Both the position numbers and the translations under genes were made by a program. A DNA stretch of 47,802 bases from a virus. The notes below the pieces were generated by a model, which did no database searches, was not told where the DNA came from, and saw nothing but the letters and a program-made list of their open reading frames with translations. The stretch lies in IMG/VR virus record IMGVR_UViG_3300048527_000022, positions 1-47,802 of that record; one strand, given 5' to 3'. Of this stretch, positions 1 to 47,802 are shown one piece after another (within the stretch, counting starts at the first letter, position 1; every line of letters begins with the position of its first letter).

Positions 1-133
1 AAAGGTAATTCAACTTTTTCAAATTCCAAAATTTTTGTTCGGGGTGAAAATTCGAAATTTTTTTTATAACCCCCCACCCCATCGTATGCATGAGAGAGGA
101 GTCCATTCCTGATTGCAACCCCTTGGGAAAATT

Positions 134-187
134 GACGAGTCGGGGTATCCTCCCCATTGCTCGTTGTCAGGATGCAAGGGCATCCTG
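134..187 (+). promoter_or_regulatory. GC-rich structured 5' leader of the first gene
   Basis: Two consecutive hairpins lie directly upstream of the ATG at 217. The first has ACGAG (135-139) paired with CTCGT (160-164) around an inner GGGG/CCCC stem (142-145 with 152-155). The second is a perfect 8-bp stem, CAGGATGC (168-175) with GCATCCTG (180-187), and an AAGG loop. The segment is far richer in G+C than its surroundings and is followed by an AT-rich stretch leading to the start codon. It could stabilise the transcript or regulate translation; no known riboswitch class is recognised. Confidence 0.45.
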
Positions 188-216
188 TCCAACTCACAAT
201 TAAATTAATTAAAACT

Positions 217-807
217 ATGGCTAATTCGCCTAAAATCGCAGACACAACTGCGCAAACAAATGAAGATTATGTAATCGCAGACGCAATTGATGTTCCTACG
301 ATTATTGAATCAACTCCTACTGTTGAGACAGCATTACCTGATGGTATGATTCGCTTGACAGAGGATAAATTGATTGGTGCGTTCCAAGTATCTGAACGCA
401 CGTTCCGTCACAAAGAGACAAAGAAAGACGGAACAAAGAATAAGCTTGCAGGTGAGCAGTATTGGTTAGTAAGCTATTCAGCTTCACCAGGTGCTGTTGC
501 TCGCACATTCGCTGTTGATAGCGAAAAGTTTGTTAAAGCCATTGAATTGTCAGACTTACACGAAGTAGTGTTAGAAGAGCAAGAAAATGGTGGTGTTAAG
601 TATTTGCGCTTGAAGAGTTTCTTCACAGAGTCGCAACACCTTAACATGCTTAACTTGCAGGACAGAAGTGCTGAAATTAAGGAGAGAATGGCTGAACGCA
701 AAGCAACTAGTGCTTTCCGCTTAAAGGCTATTCAGTCTATTGATTTATCAGCAGAGGCTTCGCCTGCTAGTGAGAGCTTGATGAAAGCTCTAATGCAAGG
801 AGTTTAG
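217..807 (+). CDS. Hypothetical protein, 196 aa
   Basis: Not recognised. An in-frame ATG exists at 157, but it lies inside the structured leader, so the ATG at 217 after an A/T-rich leader is preferred. About 45 residues at the N-terminus are rich in Thr, Ala and Ile and look disordered. The middle part (GAFQVSERTFRHKETKK, then GEQYWLVSYS) looks like a compact beta-rich domain with many basic and aromatic residues. The C-terminal third is helical and charged. The gene stands alone between a structured leader and a strong terminator, which suggests its own transcript and possibly high expression. A nucleic-acid-binding or early host-takeover role is possible but is only inference. Confidence 0.75.
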   Translation: MANSPKIADTTAQTNEDYVIADAIDVPTIIESTPTVETALPDGMIRLTEDKLIGAFQVSERTFRHKETKKDGTKNKLAGEQYWLVSYSASPGAVARTFAVDSEKFVKAIELSDLHEVVLEEQENGGVKYLRLKSFFTESQHLNMLNLQDRSAEIKERMAERKATSAFRLKAIQSIDLSAEASPASESLMKALMQGV

Positions 808-816
808 TAGTAAATA

Positions 817-843
817 GGAGGGCCTTCGGGCTCTCCTTTTATT
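817..843 (+). terminator. Rho-independent terminator, UUCG loop
   Basis: GGAGGGCC (817-824), loop TTCG, GGCTCTCC (829-836), then TTTTATT. An 8-bp stem with one G-T pair closed by the very stable UUCG tetraloop, immediately after the 217-807 gene. Confidence 0.9.
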
Positions 844-1234
844 ATTAGATAATCAAATGCTTTGCATTTGTTCCTTACAGGTAAGTATTGCTTACGCTCA
901 GTTGCTTTCGCATTAGTATTGCTTACGCGTATCATATGAAATATATGTTATTCATGGCAATGATATGTAAAAAAGTTTTTTTCTCTATATATATAGAAAA
1001 CTTTTGTGTGATGTTAAACAGTGGAGTGTAACCCTTGTATGGTTATTATATGCTTAGTTGTATAAGCTAGAATGGGGTTAGTTTAATTTATATAGCAATA
1101 AGTCTATACATATAAGAGTTTGTTCTCTCTATATATAAGTTTAGTCTTTATATATATATTATTAGTTTCTTATACATAGTTAGTATTATAGTATTGACTA
1201 CGGAATTTTGTTTCATCCTTTAAATAATAAAGAC
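844..1234. other. AT-rich non-coding region with short repeats
   Basis: About 390 bases without a convincing gene. It contains a perfect 7-bp hairpin (CAAATGC 854-860, GCATTTG 864-870), a 14-base direct repeat (see separate entry), a 9-bp inverted repeat AAAAGTTTT (971-979) / AAAACTTTT (997-1005) around a TATATATATA core, and several further TATATA runs up to 1160. Such an easily melted, repeat-bearing stretch at the head of the early genes could hold promoters or a replication origin, but no recognised origin sequence (such as an iteron array) is visible. Confidence 0.4.
884..928 (+). repeat. 14-base direct repeat agtattgcttacgc, two copies
   Basis: The sequence agtattgcttacgc occurs at 884-897 and again at 915-928, 31 bases apart, or about three helical turns. 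That spacing would suit a protein binding the same face of the DNA. Function unknown. Confidence 0.6.
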
Positions 1235-1495
1235 ATGAGTGGCATACAGACAGTGAGTATAGAACTTCCTATACATGATATGGAAGAGTTTGATACATAT
1301 ATAGAAACACAGATTAGAGAATATAAAGCTTATCTTAATGTTATGATGGAAGATGAGTCTGGTTATTATGAGGATGATGATATTTCTAACACAAAAATGT
1401 TGATTGATCATTATGAAGATATATTAACAGGATTACGTTCTACATATACAGATAAGAATGGTACTCTACGACAAGAGCTTCTTGATGTAATTTAA
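1235..1495 (+). CDS. Hypothetical acidic protein, 86 aa
   Basis: Not recognised. A TTG-initiated extension to 1208 is possible, but the ATG at 1235 follows an A-rich leader (aataataaagac) typical of this genome. The protein is acidic and mostly helical (IHDMEEFDTYIETQIREYKAY and later heptad-like stretches), with a run of acidic residues around YYEDDD. It may be a small coiled-coil or decoy-type protein. It is the first gene of the small-protein region and is separated from the next by 248 non-coding bases. Confidence 0.65.
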   Translation: MSGIQTVSIELPIHDMEEFDTYIETQIREYKAYLNVMMEDESGYYEDDDISNTKMLIDHYEDILTGLRSTYTDKNGTLRQELLDVI

Positions 1496-1572
1496 GTTAT
1501 TGTCCTGAGCATGACATTACACATAGTAAACTGCTCATATTTAATGCATCATTCTATCTTCCCAAGGGATAG

Positions 1573-1633
1573 CAATTGTAATAGGTTGTTAAATAAAAAA
1601 CATATAGCACATCTGTATGTCCTATTACAATTG
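1573..1633. repeat. 13-bp perfect inverted repeat
   Basis: CAATTGTAATAGG (1573-1585) and its exact reverse complement CCTATTACAATTG (1621-1633) are separated by 35 bases. Each arm begins or ends with a CAATTG palindrome. It could be a cruciform, an operator, or a structured transcript element in the 1496-1743 spacer. Confidence 0.7.
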
Positions 1634-1691
1634 AATGCAGAGGGGATATCATGGGTGTTATTACCCTTGTTTACGAACTAAAATAAAAATA

Positions 1692-1711
1692 TGACAGCTG
1701 GAAAGACAGCA
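1692..1711 (+). repeat. 20-base repeat, copy 1 (hairpin plus T-run)
   Basis: The sequence tgacagctggaaagacagca recurs exactly at 3492-3511. It can form a short GCTG-GAAAGA-CAGC hairpin. Here it is followed by TTTTTTATT, so it might act as a weak terminator or a transcript 5' element before the 1744 gene. Confidence 0.65.
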
Positions 1712-1743
1712 TTTTTTATTCACACAATCAAACCCATTATCAC

Positions 1744-1938
1744 ATGGAAAACACATTTTTAACAACAGAACAACAGCAAAGGCTACTTGATCTTAATTGG
1801 TCAGTATTTCCTAATGGTGCATACATTATACTATACAACGATGAGATTTCTAATCGTGCATGGTATCTATTATGTAAACAACTAGGAGTATCGACTGAAG
1901 TAGAATCAATTACAGTGCTATGTGCTGGAGTTCAATAA
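1744..1938 (+). CDS. Hypothetical protein, 64 aa
   Basis: Not recognised. It starts with ATG after an A/C-rich leader (acccattatcac). The sequence has a helical N-terminus (TTEQQQRLLDLNW) and a beta-like central part (NGAYIILYNDEISNRAWYLLCKQLG). It lies 23 bases upstream of the first lipoprotein gene, so the two are probably co-transcribed. Two cysteines and no membrane segment are visible; likely a small cytoplasmic protein. Confidence 0.65.
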   Translation: MENTFLTTEQQQRLLDLNWSVFPNGAYIILYNDEISNRAWYLLCKQLGVSTEVESITVLCAGVQ

Positions 1939-1961
1939 ACAATTTAAACACACACAATCAA

Positions 1962-2255
1962 ATGAAAAAGTTATTATTTATCGCAGCTATTGCTACTACA
2001 TTGTTTAGTTGTAACTCTAACACGCATACTATTATATTACCTAATGGTGCCAAGGTTGAAGCTACAAATACATCACGCACTATAGAATATGGTCGTGGTT
2101 CTACAGTTTGTATTGTTAAGACTAATACATCACGCTGGATTATATGTTCAGATGGTGAAATGTTAGACACTAGTTATGTTCGTTCTTATAATGAGGATGG
2201 AAAGCTTAAAGTTTATACTGTTACACATAAAATAGGTAAAATCTCTAGCTATTAG
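1962..2255 (+). CDS. Small lipoprotein, 97 aa
   Basis: A typical lipoprotein signal peptide: MKK, a hydrophobic stretch LLFIAAIATTL and lipobox LFSC with the acylated Cys at residue 17, followed by SNSNTH. The mature part (~80 aa) is beta-rich (TIILPNGAKVEATNTSRTIEYG, VCIVKTNTSRWIICSDGEML) with a repeated NTSR motif. Export and anchoring in the periplasm or outer membrane are inferred. Phage lipoproteins expressed early often block superinfection (T5 Llp and phiV10-type proteins are known examples), which is the most plausible role here. The start at 1962 is preferred over an upstream in-frame alternative because it gives the signal peptide. Confidence 0.75.
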   Translation: MKKLLFIAAIATTLFSCNSNTHTIILPNGAKVEATNTSRTIEYGRGSTVCIVKTNTSRWIICSDGEMLDTSYVRSYNEDGKLKVYTVTHKIGKISSY

Positions 2256-2259
2256 TATT

Positions 2260-2511
2260 ATGAAATCAATGCGTAGAATTCAAATGGAGTCTATAGTAGA
2301 TAGCCATAAAAGAAAATTAAGAAATGGTGCTTTGATTATTCAAGGCTTGTCTATGTTTTTACAAGTAGTGTGTTTGGTTGGTATATTTACCGATCAAACA
2401 CATTGTGAAGCATATTGTATTGCTTTTACATTTGTAAGTGTAACAGCATTATTTGGAGTATTGATGTATCAACAACATAAGGTAGACTTTAGAAATAAGT
2501 CTATCTATTAA
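2260..2511 (+). CDS. Small membrane protein, two transmembrane segments, 83 aa
   Basis: Not recognised as a family. After a basic N-terminus (MKSMRRIQMESIVDSHKRKLRNG), two hydrophobic segments (ALIIQGLSMFLQVVCLVGIF and AYCIAFTFVSVTALFGVLMY) are joined by a short loop TDQTHCE, giving a helical hairpin with both ends probably cytoplasmic. It starts 4 bases after the lipoprotein stop codon, so the two genes share a transcript and perhaps a job at the cell envelope. Confidence 0.7.
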   Translation: MKSMRRIQMESIVDSHKRKLRNGALIIQGLSMFLQVVCLVGIFTDQTHCEAYCIAFTFVSVTALFGVLMYQQHKVDFRNKSIY

Positions 2512-2523
2512 TCCTCTATAGAA

Positions 2524-2679
2524 ATGAAAATATTAGAAAACAAAGTTCTTGTTCTTAATGTAAGAGAATACTATTTATTCAGGGAGTTGTTTAAATGGTC
2601 TTTTATATATTTTGGGTATTGTGCTGGTAGCATTGTTATAGCTGCTGATTCACATTTGTTAAGCTTATTAGGATATTAA
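2524..2679 (+). CDS. Membrane microprotein, 51 aa
   Basis: A short ORF with ATG after ctatagaa. It has a soluble N-terminus (MKILENKVLVLNVREYYLFRELF) followed by one hydrophobic segment (WSFIYFGYCAGSIVIAA). It fills the space between 2511 and 2681 with no wasted bases and is in the same direction as its neighbours, which supports it as a real gene. Function unknown. Confidence 0.55.
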   Translation: MKILENKVLVLNVREYYLFRELFKWSFIYFGYCAGSIVIAADSHLLSLLGY

Positions 2680-2680
2680 T

Positions 2681-2932
2681 ATGAAAAAACTATTAGTTAT
2701 CATCATGATGTTGGGAGTAGCATCATGTGTAAAGGATGATCAAGAATCTAAAACTGTCAATATAGAACATAATGATAAAATCTATAGTGTTGGAGGTAAT
2801 ACTATGATAAGTAGTTTTGCTGCTCAAGAAGTTACTATTGATGGCTGTCAGTATCTATATATTTCAAAAAGTAATGGTATAGTGTTAACACACAAAGGTT
2901 ATTGTTCTAATAGTATTCACATGCACCAATAG
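2681..2932 (+). CDS. Small lipoprotein, 83 aa
   Basis: Signal peptide MKKLLVIIMMLGVASC with lipobox VASC (acylated Cys 16), then an Asp at +3 and a charged linker (VKDDQESKTVN). The mature domain (~65 aa) is beta-rich, with GGNTMISSFAAQEVTIDGCQYLYISKS reminiscent of a small secreted beta fold. It starts one base after the stop of the previous gene. With the 1962 gene it makes two lipoproteins within 1 kb, consistent with envelope modification or superinfection exclusion. Confidence 0.75.
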   Translation: MKKLLVIIMMLGVASCVKDDQESKTVNIEHNDKIYSVGGNTMISSFAAQEVTIDGCQYLYISKSNGIVLTHKGYCSNSIHMHQ

Positions 2933-2935
2933 ATT

Positions 2936-3058
2936 ATGAGAAAGAAAGGTAGGTCTTATATATTATTACCACTGTTAGCTATTTCTATAAATGAAGATGG
3001 TGATAAAGAAATAATGTTCGGATGGTTTAATTATACATGGAGCATTATATTCAATTAA
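2936..3058 (+). CDS. Microprotein, 40 aa
   Basis: A short ORF beginning 3 bases after the upstream stop: basic start MRKKGRS, hydrophobic YILLPLLAISI, then an acidic turn and an aromatic tail (GWFNYTWSIIFN). It may be a single-pass membrane peptide. Support is from position, direction and the regular spacing; there is no family assignment. Confidence 0.45.
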   Translation: MRKKGRSYILLPLLAISINEDGDKEIMFGWFNYTWSIIFN

Positions 3059-3061
3059 AAT

Positions 3062-3135
3062 CTTTTCTGTATTCTTGTTACGTTGGAATAACTAACGAGA
3101 AATGATTGACTGACGTAACAAGATGCAGAGAAAAG
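3062..3135 (+). terminator. Large imperfect hairpin before the tRNA-like cluster
   Basis: An 11-bp perfect stem TCTTGTTACGT (3073-3083) / ACGTAACAAGA (3113-3123) is extended by CTTTTCT (3062-3068) / AGAAAAG (3129-3135) across an internal loop. There is no clear U-tract, so it may be a processing or insulating structure between the lipoprotein transcript and the tRNA-like genes rather than a simple terminator. Confidence 0.5.
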
Positions 3136-3140
3136 GGAAT

Positions 3141-3264
3141 AGTCAGGTGGTGGAATTGGTATACACTAAAAAACTGTACTGAGGTTAAGCGATCCTCACG
3201 TTAATAAAAAAATTGATCAGCGCAGAAGTGCGGTAGCTTACAGGTTCGAATCCTGTCCTGACTA
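3141..3264 (+). tRNA. tRNA-like gene 1, class II (Leu-type D arm), anticodon unclear
   Basis: The acceptor arms AGTCAGG (3141-3147) and CCTGACT (3257-3263) form 7 perfect pairs, with discriminator A at 3264. The D arm GTG-GAATTGGTATA-CAC has the GGTGGnGGAATTGG signature of leucine tRNAs. The T arm is ACAGG-TTCGAAT-CCTGT. At 124 nt it is too long for a normal class II tRNA. The middle holds a stem TGAGG-(9-nt loop TTAAGCGAT)-CCTCA and another, CGCA-GAAG-TGCG, separated by A/T-rich sequence, with no clean 5-bp/7-nt anticodon arm. It could contain an unusual insertion or be a tRNA mimic. CCA is not encoded. Confidence 0.55.
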
Positions 3265-3299
3265 CACTTACCTATCCGAAGGTTATGATGAAGCATCTT

Positions 3300-3334
3300 G
3301 TACCGTATGTTCATAAAGTAGATAGGAACGGTAC
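3300..3334 (+). repeat. Spacer inverted repeat GTACCGT/ACGGTAC
   Basis: GTACCGT (3300-3306) and ACGGTAC (3328-3334) form a perfect 7-bp stem in the spacer between tRNA-like genes 1 and 2, ending 5 bases before the second gene. It may be a processing structure. Confidence 0.5.
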
Positions 3335-3339
3335 TATTT

Positions 3340-3434
3340 AGTCAGGTGGCGGAATTGGCGAAACGATATACCGTGTACGGTTAGAGGCAAACGGAAATAA
3401 GTCCTTCTTGCAGGTTCGAATCCTGTCCTGACTA
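3340..3434 (+). tRNA. tRNA-like gene 2, class II (Leu-type D arm), anticodon unclear
   Basis: Both ends are identical to tRNA-like gene 1: AGTCAGG (3340-3346) with CCTGACT (3427-3433), discriminator A 3434, the GGTGGCGGAATTGG D-arm signature, and T arm GCAGG-TTCGAAT-CCTGT. The length of 95 nt fits a class II tRNA. A short variable-arm stem GGA-AATAAG-TCC is possible. The expected anticodon arm is replaced by ACCG-TGTA-CGGT, only 4 pairs with a 4-nt loop, so the amino acid cannot be read. Gene 1 and gene 2 look like diverged duplicates with conserved ends and unrelated cores. Confidence 0.55.
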
Positions 3435-3491
3435 CGGAGAAACAGCAATCTCCCAATATGGCATCCAGTCCGTTAATCTGGAGAATCTGCT

Positions 3492-3511
3492 TGACAGCTG
3501 GAAAGACAGCA
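3492..3511 (+). repeat. 20-base repeat, copy 2
   Basis: Exact second copy of tgacagctggaaagacagca (first at 1692-1711), here ending 5 bases before the 5' end of tRNA-like gene 3. The surrounding spacer also has short hairpins GGAGA/TCTCC and CCAG/CTGG. Confidence 0.65.
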
Positions 3512-3515
3512 ATTT

Positions 3516-3620
3516 GATCAAGTAGCATAAAACCAGGATACAGACTGATAACGTGTACACCTGTAGGTAATGCAATTAACGCTTAATTAATGGATGATGG
3601 TTCGAACCCATTCTTGATCA
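3516..3620 (+). tRNA. tRNA-like gene 3, anticodon unclear
   Basis: GATCAAG (3516-3522) pairs perfectly with CTTGATC (3613-3619); discriminator A 3620; T arm GATGG-TTCGAAC-CCATT. An AATTAA-CGC-TTAATT stem sits where a class II variable arm would be. The remaining middle folds best as one long hairpin (GCAT...ATGC, ACC...GGT, TACAG...CTGTA) with no ordinary D arm. A CTGATAA stretch inside it would make a good tRNA-Ile(GAU) loop, but its flanks pair poorly (3 of 5). Length 105 nt. It is tRNA-derived or tRNA-like; decoding ability is unproven. Confidence 0.5.
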
Positions 3621-3723
3621 CTATGTGTGCACAGTTAATAGATCTGGCTTATTAAAACTATTATTCCTCAGCATGAATTAAAACTGCTTTTTAAATTATT
3701 TATTCAAACAATCAATTAAAGAC

Positions 3724-3927
3724 ATGAAATTATTAATACAATTACTCGTAACACTATCTGTTACATTCTTTGTAGGATATTTAATTGGATCATTTGTCTA
3801 TTGGGACTTCAATGGTGGTAATTGGCCTTTAGAGGGCAGACAAATACTTGCGGTAGCAATAGGTTTTACTACTTGCATTGTAGCAATGGGTATAATATCT
3901 AATAAAAGTGAATACAAATATTTTTAA
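3724..3927 (+). CDS. Membrane protein, two transmembrane segments, 67 aa
   Basis: Not recognised. Two hydrophobic segments (LLIQLLVTLSVTFFVGYLIGSFV and ILAVAIGFTTCIVAMGII) are joined by an exposed loop, YWDFNGGNWPLEGRQ, with a lysine-containing C-terminal tail. The ATG follows an A-rich leader (aattaaagac). First gene after the tRNA-like cluster, followed by another membrane microprotein. Confidence 0.65.
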   Translation: MKLLIQLLVTLSVTFFVGYLIGSFVYWDFNGGNWPLEGRQILAVAIGFTTCIVAMGIISNKSEYKYF

Positions 3928-3936
3928 TATAGCATT

Positions 3937-4113
3937 ATGAAGTGGATTTATAAGTTTATGGAAGTTTACATATGGTTAGTGATGGCTATCCTTATGTTAA
4001 TAGCATGTGTACAGCATATACTTGCTGGTAATACATATACAGCATCTGGAATATTATTTGCAGGCGTTATGTTTTTGTATGTATTTATAAGAGAAAAGAA
4101 TAGGTTTAATTGA
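3937..4113 (+). CDS. Membrane microprotein, 58 aa
   Basis: Two hydrophobic segments (VYIWLVMAILMLIACVQHILA and ASGILFAGVMFLYVFI) with a basic C-terminus REKNRFN. It starts 10 bases after the previous gene and ends just before a strong terminator, so genes 3724-3927 and 3937-4113 form a two-gene unit. Function unknown; an envelope role is inferred. Confidence 0.6.
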   Translation: MKWIYKFMEVYIWLVMAILMLIACVQHILAGNTYTASGILFAGVMFLYVFIREKNRFN

Positions 4114-4133
4114 TTTTCATAGAGGTGTAGTTG

Positions 4134-4166
4134 AAAGGGCTGATGTTATACGTCAGTCCTTTTTTG
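4134..4166 (+). terminator. Rho-independent terminator
   Basis: AAAGGGCTGA (4134-4143) pairs with TCAGTCCTTT (4153-4162), 10 bp including one G-T pair, and merges into TTTTTTG. Ends the small membrane-protein unit. Confidence 0.9.
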
Positions 4167-4191
4167 TTATTCCTCATAGACAAGAACATTT

Positions 4192-4485
4192 ATGGAAATA
4201 TTAAAACACGGAGATGAAGTTAGATTTAGAGTTGGTGATATAGTGCTAGGCTATAAAGTACGAGATGATCATATGTATTCTACTGATTTGTATGATAATC
4301 ATGTAGTATTTGAAAAGCTTGGTTTAAATGAAGCTCAGAAAAAAGATTTAGCTACTCATTACTATGGTTACGCACAAACTGGTGGTGATTGGCCATATTA
4401 TCGTAGAAATGATTACAAAGCTGCTACAGAATTAGTTAAAGCTGTACATGATTTATGTAATAAGTATAATTTAGAACACACATGA
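4192..4485 (+). CDS. Hypothetical protein, 97 aa
   Basis: Not recognised. A beta-rich N-terminus (EILKHGDEVRFRVGDIVLGYKVRDD) precedes a helical C-terminal half (LNEAQKKDLATHYYGY, DYKAATELVKAVHDLCNKYN). It looks like a small soluble single-domain protein. Its stop overlaps the start of the next gene (ATGA type), so they are translationally coupled. Confidence 0.65.
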   Translation: MEILKHGDEVRFRVGDIVLGYKVRDDHMYSTDLYDNHVVFEKLGLNEAQKKDLATHYYGYAQTGGDWPYYRRNDYKAATELVKAVHDLCNKYNLEHT

Positions 4486-4712
4486 GAAGAAGAAATCTTA
4501 TGTTTATAGTTGCATTAGTAACTGTAACACTGTTGATAACTATAGGAATGGTTAGCAACTACAATAGTGATAAGAAATACACTATTCAGACAAAGCACGC
4601 AGTTTACCACACTGATTCATTCAGACTGTATGGTAAAGGTATTGTCTTTGATGAAGATCATAGACAAGTTATAGTAATGGGAGATTTTGATATAACATCT
4701 AAAATAAAATAG
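4482..4712 (+). CDS. Single-pass membrane protein, 76 aa
   Basis: A basic start MRRRN followed by hydrophobic LMFIVALVTVTLLITIGMV, then a ~50-residue domain with alternating hydrophobic strands (KYTIQTKHAVYHTDSFRLYGKGIVF, QVIVMGDFDI). By charge distribution the C-terminal domain is probably outside the cytoplasm. It overlaps the previous gene by 4 bases. Function unknown. Confidence 0.65.
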   Translation: MRRRNLMFIVALVTVTLLITIGMVSNYNSDKKYTIQTKHAVYHTDSFRLYGKGIVFDEDHRQVIVMGDFDITSKIK

Positions 4713-4796
4713 ATGCAAGAGTTTATTATTCAAGTATCATGCTTTCTATTGGGAGTAATAGTAGGTATGAGAATTCACAGTTTATTAAGTAAATGA
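4713..4796 (+). CDS. Membrane microprotein, 27 aa
   Basis: A 27-codon ORF filling exactly the gap between the 4712 stop and the ATG at 4793, with 4-base overlap to the next gene. It is almost one hydrophobic helix (FIIQVSCFLLGVIVGM) with a short basic tail. The tight coupling on both sides supports a real peptide despite the length. Confidence 0.45.
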   Translation: MQEFIIQVSCFLLGVIVGMRIHSLLSK

Positions 4797-5152
4797 GAGC
4801 AATTTTAATTGATGCATGGGAAAACGATGTAAGGGAGGTTACAATCGTTGATGAAGCTAGTATGTTACAACAAATGTACGAGCTTATTGGATGTAGCACT
4901 GTAGAATGTGTACATCTACCAAACGGTAATGACCTATGGGTAGATGAAGAAGGATTATTATTCCTTACACATAACAGTAGATTCTTTCAGTATAAGGATG
5001 TAATGCCTATACATGGAAGAGGATTAATTTTAGGGTTAGATCGTAACTCAGGAGAATGTAAGAGCACAAAGCTGAAACTGGAAGATGTTACAGACAGTGT
5101 TGACTTTTATTCTATAGATGAAGTACGAGAACTAGTTAAAACAGAGTATTAA
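4793..5152 (+). CDS. DUF3846-like protein, 119 aa
   Basis: Resembles DUF3846, a small family frequent in phages and mobile elements: an N-terminal strand, a helix (ASMLQQMYELIG), then the signature region with a strand (VECVHL), an acidic turn (WVDEEGLLF), an asparagine-bearing loop and a glycine-rich strand (IHGRGLILGLD). The biochemical role of the family is unknown. It overlaps the preceding microprotein by 4 bases and lies 18 bases before the next gene. Confidence 0.65.
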   Translation: MRAILIDAWENDVREVTIVDEASMLQQMYELIGCSTVECVHLPNGNDLWVDEEGLLFLTHNSRFFQYKDVMPIHGRGLILGLDRNSGECKSTKLKLEDVTDSVDFYSIDEVRELVKTEY

Positions 5153-5170
5153 TTTTTAAATAACACACAA

Positions 5171-5794
5171 ATGGAAAAGATTTTATTTAACCACGATGCT
5201 GCAGGGCTTCGTGAATCGTTTATGTTGTCAGAAGAACGTTCTGATAAACTGCAGGCTGCAATTGTATTTGAGTCTATTGTAGCTCATACTATTGTTGTAA
5301 AGGACTATGCTGATGAAGATGATGCACCTCGTGTACTACGTACAAAAACAGGTGTATTGTCACGTACATTACAGTATGCAATGGATGAGAAAGAAAGATT
5401 ATTCTTATCATTCATTTTTATTAATAGACATGAAGCTATTAATAATGTTATGTCTGCTTTAACAGCATTAGAGAGATCAGTGACTGATTCAAATCTTAGA
5501 GAAAAACTACTTAATGCTGGAGAAGAAGCATTTGGTGGTAAAATGACTTCAGAAGAGTTGTTAAAACACTTCGAAGACACAATGCGTAAGAAAACACGTC
5601 CATTGAAACCTCTACAAAAGCTTGTTCGTCAAGTAGAGAATTCTAATTATGACTTTCACTTGTTTAATGCCATGATTGATGAAGATGAATCATCAGGATA
5701 TGCAATGGAAGTTATAGAAGAATCTTTAGAAGTACTTAAGAATCTATCAAGATCAGGTTTATTTAAAAGACCTGAAAATGAAGATGAAGATTAA
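5171..5794 (+). CDS. Hypothetical helical protein, 207 aa
   Basis: Not recognised. It starts after taaataacacacaa. Predominantly alpha-helical with several amphipathic helices (ERLFLSFIFINRHEAINNVMSALTALERSV, SEELLKHFEDTMRKKTRPLKPLQKLVRQVE, AMEVIEESLEVLKNLSRSG), an acidic tail (NEDED) and no membrane segment. It ends the first early unit and is followed by a stem-loop. A cytoplasmic role, perhaps in a protein complex, is inferred. Confidence 0.65.
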   Translation: MEKILFNHDAAGLRESFMLSEERSDKLQAAIVFESIVAHTIVVKDYADEDDAPRVLRTKTGVLSRTLQYAMDEKERLFLSFIFINRHEAINNVMSALTALERSVTDSNLREKLLNAGEEAFGGKMTSEELLKHFEDTMRKKTRPLKPLQKLVRQVENSNYDFHLFNAMIDEDESSGYAMEVIEESLEVLKNLSRSGLFKRPENEDED

Positions 5795-5818
5795 TTTGTG
5801 TGTGTAAAATGAGGATAA

Positions 5819-5848
5819 GAGAGCAGCATCAACCTAAATGTTGCTCTC
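5819..5848 (+). terminator. Stem-loop, possible terminator
   Basis: GAGAGCAGCA (5819-5828) pairs with TGTTGCTCTC (5839-5848), 10 bp with one G-T. What follows (ATTCTCTAATT) is only moderately U-rich, so termination may be partial. Confidence 0.65.
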
Positions 5849-5903
5849 ATTCTCTAATTAAGCACGTTATAGTTTAATAATTAATTCAATTAATAACAAA
5901 GAA

Positions 5904-7859
5904 ATGGAAAAAGTTAAATATTTTATACCTAACATACAGGTAAGGTGCGTCACTGCATATTGTAGACTTAGTGAAACTGCTACAATGATAAGAGATCTTG
6001 ATGAAGGTAATGGAGTTGAGATTAGATATACAATAGATAATCATCTAGATGCAGCTCGTATTGGTCAAGATGATTGTTATGATCTAGAGTTTGTAAATTC
6101 TAAAGATGAGTTATTACAGACAGCTATGGAACGTTATCCTAAAGGATGCACATTTATATCACGTGGTGGAGCTACAATAGAAGATTTTGATCCAGAATAT
6201 CCTTATTGGTCTGATGATGATTTTATTTATATCTGTTCAAGAAATTATGGTAACATTATTGTTTACGAACTAGATGACAATAAATGGATGGATGTAGTTT
6301 CATCATCACCATCTAAATCTACTATTAATGTAGGTGATCTAATCAGAATCAAACATCAGCGTAAGCGTACTGGAGAAGCATATTGTAATGTAAAACCTCA
6401 AGATAAGAAATATGCAACTCACAATGGTTGGGCAGCACACAATAATGTAGAAGCTCATGTAATAGATGCTTATTATGCTGAGCATTTAGACAACTGGTTC
6501 TATAAAGTAGGTGTAGATGATTGGTATTCAGAAGATGCTATTACGCCTGTGGAACAAGCTATACCAGACCCAACAGAAGATATCACTTCATTTCCTAAAG
6601 AAGGACAATGTAAGACAATAGATGTACAATTGATGGAATATATTCGTAAGACTAGAACTCCAGAAGGAGACCAATCCTTAAGAGACCGTGCTAAAGCATT
6701 GTGTTGGAATGAGAAAGGATATTGGTTTGTATCTCGTAGTTCAAGTAAGACAGAATATACACTTGCTCAGTTGTTAAATTTTATCACACAAACCCCAAAA
6801 GAAAAACCTATGGAGCCACAAGATGCCCAACAGTTTGATTACACACCACAAGGTGGTTTTCAATTAACTCTTCCTCCTGAGATTGTAGGAGCAGCATTAC
6901 AACAAGCTACACAAACTCATTTCAGAGAGTCTGAAAAGAAGTTTGAGAAGCATCGTGAAGATGTAGCAGCTCTTGTAGAGAAGAAGAAGCAGATGATTGA
7001 GACAGAATTATATCAGAAGTTTGAAAAGACTATCGGATGTGATTTTGTAGAGTTCAAGACAAAAGTTGTAGAAGACTATTTAACTTCTAAGCAAGTTGTT
7101 ATTGAACTAGGACAAGAGAAGAAATATGAATTCTCTCTTGAGGATAAACATGAACAATTACCAAAGATGGTAACATTTCTACAGTTGTTTAAGCAAGCTA
7201 TGATTGTAGGTCCATCAGGATCAGGTAAATCAACTATGGCTAAGCAAGCAGCTGAAGTTATGGGACTACGCTATGGTGCATTCTCTTGTAATCTAGAAGC
7301 ATCTAAGTCAGAATTAGTAGGTTTTGCTAACATTGACGGTTATGTAGAGTCTTCATTCTTAGATTTCTATGAGAACGGTGGTGTATTCTTGGTTGACGAG
7401 TATGATTCTATGTCTCCATCTATTGCTGTAGTTCTAAACGCAGCTTTCGATAGAACTGGTATGATTGCTGTACCAAATCGTAAGGGTAAAACTATAGCCA
7501 AGAAGCACAAAGATTTCTATTGTATTCTGGCAGGTAATACCTGGGGTTCTGGTTCTGTAGAATATCAAGGGCGTGAGATGCAGGATGCTGCATTCTTAGA
7601 TCGTTTCAAGATGTGTCGTATCTTCATTGATTATGATGAGAAGCTTGAGAAGAATATTGCTGGTAAACACCATAGTTTCTTTAAGAAAGTTCGTAACTAT
7701 GTCAACAAGAAAGTAGATGGTGAGAACTTCTCAACTCGTTCTATGTATGATGCTGCAATGTTATTGAATAATGGCTTTACACATCAAGACATTCTAACTA
7801 TGATGTCTGAGCATTGGGATGAAGCATTACGTAAAGACTTAATTAGCACTGTAGCCTAA
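5904..7859 (+). CDS. MoxR/CobS-type AAA+ ATPase with large N-terminal extension, 651 aa
   Basis: The C-terminal ~270 residues are an AAA+ ATPase of the MoxR/CbbQ/CobS type: Walker A GPSGSGKS at about 436-443, Walker B VFLVDEYD with acidic pair D498/E499, and an asparagine sensor 1 in CILAGNTWG. The N-terminal ~330 residues are a separate part with strand-rich repeats (ISRGGATIEDFDPEYPYW, WFYKVGVDDWYSED), followed by a charged coiled coil (FRESEKKFEKHREDVAALVEKKKQMIE). Family members remodel substrates together with a VWA protein, and the next gene, overlapping by one base, encodes such a partner. The substrate is unknown. The leader before the ATG is A-rich. Confidence 0.8.
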   Translation: MEKVKYFIPNIQVRCVTAYCRLSETATMIRDLDEGNGVEIRYTIDNHLDAARIGQDDCYDLEFVNSKDELLQTAMERYPKGCTFISRGGATIEDFDPEYPYWSDDDFIYICSRNYGNIIVYELDDNKWMDVVSSSPSKSTINVGDLIRIKHQRKRTGEAYCNVKPQDKKYATHNGWAAHNNVEAHVIDAYYAEHLDNWFYKVGVDDWYSEDAITPVEQAIPDPTEDITSFPKEGQCKTIDVQLMEYIRKTRTPEGDQSLRDRAKALCWNEKGYWFVSRSSSKTEYTLAQLLNFITQTPKEKPMEPQDAQQFDYTPQGGFQLTLPPEIVGAALQQATQTHFRESEKKFEKHREDVAALVEKKKQMIETELYQKFEKTIGCDFVEFKTKVVEDYLTSKQVVIELGQEKKYEFSLEDKHEQLPKMVTFLQLFKQAMIVGPSGSGKSTMAKQAAEVMGLRYGAFSCNLEASKSELVGFANIDGYVESSFLDFYENGGVFLVDEYDSMSPSIAVVLNAAFDRTGMIAVPNRKGKTIAKKHKDFYCILAGNTWGSGSVEYQGREMQDAAFLDRFKMCRIFIDYDEKLEKNIAGKHHSFFKKVRNYVNKKVDGENFSTRSMYDAAMLLNNGFTHQDILTMMSEHWDEALRKDLISTVA

Positions 7860-8722
7860 TGCGTATAGTCAAAGAAGAGAAGAAAATTCTTCACATGCAT
7901 TTTGATTCTGTAGATGATTTCTTTCAACACAGTAATGCAAAAGAGCTTTATGAAAAAGGTGTAGACCATTTACCTGATCGTAATAGAACTCACATTAGAG
8001 AAATCGCTAAAGGAGATGAAAAGAGTTGGCGATATGCAGAGGAGAAAAACAAAGATCAGTTTGAGAAGACTAGATTTGATCCTACTAAAGGTAAGAAAAT
8101 GTGTTCAGATGCTGTTAAATCAACCATGGCTGATAGAAGCTATAAAAAGTTGATGGCTAATGCTATGACATATCGTAGAAAACCTAAGTTTCAGGATGTA
8201 GGATCTAGACTATCTGTCCCACGAGCTATAGCTGGTGAGGATAAATACTTTGTTAGTCTCAAGGCTGCAAGAAAACCAACAGTGAAGATTGCTATTAACA
8301 TTTGTGGGAGTGCAAGTGTTAATGCAGAAGCGTTTGCTAGAGTGGCACAAACAGCTATTCCAACTATTTATGCATTGGAACAAGCTGGTATCACCACTGA
8401 GGTGTATTATTGTGCATTCTCATCTGGAACTCATAATGGTTTCAAACACAGTCAACTAGCTGTAAGAGTTAAATCAGCCCAACAACGATTCTCATGGACA
8501 TTATTTGCTCCAGTGTTTTGTGTTGGTAGTTATAGAGATAACATCTTTACAGCATGGAGTAATTGTGAAATTGGAACTGATTATGGTTTAGGTAGACCAA
8601 TGACACAGGAAGATATCGAGAAGAATGGTAACTTCGGATATGATTCTGTAATTGGTTTAAATGCTGTAGGTCCAGTAGAGAATGTAGGCTCTATTTTTAG
8701 TAAAATAAAGCTTAAAAAGTAA
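7859..8722 (+). CDS. VWA-like partner of the AAA+ ATPase (CobT-like), 287 aa
   Basis: It starts inside the stop of the ATPase gene (TAATG), so the pair is made together. After a basic, helical N-terminal half, residues ~141-260 have the layout of a von Willebrand factor A domain as in CobT-type partners: a strand KIAINICGSAS, helix, strand TTEVYYCAFSSG and further strands. The metal site motif DxSxS is replaced by N147-x-C149-x-S151, so normal MIDAS metal binding is doubtful. MoxR-VWA pairs act as chaperone or chelatase-type machines; here the target may be a phage or host complex. Assignment rests on fold pattern and gene pairing. Confidence 0.6.
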   Translation: MRIVKEEKKILHMHFDSVDDFFQHSNAKELYEKGVDHLPDRNRTHIREIAKGDEKSWRYAEEKNKDQFEKTRFDPTKGKKMCSDAVKSTMADRSYKKLMANAMTYRRKPKFQDVGSRLSVPRAIAGEDKYFVSLKAARKPTVKIAINICGSASVNAEAFARVAQTAIPTIYALEQAGITTEVYYCAFSSGTHNGFKHSQLAVRVKSAQQRFSWTLFAPVFCVGSYRDNIFTAWSNCEIGTDYGLGRPMTQEDIEKNGNFGYDSVIGLNAVGPVENVGSIFSKIKLKK

Positions 8723-8746
8723 TTGGTTAAATGAATAATGGTTCAG

Positions 8747-8784
8747 AGAACTCTTGGATTATATCCTTGAGTTCTTTTATTTTC
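8747..8784 (+). terminator. Rho-independent terminator
   Basis: AGAACTC (8747-8753) pairs with GAGTTCT (8769-8775), an inner GGAT/ATCC stem continues after a TT/TT mismatch, and TTTTATTTTC follows. Ends the AAA+/VWA operon. Confidence 0.88.
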
Positions 8785-8806
8785 TCACACTTTAAATTTT
8801 TTACAA

Positions 8807-9139
8807 ATGAAGATTGCAATTGAAAGATCAGGAAGATCATTCTTCCTACACGCACTGCATTGGGTAGTGTTTGGTTTGTATGTGTACCAGATGTTTACAA
8901 AGGAAGACTATTTAACTAGTCTGAATTGTGCAATTTGGGTAGGTATCGCTTATGTACGTTTTCTACAATTACAAACATCTGAAGCTAGACTACAGATGTT
9001 AGAAACTGATATAGCAAGAGATATCATTGGTGGATTTGAACAGTTCATGAAAGATAACAAAGATGAGCTCATTGGAGATCTTAAAGAAAACAAAGTTGTT
9101 AAAGTTAAATTAAAAGACAAAGATGAAAAAGCAAATTAA
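8807..9139 (+). CDS. Membrane-anchored helical protein, 110 aa
   Basis: Residues ~12-55 contain two hydrophobic segments (FFLHALHWVVFGLYVYQMF and LNCAIWVGIAYVRFLQL), followed by a long amphipathic helix with coiled-coil character (TSEARLQMLETDIARDIIGGFEQFMKDNKDELIGDL) and a lysine-rich tail. It opens a new operon after the terminator and overlaps the next gene by 17 bases. Function unknown. Confidence 0.65.
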   Translation: MKIAIERSGRSFFLHALHWVVFGLYVYQMFTKEDYLTSLNCAIWVGIAYVRFLQLQTSEARLQMLETDIARDIIGGFEQFMKDNKDELIGDLKENKVVKVKLKDKDEKAN

Positions 9140-9500
9140 ATTCTTAACTGATTTAACTATTCATGCTAGAGATTATGTAAAACGTGCAGATATTGCACCA
9201 GTCAATAATTATGTTGACTTCGGTGGTGGTCTTAGAGCTTATTGCACAGATGGATATGATTTCTTTGTCATGTATTATGATCTTGATACGCGACTAACTG
9301 TTCATAATTTAAGAGGAACAGATGAAACATCTATTAGTTTTAATACTAATTTGACGGATAAAGATCTACAAACTATGTATGATAAAACATTTGCTATCTT
9401 ATTCGAATATGAAAAAAATCAAGCTGATGTATTAGAAAAACAAAGGATTGCACAGATTGCAGAATTAGAATCTAAATTAGCACGTTTAAGAGATTTATAA
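9123..9500 (+). CDS. Hypothetical protein with C-terminal coiled coil, 125 aa
   Basis: Not recognised. A compact alpha/beta N-terminal ~95 residues (VDFGGGLRAYCTDGYDFFVMYYDLDTRLTVHNL) precede a heptad-patterned helix (EYEKNQADVLEKQRIAQIAELESKLARLRDL) that should oligomerise. The start lies within the end of the previous gene, indicating coupled translation. Confidence 0.65.
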   Translation: MKKQIKFLTDLTIHARDYVKRADIAPVNNYVDFGGGLRAYCTDGYDFFVMYYDLDTRLTVHNLRGTDETSISFNTNLTDKDLQTMYDKTFAILFEYEKNQADVLEKQRIAQIAELESKLARLRDL

Positions 9501-9501
9501 C

Positions 9502-10002
9502 ATGGGATATCAACCTGTAAAACTAATCTACAACTCATTTCAGCCTCCACAATTGGAGGTTGGAATGCTGTTTGCTATGAATGTCACTATAAATGAGCAT
9601 TCATACTTGCATTTGAGAAAGCTTGAGAAGCTACCACGGGATATTGAAGAATATCTACAGCATAACGGACTACCTGTTAAGCCTTATTTTATTAGATCTA
9701 TAGATTCTAATCCAGATGTTGCACCAGAGGTGGTAGCATATCCAGATCAAATTGCATATTATGAGCAAGATGGTCAACTGTTTGATTTTACAGTTGATGA
9801 CATGAACTACATTAATATAGAAGATGATGGATATATCGGATTATACTTTGATGATGAAACAAACCAACCTGTATTAGAGGATGGTCGTGTTGTAGTCACA
9901 TCAATGGATAATATATTCGATGCAGATGATGAAGATTGGGAAGAACACGATCTAATTGATGATTGGGACGTTACATTACAAGACGGTTTAGAAGAACTAT
10001 AG
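9502..10002 (+). CDS. Hypothetical strongly acidic protein, 166 aa
   Basis: Not recognised. The N-terminal ~90 residues look globular; the C-terminal ~80 residues are extremely acidic (DDMNYINIEDDGYIGLYFDDE, then FDADDEDWEEHDLIDDWD). Such acidic proteins can mimic DNA, and phage DNA mimics inhibit host nucleases, but that is only a possibility here. It starts one base after the previous stop codon. Confidence 0.65.
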   Translation: MGYQPVKLIYNSFQPPQLEVGMLFAMNVTINEHSYLHLRKLEKLPRDIEEYLQHNGLPVKPYFIRSIDSNPDVAPEVVAYPDQIAYYEQDGQLFDFTVDDMNYINIEDDGYIGLYFDDETNQPVLEDGRVVVTSMDNIFDADDEDWEEHDLIDDWDVTLQDGLEEL

Positions 10003-10006
10003 ACTT

Positions 10007-10546
10007 ATGTTAAAGCACACATACATGGATGCTGCCCAGAAGAAAGCAGTAAGAGAGTTCTTAATAGGACACTTTAAGTTTAAGAACATAGTTGGACTAG
10101 CAGGTCCTGATATCAATGAGTACATTGAGTGGTGTAAAGCCAAAGGTTACAATGAGTTTGAAATATTTGAAGCAGATCCCTCTACAATGGTGTCACAACT
10201 TGCTAAACTAAATCAGAAAGTAAGAATGACATTTACGTATGGAGATATTCTAAAAGCAGATTCATCAAAAGAAGATACATTGTATGATCTTGATTTCTGT
10301 GCTAGTGTTCGTTATTTAAGAGAACATATAGCCAAATTCAAAGACCATTTTATTATGACGTTTAGCACAAGAATCGGTATCCAGGAAACTATAGATACAT
10401 TCTTCAGTGCAAGAAATGAGAAAATAATAAAATCAGAGGAAGTGTTCGAACCTCTACCACATACAGTGTTTACAACAGAACAAGGTAATTATTTATTCAT
10501 CAAGTATTGTGACACATCAGCAATGTGTTGCTTTGCAAAAATCTAA
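10007..10546 (+). CDS. Possible Rossmann-fold (methyltransferase-like) protein, 179 aa
   Basis: It begins with a helical segment, then a strand-turn KNIVGLAGPD resembling motif I of class I SAM-dependent methyltransferases, a helix, a second strand ending in an acidic residue (FEIFEADPS), then YGDIL and YDLDFCASVRYL where motifs II-IV would lie, and a C-terminal strand pair. There is no clear catalytic NPPY/DPPY motif, so a DNA adenine methylase is unlikely. Function remains uncertain; the Rossmann call is moderate. Confidence 0.45.
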   Translation: MLKHTYMDAAQKKAVREFLIGHFKFKNIVGLAGPDINEYIEWCKAKGYNEFEIFEADPSTMVSQLAKLNQKVRMTFTYGDILKADSSKEDTLYDLDFCASVRYLREHIAKFKDHFIMTFSTRIGIQETIDTFFSARNEKIIKSEEVFEPLPHTVFTTEQGNYLFIKYCDTSAMCCFAKI

Positions 10547-10552
10547 CAAATC

Positions 10553-10912
10553 ATGAAAAAGGAAGTAAAAGTAAAAAGATCAAAGTTTTTTTATACAGAA
10601 AAAGAAATTCAACAATTACAAGATGCTATCAATAGCAAAGAGTATAGAAGCGATTTTAAATTAGCTAAAGTGTACTCAGAAAAATTAAGCAGATCTATAG
10701 ATACTGTTTATAGTAAAGTACGTGAGCTAAATGGTAAAAAGATTAACAATAAGAATAAACGACCAATCAAAAAAGTTGTAGAAACTCCTGTAGCTAAAAT
10801 TGAAGTGATTGAAGAGACAGTAAAACCATTAACATTACCACAAGGTATGACATATCAAGGTAAGGCTAAAAAGGTAGAGCTTCACGCAGATCATTTCCGT
10901 GTATATTTTTAA
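10553..10912 (+). CDS. Basic protein with helix-turn-helix-like N-terminus, 119 aa
   Basis: Highly basic ends (KKEVKVKRSKFF, KKINNKNKRPIKK). Residues ~13-60 (YTEKEIQQLQDAINSKEYRSDFKLAKVYSEKLSRSIDTVYSKVRELN) look like a SANT/Myb-like three-helix DNA-binding unit. The rest is a flexible Lys/Pro/Val linker and a short C-terminal strand. It may bind DNA. The gene sits 6 bases after its neighbour in a run of co-oriented genes. Confidence 0.5.
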   Translation: MKKEVKVKRSKFFYTEKEIQQLQDAINSKEYRSDFKLAKVYSEKLSRSIDTVYSKVRELNGKKINNKNKRPIKKVVETPVAKIEVIEETVKPLTLPQGMTYQGKAKKVELHADHFRVYF

Positions 10913-10928
10913 TCTAAAAACTAAAGTT

Positions 10929-11147
10929 ATGTCTATTAAAACACGCGTAGGTAGAATGGTTGAAGTAATCAACCAAAATAAAAAGAAAGGCTCTGCTGAT
11001 ACATATCATTCTGTATTATTAAAGGCTGGTGATACAGTGAGAGAATTTCTATTTACAACAGTTGAGCTAGATGTAGCCTCTTCACGTGCTCGTAAGAACA
11101 TTGAGGATACATTAGAGCAGAGTTTTATTTCTAAAATTATAGATTAA
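10929..11147 (+). CDS. Hypothetical protein, 72 aa
   Basis: Not recognised. The ATG at 10929 follows ctaaagtt and is preferred over an in-frame upstream start that would overlap the previous gene. Basic at the N-terminus (IKTRVGRMVEVINQNKKKG), helical C-terminus (SRARKNIEDTLEQSFISKIID). Followed by a strong terminator. Confidence 0.6.
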   Translation: MSIKTRVGRMVEVINQNKKKGSADTYHSVLLKAGDTVREFLFTTVELDVASSRARKNIEDTLEQSFISKIID

Positions 11148-11153
11148 TTCATT

Positions 11154-11185
11154 AGCACTACGGGAGAGATCTCGTAGTGCTTTTA
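11154..11185 (+). terminator. Rho-independent terminator
   Basis: AGCACTACG (11154-11162) pairs with CGTAGTGCT (11173-11181), 9 bp, followed by TTTTAAAT. It ends the 8807-11147 unit. Confidence 0.9.
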
Positions 11186-11197
11186 AATCACACAGAA

Positions 11198-11470
11198 ATG
11201 TCTACAGCTAAAGGAACAAGTTATGTCACCTGCTATCATCCAGAGAACGATGATTTGTGGTGTGAACTAGAAGTAACATGGAAGCACACAAGCGAACCAG
11301 CAGTTATGTATTATAGCGATGGATCAGGTTATCCTGGCGATGAATCATCTGAGATTATAGATTCAAAGATGATTTCATATTGTGGTGAACCAGTACAACA
11401 AATGGTAGAACCACATTGGATTGATTGGAATAAAGTAATGGAAGATTTAGATCCCGAAAACTTAGATTAA
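11198..11470 (+). CDS. Hypothetical protein, 90 aa
   Basis: Not recognised. The ATG at 11198 (leader cacacagaa) lies after the terminator hairpin; the longer frame from 11177 would begin inside that hairpin. Acidic, rich in Trp and Tyr (YVTCYHPENDDLWCELEVTW, AVMYYSDGSGYPGDESSE, PHWIDWNKVMEDLD), probably a small beta-sandwich-like soluble protein. First gene of a run of overlapping microgenes. Confidence 0.65.
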   Translation: MSTAKGTSYVTCYHPENDDLWCELEVTWKHTSEPAVMYYSDGSGYPGDESSEIIDSKMISYCGEPVQQMVEPHWIDWNKVMEDLDPENLD

Positions 11471-11471
11471 T

Positions 11472-11630
11472 ATGTCAGAAGTAGAAAAAGCTGAGGAGCT
11501 TATGAAAACCTTTGGAGATGTTGCATATGATGCAGCACAACTCGCACAAGATCAGTACGATGAACAGGAAAATCCTGCTCAATTTTTATTTTGGCACAGA
11601 GTTAAAATTTATATTCATGCACACAGCTAA
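11472..11630 (+). CDS. Microprotein, 52 aa
   Basis: A short ORF starting one base after the upstream stop. Acidic, helical (EVEKAEELMKTFGDVAYDAAQLAQDQYDEQ) with an aromatic/basic tail. It overlaps the next ORF by 14 bases, as do several neighbours. No family recognised. Confidence 0.5.
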   Translation: MSEVEKAEELMKTFGDVAYDAAQLAQDQYDEQENPAQFLFWHRVKIYIHAHS

Positions 11631-11775
11631 AATCACTGTACAATCAACCTTTGAGCATATTGACAAAGAGTTGAAAAAGGAGTATCTTCGTGATAAAGAA
11701 CGATACTTAGAAAAATGGGGCTTACGAGTTATTAAAACTAATACACCTAAAACTGCTTTGCAAACATGGCAATAG
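11617..11775 (+). CDS. Microprotein, 52 aa
   Basis: The ATG at 11617 gives MHTAKITVQSTFEHIDKEL, followed by a charged helix (KKEYLRDKERYLEKWGLRVI) and a short tail. A longer frame from 11512 would overlap the previous gene almost completely and is rejected. No family recognised. Confidence 0.5.
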   Translation: MHTAKITVQSTFEHIDKELKKEYLRDKERYLEKWGLRVIKTNTPKTALQTWQ

Positions 11776-11900
11776 TAATAGTAATTATTACACTCATCTC
11801 TGGGCTCATAGCCTGGAGATGGACTGTAGGAATAGACCACATGAACACACATCATCCTGATTATAAAGGTGATGATTTATTTGGAGAAGATGAGGAATAA
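11766..11900 (+). CDS. Single-pass membrane microprotein, 44 aa
   Basis: It opens with a pure hydrophobic helix, AIVIVIITLISGLIAW, then RW and an acidic tail (YKGDDLFGEDEE). It starts within the end of the previous gene (10-base overlap). An inner membrane microprotein of unknown role. Confidence 0.5.
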   Translation: MAIVIVIITLISGLIAWRWTVGIDHMNTHHPDYKGDDLFGEDEE

Positions 11901-11907
11901 ATTGGAA

Positions 11908-11997
11908 ATGTACATAGAGAATAAACTATTTAGAATAGTTCTAAAGATGTTGAAGCTTGTTGTATGGTATATGAAAAAAACAGGATGGAAAAAATAA
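11908..11997 (+). CDS. Basic microprotein, 29 aa
   Basis: A very short ORF (MYIENKLFRIVLKMLKLVVWY then MKKTGWKK), hydrophobic-basic and amphipathic. It fits the gap between neighbours but overlaps an alternative upstream start of the next gene. Weak evidence; a membrane-associated peptide if real. Confidence 0.3.
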   Translation: MYIENKLFRIVLKMLKLVVWYMKKTGWKK

Positions 11998-12287
11998 TTA
12001 GATCCAAACATGGATACGAAGAATCAAATACCGCTTGTCCATGGTGTGAACATGAGCATGATGTAAGAGTGTTAGACAAAACATTCAAACGCTCAGGCAA
12101 TAAATGCACAATGCATTCAACTTGTGATAAATGTGACAAACGTGTGCGGTTACAACTGCATAAGTTAGGTCATTATAGTTTCTATAAATATATTGACTAT
12201 AAAAAAAGACGCAGGGTTAAAGATGGTTGGCAACAACAAAGATTTCGTGAAACAATAGATTATTCAACAGAATTTTTAAAAAGCTAA
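11985..12287 (+). CDS. Zinc-ribbon protein, 100 aa
   Basis: A putative zinc ribbon: CPWC at ~18-21, followed by histidines, then C-x6-C-x2-C (CTMHSTCDKC) about 25 residues later. The C-terminal half is basic (KKRRRVKDGWQQQRFR), suggesting nucleic acid binding. The start at 11985 gives least overlap; an in-frame ATG at 11964 is a valid alternative that adds 7 residues. Small zinc-ribbon proteins are common phage transcription or recombination accessories, but no specific family is recognised. Confidence 0.6.
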   Translation: MEKIIRSKHGYEESNTACPWCEHEHDVRVLDKTFKRSGNKCTMHSTCDKCDKRVRLQLHKLGHYSFYKYIDYKKRRRVKDGWQQQRFRETIDYSTEFLKS

Positions 12288-12288
12288 C

Positions 12289-12510
12289 ATGAGAACAATA
12301 ACTAAATCAGTAATTAAACTATCAGAGATACCTGAAGAATTACACCAATACATAGTGGCTGGATTCGATGTTCATACAGGACATAATGTTCATAGTTACC
12401 TAGAGTTTCACATTGGTGATGATGAGCAAGATCCTTTGACATTATGGTTACTTGAGAAGTATCCTACACTAAAGCGTAAGATTAGTTTCCTTATTCACAT
12501 AAATGTATAA
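12289..12510 (+). CDS. Hypothetical protein, 73 aa
   Basis: Not recognised. It starts one base after the upstream stop. An alpha/beta mini-domain (VIKLSEIPEELHQYIVAGFDVHTGHNV, then acidic GDDEQDP and LWLLEKYPTLKRKISFLIHI). Soluble, no cysteines. Confidence 0.6.
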   Translation: MRTITKSVIKLSEIPEELHQYIVAGFDVHTGHNVHSYLEFHIGDDEQDPLTLWLLEKYPTLKRKISFLIHINV

Positions 12511-12514
12511 GACA

Positions 12515-12895
12515 ATGGAAAAAGAATTTGCAACATACGAGCAAGCATTAGCCTTAAAGGAATTAGGGTTTGATGATGATGTGTTAGCGTGGTATGATGC
12601 TGAAAATAAACTACTAAACACAGGAAGTTTATGGCAATTATTTAAAAACGATGATGATTTTGTTCTTGCCCCGCTTAAACAGCAAGTATTTAGATGGTTT
12701 AGGGAGAAGCATGAATGGTATGCTAATTTGTCAAGTTGGATTCATGAAGAAGAGATTGGCATATATCATGAGTTCGAAATATATGGAACTCCTAACTCAG
12801 CTCATGGTAGTATTCCATTTAAAACCTACGAAGAAGCAGAGAATGCTTGTATTGATAAATTAATAGAAATTTGTAAACAACAAAGCAATGACTAA
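12515..12895 (+). CDS. Hypothetical protein, 126 aa
   Basis: Resembles short phage proteins with the layout FATYEQALALKELGFDDD...LAPLKQQVFRWFREKHEWYA...YGTPNSAHGSIPFKTYEEAENACIDKLIE. This arrangement is widespread in phages of Bacteroidota and Firmicutes and has no established function. The ATG at 12515 is chosen; the longer frame from 12503 would overlap the previous gene. It overlaps the next gene by 8 bases. Confidence 0.65.
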   Translation: MEKEFATYEQALALKELGFDDDVLAWYDAENKLLNTGSLWQLFKNDDDFVLAPLKQQVFRWFREKHEWYANLSSWIHEEEIGIYHEFEIYGTPNSAHGSIPFKTYEEAENACIDKLIEICKQQSND

Positions 12896-13055
12896 ATATA
12901 CATTTGATGAAAAAGAACCTGAAATTGGTGAAATAGTTTCACTTGTGTGGGAAGATGGTTCAGATTGCGAGTGTATTTATTATCCACTTGATAAAACAAT
13001 ATTACCATTACCTACGCACTGGTACTACATAAATAAACAACAAGAAAATGAGTAA
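12888..13055 (+). CDS. Small DUF551-like protein, 55 aa
   Basis: A short ORF with the pattern PEIGEIVSLVWEDGSDCECIYYPL followed by LPLPTHWYYI, weakly like the DUF551 layout in which a strand pair precedes a HWxPLP-type tail. It overlaps both neighbours by 8 bases (ATGA-like coupling). The family call is tentative; the gene itself is well supported by packing. Confidence 0.5.
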   Translation: MTKYTFDEKEPEIGEIVSLVWEDGSDCECIYYPLDKTILPLPTHWYYINKQQENE

Positions 13056-13302
13056 AGAAGAAGAATACCCAGAAGATGTAATAGATGGTAGAGGTGAAGA
13101 TGATGGTTTTCTGTCATCTGTTATAGAAAAAGCAAGAGCTTTCTCAGATGAGATAGTAAGAATCCATTCAACCTTTCATCCAGGTATGTCACAGGAAGAA
13201 CTAGACCGTATCAGAACAGTTGTGGAAGCCTATAGTTTTGTTGGCTTCAGAAGAGGTTACTTAGAAGGTTTTAATGATGCTAAACAACAAGACAATGAGT
13301 AA
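13048..13302 (+). CDS. Hypothetical protein, 84 aa
   Basis: Not recognised. Acidic N-terminus (EEEYPEDVIDGRGEDDG), then two helices (SSVIEKARAFSDEIVRIH and SQEELDRIRTVVEAYSFVGFRRGYLEGFNDAKQ). The last helix resembles the small phage proteins that end in a G-F-x-x-A/G-x-x-D-A pattern. It overlaps both adjacent genes by 8 bases. Confidence 0.6.
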   Translation: MSKEEEYPEDVIDGRGEDDGFLSSVIEKARAFSDEIVRIHSTFHPGMSQEELDRIRTVVEAYSFVGFRRGYLEGFNDAKQQDNE

Positions 13303-13531
13303 AGACAAATGCGTAATGTGTGGAGTAGAAACTCTATATGACCTATCAACACATGTTGATTATCGTTACAACTATGTTGATGGTATTGGTCAAATGTGTA
13401 ATGAGTGTTACGGAAAAGGAAGTAGTCCAAAACAACAAGTTCTTATTCCACAAGAATACATTCATATGTTTCCTAATGATGCAGAATTAGGTGGAGCAGT
13501 GAGAAAATTCTATAACGAACACTACAAGTAA
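13295..13531 (+). CDS. Zinc-finger protein, 78 aa
   Basis: CVMC at residues 6-9 and CNEC about 25 residues later form a likely treble-clef or zinc-ribbon site. The remainder is a small helical tail (NDAELGGAVRKFYNEHYK). The ATG at 13295 is coupled to the preceding gene by an 8-base overlap; its stop overlaps the start of the DNA polymerase gene (TAATG). It may be a replication accessory or regulator by position. Confidence 0.6.
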   Translation: MSKDKCVMCGVETLYDLSTHVDYRYNYVDGIGQMCNECYGKGSSPKQQVLIPQEYIHMFPNDAELGGAVRKFYNEHYK

Positions 13532-15480
13532 TGCAAGTTCTAATCTATGACATCGAGACTATGCAGGAATTCTTCCTGATGAATGTCTGCGATCCTGAAA
13601 CCAAGGACTGTCACGAGTTTATGGTTAGCAAATGGCATAATAATCTTGATGCAATGGTTAAATTCATTGATGATCATAAAGATTTCTATTTCGTTGGCTA
13701 CAATAATCTACGATTTGATGCTCAAGTTGTAGAATGGATCCTTCGTAACTATGATAATTGGCACCACAAGGACAATCTAGAGATTACAGCTATGATTGCC
13801 CAGAAGGCTGCTGATGTGATCCATGATGCAAACTTTGAGGTGTTTCCTGAATTCAGAGAACAAGATTTGTCATTCAAACAAATAGATCTTTTCAAGGTGA
13901 ATCACTACGATAATAAGAATCGTATGGTTTCCTTGAAGAGACTAGAGTTTGAGATGGATCTTGAGAACATTGAAGAGATGCCTATTCACCATACAAAGGT
14001 GGATATGACACAGGAAGAGATTCAAATCACGCGTGACTATTGCAAGAATGACGTGTTTGCTACTTATGAGTTCTATAAGATAACTACAGGTCAGTGTGAT
14101 CATCCATTATACAAAGGCAACAATCAAATAGCACTAAGACAAGATATACAAGAAGAATTTGGTATACCATGTCTAAACTATTCTGATTCTAAGATTGGTG
14201 ATGAGATGATTAAGAAGTATTATTGCCAAGAGAAAAAGATACAATACTCTGATTTACCTAAGAAAGGTTTCTTTAGAAAAGAAATCAAGGTGAAGAACTG
14301 TATTGCACCGTATGTTACATTTAAAACTACACAGCTACAGACATTCCTAAAGAAAATGAAAGGAACAGTGCTGGGGCTGCAAGATGATTTTAAAGAACAT
14401 ATAGATTTCTATGGTAATACATATTCTTTTATGAAAGGTGGTTTACATACAGAGAATAAACCAGAAATATTTGAAGCAAATGAAGAATACGAAATCATTG
14501 ATTGGGATGTTAGCAGTTACTATCCTGCTATTATTATCAATAATGGTCGCTATCCCGCTCACCTTGGTAAAGAGTTTCTTGAGGGTTATAAACAAATGTT
14601 TAATAAGCGTTTGGAACTTAAACCGTTGGCTAAGAACGATAAGAAAATAGCTGGTATTGTAGGAGCACTGAAGTTAGCTGTAAACTCTGTCTATGGTAAA
14701 AGTTCTGATATGCAGAACTGGATCTATGATAGACAGTTGACTATGTTTACTACTATCACTGGTGAATTGTCTTTGATGATGTTAATCGAAGCATATGAAC
14801 TAGCTGGTATACATGCTATCTCTGCTAATACAGACGGTGTAACAATTAGAATTAAGAAAACCGACCTAGATAAAATGCACGAGATAAATGCGTGGTGGTC
14901 AGAACTAACACAATATGAGCTTGAACGTACCGACTATTCAAAGATTATTTTCTCAACAGTTAACGATTATCTCGCAGTTAAAACAGATGGAGGAATCAAG
15001 AAAAAAGGTGATTTCCTCACTGATTTTGAGCTCCATAAAAACAAGTCTGCTTGCATCGTCCCTATTGCTCTTGAAAGGTTCTTTATCAATGGTACCCCTA
15101 TTGATGATACCATTAATAGCCATAGAAATGTTTATGATTTTGCAATGCGTCAACGAGCTACACGGGATTTCCACTTCGAGGGGAAATCTGAGAAAGGAAC
15201 TACAATCTATAATAAGCTCATTAGGTTCTATGTTTCCAAAACTGGAGAGAAACTCTTAAAAGTTAAGAATGCTGATTCTACATCTGGTGCTGCACCAATA
15301 TCACAAGTGGAAGCTGGTGAATGGGTGATGACTGTATGTAATAAACTATCTAAAGATCATCCTATGGATAACATCAATAGAGAATATTATATAGAGCGTG
15401 CACAAAAAATGGTAGATAAGATACTACTTGGCGGAAGAAAGCCTATCTTTGTAGATCCAAATCAATTATCATTATTCTAA
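13531..15480 (+). CDS. Family B DNA polymerase, 649 aa
   Basis: Replicative DNA polymerase with an N-terminal 3'-5' exonuclease. Exo I is D7-x-E9 (YDIET), Exo II is likely NLRFDAQ, and the Exo III region is YCKNDVFATYEFY. Polymerase motif A is DVSSYYPAII with D326, motif B is KLAVNSVYGK from K381, and motif C is SANTDGV with D435. The first Asp of the usual DTDS motif is Asn433. At 649 aa it is short for the family, lacking long insertions. It heads the replication module and is translationally coupled to genes on both sides by one-base overlaps. Very likely the phage replicase. Confidence 0.9.
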   Translation: MQVLIYDIETMQEFFLMNVCDPETKDCHEFMVSKWHNNLDAMVKFIDDHKDFYFVGYNNLRFDAQVVEWILRNYDNWHHKDNLEITAMIAQKAADVIHDANFEVFPEFREQDLSFKQIDLFKVNHYDNKNRMVSLKRLEFEMDLENIEEMPIHHTKVDMTQEEIQITRDYCKNDVFATYEFYKITTGQCDHPLYKGNNQIALRQDIQEEFGIPCLNYSDSKIGDEMIKKYYCQEKKIQYSDLPKKGFFRKEIKVKNCIAPYVTFKTTQLQTFLKKMKGTVLGLQDDFKEHIDFYGNTYSFMKGGLHTENKPEIFEANEEYEIIDWDVSSYYPAIIINNGRYPAHLGKEFLEGYKQMFNKRLELKPLAKNDKKIAGIVGALKLAVNSVYGKSSDMQNWIYDRQLTMFTTITGELSLMMLIEAYELAGIHAISANTDGVTIRIKKTDLDKMHEINAWWSELTQYELERTDYSKIIFSTVNDYLAVKTDGGIKKKGDFLTDFELHKNKSACIVPIALERFFINGTPIDDTINSHRNVYDFAMRQRATRDFHFEGKSEKGTTIYNKLIRFYVSKTGEKLLKVKNADSTSGAAPISQVEAGEWVMTVCNKLSKDHPMDNINREYYIERAQKMVDKILLGGRKPIFVDPNQLSLF

Positions 15481-15866
15481 TGGCAGGAACAGAGAAACAA
15501 CGCGAAGAGATCAACAGGAAGTTGGTCTCTATGCAAATGGAGATGATAGGTCTCACGTATGAAGATGCTATGAATACAACAGAGTTCTGGCGTATTTATA
15601 GTTTAACTACAGAACAAACAGAAGCTTGGCGTAAGAAAGCTTTACCATTGATTAGAAAAACCTTCAAGGTTAATAAATCAAGAGGAGAGATGATTATGGC
15701 TATGTTTGAACTAGACTTAGGATTACGTATTTATGATCCTGTAGAAGTAGTAGAACATGATGTATGTCCTGGTCCTCATCTAGAAGATTTTTTTCATGCA
15801 AGACGTAAACATAAACCTACATTCTGGCAGAAAGTACAAAAGTTTTTCATTGGATATTATCAATGA
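15480..15866 (+). CDS. Hypothetical protein, 128 aa
   Basis: Not recognised. Soluble, helical N-terminal two thirds (EKQREEINRKLVSMQMEMIGLTYEDAMN, TEQTEAWRKKALPLIRKTFKVNKSRGEMIMAMFELDLGLRIYDP), then a short linker and a basic/aromatic C-terminus (FFHARRKHKPTFWQKVQKFFIGYYQ) that could be an amphipathic membrane or DNA anchor. Coupled to the polymerase by TAATG; a possible replisome accessory by position. Confidence 0.6.
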   Translation: MAGTEKQREEINRKLVSMQMEMIGLTYEDAMNTTEFWRIYSLTTEQTEAWRKKALPLIRKTFKVNKSRGEMIMAMFELDLGLRIYDPVEVVEHDVCPGPHLEDFFHARRKHKPTFWQKVQKFFIGYYQ

Positions 15867-16405
15867 AGAACTGGATCTTAGTGCTAGTTGTAGTTGTAGC
15901 AATTGCAAGTAGATTTATTATTACAGCTGGACCAGCTTGGGCTAACTTCTCACCACTAGGTGCGTTAGCTCTATATGCTGGCTACCATCACTTCTGGAAA
16001 GGATGGATTGCTACAGCTGTCAGTGTAGTGCTATCAAACATAGTGATAAACAATCTATTATACTCTCAGTATTATGATGGGTTCTCTTGGGGAATAGATG
16101 CAAACGTTATTTTGTTTGCAATGATTTCTATTATGGGACAATTAAAATCAGAGAATATAATTACATTGAGTATTGGTAGTGCTTTGATGTTCTTCCTACT
16201 ATCTAACGGATTGGTGTGGTCAGGAACTATGTACACACATGATATGAAAGGACTTATAGAGTGCTATACAGCAGCGTTACCATTCCTTGGTAATACACTA
16301 TCAAGTCAGTTTATATTTGGTGGATTATTCTTTGGTTTTCACAAAGTGTGCATTACTAATATAAACTATTTTGCCAAAGTCGGAAGTAAAAACGTGCCAA
16401 ATTAG
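15863..16405 (+). CDS. DUF6580-like integral membrane protein, 180 aa
   Basis: About five hydrophobic segments. The N-terminal pattern (ASRFIITAGPAWANFSPLGALALYAGYHHF) matches the DUF6580 family of bacterial membrane proteins, in which a helix is followed by a NFxPxGALALFxG motif. The family is common in Bacteroidota and resembles small-molecule transporter S-components, although its substrate is unknown. It overlaps the previous gene by 4 bases. Its presence in a replication operon suggests acquisition from a host and a metabolic or envelope function during infection. Confidence 0.65.
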   Translation: MKNWILVLVVVVAIASRFIITAGPAWANFSPLGALALYAGYHHFWKGWIATAVSVVLSNIVINNLLYSQYYDGFSWGIDANVILFAMISIMGQLKSENIITLSIGSALMFFLLSNGLVWSGTMYTHDMKGLIECYTAALPFLGNTLSSQFIFGGLFFGFHKVCITNINYFAKVGSKNVPN

Positions 16406-16411
16406 GAAGTC

Positions 16412-16443
16412 GTTACAAAATGTAACAGTTTACAAATTGTAAA
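16412..16443. promoter_or_regulatory. Tandem palindromes, operator-like
   Basis: GTTACA-AAA-TGTAAC (16412-16426) is followed at once by TTTAC-AAATT-GTAAA (16429-16443). Two related TTAC...GTAA palindromes 17 bases apart centre to centre could be a repressor operator, or a hairpin pair protecting the 3' end of the 15863-16405 transcript. Confidence 0.45.
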
Positions 16444-16454
16444 TGTTGACAAAA

Positions 16455-16487
16455 AAAAGCCTCAGAGAGATCTGGGGCTTTTCTTTT
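16455..16487. terminator. Bidirectional terminator
   Basis: AAAAGCCTCAG (16455-16465) pairs with CTGGGGCTTTT (16472-16482), 11 bp with one G-T. It is followed by CTTTTA on the + strand and preceded by eight A residues (T8 tract on the - strand). It can therefore end the + strand polymerase operon and the - strand microgene at 16486-16620. Confidence 0.9.
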
Positions 16488-16620
16488 ACACTTCCTTATC
16501 TAAAATCAAAGGCTTCATGTGTCTTCGTTCAGAACGAATGATTGTAGACTTTGAAAATTTAGAGAGTGTAGCTCCTAATGAAGAGCAGATTAGCATAACA
16601 GCGAGTAGTAAGTGTATCAT
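16486..16620 (-). CDS. Antisense-strand secreted or membrane microprotein, 44 aa
   Basis: A 44-codon ORF on the - strand inside a + strand block: MIHLLLAVMLICSSLGATLS is a signal peptide or membrane helix, followed by a basic tail (KFSKSTIIRSERRHMKPLILDKEV). Its stop meets the bidirectional terminator whose T8 tract faces this strand. On the - strand, TATCTTTG lies just upstream (16641-16648), matching the Bacteroidota -7 pattern TAnnTTTG. Independent gene with promoter and terminator seems plausible. Confidence 0.55.
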   Translation of the reverse strand: MIHLLLAVMLICSSLGATLSKFSKSTIIRSERRHMKPLILDKEV

Positions 16621-16640
16621 AGAAGTATAATTATTTTATA

Positions 16641-16648
16641 CAAAGATA
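16641..16648 (-). promoter_or_regulatory. Possible -7 promoter element (TATCTTTG)
   Basis: The - strand reads TATCTTTG, a match to the Bacteroidota TAnnTTTG element, 20 bases upstream of the microgene at 16620. No clear -33 TTTG is seen at the expected distance, so support is partial. Confidence 0.35.
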
Positions 16649-16690
16649 CAGTATTCAGTTGCATTATGCTAATAAGAATTGCATTTTACC

Positions 16691-16721
16691 AAGAACTTGA
16701 TAAAAGTTCTTTATTTATTTA
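16691..16721 (+). terminator. Stem-loop with U-rich tail
   Basis: AAGAACTT (16691-16698), loop GATAA, AAGTTCTT (16704-16711), then TATTTATTT. It sits 20 bases before the ATG at 16740, so it may be an attenuator in the leader of that operon. Confidence 0.6.
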
Positions 16722-16739
16722 CATTTTAAATAGCACACA

Positions 16740-16937
16740 ATGAAAATAAAAGTAGTAGAAGTTAGACAAGCTTATTATAAGGAAGGTCGAGATAGGATAA
16801 GTTTCACGTATAACCTGTATATAGATGATATATACGAACGATCATTTCATCTTCAGGATGCTGCAATTAATTACATTTCTTATCTTAAAGAAAAGAAAAA
16901 TGATTACGAAAAAACAATTATAGAAAAAGAAATATGA
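16740..16937 (+). CDS. Hypothetical protein, 65 aa
   Basis: Not recognised. A small alpha/beta protein: strands at the start (KIKVVEVRQAYY, ISFTYNLYIDDIYERSF) and a charged helix at the end (INYISYLKEKKNDYEKTIIEKEI). ATG after tagcacaca. It overlaps the phosphatase gene by 4 bases. Confidence 0.6.
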   Translation: MKIKVVEVRQAYYKEGRDRISFTYNLYIDDIYERSFHLQDAAINYISYLKEKKNDYEKTIIEKEI

Positions 16938-17668
16938 AAACATTAGTACTAGGGGACACACATGGTCGTCCGTATTGGAAAGAGATTATAGCAAAAGAAA
17001 ATCCACATAGAGTGATATTTATTGGAGACTACTTTGATAGCTATGATAATTATACAGCTGCTGAGCAGATGGATAATTTTAAACAGATTGTAGAATACAA
17101 ACAATCAGGACAAGCTGAGGTAATAATGTTAGTTGGTAATCATGACTATCACTACATGCGAGGTGTATCTGAGCATTATTCAGGATATCAGAGAGGTGCT
17201 GCACCTGCTATACAGCAATTACTAGAAGATAACAAAGAACATCTACAGATGTGTTATCAATTAATTGATTTTGTATTTAGTCATGCTGGTATTAGTCACG
17301 ATTGGTTAACTATTCATGGCTATAGCATAGAACATGATCTTATAGAATGGGTTAATGATAAGTTTAAATTCACTCCTAAAGTATTTGAGTTTGCAGGATG
17401 GGAACCTCATGGAGATAGTCCAACATCATCTCCTATTTGGATTAGACCGTTATCATTACTAAGATCAAATACTGACACTCATTTACAAGAGCATTTTGTT
17501 CAAGTGGTGGGACACACTCAAGTTAAAGAAATAAAGTTAACTGGCAATGCTACTATTGGTGAATACTATCTTATTGATACACTAGGTACATCAGGCCAAT
17601 ACATGGTTATTGACATCACTTTAGATGGAGATGAAATAACATTTCCTGTATATAAAAAAGAAGAATAA
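16934..17668 (+). CDS. Calcineurin-like metallophosphatase, 244 aa
   Basis: Signature metal-binding motifs in order: GDTHGR (residues 7-12), GDYFD (31-35), GNHD (68-71), SHAG with H117, and a late GHT (VVGHTQ). This is the PPP-like layout of phage serine/threonine or dinucleotide phosphatases (lambda phosphatase type), binding two metal ions. The substrate could be phosphoproteins or nucleotides; the sequence does not decide. Coupled by a 4-base overlap to the preceding small gene and positioned among replication genes. Confidence 0.85.
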   Translation: MKTLVLGDTHGRPYWKEIIAKENPHRVIFIGDYFDSYDNYTAAEQMDNFKQIVEYKQSGQAEVIMLVGNHDYHYMRGVSEHYSGYQRGAAPAIQQLLEDNKEHLQMCYQLIDFVFSHAGISHDWLTIHGYSIEHDLIEWVNDKFKFTPKVFEFAGWEPHGDSPTSSPIWIRPLSLLRSNTDTHLQEHFVQVVGHTQVKEIKLTGNATIGEYYLIDTLGTSGQYMVIDITLDGDEITFPVYKKEE

Positions 17669-17669
17669 C

Positions 17670-17885
17670 ATGGAAGATTATGAGTATGCCGCAGCCAAAG
17701 ATTTTGTATATTTGTTGGCTGATCAGATGCTAGACGAGCATCTACCAAGAATTGAAGTTATAGATCAAGATAAAGTATTTAAAGATGAAGATAGACATAA
17801 GCATAGAACAGTTCGAAGACATGATAGCCAAAGGATACACGATGGACATGGTGTTTCTGCTCTTGATGATTCACGAACAGTATGA
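17670..17885 (+). CDS. Hypothetical protein with long 3' overlap, 71 aa
   Basis: It starts one base after the phosphatase stop. The first ~38 residues (MEDYEYAAAKDFVYLLADQMLDEHL) look like normal protein; the last ~33 (HRTVRRHDSQRIHDGHG) lie in a 101-base overlap, in another frame, with the next gene and have atypical composition. Either a real overlap, or the C-terminal part is a by-product of a frameshift. Function unknown. Confidence 0.45.
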   Translation: MEDYEYAAAKDFVYLLADQMLDEHLPRIEVIDQDKVFKDEDRHKHRTVRRHDSQRIHDGHGVSALDDSRTV

Positions 17886-18408
17886 TGTTAGACTGATATC
17901 TGAAGACAATCCTAAATTACAAATCTTGTGTCAGTCAATCCATAGAAAGGGATTGATTACATCAGAGTATAAGATAACAGAAACAGGAACTAAGCTACTG
18001 GAGTATCTGAAAGCTAAAACCCGACAGAAGTTCGTAAAGCCCAAGATTTCAGCACAAGAGTTTGATGACTGGTGGGATGCTTACCCTGGAACTGATTCCT
18101 TTGAATATCTAGGAGTTAAGTTTCAGGGAAGCCGCTCCCTTCGTTCTGGTAAAGAAGACTGTAGAATTAAGTTTAATGTAATTTTATCAGAGAAAGAATA
18201 CACAGCACAAGAATTGATAGATGCAATGAAACATGATGTACACTTGAAGAAAGAAGCATCGTACAAAGAGAAGAAGAATAAACTATCGTTTATGCAGAAC
18301 TCTTTGACATATCTTAATCAAAGAAGTTATGAACCATTCATTGAATTGATTAGAGCTGGTGCAGTAGTTAAACAATCAGTTAAACCAGTAGGAGGAACAG
18401 ACATTTAA
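17785..18408 (+). CDS. Putative replication-associated protein, 207 aa
   Basis: The N-terminal ~85 residues look like a winged-helix unit (SIEQFEDMIAKGYTMDMVFLLLMIHEQYD, then KGLITSEYKITETGTKLLEYL). The C-terminal part has the pattern WWDAYPGTDSFEYLGVKFQGSRSLR followed by a helical domain. Similar arrangements occur in phage proteins encoded beside DnaB-like helicases that act as helicase loaders or replisome organisers. The location two genes upstream of the helicase supports that. No ATPase motif is present. Confidence 0.55.
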   Translation: MKIDISIEQFEDMIAKGYTMDMVFLLLMIHEQYDVRLISEDNPKLQILCQSIHRKGLITSEYKITETGTKLLEYLKAKTRQKFVKPKISAQEFDDWWDAYPGTDSFEYLGVKFQGSRSLRSGKEDCRIKFNVILSEKEYTAQELIDAMKHDVHLKKEASYKEKKNKLSFMQNSLTYLNQRSYEPFIELIRAGAVVKQSVKPVGGTDI

Positions 18409-18421
18409 AAAGAGATATATT

Positions 18422-18658
18422 ATGACACCAAAAGAAAAGGCAGTAGAACTTGTTTCAAAATTTGAAGAATCACTATTTGGATATAATGTTTTATTTGATG
18501 AGGATTATGTTAAATGTATGAATTTTGCATTAATAGCAGTAGATGAAATAATACGAACATTAAATTGTGACCTTCAAGAATCAGATTTACGAGGGCTTGG
18601 GTTAATTAATTTAATTCTGTATTGGCAAGAAGTTAAACAAGAAATAGAAAAGCTATGA
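18422..18658 (+). CDS. Hypothetical helical protein, 78 aa
   Basis: The layout TPKEKAVELVSKFEESL...KCMNFALIAVDEIIRTL...YWQEVKQEIEKL is a recurrent small phage protein (helical, a Cys-bearing middle helix, ending in YW-x-EVKxEIEKL). Its function is not established. ATG after agagatatatt; overlaps the helicase gene by 4 bases. Confidence 0.65.
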   Translation: MTPKEKAVELVSKFEESLFGYNVLFDEDYVKCMNFALIAVDEIIRTLNCDLQESDLRGLGLINLILYWQEVKQEIEKL

Positions 18659-19722
18659 GTTTTCAAGATTTAAAATTAGCTGTAGAAGATGGCTTGAGTG
18701 GTAAGAACGGTGGTATACCTATGGGGTTTGATAGACTGAATAGATACATTGGTATTCGTAAGTCTATGTATACTCTTGTAGGTGGACTAACTGGTTCTGG
18801 TAAAACTTCATTCATCGATGATGCGTATGTACTAAATCCATTTGATTGGTCTTTATCACCAGAGGGACAAACGTCTGGGATTAATCTAAAGATTATCTAT
18901 AGATCAATGGAGCGTAGTAGAACCTACAAGTATGCCAAATGGATTAGCCGTAAGATCTTTCTAGATCAAGGCATTATTATTCCTGTAGGCAAGATGTTAG
19001 GTTGGACTGATAAGATGAGTCACGATGAGCATGATCTATTCTTACAGTATGAGGAGTATGGTGAAATGATGAAAGAGAAAATCACTATCATCGATGGGCC
19101 AGAGAATCCTGTAGGTATAGCAAAAGAACTTAGAGATCATGCTATGGAACGTGGTGAAGTTATTGAAGTGGATAAATGGAATAAGAAATATATTCCTAAT
19201 GATCCTAATGAAATAACTCTTGTAGTTGTTGATCACATTGGTTTGCTCAAGCTTACTAAAGATCATCCTACAAAGAAAGCTTCTATAGATAAGATGTCTG
19301 ATGAGCTGCGTTACGCCAGGGACTTCTATGGTTATAGTCCAGTGGTAGTATCTCAGTTCAATCGTGACATTGCTAATCCTATGCGTATTAAGAATGGTGA
19401 TGTAGAACCTCAGCTAGAGGATTTTGCAGACAGTTCAAGCACACAGAACGATGCTGATGTTGTGTTGGCATTATTTGATCCTATGCGTTACAAGGTTGAA
19501 GATCCTAGTGGATATCAACTAGAGAAACTAAAGGATGAATATGGTGCAAAGTATTATCGTTCCGTAAGACTAATTAAGAATAGTTATGGCGAGGATGATG
19601 TACGAATAGGTTTGGGCTTTCTTGGTCAGATTGGTATGTTCAAAGAACTACCAAGAAGAAAAGACATGACTGAATCTGATTATGAATCAGTAGTAAATAA
19701 AACATTCTTTTTACAACAATGA
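18655..19722 (+). CDS. DnaB-like replicative helicase (RecA-fold ATPase), 355 aa
   Basis: Walker A GGLTGSGKT at residues 43-51, Walker B with VVVDHIG at about 195-200, the lysine/arginine-rich region and a glutamine-containing motif (VVVSQFNRD) typical of DnaB C-terminal domains. The usual N-terminal primase-interaction domain is absent, giving 355 aa. Expected to unwind the fork as a hexamer, working with the polymerase and the primase encoded nearby. It overlaps both neighbours by 4 bases. Confidence 0.8.
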   Translation: MSFQDLKLAVEDGLSGKNGGIPMGFDRLNRYIGIRKSMYTLVGGLTGSGKTSFIDDAYVLNPFDWSLSPEGQTSGINLKIIYRSMERSRTYKYAKWISRKIFLDQGIIIPVGKMLGWTDKMSHDEHDLFLQYEEYGEMMKEKITIIDGPENPVGIAKELRDHAMERGEVIEVDKWNKKYIPNDPNEITLVVVDHIGLLKLTKDHPTKKASIDKMSDELRYARDFYGYSPVVVSQFNRDIANPMRIKNGDVEPQLEDFADSSSTQNDADVVLALFDPMRYKVEDPSGYQLEKLKDEYGAKYYRSVRLIKNSYGEDDVRIGLGFLGQIGMFKELPRRKDMTESDYESVVNKTFFLQQ

Positions 19723-20810
19723 GTTTAAGAGATAAACGACAGAAAGAGTTTGCTGATATCTGGATGGAAAAGAAATGGGGTATCCTCAATCTATGTCCTA
19801 GATTTGGTAAAATCTACACAACGATTAACATACTAGATAAGTTTAAGCCTGATATATCTATCTTGATTGCTTATCCAGATGCTAAGATTAAAGACTCTTG
19901 GGAACAAGATTTTGAAACAAGAGGGTATAAGAATCCTAACATAACTTATACAACACACTTGTCAATGCATAAATATGCAGAAGAATTATATGACATGGTG
20001 ATTATAGATGAGATACATTTGTTGTCAGATAACCAACTAGATGCTGCCTATCAGTTAACACTGAAGAACAAGCATATATTAGGACTTACAGGAACTCTAT
20101 CCTCATGGACAGAAGCAGAACTACATCAAAGACTAGACTTACCAGTGTTAGCTCACTATCCTATCGAGCAGGCTATAGAAGAAGGAGTTATTGTGGACTA
20201 TCAAATCACAGTGCTTAAAGTTCCTTTGGATAACAAAGTTATCATGCCAATCAAAGGTAAAGAGAGAACTGAGAAAAAGCATTTCGATGCTTGTAGTTGG
20301 GTGATTGATAAGTTAGAAAGAGAGGGTAAGAATACAATGATGCTACGCCTGAAGAGAATGAGACTCATTCAAAACAGTATAGCAAAACTTGCACTCACTA
20401 GACAGCTTCTACAGAAGTATAACCAGGAACGTGTTCTTGTATTCTGTGGTACAACAGACATGGCTGATAGCTTAGGCATAGCCTCACATCATAGTAAATC
20501 AGGAGATAAGGAAGCTTTCAAAAGATTTGCAGAGGGTGAGGGTAATCACATGGCTGTAGTAAAGATTGGCAATACAGGTGTAACCTATAAGCCTCTCAAC
20601 AAAGTGGTATTGAATTACTTCGATAGTAATGCAGAAAACTTGGCTCAAAAGGTCAATAGATGTATGGCTATGGAGTATAATAATCCAGACAAGAAAGCAG
20701 ACATTTACATCATTTCTACAGATGAACCTGTGGAAGAAAAGTGGTTAAATAAAGCTCTAGAATTCTTTGACAAAGAGAAAATTAGGGTTGTAAATGTTAG
20801 CAGAAATTAG
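19719..20810 (+). CDS. Superfamily 2 DNA/RNA helicase, 363 aa
   Basis: Helicase domain 1 includes a P-loop-like CPRFGKI (residues 26-32), IDEIH (DEIH box at 97-100) and a motif III-like LTGT. Domain 2 contains VLVFCGTTD, GNTGVTY and a motif VI-like QKVNRCMAM. In the P-loop the usual Thr/Ser after Lys is Ile32, which should weaken magnesium coordination. Such compact SF2 helicases occur in crAss-like phage replication modules. It overlaps the DnaB-like gene by 4 bases. Confidence 0.8.
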   Translation: MSLRDKRQKEFADIWMEKKWGILNLCPRFGKIYTTINILDKFKPDISILIAYPDAKIKDSWEQDFETRGYKNPNITYTTHLSMHKYAEELYDMVIIDEIHLLSDNQLDAAYQLTLKNKHILGLTGTLSSWTEAELHQRLDLPVLAHYPIEQAIEEGVIVDYQITVLKVPLDNKVIMPIKGKERTEKKHFDACSWVIDKLEREGKNTMMLRLKRMRLIQNSIAKLALTRQLLQKYNQERVLVFCGTTDMADSLGIASHHSKSGDKEAFKRFAEGEGNHMAVVKIGNTGVTYKPLNKVVLNYFDSNAENLAQKVNRCMAMEYNNPDKKADIYIISTDEPVEEKWLNKALEFFDKEKIRVVNVSRN

Positions 20811-20847
20811 TAATTTAGAGTATTAATTAACAACAAAATAACTAAAT

Positions 20848-21519
20848 ATGAGCTCAAAGTTAATCGGGGTTGTAGGGCCTACAGGAACGGGAAAATCCAC
20901 ATCCATCAAGCACCTAGATCCAAAAGAAACGTACATCATTAACGTTGCAAAGAAAGAATTACCATTCAAAGGTTCTGAGAAACTGTATAATGCAGAGAAT
21001 AAGAACTATGCAGAGTTAGATGACGCAATTGATATCTCACGTAGATTACGTGCTATATCAGATAAGGCACCACACATTAAGAATATCGTGATTGAGGATT
21101 CAAACTACATCATGGGTTTCAATATGGTTGCACGTGCTACAGAAAAAGGTTACGAGAAGTTTACAATTATGGCGAGAGACATGGTAGATTTATTCCGTGA
21201 AGCTCGTAACTTACGTGACGATTTGAAAGTGTTCTATTTCACACACCCAGAAACTGTAGAAGATGGTGGTGAGATTGTAGGATACAAGATTAAAACTGCT
21301 GGTAAATTGATTGACAACCAAATTGTATTAGAAGGATTACTTACAATCTGTCTATACACAAACGTTGAGGAATCAAAAGACGGTACTATCACCTATAGCT
21401 TCGTAACTAATCGTTACAGGAAGTTCCCAGCCAAGAGTCCTGATGGAATGTTCAGTGAAATCATGATTCCTAATAACTTGCAAGATGTTGCAAACACAAT
21501 TGATGAGTATTACAAATAA
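20848..21519 (+). CDS. Sak4-like RecA-fold ATPase (AAA_24), 223 aa
   Basis: Walker A GPTGTGKS at residues 10-17, Walker B-like strand IKNIVIEDSN at ~73-82, and a conserved threonine-histidine sensor strand (VFYFTHPET). This matches the small RecA-like Sak4/AAA_24 ATPases found beside a single-stranded DNA-binding protein in many phages, where they promote strand annealing. The next gene is an SSB-like protein, as expected. The leader is A-rich (acaaaataactaaat). Confidence 0.75.
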   Translation: MSSKLIGVVGPTGTGKSTSIKHLDPKETYIINVAKKELPFKGSEKLYNAENKNYAELDDAIDISRRLRAISDKAPHIKNIVIEDSNYIMGFNMVARATEKGYEKFTIMARDMVDLFREARNLRDDLKVFYFTHPETVEDGGEIVGYKIKTAGKLIDNQIVLEGLLTICLYTNVEESKDGTITYSFVTNRYRKFPAKSPDGMFSEIMIPNNLQDVANTIDEYYK

Positions 21520-21545
21520 AGTTAAACTATAAACAAAGTAAAATT

Positions 21546-22406
21546 ATGGCAATCGCTGGAACAAAAAGAGAGTCTCTAGAGACAAAAGAGTATGCAAAGA
21601 AAGTGGGTTTATTTGACGCACGTGTTATTGCAATTAATCCTGACAATGAATGGTACAACGATGAGTTGGGTATTCAATTGAAAGAAGACAGTAAGGCTAC
21701 TGTTTATCTAGGAGTAACAGATGAGGGAGTTAAAACTCTACGTGTTGATGTATGGTTACAAGACATTAAGACTGCTGACAAGTTCAAAGTTACATTCTAT
21801 TTGAAAGACAAAGCTATTATTAGCAAGTCTGGAAAGACACAATTTATCACAGATCAATGCACTACATCTTATGCAGAAAGTGAAGATTATTTACCAACAT
21901 GGTTCGTCAAAAGAGACTATCATGTCGCTAGAGAAGGTGAGCCTGAGTTATGTACATTCTTGGCAACATGGACTAACATCAACTTCTATGAAGATCAAGA
22001 CGCTAAAATTGTGTTGGAGTGGAAAGATTTGATGAAAGGTAATGTTTCTGAATTACGTGAGCAAATTGAAGTAAGCGAAAGTAATACAGTTGTAGCAATG
22101 GCTACAGTTAAGGTTGTTGAGACATCTGATGGTGTTAAAGAATACCAAGCAGTGTTCAACAAAGCGTTTATGCCATCTTATGCATTACGTCAAATGAGAC
22201 AAATTAACGTAAACAAGGAATATATCACTCGTATCGGTAAGAAATTACCTAAAGAGTTGAAAGTTTATGATCGTTTTATTCTTAAAGTTGCAGGTGAGTA
22301 TGGTTGTAAAGACTTTTATGCATTCACAGACTTGAAAGAATACAATGCAGCTGATAACTTTGTCGCTTCTGATAAGGTTATTGCTGACGATGATGATGTA
22401 TTCTAA
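21546..22406 (+). CDS. Single-stranded DNA-binding protein, 286 aa
   Basis: A beta-rich protein beginning MAIAGTKRESLETKEY and ending in the acidic tail ADDDDVF, matching the SSB C-terminal peptide (acidic run plus terminal Phe) that recruits partner proteins. The body (~20-260) has the strand pattern expected of an OB-fold plus an extension. Adjacent to the Sak4-like ATPase with a 26-base gap and closed by a terminator, so the two form a pair that coats and anneals single-stranded DNA. The family is inferred from tail and context. Confidence 0.7.
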   Translation: MAIAGTKRESLETKEYAKKVGLFDARVIAINPDNEWYNDELGIQLKEDSKATVYLGVTDEGVKTLRVDVWLQDIKTADKFKVTFYLKDKAIISKSGKTQFITDQCTTSYAESEDYLPTWFVKRDYHVAREGEPELCTFLATWTNINFYEDQDAKIVLEWKDLMKGNVSELREQIEVSESNTVVAMATVKVVETSDGVKEYQAVFNKAFMPSYALRQMRQINVNKEYITRIGKKLPKELKVYDRFILKVAGEYGCKDFYAFTDLKEYNAADNFVASDKVIADDDDVF

Positions 22407-22437
22407 AATAAAACTTCATTGTAAAAGGTAGTGCCAC

Positions 22438-22474
22438 AGAGCCCATTCTATTTTAGTTTGGGCTCTCTTTTTTC
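22438..22474 (+). terminator. Rho-independent terminator
   Basis: AGAGCCCA (22438-22445) pairs with TGGGCTCT (22459-22466), 8 bp, followed by CTTTTTTC. Ends the Sak4-SSB unit. Confidence 0.92.
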
Positions 22475-22492
22475 TTTAAACTAAACAAAGTT

Positions 22493-23497
22493 ATGATACA
22501 AGGAGAAAAAAGAGTCAGCTTGTCAAAAGAAGCCATACTTAGTAAAATAGGTCCGTATGACATATTTAGGTATTATATGCCTAATACTAAATGGAGCTTA
22601 AATGTTACAACACATTCACCATTCAGACAAGATAAAAGACCATCATTTGTTATAGGTAACAGAGATGGTACAATTCTTTTCATAGATTTTGCAGATTCTA
22701 CGAAGAAAGGTGATTGTTTTAAGTTTGTACAGCTATTGTATAACATTCCTTTGTCAGAAGCAATGAGACTCATCGACAGAGACTTTGGTCTTGGGATTGT
22801 ACATAAGACAAACGTAGGAGAATATCAGAGAATCATCTCTGAATACAAAGCTCCTGAGATTGTTGTAGAGAAAAAGTATTCCAAGATACAAGTAGTAACC
22901 AGAGCGTTTACAAATGCAGAGCTAGAGTATTGGAATCAGTATCATCAGAGTGAAGATGATCTGAGAGACAATCATGTTTATGCTGTTAAGAAAGTATATC
23001 TTAATAGAGAACAAGTGATCATGCAAGAGAAAGAGATGGTGTTCGGCTATCTTTATGGTGATAGATGGAAGATCTATAGACCACACGTAGATAAACAGTT
23101 TAAATGGGTTCCTAACAACGTACCTATCACTGCTATGGATGGACTAGATGACATCAAAGACTGTAAGGTAGCATTCATTAACAAGTCAAAGAAGGACTAC
23201 ATGGTGATGAAAAAGATATTTCCATGTAGCTGTGCAGTTCAGAATGAGAGTATTGGTTGTTTCTCTGATGAGAACATACAGTATTTGAAAGAAAACTCTA
23301 GATTCCAAGTGCTATCGTTTGATGCAGATGGACCAGGAGTGAAGAATTCTAAGCTGATTACAAAGAAGTTTGGATTTGACTATTGTAATGTACCCAGAAA
23401 GTATTTAACTGAAGGGATTAAGGATTGGGCTGACCTAGCAAAAGCACACGGTATGCAGCCTATAGAAGACTATTTAAAAAAGAGAAGATTAATATGA
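22493..23497 (+). CDS. DnaG-like primase, 334 aa
   Basis: The N-terminal domain has the layout of a CHC2 zinc domain (THSPFRQDKRPSF, DGTILFIDFAD, KGDCFKFVQLLYNI), but the usual zinc-binding Cys/His are mostly replaced. The C-terminal Toprim domain shows FDADGPGVKNS (DxD) and a preceding strand VAFINKSKKDYMVM, where the catalytic Glu position appears as Asn. A primase for the phage fork is the expected role; it could be divergent or partly degenerate. A-rich leader after the terminator. Confidence 0.7.
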   Translation: MIQGEKRVSLSKEAILSKIGPYDIFRYYMPNTKWSLNVTTHSPFRQDKRPSFVIGNRDGTILFIDFADSTKKGDCFKFVQLLYNIPLSEAMRLIDRDFGLGIVHKTNVGEYQRIISEYKAPEIVVEKKYSKIQVVTRAFTNAELEYWNQYHQSEDDLRDNHVYAVKKVYLNREQVIMQEKEMVFGYLYGDRWKIYRPHVDKQFKWVPNNVPITAMDGLDDIKDCKVAFINKSKKDYMVMKKIFPCSCAVQNESIGCFSDENIQYLKENSRFQVLSFDADGPGVKNSKLITKKFGFDYCNVPRKYLTEGIKDWADLAKAHGMQPIEDYLKKRRLI

Positions 23498-23709
23498 TAA
23501 AGTTTTTTAGATTATTATTTACAAAATACAAGGTGAGACATTATTCTTTCCATACAGGAACAAATGGTATGGCAAAGCATAAGGTTTTTATAGATGATGT
23601 GAATAAGTATAATGTTCAAATTATAAATTCATTTATAGAATACCATAAAGATTATAAGAATAATCATCTACCAGAGTATATTAATTATGTAGTAAGATAT
23701 AAAATTTAA
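23494..23709 (+). CDS. Hypothetical basic protein, 71 aa
   Basis: Not recognised. Basic and aromatic start (MIKFFRLLFTKYKVRHYSFHTG), then mixed strands and a helix. It overlaps the primase by 4 bases. Possibly a small nucleic-acid-binding accessory; this is position-based inference. Confidence 0.55.
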   Translation: MIKFFRLLFTKYKVRHYSFHTGTNGMAKHKVFIDDVNKYNVQIINSFIEYHKDYKNNHLPEYINYVVRYKI

Positions 23710-23721
23710 ACAATTACAATT

Positions 23722-24081
23722 ATGGGAAGATATTATTCAGGAGATATAGAAGGTAAGTTTTGGTTTGCAGTACAAGGTTCTGATGTAGGAGAACGCTTTG
23801 GATGTATAGAACAAGAACGAAACTATATTGATTATTACATTGATGAAGAACAAAAAGATGGAATCATCAATGAACTCAAAGCAATTGAAGAAAAGCTTGG
23901 AGATAATCTAAAAAAGTTTCATGATTTCTTTAATAAACACGATAGTTATAATAACGAGAAGCTTATAGAAGCAGGGCTAGATCCTAAGTTACTACAAGAC
24001 TATGCAGACTATGGGTTTGGTCAGAAGTTACTAAAGTGCGTAGAAGAAAATGGTGAATGTAATTTTACAGCAGAATTATAA
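23722..24081 (+). CDS. Conserved phage protein, 119 aa
   Basis: It begins MGRYYSGDIEGKFWFAVQGSD, a pattern I know from small proteins in many phages and some bacteria with no established function. The middle is acidic and helical (DEEQKDGIINELKAIEEKLGDNLKKFHDFF), and the end has two cysteines. Soluble; ATG after aacaattacaatt; followed by the UDG gene after 2 bases. Confidence 0.65.
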   Translation: MGRYYSGDIEGKFWFAVQGSDVGERFGCIEQERNYIDYYIDEEQKDGIINELKAIEEKLGDNLKKFHDFFNKHDSYNNEKLIEAGLDPKLLQDYADYGFGQKLLKCVEENGECNFTAEL

Positions 24082-24083
24082 TT

Positions 24084-24803
24084 ATGAATTGGGAAAGATT
24101 TAAAGACAGACTCCACGAGAGTTGGCATGATAAACTTCGACCATTTATAGAAAGTGAGGAATGTGATAAGATTTATGCATTTCTAAAGTCAGAAAGTAAG
24201 AGGGGCAAGGTAATTGTTCCTCAATCTGATGATGTATGGAGATGCTTTAAAGAAACTCCACTCACTGATGTAAAGGTAGTTATTGTAGGTATGTGTCCAT
24301 ATCATACAATGACAAGAAAAGGAGACATCGTTGCAGATGGTCTATTGATGGGTTGTAGCCATACTAATTATCTACAGCCTACACTTGATCAGTTCTATGG
24401 TGGTATAGAAAGAGAGTTGTACAAAGGATTAGCCCTAGACAGGAATAAGAATCCAGATGTAGCTTATCTAGCACACCAGGGCGTGTTAATGTTTAACGCA
24501 GCTCTAACTACAGAACTGAACAAGGCTGGTGCTCACCAAGAGTTGTGGGAACCATTTGTTAAATACCTATTTGAGAATGTATTTCAGTTCTCTGGCATAC
24601 CATTTGTATTCTTAGGTAAGGACGCAGGTAAGACAGCTAAGCATCTTACAGGTTTTGATTGGCAGTTTCCTGTTAGTCATCCAGCCTCCGCATCATACAA
24701 GAACACAGAGTGGGATACAGAGGGTACATTCGGTAAAGTAAACACATTAATTAAACAAAATAACGGCTTTGAAATAGAGTGGTTAGAAAAAATAGAATTA
24801 TGA
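24084..24803 (+). CDS. ung: Uracil-DNA glycosylase family 1-like protein, altered catalytic motif, 239 aa
   Basis: The overall layout matches UNG: the water-activating loop (usual GQDPYH) appears as GMCPYH at residues 69-74, the uracil-binding strand as GVLMFNAALT, and the DNA-intercalation loop (usual HPSPLS) as SHPASAS near 198-204. The general-base Asp of GQDPYH is Cys71, so normal excision activity is uncertain. The protein may have changed activity, be an inactive uracil-DNA binder, or use another base. It is coupled to the next gene by a 4-base overlap. Confidence 0.75.
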   Translation: MNWERFKDRLHESWHDKLRPFIESEECDKIYAFLKSESKRGKVIVPQSDDVWRCFKETPLTDVKVVIVGMCPYHTMTRKGDIVADGLLMGCSHTNYLQPTLDQFYGGIERELYKGLALDRNKNPDVAYLAHQGVLMFNAALTTELNKAGAHQELWEPFVKYLFENVFQFSGIPFVFLGKDAGKTAKHLTGFDWQFPVSHPASASYKNTEWDTEGTFGKVNTLIKQNNGFEIEWLEKIEL

Positions 24804-25123
24804 AAAATTACGAAGTACATTTACAAAATAGCAAAGACGGGCCTTTAGAGCACGATTATGATCTAAAAGTTACAGACATAGTATCTTTGAGTCATTCCCA
24901 TGGACCACAATGGGCTGCACATCATAGAGGTGGTATTGTAGGTACATTGACAGATACTGGTAATGATGTAGTTATCGAGTTAGCTGATAGAAAGAAACCT
25001 ATAACTCTTGACTACAAACAAGCAGCAGAGATACAGATGTTATTGATGGCTGCTATGGAACGTGATTATGTTACAGTAATCAAAGAGTCAACTCCTGTAT
25101 TGAGATATTCAGGCTTATCTTAG
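24800..25123 (+). CDS. Hypothetical protein, 107 aa
   Basis: Not recognised. A beta-rich middle (DYDLKVTDIVSLSH, AAHHRGGIVGTLTDTGNDVVIELADRKKPITLDYKQ) and a helix (AAEIQMLLMAAMERDYV), like a small SH3-type barrel plus helix. The start at 24800 overlaps the UDG stop (ATGA). Its stop lies inside the first copy of a 16-base repeat. Confidence 0.6.
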   Translation: MKNYEVHLQNSKDGPLEHDYDLKVTDIVSLSHSHGPQWAAHHRGGIVGTLTDTGNDVVIELADRKKPITLDYKQAAEIQMLLMAAMERDYVTVIKESTPVLRYSGLS

Positions 25124-25162
25124 GAGTTCCAACCCTTATCTAATAAGCTTATCTAAGGAGTT
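25113..25162 (+). repeat. Near-identical 16-base direct repeat before the HNH gene
   Basis: gcttatcttaggagtt (25113-25128) and gcttatctaaggagtt (25147-25162) differ at one base. The first copy covers the stop codon of the upstream gene. They bracket a short spacer preceding the HNH endonuclease and could reflect a small duplication or a target-site-like scar. Confidence 0.6.
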
Positions 25163-25176
25163 GTTACTTTTATACG

Positions 25177-25184
25177 TATATTTG
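25177..25184 (+). promoter_or_regulatory. Possible -7 promoter element (TATATTTG)
   Basis: TATATTTG fits the Bacteroidota TAnnTTTG element and lies 16 bases before the HNH gene start. No TTTG is present 19-21 bases upstream, only TTG at 25161-25163. Weak support for a local promoter. Confidence 0.35.
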
Positions 25185-25200
25185 TAACAAAACTATACGT

Positions 25201-25605
25201 ATGGCTAAGAGAACAACAACTCCTAAAACTAGAAACTCTGGAACAATGACAGAATCAGCGTTCTGGAGTTTCATTAGGAGTGGATTAAGACAGAAGTCTA
25301 GATGGTGGAAACCTATAACAGAATGCAAAGCTAAAGCTAAGCGTCCTTATAAGGGCCCACTAAAGAGACAGAAGTTTGAATATCAGTGTAACCAATGTAA
25401 AGGTTGGTTTCCTGACAAGAAAATAAATGTAGATCACATTATGCCAGCAGGTACACTAACTTGTGCTCAAGATCTTCCAGCATTTGTAGAACGTTTGTTC
25501 TGTGAAGTGGATAATCTACAAGTGTTGTGTGAACCATGTCATGATATTAAAACACAAAATGAAAATGGACGGAGAAAAAGAAGTCGCAAGGTTGTCGATA
25601 AATAA
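25201..25605 (+). CDS. HNH endonuclease, 134 aa
   Basis: C-x2-C (CNQC) at ~62-65, the core VDHIMP with the catalytic histidine, and C-x2-CH (CEPCHDIKT) make a standard HNH nuclease with a structural zinc. The N-terminus is strongly basic (RTTTPKTRNSGT, KAKAKRPYKG), fitting DNA binding. It could be a homing-type nuclease or part of phage DNA processing. It overlaps the next gene by about 47 bases. Confidence 0.85.
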   Translation: MAKRTTTPKTRNSGTMTESAFWSFIRSGLRQKSRWWKPITECKAKAKRPYKGPLKRQKFEYQCNQCKGWFPDKKINVDHIMPAGTLTCAQDLPAFVERLFCEVDNLQVLCEPCHDIKTQNENGRRKRSRKVVDK

Positions 25606-25813
25606 GACACACTCGTTTACAGAGATTTGGTATGAGGGAAGCGTGACCTTTGAAGGCAAAGATCATAGCTTTTGGCTTGTAGATCCACGAGGAAAAGATC
25701 CAGATGGTAGAGAATACGCTGTAGAAGTAAGGTGGTGGTTTAAACAAGTACCACGAGAAGTACGTGCAATGCACGATCAAATAGTAGAGGCATATAAAGA
25801 GATGAAACAATGA
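25559..25813 (+). CDS. Hypothetical protein, 84 aa
   Basis: Not recognised. The ATG at 25559 (or 25565) gives MKMDGEKEVARLSINKTHSF; the part upstream of that would overlap the HNH gene completely. Strand-rich (TEIWYEGSVTFEGKDHSFWLVDPRG, YAVEVRWWFKQV) with a final helix. Coupled by 4 bases to the nuclease gene that follows; a partner of the nuclease is possible. Confidence 0.55.
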   Translation: MKMDGEKEVARLSINKTHSFTEIWYEGSVTFEGKDHSFWLVDPRGKDPDGREYAVEVRWWFKQVPREVRAMHDQIVEAYKEMKQ

Positions 25814-26847
25814 TAGAAAGAAGCGAAAAAGAGTATAGAGCTGTCCAAATGGATAGCTCTTCTAGTCTAAAAGAATTTTCTGTAGACAGAAAGAAGTATC
25901 ACAAGAGATATGTTCTTGGTGAGAAGACAGAAGATGACGAGAACAAAGCTGCCACAATGGGTAGAGTTGTAGAAACATTACTACTAGAACCAGAATTGTT
26001 TGAGAGTAGATTCCACATGTCTACTGTTGACAGTGCTCCAACAGGATTGATGAATGATTTTGTAGAAGCGTTGTACAAAAGAACTGTAGAAGCTACAGAT
26101 GTATTTGGTAAAGTTGCCAGAACGTTTGAAGACATATCTAAAGATGCTTATGTAGATTCAGGATTCAAGATCAAGTATGAGGCTGTAATGAACAAGTTTG
26201 TTGGTTCTGAGGCTGAGACTTACTATGATGAAATTCGTGTTGTCAGAGCTAAAGGATTAACTGTAGTAACAGCTAACGACATGAACAATGCTGAACGTAT
26301 TGTTAACGAGCTTAAAAACAACTTTGTTACTAGAGATGTAGTTAATCTAGTAAAGAGTTCTCGCTATGATGTCTACAATCAATATCAAGTGGAAGGGTTT
26401 GATGTACTAGGTTTACAGTGCAAGGGCATGATGGATAAGATTGTTGTAGATCATCAAGAGAAAACTTTACAAATATATGATCTAAAATGTACCTGGTCTG
26501 TTGAGAATTTCTACGAAGAATATTATCTTTATAGAAGAGCTTACATCCAGGCATATGTATATTATGTAGCAGGATTGAAGATTCTAAAAGACCTAGGAAT
26601 AGAAGACTATCGTCTAGAGTATCCAAGATTCATTGTGTGCGATAGCACTAATTATATGAATCCTGTCATATTCACATTAGAGTTCAACGATATTGAAGAT
26701 GCTTTGAATGGTTTTACACATAAAGGAAGAAACTATCCAGGTGTAAAGAGAATTGTAGAAGATCTAATATGGGCTAAAGATACAGATACATGGAATATCT
26801 CTAGAACACGCCATCAATTAGGAGGAGTTGTGAATATTAAACAGTAA
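25810..26847 (+). CDS. PD-(D/E)XK (RecB-like) exonuclease, 345 aa
   Basis: The nuclease core pattern is a conserved strand with GLQCKGMMDKIVVD (acidic Asp), then LQIYDLKCT (D-x-K), followed by a helix with YLYRRAYIQAYVYY (QxxxY). This is the order in RecB/Cas4-like phage exonucleases of the PDDEXK_12 (DUF3799) type. With the Sak4-like ATPase and SSB it can supply end-resection for annealing recombination. It overlaps the preceding gene by 4 bases. Confidence 0.8.
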   Translation: MIERSEKEYRAVQMDSSSSLKEFSVDRKKYHKRYVLGEKTEDDENKAATMGRVVETLLLEPELFESRFHMSTVDSAPTGLMNDFVEALYKRTVEATDVFGKVARTFEDISKDAYVDSGFKIKYEAVMNKFVGSEAETYYDEIRVVRAKGLTVVTANDMNNAERIVNELKNNFVTRDVVNLVKSSRYDVYNQYQVEGFDVLGLQCKGMMDKIVVDHQEKTLQIYDLKCTWSVENFYEEYYLYRRAYIQAYVYYVAGLKILKDLGIEDYRLEYPRFIVCDSTNYMNPVIFTLEFNDIEDALNGFTHKGRNYPGVKRIVEDLIWAKDTDTWNISRTRHQLGGVVNIKQ

Positions 26848-26851
26848 CAAA

Positions 26852-27412
26852 ATGGAAGTTAAGAAAACAATCACTAGTATTTTCATGGTTCCAACTCTTA
26901 AGATTGATAAACAGAAATTGAAAGAGCATGGATTTGTAAATGGTTATTGTATAGATAAAAGAAGAGATGCACACTATGACGGGTGCATCTATCTTCTTTT
27001 TAAACCTACAGATCTTGATAAGTTTCGTGAATTCCTAGATGGAGAACACGCACGAACCAAGAATGTAGTAATAGATGATTACGATTATGAAGATGGATAT
27101 GTAGTTATAGTATATAAACTTAATCCTAAACTAAAAAAAGACTTTGGTCTTATTAGAGAAGGTTTATATTCACAAACTTCTAAAGATTTCCAGAAATTAT
27201 TTCCAAGAACAATAGCTTTACAAAAAGGTAAAGTTATCAAAGACGAACTAACTTTGCAGCATAGAATATTTAACAAAGCTGTAGATTTACGAAGTTATTG
27301 GGAAGATAAAATCGATATCAAATTTACAGAAGATATGGAAGTTTGGAATGGATTCAGTATAGACGATGAAACATTAGATTTAGAAAAATTTAAACTAGAA
27401 GAAGTAATATGA
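26852..27412 (+). CDS. Hypothetical protein, 186 aa
   Basis: Not recognised as a characterised family. An alpha/beta layout: TITSIFMVPTLKIDKQKL, GCIYLLFKPTDLDKFREFL, then an acidic stretch DDYDYEDGYVVIVYKL and a helical region (SKDFQKLFPRTIALQKGKVI). Similar proteins accompany replication genes in related phages. It lies 4 bases after the exonuclease and overlaps the next gene by 4. Confidence 0.6.
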   Translation: MEVKKTITSIFMVPTLKIDKQKLKEHGFVNGYCIDKRRDAHYDGCIYLLFKPTDLDKFREFLDGEHARTKNVVIDDYDYEDGYVVIVYKLNPKLKKDFGLIREGLYSQTSKDFQKLFPRTIALQKGKVIKDELTLQHRIFNKAVDLRSYWEDKIDIKFTEDMEVWNGFSIDDETLDLEKFKLEEVI

Positions 27413-27807
27413 ACTCAATAAAATTATTAACAGAACACCCATTGTCAGCACAGGTAATACATGATTATTACCTGAACGGCATGTTAAATTCGTTACACAA
27501 TAATTCTCTACCAGAAGAGTTTAAGAATTTTGTAAAAGAGAAAGGATTAGAGATGTATAATATTGCAGAAATGATTGACGGCAATCCTAGAACTTTATTT
27601 GATGTATTTGATGAGCAAGGTATATTCATTAATGTTTCTACAACAAATAACGGTAAGTCTTTTCAATGCGATGTATCGCGTGATTTACAAGGTGAATCAC
27701 AAGGAGCCAATACTAGAAAAGAAGCTGATTTAAAAGGTGTAATCTTAGCTATGGGGATGCTAGAAAAGAAACTAAATTCATTAGAAAAAACTAACGAAGA
27801 TAGTTAA
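27409..27807 (+). CDS. Hypothetical protein, 132 aa
   Basis: Not recognised. It has a helical N-terminus (HPLSAQVIHDYYLNGMLNSL), a central strand region (GIFINVSTTNNGKSFQCDVSRD) and a C-terminal helix (KEADLKGVILAMGMLEKKLNSLEK) that may form a coiled coil. Coupled to the preceding gene by a 4-base overlap and followed by a terminator. Confidence 0.6.
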   Translation: MNSIKLLTEHPLSAQVIHDYYLNGMLNSLHNNSLPEEFKNFVKEKGLEMYNIAEMIDGNPRTLFDVFDEQGIFINVSTTNNGKSFQCDVSRDLQGESQGANTRKEADLKGVILAMGMLEKKLNSLEKTNEDS

Positions 27808-27836
27808 TAACAATTTTAAAAATTACTTGTTAATTG

Positions 27837-27871
27837 AAAGGGTCTGTGGTAATTTGCAGACCTTTTCTTTT
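27837..27871 (+). terminator. Rho-independent terminator
   Basis: GGTCTG (27841-27846) pairs with CAGACC (27857-27862), with A/T pairs extending the base, followed by TTTTCTTTT. It separates the recombination unit from the ribonucleotide reductase gene. Confidence 0.85.
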
Positions 27872-27893
27872 AAAATTTAAACAACAAAAACAT

Positions 27894-29744
27894 ATGGATT
27901 TAGGCTTAGGAGCTCTATCAAAAATCACGACGTTTAGTAAATATGCTAAATACGTGCCAAGTAAACAACGCAGGGAAACTTGGGATGAAATTGTCAATCG
28001 TTATGAGGACATGATGATTGCAAAATACCCACTAATGTCACAAGCAATTGTAGAAACAGCAAAGATGATTAGAGACAAAAAGATCTTACCATCTATGCGT
28101 GCTCTACAGTTTGCAGGTCCAGCAGCTGAGGTAAACAATGCTCGTATCTATAACTGTTGCTATCTACCTATTGACAGTTTACATAGCTTCTCTGAGTCTA
28201 TGTTCTTGTTATTAGGTGGTACAGGTGTAGGATATTCAGTACAAACACATCACGTTAGTGAATTACCAAACATCACTAAACCAGGCAAAACTCGTAACTA
28301 TCTTATAGAAGATTCTATTATGGGATGGGCTGATGCAATCAAGGTGTTAATGAAAGCTTACCTTGAAGGTGGGTTCATGCCTAAGTTTGATTTCCGTGCT
28401 ATTCGTGAGAAAGGTGCTACATTGGTAACAGCAGGCGGTAAAGCACCAGGTCCTGAGCCATTAAAGCTATGCCTAGCACACGTTCAAGCTATCCTTGATA
28501 GAAAGGCTGAAGGAGAGACATTAACAAGCTTAGAATGTCACGATATCATGTGTCACATTGCTAACTCTGTGTTAGCTGGTGGTATTCGTAGAAGTGCCAT
28601 GATTGCTTTGTTTGATCATGATGATGAGTCTATGATTACATCTAAGTACGGCAACTGGTGGGAAACAAATGAGCAACGTGGACGTGCTAACAACTCAGCT
28701 GTTTTACCTCGTGGTGAAATTAGTAAAGAACAATTTATGGCTCTATGGAAACGTGTAGAAGCATCAGGATCAGGAGAACCAGGATTGTATTGGAGTAATA
28801 ACCAAGATTGGGGAACTAACCCATGTTGTGAAATTGCTCTACGTCCTTATCAGTTCTGTAACTTATGTGAAGTGAATGTATCTGATGTAGAAGATCAAGA
28901 AGACCTGAATGCTCGTGTAGCAGCAGCTGCTTTCTTTGGTACTTTACAAGCAGGATTCTTTAACTTCCATTACTTACGTCCTATCTGGGCTAAGACTACA
29001 CAGAAGGATGCTCTATTGGGTATTGGTATGACAGGTATTGGTTCAGGAGAAATCTTAAAGTATGACTTGAAGATTGCAGCTGATGTAGCTAAAACTGTAA
29101 ACCAAATGATCTCTGCTAAGATTGGTACAAACGAGGCAGCTCGTGTAACTTGTATCAAACCTTCAGGAACTACAAGTCTTGTATTAGGAACAGCTTCAGG
29201 TATCCATGCTTGGCACAATGATTATTACTTACGTACAATGCGTTTCAATAAGAACGAAGACATTGCTGTGTATTTAATGGAGAATCATCCTGAGTTATGT
29301 GAAGATGATGTATTACGTCCTAATGATACAGTTTGTGTACGTATTCCAGTGAAAGCACCAGAAGGTTCTATATTGCGTACAGAAACACCTATAGATACAC
29401 TAGAACGTGTTAAGTTATTCTCTACAGATTGGATTAGAACAGGACATGTTAATGGTGATAACACTCACAACGTATCAGCTACTATTTCTATTAGAGATGA
29501 CGAATGGGAATCTGTAGGAGAATGGATGTGGGAGAATCGTGAAACTTATAATGGTCTATCTGTATTGAACTACTGGGGTGGTTCATATCAACAAGCACCG
29601 TTTGAAGATATTACAGAAGAAGAATATAATAAACGTATTGTTACACTTAAAGAACTAGATTTAACCAATGTCACAGAAGCAAACGACAATGTTGAATTCG
29701 GACAAGTTGCAGCCTGTGCAGGAGGAGCTTGTGCCACAGAGTAA
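27894..29744 (+). CDS. nrdJ: Adenosylcobalamin-dependent ribonucleoside-triphosphate reductase (class II), 616 aa
   Basis: It reduces ribonucleotides to deoxyribonucleotides for phage DNA synthesis. Key cysteines are visible: NCCYLP (C88), NPCCEI with C311 as the likely thiyl radical site, C322 eleven residues later as its redox partner (same spacing as C408/C419 in the Lactobacillus enzyme), and a C-terminal CAGGAC pair (C608/C613) for thioredoxin reduction. The phosphate-binding region TCIKPSGTTS is present. The start at 27894 follows aacaaaaacat; the longer frame would begin in the terminator. The class implies the host supplies coenzyme B12. Confidence 0.92.
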   Translation: MDLGLGALSKITTFSKYAKYVPSKQRRETWDEIVNRYEDMMIAKYPLMSQAIVETAKMIRDKKILPSMRALQFAGPAAEVNNARIYNCCYLPIDSLHSFSESMFLLLGGTGVGYSVQTHHVSELPNITKPGKTRNYLIEDSIMGWADAIKVLMKAYLEGGFMPKFDFRAIREKGATLVTAGGKAPGPEPLKLCLAHVQAILDRKAEGETLTSLECHDIMCHIANSVLAGGIRRSAMIALFDHDDESMITSKYGNWWETNEQRGRANNSAVLPRGEISKEQFMALWKRVEASGSGEPGLYWSNNQDWGTNPCCEIALRPYQFCNLCEVNVSDVEDQEDLNARVAAAAFFGTLQAGFFNFHYLRPIWAKTTQKDALLGIGMTGIGSGEILKYDLKIAADVAKTVNQMISAKIGTNEAARVTCIKPSGTTSLVLGTASGIHAWHNDYYLRTMRFNKNEDIAVYLMENHPELCEDDVLRPNDTVCVRIPVKAPEGSILRTETPIDTLERVKLFSTDWIRTGHVNGDNTHNVSATISIRDDEWESVGEWMWENRETYNGLSVLNYWGGSYQQAPFEDITEEEYNKRIVTLKELDLTNVTEANDNVEFGQVAACAGGACATE

Positions 29745-29754
29745 GAAAGTCACA

Positions 29755-29868
29755 ATGTCACGCGAGTATCTCTCTAGTAGAGGTACTTGCTGTGGCAATA
29801 TGTGCAGAGAATGTCCATACTATCCGAGACACACAGCGGGGACAAACCAAAAATATTATTTTCCGTAG
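29755..29868 (+). CDS. DUF5522-like zinc-binding microprotein, 37 aa
   Basis: A short protein MSREYLSSRGTCCGNMCRECPYYPRH matching the CC-G-x-x-C-x-x-CPY pattern of DUF5522, a tiny cysteine-rich family common in Bacteroidota. The four cysteines probably bind a metal. It lies 10 bases after the reductase and precedes a terminator, so it belongs to the same transcript; an accessory role in redox or metal handling is only inference. Confidence 0.7.
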   Translation: MSREYLSSRGTCCGNMCRECPYYPRHTAGTNQKYYFP

Positions 29869-29895
29869 TGAATTTAATTTGATTGTGCGAGTATA

Positions 29896-29932
29896 AATAG
29901 CCTAGGTGTTTTACGTCTAGGCTATTTTATTT
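29896..29932 (+). terminator. Rho-independent terminator
   Basis: AATAGCCTAG (29896-29905) pairs perfectly with CTAGGCTATT (29917-29926), 10 bp, then TTATTTTTA. Confidence 0.93.
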
Positions 29933-29978
29933 TTAATGAATATTTCGTAAATTTACATATAACAAAAAGAACTAAATC

Positions 29979-31058
29979 ATGGCAAAAAAGCAAGCAAGTG
30001 AAGCTTCGGGTAAATCGAAGCTAGAGGACGCATTGGACTCTTTAAACAAAAAGTATGGTGTAGGTACAGTGCTTACATTAAACACAAAAGCGTATGGAGA
30101 ATACGATCTTATCTCAACAGGATCTATAGGATTTGATCATGTTGTATTAGGAGTAGGAGGTTTTGTAAAGGGTAAACTTTACGAGCTTATGGGATGGGAA
30201 GGTTCAGGTAAGTCTACAATCTGTGGACATGCTGTAGCTAACTGTCAAAAGAATGGAGGTAAAGTATTATACATCGATGGCGAACATGCTGTAGATAAGA
30301 AATACTTCCAAGCATTAGGAGTAGATGTAGACGCAATGTTATTAGCTCAGCCATCTTGTGGCGAGGAGGGTTTCAACATTGCACTAGACTTAATCAACAC
30401 TGGAGAGATTGATCTTGTTATCATTGACTCAGATTCATCATTGATTCCTAAGAAGATCTTAGATGGTGATGTAGGTGATTCTAACATTGGTCGTAAGGCT
30501 AAGTTGAACAGTGACACATATCCTAAGATGAAAACTGCATTAGCTAGAAATAACACATGTGCTATTATAGTTTCTCAGTATCGTGAGAAGATTGGTGTAA
30601 TGTTTGGTAATCCTACTACAACTCAAGGCGGTCATGCATTAAAGTATGGTGCTGATGTTCGTATAGAAGTTACTAAATCAGCAGCTAAGGATGGTGATTT
30701 CCAGTATGGTAATGTTACTAAACTTAAGTCTGTAAAGAATAAGATGTCTCCTCCTTATAGACTGGCTCAGTTCGAGGTGGTATATGGTGAAGGTATTGAT
30801 CGCATTGGTGAAATTCTTGTATTAGCTAATGAGTTTGAAATCTTACGTAAGTATGGTAAGACTATTACTTATAACGAGAACAAGTATGACATTGATGAAT
30901 TCAGAACTTTATTAGAAGACAACGAAGAATTCTTTGACAAACTACGTCAAGATATTATTAACAAAATTAATCAAACAGAACTTCCTACAGAGGAATTAAA
31001 CGAAGAAGAAAATGAAGATATTATTCAAGAAGTTAGTGCCAACAGCACAGAAGCCTAA
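29979..31058 (+). CDS. recA: RecA recombinase, 359 aa
   Basis: A full-length RecA-type strand-exchange protein: a strand before GWEGSGKS (Walker A, residues 72-79), GGKVLYIDGEHAVD (E of the catalytic strand), LVIIDSDSS (Walker B), a SQYREKIGVMFGNPTTTQGG region matching the L2 DNA-binding loop, and the ALKYGADVRIEV strand. The acidic C-terminal extension (TEELNEEENEDI) is typical. It likely promotes recombination-dependent replication. The C-terminus overlaps the dUTPase start by 47 bases. It opens an operon after a terminator. Confidence 0.92.
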   Translation: MAKKQASEASGKSKLEDALDSLNKKYGVGTVLTLNTKAYGEYDLISTGSIGFDHVVLGVGGFVKGKLYELMGWEGSGKSTICGHAVANCQKNGGKVLYIDGEHAVDKKYFQALGVDVDAMLLAQPSCGEEGFNIALDLINTGEIDLVIIDSDSSLIPKKILDGDVGDSNIGRKAKLNSDTYPKMKTALARNNTCAIIVSQYREKIGVMFGNPTTTQGGHALKYGADVRIEVTKSAAKDGDFQYGNVTKLKSVKNKMSPPYRLAQFEVVYGEGIDRIGEILVLANEFEILRKYGKTITYNENKYDIDEFRTLLEDNEEFFDKLRQDIINKINQTELPTEELNEEENEDIIQEVSANSTEA

Positions 31059-31437
31059 GTTTGGTAAACCAGGAGATGCAGGTGCAGATCTTGTAGCCAC
31101 ATCAGCTGATATGTTTAAAGGTCAAATGATATATGGTACAGGACTTGCTGTAGAAATACCAGAAGGAATGGTGGGACTTGTGTTCCCACGTTCCTCTGTG
31201 CGTAACTATAATTTATCAATGAGTAATTCAGTTGGTGTAATCGATAGTGGGTATAGAGGTGAAATCATGATTACGTTTAATGTAACCGAAAAAGATAAAT
31301 TTCCTGCAACTTATAACATAGGTGATCGTATTGCTCAGTTAGTAATTGTACCTGTACCATTAGTACAGTTTGTAGAAGTAGAAGAATTATCAGAAACAGA
31401 TCGTGGAACAGGGGGACACGGCTCAACAGGAAATTAA
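31012..31437 (+). CDS. dut: dUTP diphosphatase, 141 aa
   Basis: All five trimeric dUTPase motifs are present in order: PGDAGADL, PRSS, GVIDSGYRGEI (uracil-binding hairpin), GDRIAQLVI, and the glycine-rich C-terminal RGTGGHGSTG. It converts dUTP to dUMP, keeping uracil out of phage DNA and feeding dTMP synthesis. It begins inside the end of recA (47-base overlap), a long but plausible coupling. Confidence 0.95.
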   Translation: MKILFKKLVPTAQKPKFGKPGDAGADLVATSADMFKGQMIYGTGLAVEIPEGMVGLVFPRSSVRNYNLSMSNSVGVIDSGYRGEIMITFNVTEKDKFPATYNIGDRIAQLVIVPVPLVQFVEVEELSETDRGTGGHGSTGN

Positions 31438-31439
31438 TT

Positions 31440-31730
31440 ATGATAGTAGGAATTACAAATGGAGGAACATCAATTGAAGAAATCAATGATCCATACGGAG
31501 CACGAAAAGTAATGAAAGAAATACTAGAAAGAGAAATGGTCAATCACCCTGATCACTACCAGGGAAACAAGACAGAAGTTATAGACATCATAGAAGACTA
31601 TAACTTAGGGTTTTCATTAGGTAACGCTGTTAAATACATTCTTAGAGCTGATAAGAAAGGCAATAAGAAACAGGATCTTGAAAAAGCTATCTGGTATCTT
31701 AATAGAGAACTTGATAAATTTAAAGGATGA
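31440..31730 (+). CDS. DUF3310 protein (putative nucleotide kinase-like), 96 aa
   Basis: Signature VNHPDHYQGNKTEVIDIIE followed by GNAVKYILRADKKGNKKQDLEKAIWYLNREL, the defining pattern of DUF3310, a common phage family often labelled nucleotide kinase although activity is not established. The conserved core starts around residue 33; the ATG at 31440 follows the dUTPase by two bases, but a shorter start near 31533 is possible. Confidence 0.8.
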   Translation: MIVGITNGGTSIEEINDPYGARKVMKEILEREMVNHPDHYQGNKTEVIDIIEDYNLGFSLGNAVKYILRADKKGNKKQDLEKAIWYLNRELDKFKG

Positions 31731-32137
31731 AAACATGCAGCGTAGAAGGCTGCGAGAATAGAATCTGGTCAAAGGGTTTATGTCTTAATCATGTTAAGCG
31801 TAAACCCTTACCTGCTTCTAGGCAGCTAGGAATAACTACAAAGGTTAAAGCTTTTGTAGATAAAGAAAAGATTAACAAGATGCGTGCTTTCTTTATGGAG
31901 ATATGGAATAAGAGAAAACATTATTCTGAAGTGAGTAATACTTACCTAGGAAGTGAACCAATGTCAACTTACTTTCATCATATCATGCCAAAAGAAAAAT
32001 ATCCAGAACTTGCATACGAAGAATCTAACATAATTTTATTAACTTTGGATGAACATACTGCCGTAGAAGGCGATATGTACAAGTATGAAGAAGTTAACAA
32101 ACGTAGAGAACAACTTTTAAACAAAATAAACCAATGA
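31727..32137 (+). CDS. HNH-like nuclease with N-terminal zinc finger, 136 aa
   Basis: A zinc knuckle at the start, CSVEGCENRIWSKGLCLNH, is followed by a basic linker, then a region with FHHIMPKEKYPELAYEESNIILLTLDEHTAVE, which carries the HH/N/H elements of an HNH-type fold. It may process recombination intermediates or nick the genome. It overlaps both neighbours by 4 bases. The HNH call is reasonable, the biological role unknown. Confidence 0.65.
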   Translation: MKTCSVEGCENRIWSKGLCLNHVKRKPLPASRQLGITTKVKAFVDKEKINKMRAFFMEIWNKRKHYSEVSNTYLGSEPMSTYFHHIMPKEKYPELAYEESNIILLTLDEHTAVEGDMYKYEEVNKRREQLLNKINQ

Positions 32138-32412
32138 CAAACCAATTTTTCTACACTCGTAAAGAGGGTGACAAAGAGTTTACAGACTCTTTTAATGTAA
32201 ACAAAGTAATTCGTACAGTTCACATGGACGAAGGTGATCTATTAGTCTTATTAGATGACATCCATGAGCGTGTTGTAGAAACACCTAATATCAATCCTAA
32301 GACTAATAAAATGATTGGCGTTACACGCAAGCGTGACGTATACCAATCAGAGATTCACTTAACTGGTGAAGACATTGCAAGATTTAAACAACTAACAAAC
32401 ATTCAATTCTAA
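32134..32412 (+). CDS. Hypothetical protein, 92 aa
   Basis: Not recognised. Strand-rich and acidic/basic mixed (FNVNKVIRTVHMDEGDLLVLLDDIHERVVE, then MIGVTRKRDVYQSEIHLTGEDIARFKQLT). Soluble. It overlaps the gene before by 4 bases and abuts the GroES-like gene through a TAATG overlap. Confidence 0.6.
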   Translation: MTNQFFYTRKEGDKEFTDSFNVNKVIRTVHMDEGDLLVLLDDIHERVVETPNINPKTNKMIGVTRKRDVYQSEIHLTGEDIARFKQLTNIQF

Positions 32413-32699
32413 TGGCTGAATTCAAAAAATTACGTGGAAACCGTGTACTACTTAACCTTCCTAACAAAGAAGAAAGTAAATTAATTGTAGACGAGAATAC
32501 AAAAGAAGCTCTACAAAAAGAAATGTTAGACAAGATGAAAAGCCTAAGCATCTTTGCTGTAGGAGATCTTGTAACTGATCTTAACGTAGGAGATAACGTA
32601 TTAGTTGATCCATCTGGATTATCTAAAGCTCCTGTAATCAAGATTGATGGACAAGATAAAATTTTAGTATCCCCATTTGATGTTATTTTAGTATGGTAA
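32412..32699 (+). CDS. GroES-like co-chaperonin, 95 aa
   Basis: The length and strand order fit GroES: an N-terminal strand (KLRGNRVLLNLPNKEES), a mobile-loop-like segment (LIVDENTKEALQKEMLDKM), VGDLVTDLNVGDNVLVDPS and a C-terminal DKILVSPFDVILVW. Phage GroES-like proteins (T4 gp31 type) replace the host co-chaperonin to fold capsid proteins in GroEL. No GroEL is encoded here, as expected for that role. Similarity is moderate. Confidence 0.6.
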   Translation: MAEFKKLRGNRVLLNLPNKEESKLIVDENTKEALQKEMLDKMKSLSIFAVGDLVTDLNVGDNVLVDPSGLSKAPVIKIDGQDKILVSPFDVILVW

Positions 32700-33256
32700 T
32701 CAAGCCTATAACAGGAAGAAATGGATCGTTCTCAAGAGTCATAGAGATTCTTGAGAACACCTACTCTCAACCAATTATAATTGTTGAAACTGGGTGTATT
32801 CGTGGTACAAGCGAAGAGAGTAAATTTGGTGATGGTTGGAGTACTCTGAATTGGGACTACTATGCTAAAAAAACTGAATCAAAAGTTTACGTTGTAGATA
32901 TTAGCGAACAACATTTGAATGAGTCTAAAAAGATTGTACCTCCTAGTGAATATGTTGAGTATACACAAGATGATTCTGTACACTATTTACAAGAATTTGA
33001 TAAGAAGATTGATCTATTGTTCTTAGATAGCTTTGATTATTGTGGAGATGAAGAAAACGTTCGTGCTTGTCATAATCACTCATTAAATGAGGTAAAAGCT
33101 GCTTGGGATAAGTTAAATGATCATTGTTTTATTCTTATAGATGACGTATTTGATGATCAATGGGAAGGAAAAGGTAAGTTAACTATTCCTTATTTACTAA
33201 GTAATGGATTTGAATTAGTATATTTTACTGATTCTCAAGTTTTATTAAAACGATAA
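32693..33256 (+). CDS. Class I SAM-dependent methyltransferase, 187 aa
   Basis: Motif I ETGCIRGTS at residues ~32-40, an acidic residue ending strand 2 (VYVVDIS), an Asp-Ser strand 4 (KIDLLFLDSFDY) and HCFILIDDVFD match Methyltransf_24-type enzymes, which often modify small molecules or sugars. Directly followed by two glycosyltransferases in overlapping genes, so sugar or lipid methylation is the best guess. Confidence 0.75.
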   Translation: MVIKPITGRNGSFSRVIEILENTYSQPIIIVETGCIRGTSEESKFGDGWSTLNWDYYAKKTESKVYVVDISEQHLNESKKIVPPSEYVEYTQDDSVHYLQEFDKKIDLLFLDSFDYCGDEENVRACHNHSLNEVKAAWDKLNDHCFILIDDVFDDQWEGKGKLTIPYLLSNGFELVYFTDSQVLLKR

Positions 33257-34044
33257 TGAAGAAAGTATCATTTGTGTGCACATCTTATAGAAGATTTTAT
33301 TGTGTAAGAAGAATCTTATCACAGTTTTATGCACAGACATACAAAAATGTTGAACTAATACTATTCAATACAGATATATATTATCCATTTGAATTAGCAA
33401 CTCCTGATCCTAATGTTGTTGTAGTGAATAACGCAACTGATTATATTACAGGTAAGCCGTATGAGAATAGAGGACAAATCTGTAGAGATGCTGTTACACA
33501 CGCCACAGGTGATTACTTTATGTTAGCAGATGATGATGATGTTTATCTTCCATGGCACATACAGCAAGCTGTAGAAGGTATAGAAGAATCTGGGAAAGAC
33601 GCATGGAAGCCTGAAAAGAGCTTCTTTGCTGCTCCTGGAAAAGTAGAACTTGTAACAAACACTATGGAAGCTTCTGTTATTGTAAAGATGGACAGAATCC
33701 GTGAGATTGGATTTCGTAGTGATCTTACAGGGTATGAAGGCTTATCATGGTACACTAAGCTTCGTGATGAAGGACAGTTAAATGAACATAACAAGAATTA
33801 CTTACCATCTTATTGTTTTAATTGGGGTGATCCAGTTGAAGTAGCTGGACATAAACAATCAGGAGACATTAATAATCCTGATAACTTTGAGAATCATAAG
33901 AACGCGTCTGGTGATTACGCCAAAGGTTCTATAGAAACTATTAGTTTTGATGAGCTACATAATTTTTATAAACCGTATTATGATTTTATCACTAACAATC
34001 CAGAGCAGATTAATCAAGAGTATAAGCAAAGATATTTTGTATGA
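33256..34044 (+). CDS. Glycosyltransferase family 2-like (GT-A), 262 aa
   Basis: GT-A fold features: an N-terminal strand KKVSFVCTSYRRFYCVRRILSQF, a nucleotide-binding region, and the metal site LADDDDVYLPW with the acidic cluster D92-D95. Expected to transfer a sugar from a nucleotide donor. The operon MTase-GT-GT is translationally coupled (TAATG and ATGA overlaps), suggesting a short glycan pathway. Confidence 0.8.
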   Translation: MKKVSFVCTSYRRFYCVRRILSQFYAQTYKNVELILFNTDIYYPFELATPDPNVVVVNNATDYITGKPYENRGQICRDAVTHATGDYFMLADDDDVYLPWHIQQAVEGIEESGKDAWKPEKSFFAAPGKVELVTNTMEASVIVKMDRIREIGFRSDLTGYEGLSWYTKLRDEGQLNEHNKNYLPSYCFNWGDPVEVAGHKQSGDINNPDNFENHKNASGDYAKGSIETISFDELHNFYKPYYDFITNNPEQINQEYKQRYFV

Positions 34045-34691
34045 AAGTCTTAGTCTTTACATCTTCTTACAATCGTCCTTACATGCTAAGACAATGCGTC
34101 CTTAGTGTAAAGAATCAGAGCTATAAAGACATTACACATGCTGTAAACATTACATCAGACAACGCATTAAATAATCTTGTATTAATAGATGATCTTGTTA
34201 CAGATAATGTTATTATAACTGAGAACAGTCATACGCACTTCAATAACATGGCAGCTATTAAAGCTGTAGATAATTACGAAGACTATGACTTGTTCATCAA
34301 GATGGATGATGATGATATCTATAAGTTAGATTATGTACAGAACATTGTTACATTCTTTAAGAATAATCCAGAGATAGATATAGTATCCTCAGAGATTAAG
34401 TATCAACTGAATGGTACAGAGATATATTTAGCTAATGCTAAAGACTTAGGAGGTAATACAGATGTAGAGTATAAGATGCCTATGACTTATGCATTCAATA
34501 AGAAAGCATTAGATGCCATCATTAATCTAGAAGGGAAAGATATGTTTGGCTTTGATGATATGGTGTGGAGGATTATATGGAAAGCATATGGTCTAAAGCA
34601 TGCCGTTGTGGATAACGCAGAAGAAATTATCTGGCACATACATGGAAAGAACGTATCTACAGCAAGTTTTTTAAAAGAAAAAGGGGCCTAA
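34041..34691 (+). CDS. Glycosyltransferase family 2-like (GT-A), 216 aa
   Basis: It begins MKVLVFTSSYNRPYMLRQCVLSVKNQSY, a classic GT2 start, with the metal-binding MDDDDIYKLDYV (D89-D92) and a later IWKAYGLKHAVVD strand. A paralogue of the preceding enzyme by layout. It ends at the bidirectional terminator that closes the + strand block. Confidence 0.8.
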   Translation: MKVLVFTSSYNRPYMLRQCVLSVKNQSYKDITHAVNITSDNALNNLVLIDDLVTDNVIITENSHTHFNNMAAIKAVDNYEDYDLFIKMDDDDIYKLDYVQNIVTFFKNNPEIDIVSSEIKYQLNGTEIYLANAKDLGGNTDVEYKMPMTYAFNKKALDAIINLEGKDMFGFDDMVWRIIWKAYGLKHAVVDNAEEIIWHIHGKNVSTASFLKEKGA

Positions 34692-34704
34692 AAGGTCCCT
34701 TTTT
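34678..34704. terminator. Bidirectional terminator at the convergence point
   Basis: AAAAAGGGGCC (34678-34688) pairs with GGTCCCTTTTT (34694-34704), 11 bp with one G-T. A-rich on one side and T-rich on the other, so it can stop transcription from both directions. It overlaps the stop codon of the last + strand gene and lies just beyond the last - strand gene. Confidence 0.9.
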
Positions 34705-34740
34705 ACTTACATTAAAAACACAAAAATGAAAAACAAATTA

Positions 34741-34911
34741 TTATTTTGACAGTCGCTTCTGCTTCATAGGAGCCATAGGACTCTTCAATCGTTTTATATT
34801 ATCAGCCTCTCTCATAAATGGTTTATTAGGAGCTGGGTTATTCACCTTTGGTGCTTTACGTGGCTTGCCAGATTTCTTGGCTTTACCAGCAGTCATACTA
34901 CTTGCAGCCAT
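34741..34911 (-). CDS. Small basic protein, 56 aa
   Basis: Lys/Pro-rich and disordered (TAGKAKKSGKPRKAPKVNNPAPNKPF, then KRLKSPMAPMKQKRLSK), very high net positive charge. Last gene of the - strand block; its start overlaps the end of the upstream gene by 14 bases. It likely belongs with the neighbouring basic proteins, perhaps associated with packaged DNA or the virion interior (inference). Confidence 0.6.
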   Translation of the reverse strand: MAASSMTAGKAKKSGKPRKAPKVNNPAPNKPFMREADNIKRLKSPMAPMKQKRLSK

Positions 34912-35296
34912 ATTTACATTTCTTTACAGCAGCACCAGACTTAGCTTTCTTTTTAGCACCTGCAATTTTATCAGCAAATGTAGCTTTGTTATAAGGAGGA
35001 GCAAGTTTAGCAAATGAAGAACCATTTTGAGCTTTCTTTACTGCACCACCCATTTTCTTTTTAGGAGCTTTAGGACCAAGTTTGCCTTCTTTGTTCCACT
35101 TATCCACCTGTTTCATAGCATCAGCTGCTTTAGGAACTTTACCTGCAGCACGCATACGTGCAGTTTCATTTAAAGCATCTGCTAAATCTCCTTCTTCAGA
35201 AATGATAGGATAAGTTTTAGCAGGCTTTTTCTTAGTTACAAGTCCGTTTTGAGCCTTTTTTACTGGTTTGCCCATACCTTTTTTCATAATAGCCAT
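34898..35296 (-). CDS. Basic protein with two KKAQNG motifs, 132 aa
   Basis: Strongly basic and Ala/Gly/Lys-rich. It carries the motif VKKAQNG twice (residues ~12-18 and ~86-92), the second preceded by KMGGA. The middle part (ISEEGDLADALNETARMRAAGKVPKAADAMKQVDKWNKEGK) is helical. The cysteine-containing end is KKCKYGCK. It is one of seven tandem basic small proteins (34741-36650). A DNA-binding or virion-internal role is inferred from composition only. Confidence 0.65.
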   Translation of the reverse strand: MAIMKKGMGKPVKKAQNGLVTKKKPAKTYPIISEEGDLADALNETARMRAAGKVPKAADAMKQVDKWNKEGKLGPKAPKKKMGGAVKKAQNGSSFAKLAPPYNKATFADKIAGAKKKAKSGAAVKKCKYGCK

Positions 35297-35298
35297 TG

Positions 35299-35706
35299 TT
35301 ATTTCTTTTTAGACATTTTAGTTGCACCTAATTCTTTATCTCTCTTTAATGGAGCTTTACCCTTAGCACCTGCTAAAGTTTTCTCTTGTACCTTAGTCCA
35401 AGCACCTTTTGCATCTACAGGTCCTACGCGTTTTCCAGAAGCTTTTAATCCTGATAGACTGCCACCGTTTTTTTTCTTTGGTCTAGGACCAGTTGGAGCA
35501 AATGAAGGTGCATCATATACAGATTTTTTAGGTTTATCTGCTGCTTCATTAGCTTTATTTCTTGCATCGTTAGCAGCTTGCTTATCATAAGAAGGTTTTC
35601 TAAGTCTTGAATCATCTCGCATCTTGTTTGCATCTTTACGAGCCATATCAAGGTTTGCTTTGTCAATAGCTCTACCATTTTGAGCTTTCTTAATTAATTT
35701 TGCCAT
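35299..35706 (-). CDS. Basic protein with N-terminal KKAQNG, 135 aa
   Basis: Starts MAKLIKKAQNGRAIDKANLD, then a charged helical region (MARKDANKMRDDSRLRKPSYDKQAANDARNKANEAADKPKK), then a Gly/Pro/Lys-rich tail with KKKNGGSL. Same style as its neighbours: N-terminal [K/R]-A-x-[N/G]-G motif and Gly-Gly patches flanked by lysines. It lies 2 bases upstream of the 34898-35296 gene. Confidence 0.65.
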   Translation of the reverse strand: MAKLIKKAQNGRAIDKANLDMARKDANKMRDDSRLRKPSYDKQAANDARNKANEAADKPKKSVYDAPSFAPTGPRPKKKNGGSLSGLKASGKRVGPVDAKGAWTKVQEKTLAGAKGKAPLKRDKELGATKMSKKK

Positions 35707-35710
35707 TGTA

Positions 35711-35863
35711 TTATTTCTTTTTAGTTTGAGCTTTAATTTTCTTCTCCTGCTTTAACATAGCAGCTGTAGGTTTCTTACCTGAACCTTTGTTAGCACGGAT
35801 GTTATCCCACAATCCGCGTTGTGATGTTGAACCATCAGCACGTTTAATCATTTGTTTTGCCAT
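35711..35863 (-). CDS. Small basic protein, 50 aa
   Basis: MAKQMIKRADGSTSQRGLWDNIRANKGSGKKPTAAMLKQEKKIKA is a compact basic protein. The pattern IKRADGSxSQRGLWDNIRANKGSGKKPT recurs in small proteins of Bacteroidota phages with no assigned function. It resembles the N-terminal motif of the neighbouring genes (I-K-[KR]-A-[QD]-[NG]). Spacing is 4 bases to the next gene. Confidence 0.65.
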   Translation of the reverse strand: MAKQMIKRADGSTSQRGLWDNIRANKGSGKKPTAAMLKQEKKIKAQTKKK

Positions 35864-35864
35864 G

Positions 35865-36119
35865 TTAACACTTCCACTTACGTAGAGATTTATTTATACG
35901 TGAATTAGGATCGTTAGCTGTCTTAGAGCTAGTTAATTTCTTTTTCATACCTGACATCCTAGCACAGAATGATTTCTTGCGAGGACCACCTTCAGGTTGA
36001 GGAGCTTTTAAACCAGGCTTACCTGGATTAGCTCTGTTGTAGGAAGCCCTACCTTTTGCATTTAGGCCACCAGATTTACTTTTTCCTTCTGATCTTTGCC
36101 ATGCTGGACTTTTTGCCAT
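35865..36119 (-). CDS. Conserved basic protein (SPAWQR/GGLNAKGR type), 84 aa
   Basis: The pattern SPAWQRSEGKSKSGGLNAKGRASYNRANPGKPGLKAP...GGPRKKSFCARMSGMKKKL is widespread in large marine and gut phages as a small conserved protein of unknown function. Highly basic, with two cysteines (CARM and the terminal KC). The start overlaps the end of the upstream gene by 44 bases. Likely virion- or DNA-associated by context. Confidence 0.7.
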   Translation of the reverse strand: MAKSPAWQRSEGKSKSGGLNAKGRASYNRANPGKPGLKAPQPEGGPRKKSFCARMSGMKKKLTSSKTANDPNSRINKSLRKWKC

Positions 36120-36492
36120 ATTCAGGGTTGTCTTTATGCCACTTCTTTACAGATGCAACACCTTGTTTAACAGTTTTTGCTCTAGACTTAGCAGTGAGAT
36201 TAATCTTATCCCACTTACCAGCAGGAATACCAGCTGTATGATCTACAACTATATCCCCTTTATCACCTATACCCTTATCAACTTTCTTTTTAAAGATTTT
36301 ATGTGTCTGACCACCAGCTTTAACAACTTTACCACCATCCTTCAAAGTAGAACCTTTGAACTCTCCTTTCTTTTTGATTAAAGGGCCATTAGGAACAGGG
36401 GTAATTTTTCCCCCCTGTTTTAAAACACCTTTACCTACATAAGCTGTAGCTTTTTGTGGATTGTAAGGACCTGGTTTTTTAATAGATGCCAT
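36076..36492 (-). CDS. Basic Gly/Lys-rich protein, 138 aa
   Basis: Starts MASIKKPGPYNPQKATAYVGKGVLKQGGKITPVPNGPLIKKKGEF and contains several [KQ]-x-GGK patches (KQGGKI, KDGGKVVKAGG), then a more ordered segment (GDIVVDHTAGIPAGKWDKINLTAKSRAKTVKQGVASVKKWHKDNPEY). Belongs with the basic cluster. Its end overlaps the following gene by 44 bases. Confidence 0.6.
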   Translation of the reverse strand: MASIKKPGPYNPQKATAYVGKGVLKQGGKITPVPNGPLIKKKGEFKGSTLKDGGKVVKAGGQTHKIFKKKVDKGIGDKGDIVVDHTAGIPAGKWDKINLTAKSRAKTVKQGVASVKKWHKDNPEYGKKSSMAKIRRKK

Positions 36493-36494
36493 AA

Positions 36495-36650
36495 CTACTT
36501 AGCTTTACGTTTCTTAGCCATAGCCTTGAATGTCTTAGCAAGAGCTTTAGCTTTACCTGTACAACCAGGTTTAGTGATAGGAGTACATTTACCTGCAGTT
36601 CCTCTACGTTTAATCGAGGCTGTTGCCTTTTGAATCCATTGCTTTGCCAT
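36495..36650 (-). CDS. Small basic KQWIQKA-type protein, 51 aa
   Basis: MAKQWIQKATASIKRRGTAGKCTPITKPGCTGKAKALAKTFKAMAKKRKAK is extremely basic with two cysteines. The start MAK-[QK]-W-I-Q-K-A recurs among small phage proteins of unknown function that occur next to similar lysine-rich proteins. First of the basic run; 2 bases separate it from the next gene. Confidence 0.6.
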   Translation of the reverse strand: MAKQWIQKATASIKRRGTAGKCTPITKPGCTGKAKALAKTFKAMAKKRKAK

Positions 36651-36677
36651 ACCTATGAAAGGTTAGATTGGGTTTTA

Positions 36678-37310
36678 CTATAATATCTTTATAGGTGTAT
36701 TATTCTTTCTACTACCAGAAAGTTTTTCATGTAACTTTCTATAACTTGTGTTTTTCTCACAGTCTGTAATAGACTCATATATGATATTAGTTTGAGTATC
36801 TATTACTCTCTTACTTATAGGAGTAGATTTACCAAACCAAGCATTCTTACAACCTGTAGAAGTCAATCTTAGTTTTTCTCTAGTTTGTTCAGAAGTTGAT
36901 TTACCTTTTTTAGAATCACTCATTTTTCTTATTGTTTCTTCTGAGTGTTTCTTCCCATACCAATAAGCTTTTCCATCTTTTTGTCTTTCAGATAACTTTA
37001 GTATATACTCTTCTGATCTTTTTATACCAGGAGTACCATCTCCGCCACTAGTCATGTTAACTAAAGATCCTGTACCTAAATCTTTTCTTCCATATAATAG
37101 AATGAATTCTATTTCTTTTTTACAAGCTTCTTGCCAAGTCAAATTATCTAACAGAATTTCTATTCTGTAAGAAGTTTTGTTTATAATATTTTTCCAATAA
37201 GTATTTCTATTAGCTTTTATAGTAGATCTTCTATAAGACTCGTCATTCCCTATACCAATGTAAAAGGGTTCATTTTTATCTAGTCTAATATGTCTATAAA
37301 GATATGCCAC
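36678..37310 (-). CDS. GIY-YIG homing endonuclease with NUMOD3-like repeats, 210 aa
   Basis: An N-terminal GIY-YIG nuclease (AYLYRHIRLDKNEPFYIGIG, then R/E-bearing helices ending in FILLYGRKDLGTG) followed by NUMOD3-like DNA-binding motifs (GKKHSEETIRKMSDSKKGK, a second copy near TREKLRLTSTGCKNAWFGK). It starts with GTG at 37310, immediately after the stop of the upstream gene. Typical free-standing homing endonuclease; a selfish insertion within the virion block, with no intron boundaries recognised. Confidence 0.88.
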   Translation of the reverse strand: MAYLYRHIRLDKNEPFYIGIGNDESYRRSTIKANRNTYWKNIINKTSYRIEILLDNLTWQEACKKEIEFILLYGRKDLGTGSLVNMTSGGDGTPGIKRSEEYILKLSERQKDGKAYWYGKKHSEETIRKMSDSKKGKSTSEQTREKLRLTSTGCKNAWFGKSTPISKRVIDTQTNIIYESITDCEKNTSYRKLHEKLSGSRKNNTPIKIL

Positions 37311-37511
37311 TTATTTTTCAATGTTTCTACCAAACGTAATGTTTGATTTAACCTTTATCTGGCGATGAGTATATTGCCAGAGCTCCCCAGTGGCATTGAT
37401 AATAATTGTGTACATTGTATCGGTCTCATGACCATACTCTGTGACTAACCAAATAATTCCATCACCTTTAGGTGTAGTGACATCTATTCTATTATGTGGT
37501 TCGTAAATCAT
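37311..37511 (-). CDS. Conserved small protein, 66 aa
   Basis: A compact beta-rich protein (RIDVTTPKGDGIIWLVTEYGHETDTMYTIIINATGELWQYTHRQIKVKSNITFGRN). No characterised family recognised; its arrangement next to tRNA-Trp and virion genes suggests a late role. The homing endonuclease gene abuts its stop, so it appears intact. Confidence 0.65.
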   Translation of the reverse strand: MIYEPHNRIDVTTPKGDGIIWLVTEYGHETDTMYTIIINATGELWQYTHRQIKVKSNITFGRNIEK

Positions 37512-37516
37512 ATTTG

Positions 37517-37587
37517 CACACCCTAAAGGATTCGAACCTCCACTAACGGTGTTGGAGACCGTTGTGCTACCGTTACACTAAAGATGC
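37517..37587 (-). tRNA. tRNA-Trp (anticodon CCA)
   Basis: On the - strand the sequence folds as a standard cloverleaf: acceptor GCATCTT with AGGGTGT (with G-T pairs), D arm GTG-TAACGGTAG-CAC, anticodon arm ACGGT-CTCCAAC-ACCGT with anticodon CCA, T arm GGAGG-TTCGAAT-CCTTT, discriminator G. CCA end not encoded. Positions 37517-37587, 71 nt. Confidence 0.93.
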
Positions 37588-37762
37588 GTTACTTGGTTAC
37601 GTTATTTCTAAGAGGCTTTACCAAGTCTGTGAAACATCTTTTCAGATGTCAGTCCAAGGATGCTATCCAAGGAGGGGTTGAAAAAACTTCTTTAAGGATC
37701 GTGGCTGTACAACCAGCGAGCCAACTTAGCGTGCAGATCTTACGAGATGCAGGAGAAGTGTG
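37588..37762. other. Structured GC-richer spacer, possible non-coding RNA
   Basis: About 175 bases between tRNA-Trp and the methyltransferase gene, noticeably richer in G+C than neighbouring spacers. It contains ACATCT-TTTC-AGATGT (a perfect 6-bp hairpin), ACTTGGT/ACCAAGT flanking the start, and repeated CCAAGGA. A 64-codon + strand ORF (37584-37778) crosses it but overlaps the tRNA and has no supporting context. A processing leader, an antisense transcript or a structural RNA is possible. Confidence 0.4.
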
Positions 37763-38272
37763 TTATTTGTTTATGTAATATCCATATAACTCATTTCCAC
37801 AAAAGAATTGTAATTCTGGATATCTTTCCAATACTAGTTCTGGTGTAAGGTCTGGTTGTAAATGTGTTTCATAAACATTTCCTTCACATTCACCTTGCTC
37901 TAAAGAATATGGAACAGCTATAAGATATTTCTTATTTTTTAATTGCAGCAATCTCATTAATTTTTGAGCATCTTCTACAGATAAATGTTCTAATACATCG
38001 CCTATTATAACAAAGTCGTACTGCTCAATGAATTCTGCATCTTTACTTAAGATGTTATCATTATATACATTATCATATTTAGTGTTTAATTCGTAATCAT
38101 CTATATAAGGCTGCCATATTTCTACAGCATCCATCTTATATCCATGAGTACGAATTAAATCACTATATGTACCAACACCAGGTCCTACATCTAAGATTTT
38201 TAAATCTGTAGATATATTCTCTAAAATCCAATCTTTTATAAGATCTTTATAAAAATTGTAACTTGTTGGCAT
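37763..38272 (-). CDS. SAM-dependent methyltransferase (Methyltransf_23 type), 169 aa
   Basis: Motif I LDVGPGVGTYSDL, motif II ending acidic (MDAVEIW), motif IV FVIIGDVLEHLSVEDAQ (the GDVLEH form) and AVPYS are characteristic of Methyltransf_23/11 enzymes acting on small molecules, sugars or quinones. It lies between the tRNA and structural genes, near several glycosyltransferases; glycan methylation is plausible. Confidence 0.8.
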   Translation of the reverse strand: MPTSYNFYKDLIKDWILENISTDLKILDVGPGVGTYSDLIRTHGYKMDAVEIWQPYIDDYELNTKYDNVYNDNILSKDAEFIEQYDFVIIGDVLEHLSVEDAQKLMRLLQLKNKKYLIAVPYSLEQGECEGNVYETHLQPDLTPELVLERYPELQFFCGNELYGYYINK

Positions 38273-38282
38273 AACTAATAAT

Positions 38283-38543
38283 TTATTGTTCTGGAACTTC
38301 TACAACAGAACCGTTTTGAACAGCTTCTGCTAATGTAGCTTCCATAATTTGACTAGCTTTATCAGCTAATAATACACGCTGTGCTTCTTCTGTAGACAAA
38401 ATAGCACGTAATGAGTTTAAAAGAATACCAAAATCATTTCCTGATAATGTGAATTCTGAATCGATTGCCCAAGTGTATTTCTTGTTTGGATCGAATGTTG
38501 GTGCTTGTTGAACTTGTTCTAGTTCGTCTTGTACAATTTCCAT
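38283..38543 (-). CDS. Small acidic helical protein, 86 aa
   Basis: An acidic start (EIVQDELEQVQQAP), a WAIDSEFTLSGNDFGILLNSLRAILSTEEAQRVLL region and a helical end. A recurrent small protein of phage structural regions in Bacteroidota phages, of unknown role. It sits directly behind the promoter candidate at 38567-38598. Confidence 0.6.
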   Translation of the reverse strand: MEIVQDELEQVQQAPTFDPNKKYTWAIDSEFTLSGNDFGILLNSLRAILSTEEAQRVLLADKASQIMEATLAEAVQNGSVVEVPEQ

Positions 38544-38566
38544 TTTGTATTTTATTTTAGTTTGTG

Positions 38567-38598
38567 TAAATGTATAATGAATAATTTACAATTGCAAA
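38567..38598 (-). promoter_or_regulatory. Candidate Bacteroidota-type promoter
   Basis: On the - strand TTTG (38598-38595), 20 bases, then TACATTTA (38574-38567). This fits the TTTG-N19-21-TAnnTTTG pattern with one mismatch, and lies 24 bases before the ATG of the 38283-38543 gene. It could drive the distal part of the late block. Confidence 0.55.
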
Positions 38599-38599
38599 T

Positions 38600-39250
38600 T
38601 TATTTTACTTGTGACTTATAAACTTTTTTATCGTCCCACAATTGAAAATAATTTCCTCCAGACCAATCTCCTAATGAATGTAATCCTCCTTCAGTTCTAG
38701 CTTCTTTTCCTATTGCAACAATATTGTTTCCCATGACAAAAGAAAAGTGATTATTTACTATCTTAAGATCTCCAACTGTTCCTTCAGTAGAATAATTAAA
38801 CACCTTACCAAGAACTCCTGGACCTGTACAATCTAAAGCGTTTTCTCCATAAAATTGTGATTTACAATTATCAATAACAATATCTATAGCTTTTTTAAAT
38901 ATAGGATTTTCTTTTTTAGAATAAAACATCCCAATAGCTGGGTAATTAGGTATTATATCTCTAAAAAATACAGTATCACCAACAGGTAATGGAGACGTTA
39001 ATCTAAAAGCTATATCTAAATACCAGCCTCCGTGAATATACATAATTGCATATCTAGCTAGATCTGACTTATATGAAAAAGGAATTAACTCATCATAAGC
39101 CCAAACTACATCTGGTTCAAAATGATCTTTAAATAATTGTCTAATTTCAACATCTCCCCAAAGCGTGTGCTCATACCTAGCTTTGATTAAATCAATCCTA
39201 TCTAATATAATTTGAGAGGGAGAATTAGTTATGTACACTTGGTGTATCAT
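38600..39250 (-). CDS. GT32-like glycosyltransferase, incomplete DxD, 216 aa
   Basis: Pattern IHQVYITNS...PFSYKSDLARYAIMYIHGGWYLD is that of Gly_transf_sug (GT32/OCH1-like, capsule-sugar) enzymes. The metal DxD reads D79-I-A81, so the second acidic residue is missing. It lies within the glycosyltransferase group and may be an altered transferase or a non-catalytic sugar binder. Confidence 0.65.
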   Translation of the reverse strand: MIHQVYITNSPSQIILDRIDLIKARYEHTLWGDVEIRQLFKDHFEPDVVWAYDELIPFSYKSDLARYAIMYIHGGWYLDIAFRLTSPLPVGDTVFFRDIIPNYPAIGMFYSKKENPIFKKAIDIVIDNCKSQFYGENALDCTGPGVLGKVFNYSTEGTVGDLKIVNNHFSFVMGNNIVAIGKEARTEGGLHSLGDWSGGNYFQLWDDKKVYKSQVK

Positions 39251-39253
39251 TAT

Positions 39254-39991
39254 TTACTTTTTGAAGTATTGAGTAGATCTGTCTCCTCCATGAACATGAT
39301 CAGGTAGCACCCAACTAGATTCTAAACTACCTACATGTTGTACAAGAGATGGTGTGCAATTATATAAAGGTACTTTGAAAATATGCTTTATACAAATTCC
39401 TAATTTACTATCAAACATATTACCTGTATTATCAGAAATATTGTTAGGTTTACATACAACCTCTTCATAATTACTACATGCAAATGTTAACTCATCAATA
39501 ACATCAATGTTAAAAACTACAGCTTGTGCACACTCAAAGTGTTGGGGATCGACTGTTTCTGAATTTAATCTACTAAAAAAGAGCCCAAACTTTAAATCAG
39601 GAATACTATTTACCCAGGCCAATCCATCTTTATATATATTCTTATATACATTAATATCATCTTCAAAAAATACAATGTGAGTTGTATCATTAAATCTAAT
39701 AGGATCTCTTAATGTCTCCATTGAGTTTTCATTAAATCCCCCGCCTTTATTTTGAACTACTCTTATTCCGTGAGATTGAGCCATATTTAGAACGCTTGTA
39801 TGTTCAATTGACTGTTCTCCATATTCATAATTCAAATTATCATTATATATCGTAACTCTATCTAAAGGAATATCTGAAGCTAATATTGAATTTATTGTGA
39901 CACTTAGCCATTGAGTACCTTTATATTCAGGAAGCCCTTTTCGTTTTCTAACGTGAGCTCTATCTACTGTAATTATTCTAAATTCAAACAT
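39254..39991 (-). CDS. GT-A glycosyltransferase, 245 aa
   Basis: It begins MFEFRIITVDRAHVRKRKGLPEYKG, with an acidic metal motif HIVFFEDDINVY (E110-D111-D112). Typical GT-A arrangement with a UDP/GDP-sugar binding N-terminal half and an acceptor half. The family is uncertain. It overlaps the adjacent GT32-like gene by 8 bases, so they are made together. Confidence 0.65.
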   Translation of the reverse strand: MFEFRIITVDRAHVRKRKGLPEYKGTQWLSVTINSILASDIPLDRVTIYNDNLNYEYGEQSIEHTSVLNMAQSHGIRVVQNKGGGFNENSMETLRDPIRFNDTTHIVFFEDDINVYKNIYKDGLAWVNSIPDLKFGLFFSRLNSETVDPQHFECAQAVVFNIDVIDELTFACSNYEEVVCKPNNISDNTGNMFDSKLGICIKHIFKVPLYNCTPSLVQHVGSLESSWVLPDHVHGGDRSTQYFKK

Positions 39992-41516
39992 TGTATACGG
40001 TTTTATCTATCCACGCTGTGTAATAGTGTTTATTAACTTTTGTATATAAAATATCTTTATGGTTACTTATTTTCTTTAAAAAAAGAAGCTTACCAAACTC
40101 ATCAACTACAAATGGATCAAGATTAGGATTAAGTATAATTTTAGTGTTATTAAATTTTCCTAAAGAAATTCTTTTGCTAAAACTAGATCTATGAAATTCT
40201 GTAGATCTAAATGCTTGACCTAATACAACAGGACCCGTTATATCTAATGGATTTTCACAATACTTTCTACCAGTTATATTACCCATAGAAATAGTGATTG
40301 CATTCTTAACTACTATGTCTTTAGGTTTTACCATCATGACGGCATTGTACAACTCAATATCTTCTTGTCCAGCAGGATGATCTAAACAAAATACTCTATC
40401 TACATTGCTAATTAATTCATCAAATGGTACTAAAGGTATTTGTGTAAAGTCTCCCCATATACCACCGTAGGTGTATAGAAGAAGATATCTAAATAGGTCA
40501 CACTTATATGCTGTAGGAATAAGAGTGTCGTAAGCAACAACATAATCTTCTCCCCATTCTTCTTTTATAAATTGTCTACATTCTTCATCATCAAAGTAAA
40601 ACAATTCATAATCAGGATTCTTATCTATAATTTCAAGATTATAAATACTTTTTACTATTTCAGGGAGAGCATTTAATGCAAAAGATCCTGATCTATAAAT
40701 CCATTTAGGAATACCTTCGCCTTGCCAAACTCTACCCTTTAAATGTTTATAGCTTTTAATTTTAGGAGTATATATATTACCACTTTGCCATAAATCTCCA
40801 TAGTATAAATTATCTTTCTTATCACTATATAAAATTGAATAATGATTAGATGATCTAATTTTTACAATTGGTAGATCATGATCATATATATAAGTCTGAT
40901 CTGCCATATTATAGATATGCACATTGTCTGTAATTTTTCCTACAATAACATCATCAGTATTATTAAGTTTTTTGTAAATATTACCAAACATAACAGGTCC
41001 AGTTACGTCTAGTGGACTTGTTCCATATAAATCATTCTTTGCATTATCTACACACTTCTCTATAGTTGTGCGTAATAATATAGTATCTTTCACACTTGCT
41101 ATAAATCCTACACATACTCCATTAGGGGCATCTGTATCTTTAGCTAATACCTCTGTATAATTTTTAAGAACAGTATCTAATGGAACTAATGATTCCATAC
41201 TAAAATCCATACATATACCCCCATACATATAAGCTATTGTAAACTTAAATAAATCAGCTTTATATGATATAGGAACAAATTTATTATATGCAGTATGTAT
41301 ATCAGAATTATTCTGATCTTTAATAAATTCTAATCTATCTTTTTCATCAAAATAAAATAATTCATATCCAGGATTATTTTGTAATTGATTAATATACATC
41401 TGAGTTATTACTGGATGTAAATTTTCTACAGATTCATTTCCTGTTCTAAATATCCATTTAGGAATTCCTGGTTGATCCCAAGTTCTTCCTTTTAAATCTT
41501 TGTAGGTTTTAATCAT
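39984..41516 (-). CDS. Tandem GT32-like protein, two domains, both with altered DxD, 510 aa
   Basis: Two consecutive copies of a ~250-residue GT32-like domain: GIPKWIFRTG... at ~17 and GIPKWIYRSG... at ~268, each followed by the YKADLF/YKCDLFRY and YGG patterns. The metal DxD reads D104-F-S106 in copy 1 and D356-F-T358 in copy 2. The duplication is in-frame, consistent with a fusion of paralogous genes. It may glycosylate a virion component or bind sugars. Start at 41516 after a short leader. Confidence 0.7.
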   Translation of the reverse strand: MIKTYKDLKGRTWDQPGIPKWIFRTGNESVENLHPVITQMYINQLQNNPGYELFYFDEKDRLEFIKDQNNSDIHTAYNKFVPISYKADLFKFTIAYMYGGICMDFSMESLVPLDTVLKNYTEVLAKDTDAPNGVCVGFIASVKDTILLRTTIEKCVDNAKNDLYGTSPLDVTGPVMFGNIYKKLNNTDDVIVGKITDNVHIYNMADQTYIYDHDLPIVKIRSSNHYSILYSDKKDNLYYGDLWQSGNIYTPKIKSYKHLKGRVWQGEGIPKWIYRSGSFALNALPEIVKSIYNLEIIDKNPDYELFYFDDEECRQFIKEEWGEDYVVAYDTLIPTAYKCDLFRYLLLYTYGGIWGDFTQIPLVPFDELISNVDRVFCLDHPAGQEDIELYNAVMMVKPKDIVVKNAITISMGNITGRKYCENPLDITGPVVLGQAFRSTEFHRSSFSKRISLGKFNNTKIILNPNLDPFVVDEFGKLLFLKKISNHKDILYTKVNKHYYTAWIDKTVYNV

Positions 41517-41529
41517 TGGTTTTAATTGG

Positions 41530-41811
41530 TTATAATGTTATTTCAAAGGCAATAACTGCGTTAGTTTTAATACTCTTGCTCATGTTGAGCTTTATTTGAA
41601 ACTGATTATGGAATTTAAACAGCTCTTCTATAATAGCATTGGTATACTTTGGTAGAGAAGGAGCTAGTCTAAATGTGTATGATCTAGGATGCTTGATGAT
41701 CTCCATAGTTGATAGCTCATCTATAGAATCAATAATGCCCTCAAGATGTGCAAAATATAGCTCATCATTGTAGGGCATCACTTTAGGAAAGAACTTTTTA
41801 CTAATTTGCAT
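41530..41811 (-). CDS. Hypothetical protein, 93 aa
   Basis: Not recognised. Helical and beta segments (DELYFAHLEGIIDSIDELSTMEIIKHPRSYTFRLAP, then PKYTNAIIEELFKFHNQFQIKLNMS), ending with a hydrophobic strand (TNAVIAFEITL). Probably structural or a chaperone for the adjacent particle proteins, by position only. It starts at the end of the ferritin-like gene. Confidence 0.55.
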   Translation of the reverse strand: MQISKKFFPKVMPYNDELYFAHLEGIIDSIDELSTMEIIKHPRSYTFRLAPSLPKYTNAIIEELFKFHNQFQIKLNMSKSIKTNAVIAFEITL

Positions 41812-42233
41812 TAGCTCAATGTTAATAAGTATTTAGTTGTAGCTGCTTTTCCAGACAAGCTTTGAGCAACGTTTTCAATATCAGGCATGTTATTAGTAGC
41901 ACCGTAGTTCTGTAGCTGCTTAGAGAATGATAATAACTCAGCTACAACTTGATCAGATACACCTGCAGCATAATCTTTTAACTGTCCTGGATTACCAATC
42001 TTAGCACGAGTGCCTGAGTATCCCATGATCTTCTCAATGATCTCATCTTTGAAATCAATAACAGCTTCATATAATTTACCAAGACTTTTATGTTCTGCAT
42101 AAGAACGTGTAGCCCAGTGTAAATTATGTAATTGCAATTCGAAGTATGTAAGTTTTGTAGCTATAGAATCAGGAGTAAGATCACCTGAAGCTGTGCTTAA
42201 CATTTCCTGTGGAAATAAAGATTTCAAAGCCAT
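41811..42233 (-). CDS. Ferritin/Dps-like four-helix protein (DUF5856-like), 140 aa
   Basis: The helix 1 pattern LTYFELQLHNLHWATRSYAEHKSLGKLYEAVIDFKDEIIEKI resembles ferritin/Dps-like proteins with the ligands E32, H36, H39 and H47, and matches phage-associated DUF5856. Known members are reported as ferritin-like with no proven role. A virion-associated metal or oxidative-protection function, or a structural four-helix protein, are the alternatives. Confidence 0.6.
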   Translation of the reverse strand: MALKSLFPQEMLSTASGDLTPDSIATKLTYFELQLHNLHWATRSYAEHKSLGKLYEAVIDFKDEIIEKIMGYSGTRAKIGNPGQLKDYAAGVSDQVVAELLSFSKQLQNYGATNNMPDIENVAQSLSGKAATTKYLLTLS

Positions 42234-42254
42234 TTTATTTTTTAGTTTATTTAA

Positions 42255-43472
42255 TTAACAAGGATACGATGTGTTGTTTAATCCAACTTGCCAGTAGGTA
42301 GATCCGCTACAAGTGAATGTTTTATTAGCACTACCACCAGGCACTGTTTTATATGCTTTAGTAGCTAAATTTACATAATTTTTTGGAACTCCCAACCACG
42401 CTTCTATACCTAATTGAGAAGCTACATTATCAATTCTATTAGCATAACCTACATTATCACCACCAGCGAAACAAAGTCCAATAATTTTCCACACACCGCT
42501 GAAACTAGCAATCAATGCTGAACCAGAATCTCCAGGAAAAATAGGATCTGGACAATCTGGATTACTTCTAGTAAATGCAATAGAATCTGCAAATGGTATA
42601 GTTTGTGGAAATCCCTGTAGATTATATCCTGACGTATTAACAACTGCTCCAATTCCTGATATAACTAATCCACAATTTCCTTCACCTTTAGCTCCAGTTG
42701 TTCTACCAGAAGAATATACTAATGGATTTGTAGTTAATAGAGCATTAATTTCAGCAGTCGATGCAAAAGGCATAGCTGCTGAGTAATTTAATCCAAATTG
42801 TTTTATAGATTCGGTATTAGATATATCCGCAGCTGCTACAGAAATTAAAGCACCATCTACTTTATTATTATTTGACAAGTACAAAGGTACATAACGCAAT
42901 ACCTCGCCTATTTTTAATGTAGGATTAGGTGTACTGTTTTCACCATTTTGATAAACATTATCTGACATTTCATTCTGAATAACGCCATTAATGTTTCTAT
43001 CACTTGTAGAAAAACCATCTAGTATTACTACGTGATTATTTGTAACGCCTACTAAAGCTTGAGTGCCTGTTTCTACAGCTATAAATCCTAGTGTACCTAC
43101 TTTACCTTGATTATTGAATGAGCCTAACGATATACCACCTTTTAATGGTCTAACAGTTCCTCTATTTCCAGGAGGGATAACTTGCCAGTTATAACAATTA
43201 GCTGTTGTAACAGGATCACAAGCAAGTGCTTGCACTTTACCTACTTGAATAACATCAGTTGCGTATTCTACACCATCTATAGTTACAGAAGACGGTAACA
43301 CTTGATCTTCAGAAAGTTCTTCTAAAGGAAGTTTAGTCTCAACTGTAAATGTAATACCTAACTCTCCTGTAAACTCTCCATTTGATACCTTTCTACCATA
43401 AGAAACACCAACATTCTCAGGAGTGCTTTCAAATAATTCTTGAATTTTCTGCTTTATGTTTTCTGTTAACAT
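42255..43472 (-). CDS. Trypsin-like serine protease with N-terminal and C-terminal extensions, 405 aa
   Basis: A chymotrypsin-fold protease: catalytic His in TNNHV (H147), Asp in KVDGALI (D206), Ser in FPGDSGSAL (S316), with substrate-pocket strand GLCFAGG after it. The N-terminal ~85 residues (GVSYGRKVSNGEFTGELGITFTV...TDVIQVG) form a separate domain seen in bacterial S1-like proteases. The C-terminal tail has CSGSTYWQVGLNNTSYPC. No signal peptide is seen, so it likely works in or on the particle, e.g. on fibre or host surface proteins. Context is modular fibre genes. Confidence 0.8.
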   Translation of the reverse strand: MLTENIKQKIQELFESTPENVGVSYGRKVSNGEFTGELGITFTVETKLPLEELSEDQVLPSSVTIDGVEYATDVIQVGKVQALACDPVTTANCYNWQVIPPGNRGTVRPLKGGISLGSFNNQGKVGTLGFIAVETGTQALVGVTNNHVVILDGFSTSDRNINGVIQNEMSDNVYQNGENSTPNPTLKIGEVLRYVPLYLSNNNKVDGALISVAAADISNTESIKQFGLNYSAAMPFASTAEINALLTTNPLVYSSGRTTGAKGEGNCGLVISGIGAVVNTSGYNLQGFPQTIPFADSIAFTRSNPDCPDPIFPGDSGSALIASFSGVWKIIGLCFAGGDNVGYANRIDNVASQLGIEAWLGVPKNYVNLATKAYKTVPGGSANKTFTCSGSTYWQVGLNNTSYPC

Positions 43473-43475
43473 GAT

Positions 43476-43976
43476 TTAAAGAATATCAAATTTCATAAAC
43501 ACTGTATAAGGACCAGGAACAACAGCAGTTGTCGTAGTGGTAGTAGTAGGTGTTTGTGTTGTAGTAGTTGTTGTAGTAGAAACTGGGGGTGTACCCGTTG
43601 TGGTTGTAGTAGTAGTAGGGGCAATTGTTGTACTAGTGGTAGTAGTAGAAGACGTAGATGTGGATGTAGTGGTAGTAGAGGTAGTAGGAACATACGGTCT
43701 GTATGTTGCATTAATCTCTAACCAATATGTACCAGAATCAGCATCACTAGGAGCATTAGATAACAATAACAAACTACTAGGAACAACCCTACCGTATGCA
43801 TCAAGTCTAACAAAAGCTCTTAATGCATTAGATGTTACATTATTACCAGTAACTAAACTTACGGGTTGCCAAAAGCCAACCTTTGGTCTATAAGGACTAA
43901 TGATAGGACCCCCAGGGACTATTCGTCCGTGGGAGTCATATCTTACGTAAGCTACATTACCGTTTCTTCCTAACAT
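43476..43976 (-). CDS. Modular fibre-like protein with Thr-rich linker, 166 aa
   Basis: It has two copies of a ~35-residue module: VAYVRYDSHGRIVPGGPIISPYRPKVGFWQ and NALRAFVRLDAYGRVVPSSLLLL (second copy less complete). About 60 residues of Thr/Ser-rich linker follow (TTTSTTTTSTSTSSTTTTST and similar), then a short C-terminal VVPGPYTVFMKFDIL. Belongs to a family with the next two genes. Probably a tail or fibre surface protein; the Thr-rich part may be glycosylated, given the many glycosyltransferases nearby. Confidence 0.7.
   Translation of the reverse strand: MLGRNGNVAYVRYDSHGRIVPGGPIISPYRPKVGFWQPVSLVTGNNVTSNALRAFVRLDAYGRVVPSSLLLLSNAPSDADSGTYWLEINATYRPYVPTTSTTTTSTSTSSTTTTSTTIAPTTTTTTTGTPPVSTTTTTTTQTPTTTTTTTAVVPGPYTVFMKFDIL
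43525..43692 (-). repeat. Low-complexity Thr-codon repeat in fibre gene
   Basis: Iterated ACA/ACT-type triplets on the - strand (GTT/GTA/GTG on +) encode the linker of the 43476-43976 protein. Comparable shorter repeat stretches occur at about 44517-44545, 45005-45032, 46705-46775 and 46900-46965. The triplet nature means length changes would keep the frame. Confidence 0.75.
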
Positions 43977-43985
43977 ATTATATTA

Positions 43986-44690
43986 TTAGCAAGGGAATCC
44001 TGCTGTTAACACACCATTGTTAAAGTATACACTGTATTTAGTTCCAGAAGGGAATCCTTGCATCACTGCATACCAACCAGTTCCAGTAAATGGAGTTGTA
44101 AATGCAGAATCGTAATACAACTGTCTTCCAGTATCATATCCAGATCCTAAAGCCCATAACGTTTGTGTGCTAGACCATGGAGATGGGTTACTGCAAACTT
44201 CAGGACTACTTCCAAGAGGACCCACACCTACTGTATACGCACTTGGTCCTTGTGTAGTAGTAGATGTTGTAGTAGCTGCACAATTGAAAACTTGTAAATA
44301 TCCTCCTGAAAAAACTTGTAATTTAGTAAGGCCATTAGCTATTACAAATCCTGTTTGAACAGGTATAGTTAATGCTGCGTTAGTAAATAGTGTAGATCCT
44401 TCGGAAAGATAAGCAGAAGCTGAATAGAATACAGCAGGGGATTGTGCAGGTTCACTACAAGCTTGATTTACACCAACCCAATATGGTAAAATAAATGCTG
44501 TAGGAGTTACACCACCACTACCTTGTGTAGTTGTAGTTGTTGTAGATCCACCATTACAACACAAGTTTGCGTTAATCTGTTTCCAGTTACCTACTTTAGG
44601 CTTATTCACTTGAAAGATAGGACCTCCTGATATAACTCTACCAGTACCATCATATCTAACCCAAGCTTTTAATTTACTTTGATTTGCCAT
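43986..44690 (-). CDS. Modular fibre-like protein, 234 aa
   Basis: The ATG at 44690 begins MANQSKLKAWVRYDGTGRVISGGPIFQVNKPKVGNWKQI, the same ~35-residue module as the neighbours, followed by CCNGG and a Thr-rich linker, then two beta-rich repeats (each with an ACSEPAQSPAVFYSASAYL or VCSNPSPWSSTQTLWALGSGYDTG style and terminal FNC/GFPC cysteines). The longer frame upstream of the ATG is rejected. Likely a cell-surface-binding fibre or decoration protein. Confidence 0.7.
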   Translation of the reverse strand: MANQSKLKAWVRYDGTGRVISGGPIFQVNKPKVGNWKQINANLCCNGGSTTTTTTQGSGGVTPTAFILPYWVGVNQACSEPAQSPAVFYSASAYLSEGSTLFTNAALTIPVQTGFVIANGLTKLQVFSGGYLQVFNCAATTTSTTTQGPSAYTVGVGPLGSSPEVCSNPSPWSSTQTLWALGSGYDTGRQLYYDSAFTTPFTGTGWYAVMQGFPSGTKYSVYFNNGVLTAGFPC

Positions 44691-44707
44691 GTTTTTATAT
44701 TTTATAT

Positions 44708-44732
44708 AGAGCACACCATTAAGATGTGCTCT
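44708..44732. terminator. Intergenic stem-loop
   Basis: AGAGCACA (44708-44715) and TGTGCTCT (44725-44732) form a perfect 8-bp stem between two fibre genes. The + strand side is followed by ATTTATTATTT; the - strand side by A/T-rich sequence. Partial terminator or mRNA-processing site between the two - strand genes. Confidence 0.6.
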
Positions 44733-44750
44733 ATTTATTATTTAATTAGA

Positions 44751-45179
44751 TTAACAAGGATTTACTTGTATAATTAATCCAGCAGAAACTGTATAAACTA
44801 CACTTTCACTTTGAACTTTTACCCAAACATATCCTCCGACTGGTTGTGTTAATGCTGCGTCATAGTATAAATATCTTCCTAGACCAAGAGTTGCAGAAGA
44901 ACTGTAGACTACAGTTATATATCCGTATTCATTTCCGCAAGCTTCTACTTGACCTCCTGCAATACGAGCAAGGAATGCTGTTGGTGTAACACCACCACCT
45001 CCGTTAGTAGTGGTTGTAGTTGTTGATGACGGAGCACCGTTACAACATAAATACTCTGGTATTTCAACCCAGCGACCAACGCGAGGTTTGTTCTTTCTCA
45101 GAATCAGGCTGCTTGCGACAACCCTTCCGCTACCATCGTAGCGAACAAATGCTTTTAATTTCTTCTGATTATTAGCCAT
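44751..45179 (-). CDS. Modular fibre-like protein, 142 aa
   Basis: It begins MANNQKKLKAFVRYDGSGRVVASSLILRKNKPRVGRWVEI, then LCCNGAPSSTTTTTTNGGGG and a C-terminal beta domain (TPTAFLARIAGGQVEACGNEYGYITVVYSSSATLGLGRYLYYD...). The module is shared with 43476-43976 and 43986-44690. The conserved CCNG/GGVTPTAF joint suggests recombination between family members at the linker. Probable fibre or decoration protein. Confidence 0.7.
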   Translation of the reverse strand: MANNQKKLKAFVRYDGSGRVVASSLILRKNKPRVGRWVEIPEYLCCNGAPSSTTTTTTNGGGGVTPTAFLARIAGGQVEACGNEYGYITVVYSSSATLGLGRYLYYDAALTQPVGGYVWVKVQSESVVYTVSAGLIIQVNPC

Positions 45180-45184
45180 GTTAA

Positions 45185-46204
45185 TTAATAAGTTAAATTA
45201 TATTTTTCTTTAAGTTCAAGAAGTCTACTTACATAAAAATGAGTGCCAAGAAATTTACTCTTCTCATTATTATATACGTATTCTAAATGCGAGTCAGTGA
45301 AAGGATCCATACCACTGTGATATTTACCTTTATAGAATGTAGGGATCTCACCCATAGAGTCTCCTACTATTCCAGCATTATGAAAGATCCCAAGCTTTTC
45401 TACTTTAGTCATTGGATCAGAAGCCCAAGAGAATTCCATTTCAGGAACCACTTGTGTTACGCCTCCAACTCTCCATAGATTCCATAGAACAGCCCACATA
45501 TCTGCACACCAACTTTGAAAACCTCTGTTTTCACTTTCGAAAAATTCTTGATTAACTCCCATTAAGAACATACGAATAGAAATACAATCATTCATTACAT
45601 GTTCCCAGAAGTCTGCATCTATATTCTTTAATAGATATTGAGCTCCTCCTGAGTGTAAATTGTAATGTTCTGCAATTTCTCTATTAACACCACAGATACT
45701 TGTAGTTTCTTGTAGAATATCTCTAGCCTTGTATTCTTCTAGCTTACTAGGAAGAACATCTCTTTCTTTACTATCAAAGTAACTAGCATTAATGTAACTG
45801 TTTGTATCTGATAGATAGTGCACATCATCGTTGATGTACTCATCAATGTTAAACTTGTCTGTAAACACTACATCACAATCACAATACATTAATGTTTTCT
45901 CTTTCATCTCAGGATGATCCTGGAAATAACGCATCAATGTGTATGGACGTAGAACAGAAACATATAGTCCTAACATCTGGCTAACTGTATTATCCTCATC
46001 CTTATAGAAAGCAAACTCTGCTTCTGGATATAGATCAACAATCTTTTGCCATTTGTCATTAGGTTCACGAAAGTGTGGAGTAAAGATTAGCACAATTGCT
46101 TTGTCTGAATGTCCAAGCTTTCTCAAGCTCTCTAGCCATAAATGCACTTGCCATGTAAAATATACATCATCTGGTTGTGCACAGATAAATTTAAGATCCC
46201 TCAT
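45185..46204 (-). CDS. GT-A glycosyltransferase, 339 aa
   Basis: GT-A fold signs: an N-terminal strand (DLKFICAQPDDVYFTWQVHLWLESLRKLG), then the metal motif MYCDCDVVFTDK with D109-C-D111 (an intact DxD), and a long C-terminal acceptor region ending in KSKFLGTHFYVSRLL. A nucleotide-sugar transferase with unknown donor, embedded among fibre genes, pointing to glycosylation of fibre proteins or of a host receptor. Confidence 0.75.
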   Translation of the reverse strand: MRDLKFICAQPDDVYFTWQVHLWLESLRKLGHSDKAIVLIFTPHFREPNDKWQKIVDLYPEAEFAFYKDEDNTVSQMLGLYVSVLRPYTLMRYFQDHPEMKEKTLMYCDCDVVFTDKFNIDEYINDDVHYLSDTNSYINASYFDSKERDVLPSKLEEYKARDILQETTSICGVNREIAEHYNLHSGGAQYLLKNIDADFWEHVMNDCISIRMFLMGVNQEFFESENRGFQSWCADMWAVLWNLWRVGGVTQVVPEMEFSWASDPMTKVEKLGIFHNAGIVGDSMGEIPTFYKGKYHSGMDPFTDSHLEYVYNNEKSKFLGTHFYVSRLLELKEKYNLTY

Positions 46205-46234
46205 GTAGTTTAGTTGGTTTGTTTTATTATTATT

Positions 46235-46882
46235 TTAAAAAGATCTTACTGCACGAACAAAAAATAAGTTGGACTTACCAAAAGTGTACTGAGCACCATC
46301 GCTGAAATCCTGAGACCAATTACTATTGATGTTGTGTTCAGTAGAACTATGGTAGATGCTATTAGAGGAAGTAGGAAATCCACCAATAGCGTTTCTATTT
46401 ATATATAGTGCATTTAATTCATCTTTACTTGGTAAATACCAATCAGAATATCCACCTTCTGTTAAATCACCACATGATCTAGCAGCAATACCTGCATCAG
46501 GACAGCCAGTCATTATATCTATAGTATTCTGATTACCAGTGCCTATTACTACACCATCTGCTCCTGTTAGTTCCGTACCATTACATCCCCATTCTGCATT
46601 TGAAAGATTTGCGGCTGTAACAACTAAACCTGATGTACCTGATGTACCTCCACCATTAATATAAGCTATAATACCACCTAATGCAGCTTGACCTATTGTA
46701 TAGATTGTTTGTGTAGTTGTTGTAGTTGTTGTAGTTGTAGTAGGAACTACAGTAGTAGTAGTAGAGGTAGTAGTTAACTGAACGTTTCCTGCTACTTTTA
46801 TCAAGTTCTCTAACTGCTTAGAAATATTCCAAAGCAATTTAGCTCTTTGACTCCATCCTATTTGTTGACTTGGTATTGCCAT
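46235..46882 (-). CDS. Fibre-like protein with N-terminal anchor, Thr linker and DUF1566-type domain, 215 aa
   Basis: The N-terminal anchor MAIPSQQIGWSQRAKLLWNISKQLENLIKVAG is followed by a Thr-rich linker and a C-terminal domain ending WYLPSKDELNALYINRNAIGGFPTSSNSIYHSSTEHNINSNWSQDFSDGAQYTFGKSN, matching DUF1566/Lcl-type (C-type-lectin-like) domains. The N-terminal part is nearly identical in pattern to the neighbouring 58-aa gene. Receptor-binding or sugar-binding function inferred. Confidence 0.75.
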   Translation of the reverse strand: MAIPSQQIGWSQRAKLLWNISKQLENLIKVAGNVQLTTTSTTTTVVPTTTTTTTTTTQTIYTIGQAALGGIIAYINGGGTSGTSGLVVTAANLSNAEWGCNGTELTGADGVVIGTGNQNTIDIMTGCPDAGIAARSCGDLTEGGYSDWYLPSKDELNALYINRNAIGGFPTSSNSIYHSSTEHNINSNWSQDFSDGAQYTFGKSNLFFVRAVRSF

Positions 46883-46893
46883 TTCTAATTAAT

Positions 46894-47070
46894 TTAAGGA
46901 GCTACAGTTGTAGTAGTTGTAGTGGTTGGTACACTAGTTGTAGTAGTGCTAGTAGTTGTATTATTAGGAATATTATATATAACATTAGTCAAATACTCCA
47001 ACTGCTTAGAGATTTGCCACAACAGATTTTCTTCTGTTCCCCAACCTATTTGTCTAGATGGTATAGCCAT
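46894..47070 (-). CDS. Truncated fibre-like protein (anchor plus Thr linker only), 58 aa
   Basis: MAIPSRQIGWGTEENLLWQISKQLEYLTNVIYNIPNNTTTSTTTT is the same N-terminal anchor as the 46235-46882 protein, but the frame stops after a Thr-rich linker (TTTTTTTVAP). No globular tip domain. It may be a naturally short version, a degraded copy left after recombination, or a stalk that lost its tip. Confidence 0.6.
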   Translation of the reverse strand: MAIPSRQIGWGTEENLLWQISKQLEYLTNVIYNIPNNTTTSTTTTSVPTTTTTTTVAP

Positions 47071-47092
47071 TTTATTGTTATTTTAAATATTA

Positions 47093-47791
47093 TTAGTTAG
47101 TAGTAACATTCCACCCACGTCCTTCCAATACAGCTTTAGCAGCTAAACCAGTTGCAGAAGGTGCTGATGATGTACCACCAGATAAATCTAATGTACAGTT
47201 AACTGCAGTTGTACCAGCAAACTTTACTAAAATATGATCTACTGTTGCTTGTGTAAAAGCATTACCGCTCCAGTTTACATATAGTGAATCACTTACATAT
47301 GATAATGAAGGTATATTTACTGTAGTTAATGATGGACATTGTGAAAGGTATAAACTTGAATTCATACCAGGGTTAATAATATTAGCTAATGCAGGAAGAC
47401 TTACTGTTACTAAAGTACTAATACCACTTAATGACAACTCTAAATAAGCTAAATCTGAAATAGTAATAGATGATAAAGTTCCATTGAATCCTCCAAAAGT
47501 ACCAATACTGATAACTGGATATGAAACAACAGACAATGTTTGTGTACCAGCTGCTGTATTTGCAAAAACTTTAACTGCACCATTCCAAATAATTTTAGAA
47601 GCAGTACCTAATGTACCAACTGTTGTTAAAGTAAATGATGATCCTCCACCACCAGGGTTGAAGTTAGCAAACTCCGTGTTTACTTCATTTACAAGTTTAT
47701 TAAGGTTAGCTAACTTAGCTACCTCGTTATCACCAATTGTTCTCCCTGTATCTTTCTTAGCACTCTGTGGAGTAAATTTTGATATTGCCAT
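47093..47791 (-). CDS. Repeat-rich (LRR-like) fibre or receptor-binding protein, 232 aa
   Basis: An N-terminal ~45 residues contain a helical trimerisation-type stretch (EVAKLANLNKLVNEVNTEFANF), then a Gly/Ser linker, then ~170 residues of repeated short beta strands (LSSITISDLAYLELSLSGISTLVTVSLPALANIINPGMNSSLYLSQCPSLTTVNIPSLS) like BspA-type leucine-rich repeats, with a C-terminal GGTSSAPSATGLAAKAVLEGRGWNVTTN. Likely binds a host surface structure. The start lies 11 bases from the window end. Confidence 0.7.
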   Translation of the reverse strand: MAISKFTPQSAKKDTGRTIGDNEVAKLANLNKLVNEVNTEFANFNPGGGGSSFTLTTVGTLGTASKIIWNGAVKVFANTAAGTQTLSVVSYPVISIGTFGGFNGTLSSITISDLAYLELSLSGISTLVTVSLPALANIINPGMNSSLYLSQCPSLTTVNIPSLSYVSDSLYVNWSGNAFTQATVDHILVKFAGTTAVNCTLDLSGGTSSAPSATGLAAKAVLEGRGWNVTTN

Positions 47792-47802
47792 GATAATTTT
47801 TT

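Follow-up and report, generated by a model that had tools for sequence, protein, structure and literature searches.

The window, a 47.8-kb virus record from IMG/VR (whose contigs are predicted viruses), contains three tRNA-like genes at 3141-3264, 3340-3434 and 3516-3620, which are probably non-decoding RNAs built as a tRNA shell around a payload. The shell would comprise the acceptor stem, D-arm and T-arm, and the payload would replace the anticodon and variable arms, sometimes together with a D-loop hairpin. Comparison with other viral contigs suggests a phage RNA class that is widespread and as yet undescribed. Shine-Dalgarno-like motifs were found in 0/26 of the window genes checked, a pattern as in Bacteroidota phages that suggests a Bacteroidota host for this phage. 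The features of the region are as follows.

3063-3132, + strand: 23-bp hairpin directly 5' of gene 1 (folding z = -6.3, 0/200 shuffles as stable)
3141-3264, + strand: gene 1, tRNA shell with a putative core-family-1 payload (RF00005, 35.2 bits; R1 match inside)
3169-3234, + strand: core-1 payload of gene 1, AAAAACUGN - P1 - ACGUUAA - A-tract - P2 (covariance model R1, 83.6 bits, the window sequence itself being part of the model; 30 distinct homologues)
3180-3198, + strand: P1 hairpin TGAGG...CCTCA (compensatory changes in 3/5 pairs; 100% of cells paired)
3221-3232, + strand: P2 hairpin CGCA-GAAG-TGCG (100% of cells paired)
3265-3339, + strand: spacer RNA between genes 1 and 2 (crossing complementary segments read from the sequence; 96% identical in L242)
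3340-3434, + strand: gene 2, shell as in gene 1, core without homologue (RF00005, 29.0 bits)
3516-3620, + strand: gene 3, tRNA-like, acceptor GATCAAG (RF00005, 43.1 bits; anatomy; shorter gene at the same site in L211)
3529-3569, + strand: extended 41-nt D-loop in gene 3, with the usual GGTA at its end (anatomy)
3621-3716, + strand: conserved non-coding trailer (89-94% identical over 80-95 nt in L125, L126, L150, L201, L205 and L211)

The ends of the three genes are as an earlier note on this DNA had described them, with the same coordinates, perfect 7-bp acceptor stems, discriminator A, and the T loops TTCGAAT, TTCGAAT and TTCGAAC in genes 1, 2 and 3, respectively. Genes 1 and 2 have a common acceptor (AGTCAGG/CCTGACT) and a Leu-type D-arm around unrelated cores, and the third acceptor pair is U-A in all three genes, i.e., the G3-U70 alanine identity pair is absent. 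A canonical anticodon arm (5-bp stem, 7-nt loop, U33) is missing from genes 1 and 2, in agreement with the note's claim that no clean 5-bp/7-nt arm forms; for gene 3 the claim did not hold, as ATTAA-CGCTTAA-TTAAT at 3575-3591 makes such an arm, with G and not U at position 33.

All three genes score at or above the Rfam tRNA cutoff of 29 bits. None of them was called by ARAGORN in a default run on the window, and with introns or relaxed scores the program gave conflicting identities for the same gene: Tyr with a 32-nt intron for gene 1, Gly with a 9-nt intron or Tyr for gene 2, and Tyr with an intron or Lys for gene 3. With these contradictory fits, removal of a single insert yields no normal anticodon arm of stable identity. 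Searches of the window for tmRNA (covariance model or ARAGORN) and for GOLLD/ROOL (Rfam) found no match, and no HDV-type ribozyme was detected with the Rfam models. In 3000-3760, RF02553 (YrlA/Y RNA) gave no hit at E = 5 or below. The longest matches of the three cores complementary to the phage's own genome were at or near the shuffle level. The only conventional tRNA in the window is a tRNA-Trp(CCA) at 37516-37587 on the minus strand.

At least 120 viral contigs of IMG/VR contain the 5' end of genes 1 and 2 (AGTCAGGTGGYGGAATTGG), and in most cases a matching T-arm and acceptor close the structure around a core of about 20-110 nt. This recurrence of the same ends around unrelated cores marks the arrangement as more than chance. 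When the fetched loci were scanned with looser criteria, 217 distinct genes were obtained; they fall into 178 core clusters, most of which are singletons. One 14-kb locus has as many as 13 tRNA-like genes, and in some phages such genes lie beside large sets of ordinary tRNAs. AGTCAGG was the seed of the scan, which makes the frequency of this acceptor a selection effect; acceptor diversity was judged instead from the core-based search described below.

A canonical anticodon arm was present in 3/173 non-redundant representatives, where shuffled cores would give 1.8, and the same test was passed by 140 of the 182 ordinary ARAGORN tRNAs in the same loci (those without an AGTCAGG/GGTCAGG end). These counts favour non-decoding tRNA mimics, one of the readings offered in the earlier note. 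A73 and the Leu-type D-arm were found in 159/178 representatives, while CCA is encoded directly after the discriminator in 7/178 and a single C stands there in most. Some relatives have degenerate T loops (L257, L261 and L211), and ARAGORN calls on relatives included Ile, Ser, Tyr and others. Mean folding z against dinucleotide shuffles was -0.77 for the cores, -0.26 and -0.33 for the flanks and -0.06 at 2 kb distance. Core identity was 52-100% (median 85%) in 38 pairs, drawn from 20 core clusters, in which the 100-nt flanks on both sides were at chance identity. No recurrent linked protein partner was found, the most widespread protein cluster being near 9/162 loci.

Core 1 is a ~66-nt motif that was found in ~35 distinct viral contexts when the core motif of gene 1 was searched alone. 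Homologues with the same core, whose existence had been left as a question, are thus present for gene 1; for gene 2 there are none, as local BLAST returned shell matches only. An alignment of 30 distinct sequences contains two hairpins with compensatory changes, and a third helix from the P1 loop to the joining strand (a pseudoknot) has partial support, with 61% of cells paired. The most strongly coupled columns, 9 and 64, form a tertiary pair that is Watson-Crick in 28/30 sequences and that in gene 1 joins the P2 loop base 3226 with 3177. The covariation score was 0.365, compared with 0.136 +/- 0.016 for shuffles, an excess that may partly stem from relatedness, and with at most 0.104 when the partners were slid, a control that keeps relatedness. 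Core 1 is compact, has many invariant bases, and matched no family in Rfam 15, including no ribozyme or riboswitch. As the alignment shows, the core 1 payload is a conserved fold that includes a probable pseudoknot.

At least ten acceptor stems were found around core 1 (AGTCAGG, GGTCAGG, AGCAAGG, TGCAAGG, AGTTAGG, GAGCAAG, GGCTGAG, TGAGTAG, AACGCAG and TGCGTAG), and the 3' side matches each of them through compensatory changes, bar a few first-pair exceptions. T-stem pairs of these shells also change together, and T, G or C may replace A as the discriminator. Comparison of the shells shows that they are under selection for base pairing. Core 1 also stands on a plain helix without a tRNA in three contexts, namely MT835839 (a human-gut phage contig), L247/L270 and L273, and within degenerate tRNA-like bodies in L257 and L261. 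An extra D-loop hairpin is present in the core-1 shells of L253, L267, L271 and L274, and inserts of this kind were found with other core families in L206 and L207. The core and downstream spacer of L242 are almost identical to those of the window, and L242 carries a D-loop insert that is absent in the window. A second core family, found in nine contigs, behaves in the same way on a smaller scale, and in L275 it has a different acceptor and a D-loop hairpin. Because the same core sits in many acceptor stems and on a plain helix, the tRNA body can be regarded as an interchangeable shell and the core as its payload; comparison shows them to be separable modules, of which the payload can stand on a plain helix. 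In MT835839.1, a tRNA with anticodon loop CTA, an apparent amber suppressor, lies ~190 nt upstream of the helix-mounted core 1 (L245, 40-111).

The 23-bp hairpin at 3063-3132 is identical in the relative L205, where it precedes a different core. Within the spacer between genes 1 and 2, CCTATC (3271-3276) pairs with GATAGG (3321-3326) and GTACCGT (3300-3306) with ACGGTAC (3328-3334); these crossing segments are a possible pseudoknot, and the overall fold is unexceptional (z = -0.6). An independently conserved core is lacking in genes 2 and 3. The trailer at 3621-3716, possibly a structured RNA or a 3' end signal, bounds a variable site in the relatives. At this site the acceptor of the L201 gene is GAACAAT, L205 combines an AGTCAGG gene of different core with an HNH endonuclease gene, L211 has the short version of gene 3, and L150 a further AGTCAGG gene; comparison of these contigs establishes a rapid turnover of RNAs at a defined site. 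The HNH endonuclease gene (Pfam HNH_3; L205, 7060-7474) lies inside the variable RNA site, adjoining the tRNA-like gene, and may help tRNA-like genes move. A protein encoded from 4407 onwards in L012 resembles a GIY-YIG homing endonuclease by eye and was found near tRNA-like genes in four loci. The neighbouring protein of the window (4192-4485), used as a search handle, gave no relatives.

Outside these phages, neither the shell nor core 1 was found in 396 genomes from the phylum to which MAG L213 belongs (presumably Bacteroidota); as these are sampled genomes searched by exact patterns, divergent host copies could be missed. The plasmids searched gave no match, and the named phages had no shell match, with core 1 carried by MT835839 as described above. 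Of 11 shell-pattern matches in genome contigs, the one in Flavobacterium stagni seems to fall within a coding gene, and several more come from MAG contigs on which such tRNA-like genes are present. A host origin of the shell was considered and rejected in view of its absence from the 396 genomes and the apparently coding match in Flavobacterium stagni. A literature search, with most subscription papers outside its scope, found no description of such RNAs.

By analogy with tRNA biology, host RNase P and RNase Z would cut the ends and CCA would be added, resulting in a stable RNA. The payload might, more tentatively, act in trans through binding to a host protein or RNP; in that case its most likely role would be to inhibit a factor of defence or translation or to serve as its decoy. 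Such a role would explain payload diversity, phage restriction and exchange between phages. Counted in favour of a putative effector role were the phage restriction in the collections searched, the lack of a protein partner and of self-antisense, the diversity of the cores, and the known part of phage tRNA loci in counter-defence (PMC13096335). The genes may belong to a large, phage-restricted class of natural tRNA-scaffolded effector RNAs, whose hypervariable, horizontally exchanged payloads would inhibit or mislead host factors, and these might be regarded as the RNA counterpart of anti-defence proteins.

Other explanations have to be weighed against the shell-and-payload reading. It is unlikely that only the shell matters, with tRNA mimics that punctuate a non-coding transcript of the phage for RNase P/Z or protect its ends while the cores drift freely. 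The extreme core diversity, mostly as singleton clusters, and the well-kept, covarying shells would fit this idea, but core 1 is conserved and covarying, has a tertiary pair and also occurs outside tRNA shells, and cores are retained where flanks diverge. Payloads that are small ribozymes or ligand-binding, riboswitch-like RNAs are improbable as well: there is no Rfam ribozyme or riboswitch match and no recurring downstream gene, and the closed shells have no obvious expression platform, although core 1 has a compact, pseudoknotted form in which many bases are invariant and theta ribozymes adjoin phage tRNAs (PMC10879173). If instead the shell were active, charged or EF-Tu-bound tRNA decoys would titrate a synthetase or a tRNA-attacking defence enzyme, and the core would only remove decoding. 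The prevalence of the Leu-type D-arm and A73 (159/178) is consistent with this, as is the use of phage tRNAs against tRNA-cutting defences (PMC13096335); however, acceptor stems differ widely around one core, the discriminator varies, no synthetase identity is kept and the core is also found without a shell, which makes an active shell quite unlikely.

The two remaining readings had both been raised in the earlier note and fared worse. Genes for tRNAs that are decaying, or debris of recombination, with the ends preserved in either case, would account for degenerate members, such as L257 and the short gene of L211, and for the homing-type endonuclease genes among the tRNA-like genes, but are very unlikely given the perfect covarying shells and the conserved cores across many phages. 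For gene 1 decay is contradicted by a core conserved with covariation in ~35 contexts, in several shells or none, which leaves gene 2 and other singletons as the only genes to which it could apply. A reading as ordinary intron-containing tRNAs, or as decoding tRNAs of an unusual kind, is scarcely credible. The RF00005 matches, the introns that ARAGORN can fit and the 5-bp/7-nt arm of gene 3 speak for it, but the fits for one gene contradict each other, the supposed Tyr anticodon of gene 1 (GTA) varies to GCA and GGA, changing together with the P2 loop, and relatives with ~20-nt cores hold no anticodon arm to restore.

Several known systems resemble the shell-and-payload genes in part. They share with class II tRNA-Leu (RF00005) the acceptor stem, D-arm signature, T-arm, A73 and a score above cutoff, but have no usable anticodon arm, their cores vary in length and sequence, their D-loops can be extended, and in the genomes searched no host tRNA has the shell sequence. 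tmRNA (RF00023) also has a tRNA-like end domain and a large non-tRNA insert replacing the anticodon arm, whereas the genes described here are much shorter, lack an RF00023 or ARAGORN tmRNA match and have no G3-U70 (U-A in gene 1). YrlA, a bacterial Y RNA (RF02553), joins a tRNA-like module to another structured domain; no RF02553 match was found in the region, and the acceptor end here is open, as in tRNA. The tRNA-Other of Bacillus cereus is a non-translating tRNA-like element proposed to be part of a regulatory RNA (PMC3399842), but it is one chromosomal gene, whereas the genes here form a hypervariable phage class whose payloads are interchangeable. Theta ribozymes and GOLLD/ROOL are structured non-coding phage RNAs, often near tRNA genes, that lie beside tRNAs or are large RNAs possibly with tRNAs in a linker (PMC10879173, PMC12286853), unlike the small folds seen here in place of the anticodon arm. 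Engineered tRNA scaffolds (PMC3753655) likewise carry a foreign structured RNA on a tRNA body, but are man-made, while the shells here are natural and diverse. None of the nearest ideas, i.e., tmRNA, YrlA, tRNA-Other and engineered scaffolds, consists of interchangeable payloads in interchangeable tRNA shells.

If a tRNA body serves in nature as interchangeable packaging for folded RNAs that are unrelated to one another, this would be a new principle of RNA architecture. The payloads would offer a ready set of candidate RNA effectors, and the question whether phages act on their hosts through small structured RNAs would become directly testable. Because ARAGORN skips such genes or assigns them arbitrary anticodons, tRNA counts and codon-compensation arguments for phages that carry them may be wrong.

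Two further RNAs were found among the tRNA-like genes of relatives. In L207, a phage-encoded tmRNA (RF00023, 61.5 bits; 9619-10057, + strand) lies directly 3' of three tRNA-like genes. In L104, the orphan Rfam motif freshwater-1 (RF02979) was detected at 8501-8562 on the minus strand with 70 bits, just below cutoff, among the tRNA-like genes of a large phage and in a dense run of apparently structured RNAs; it is an orphan structured RNA of the same kind of phage RNA island, but was not seen inside a tRNA shell in L104 and is unrelated to core 1.
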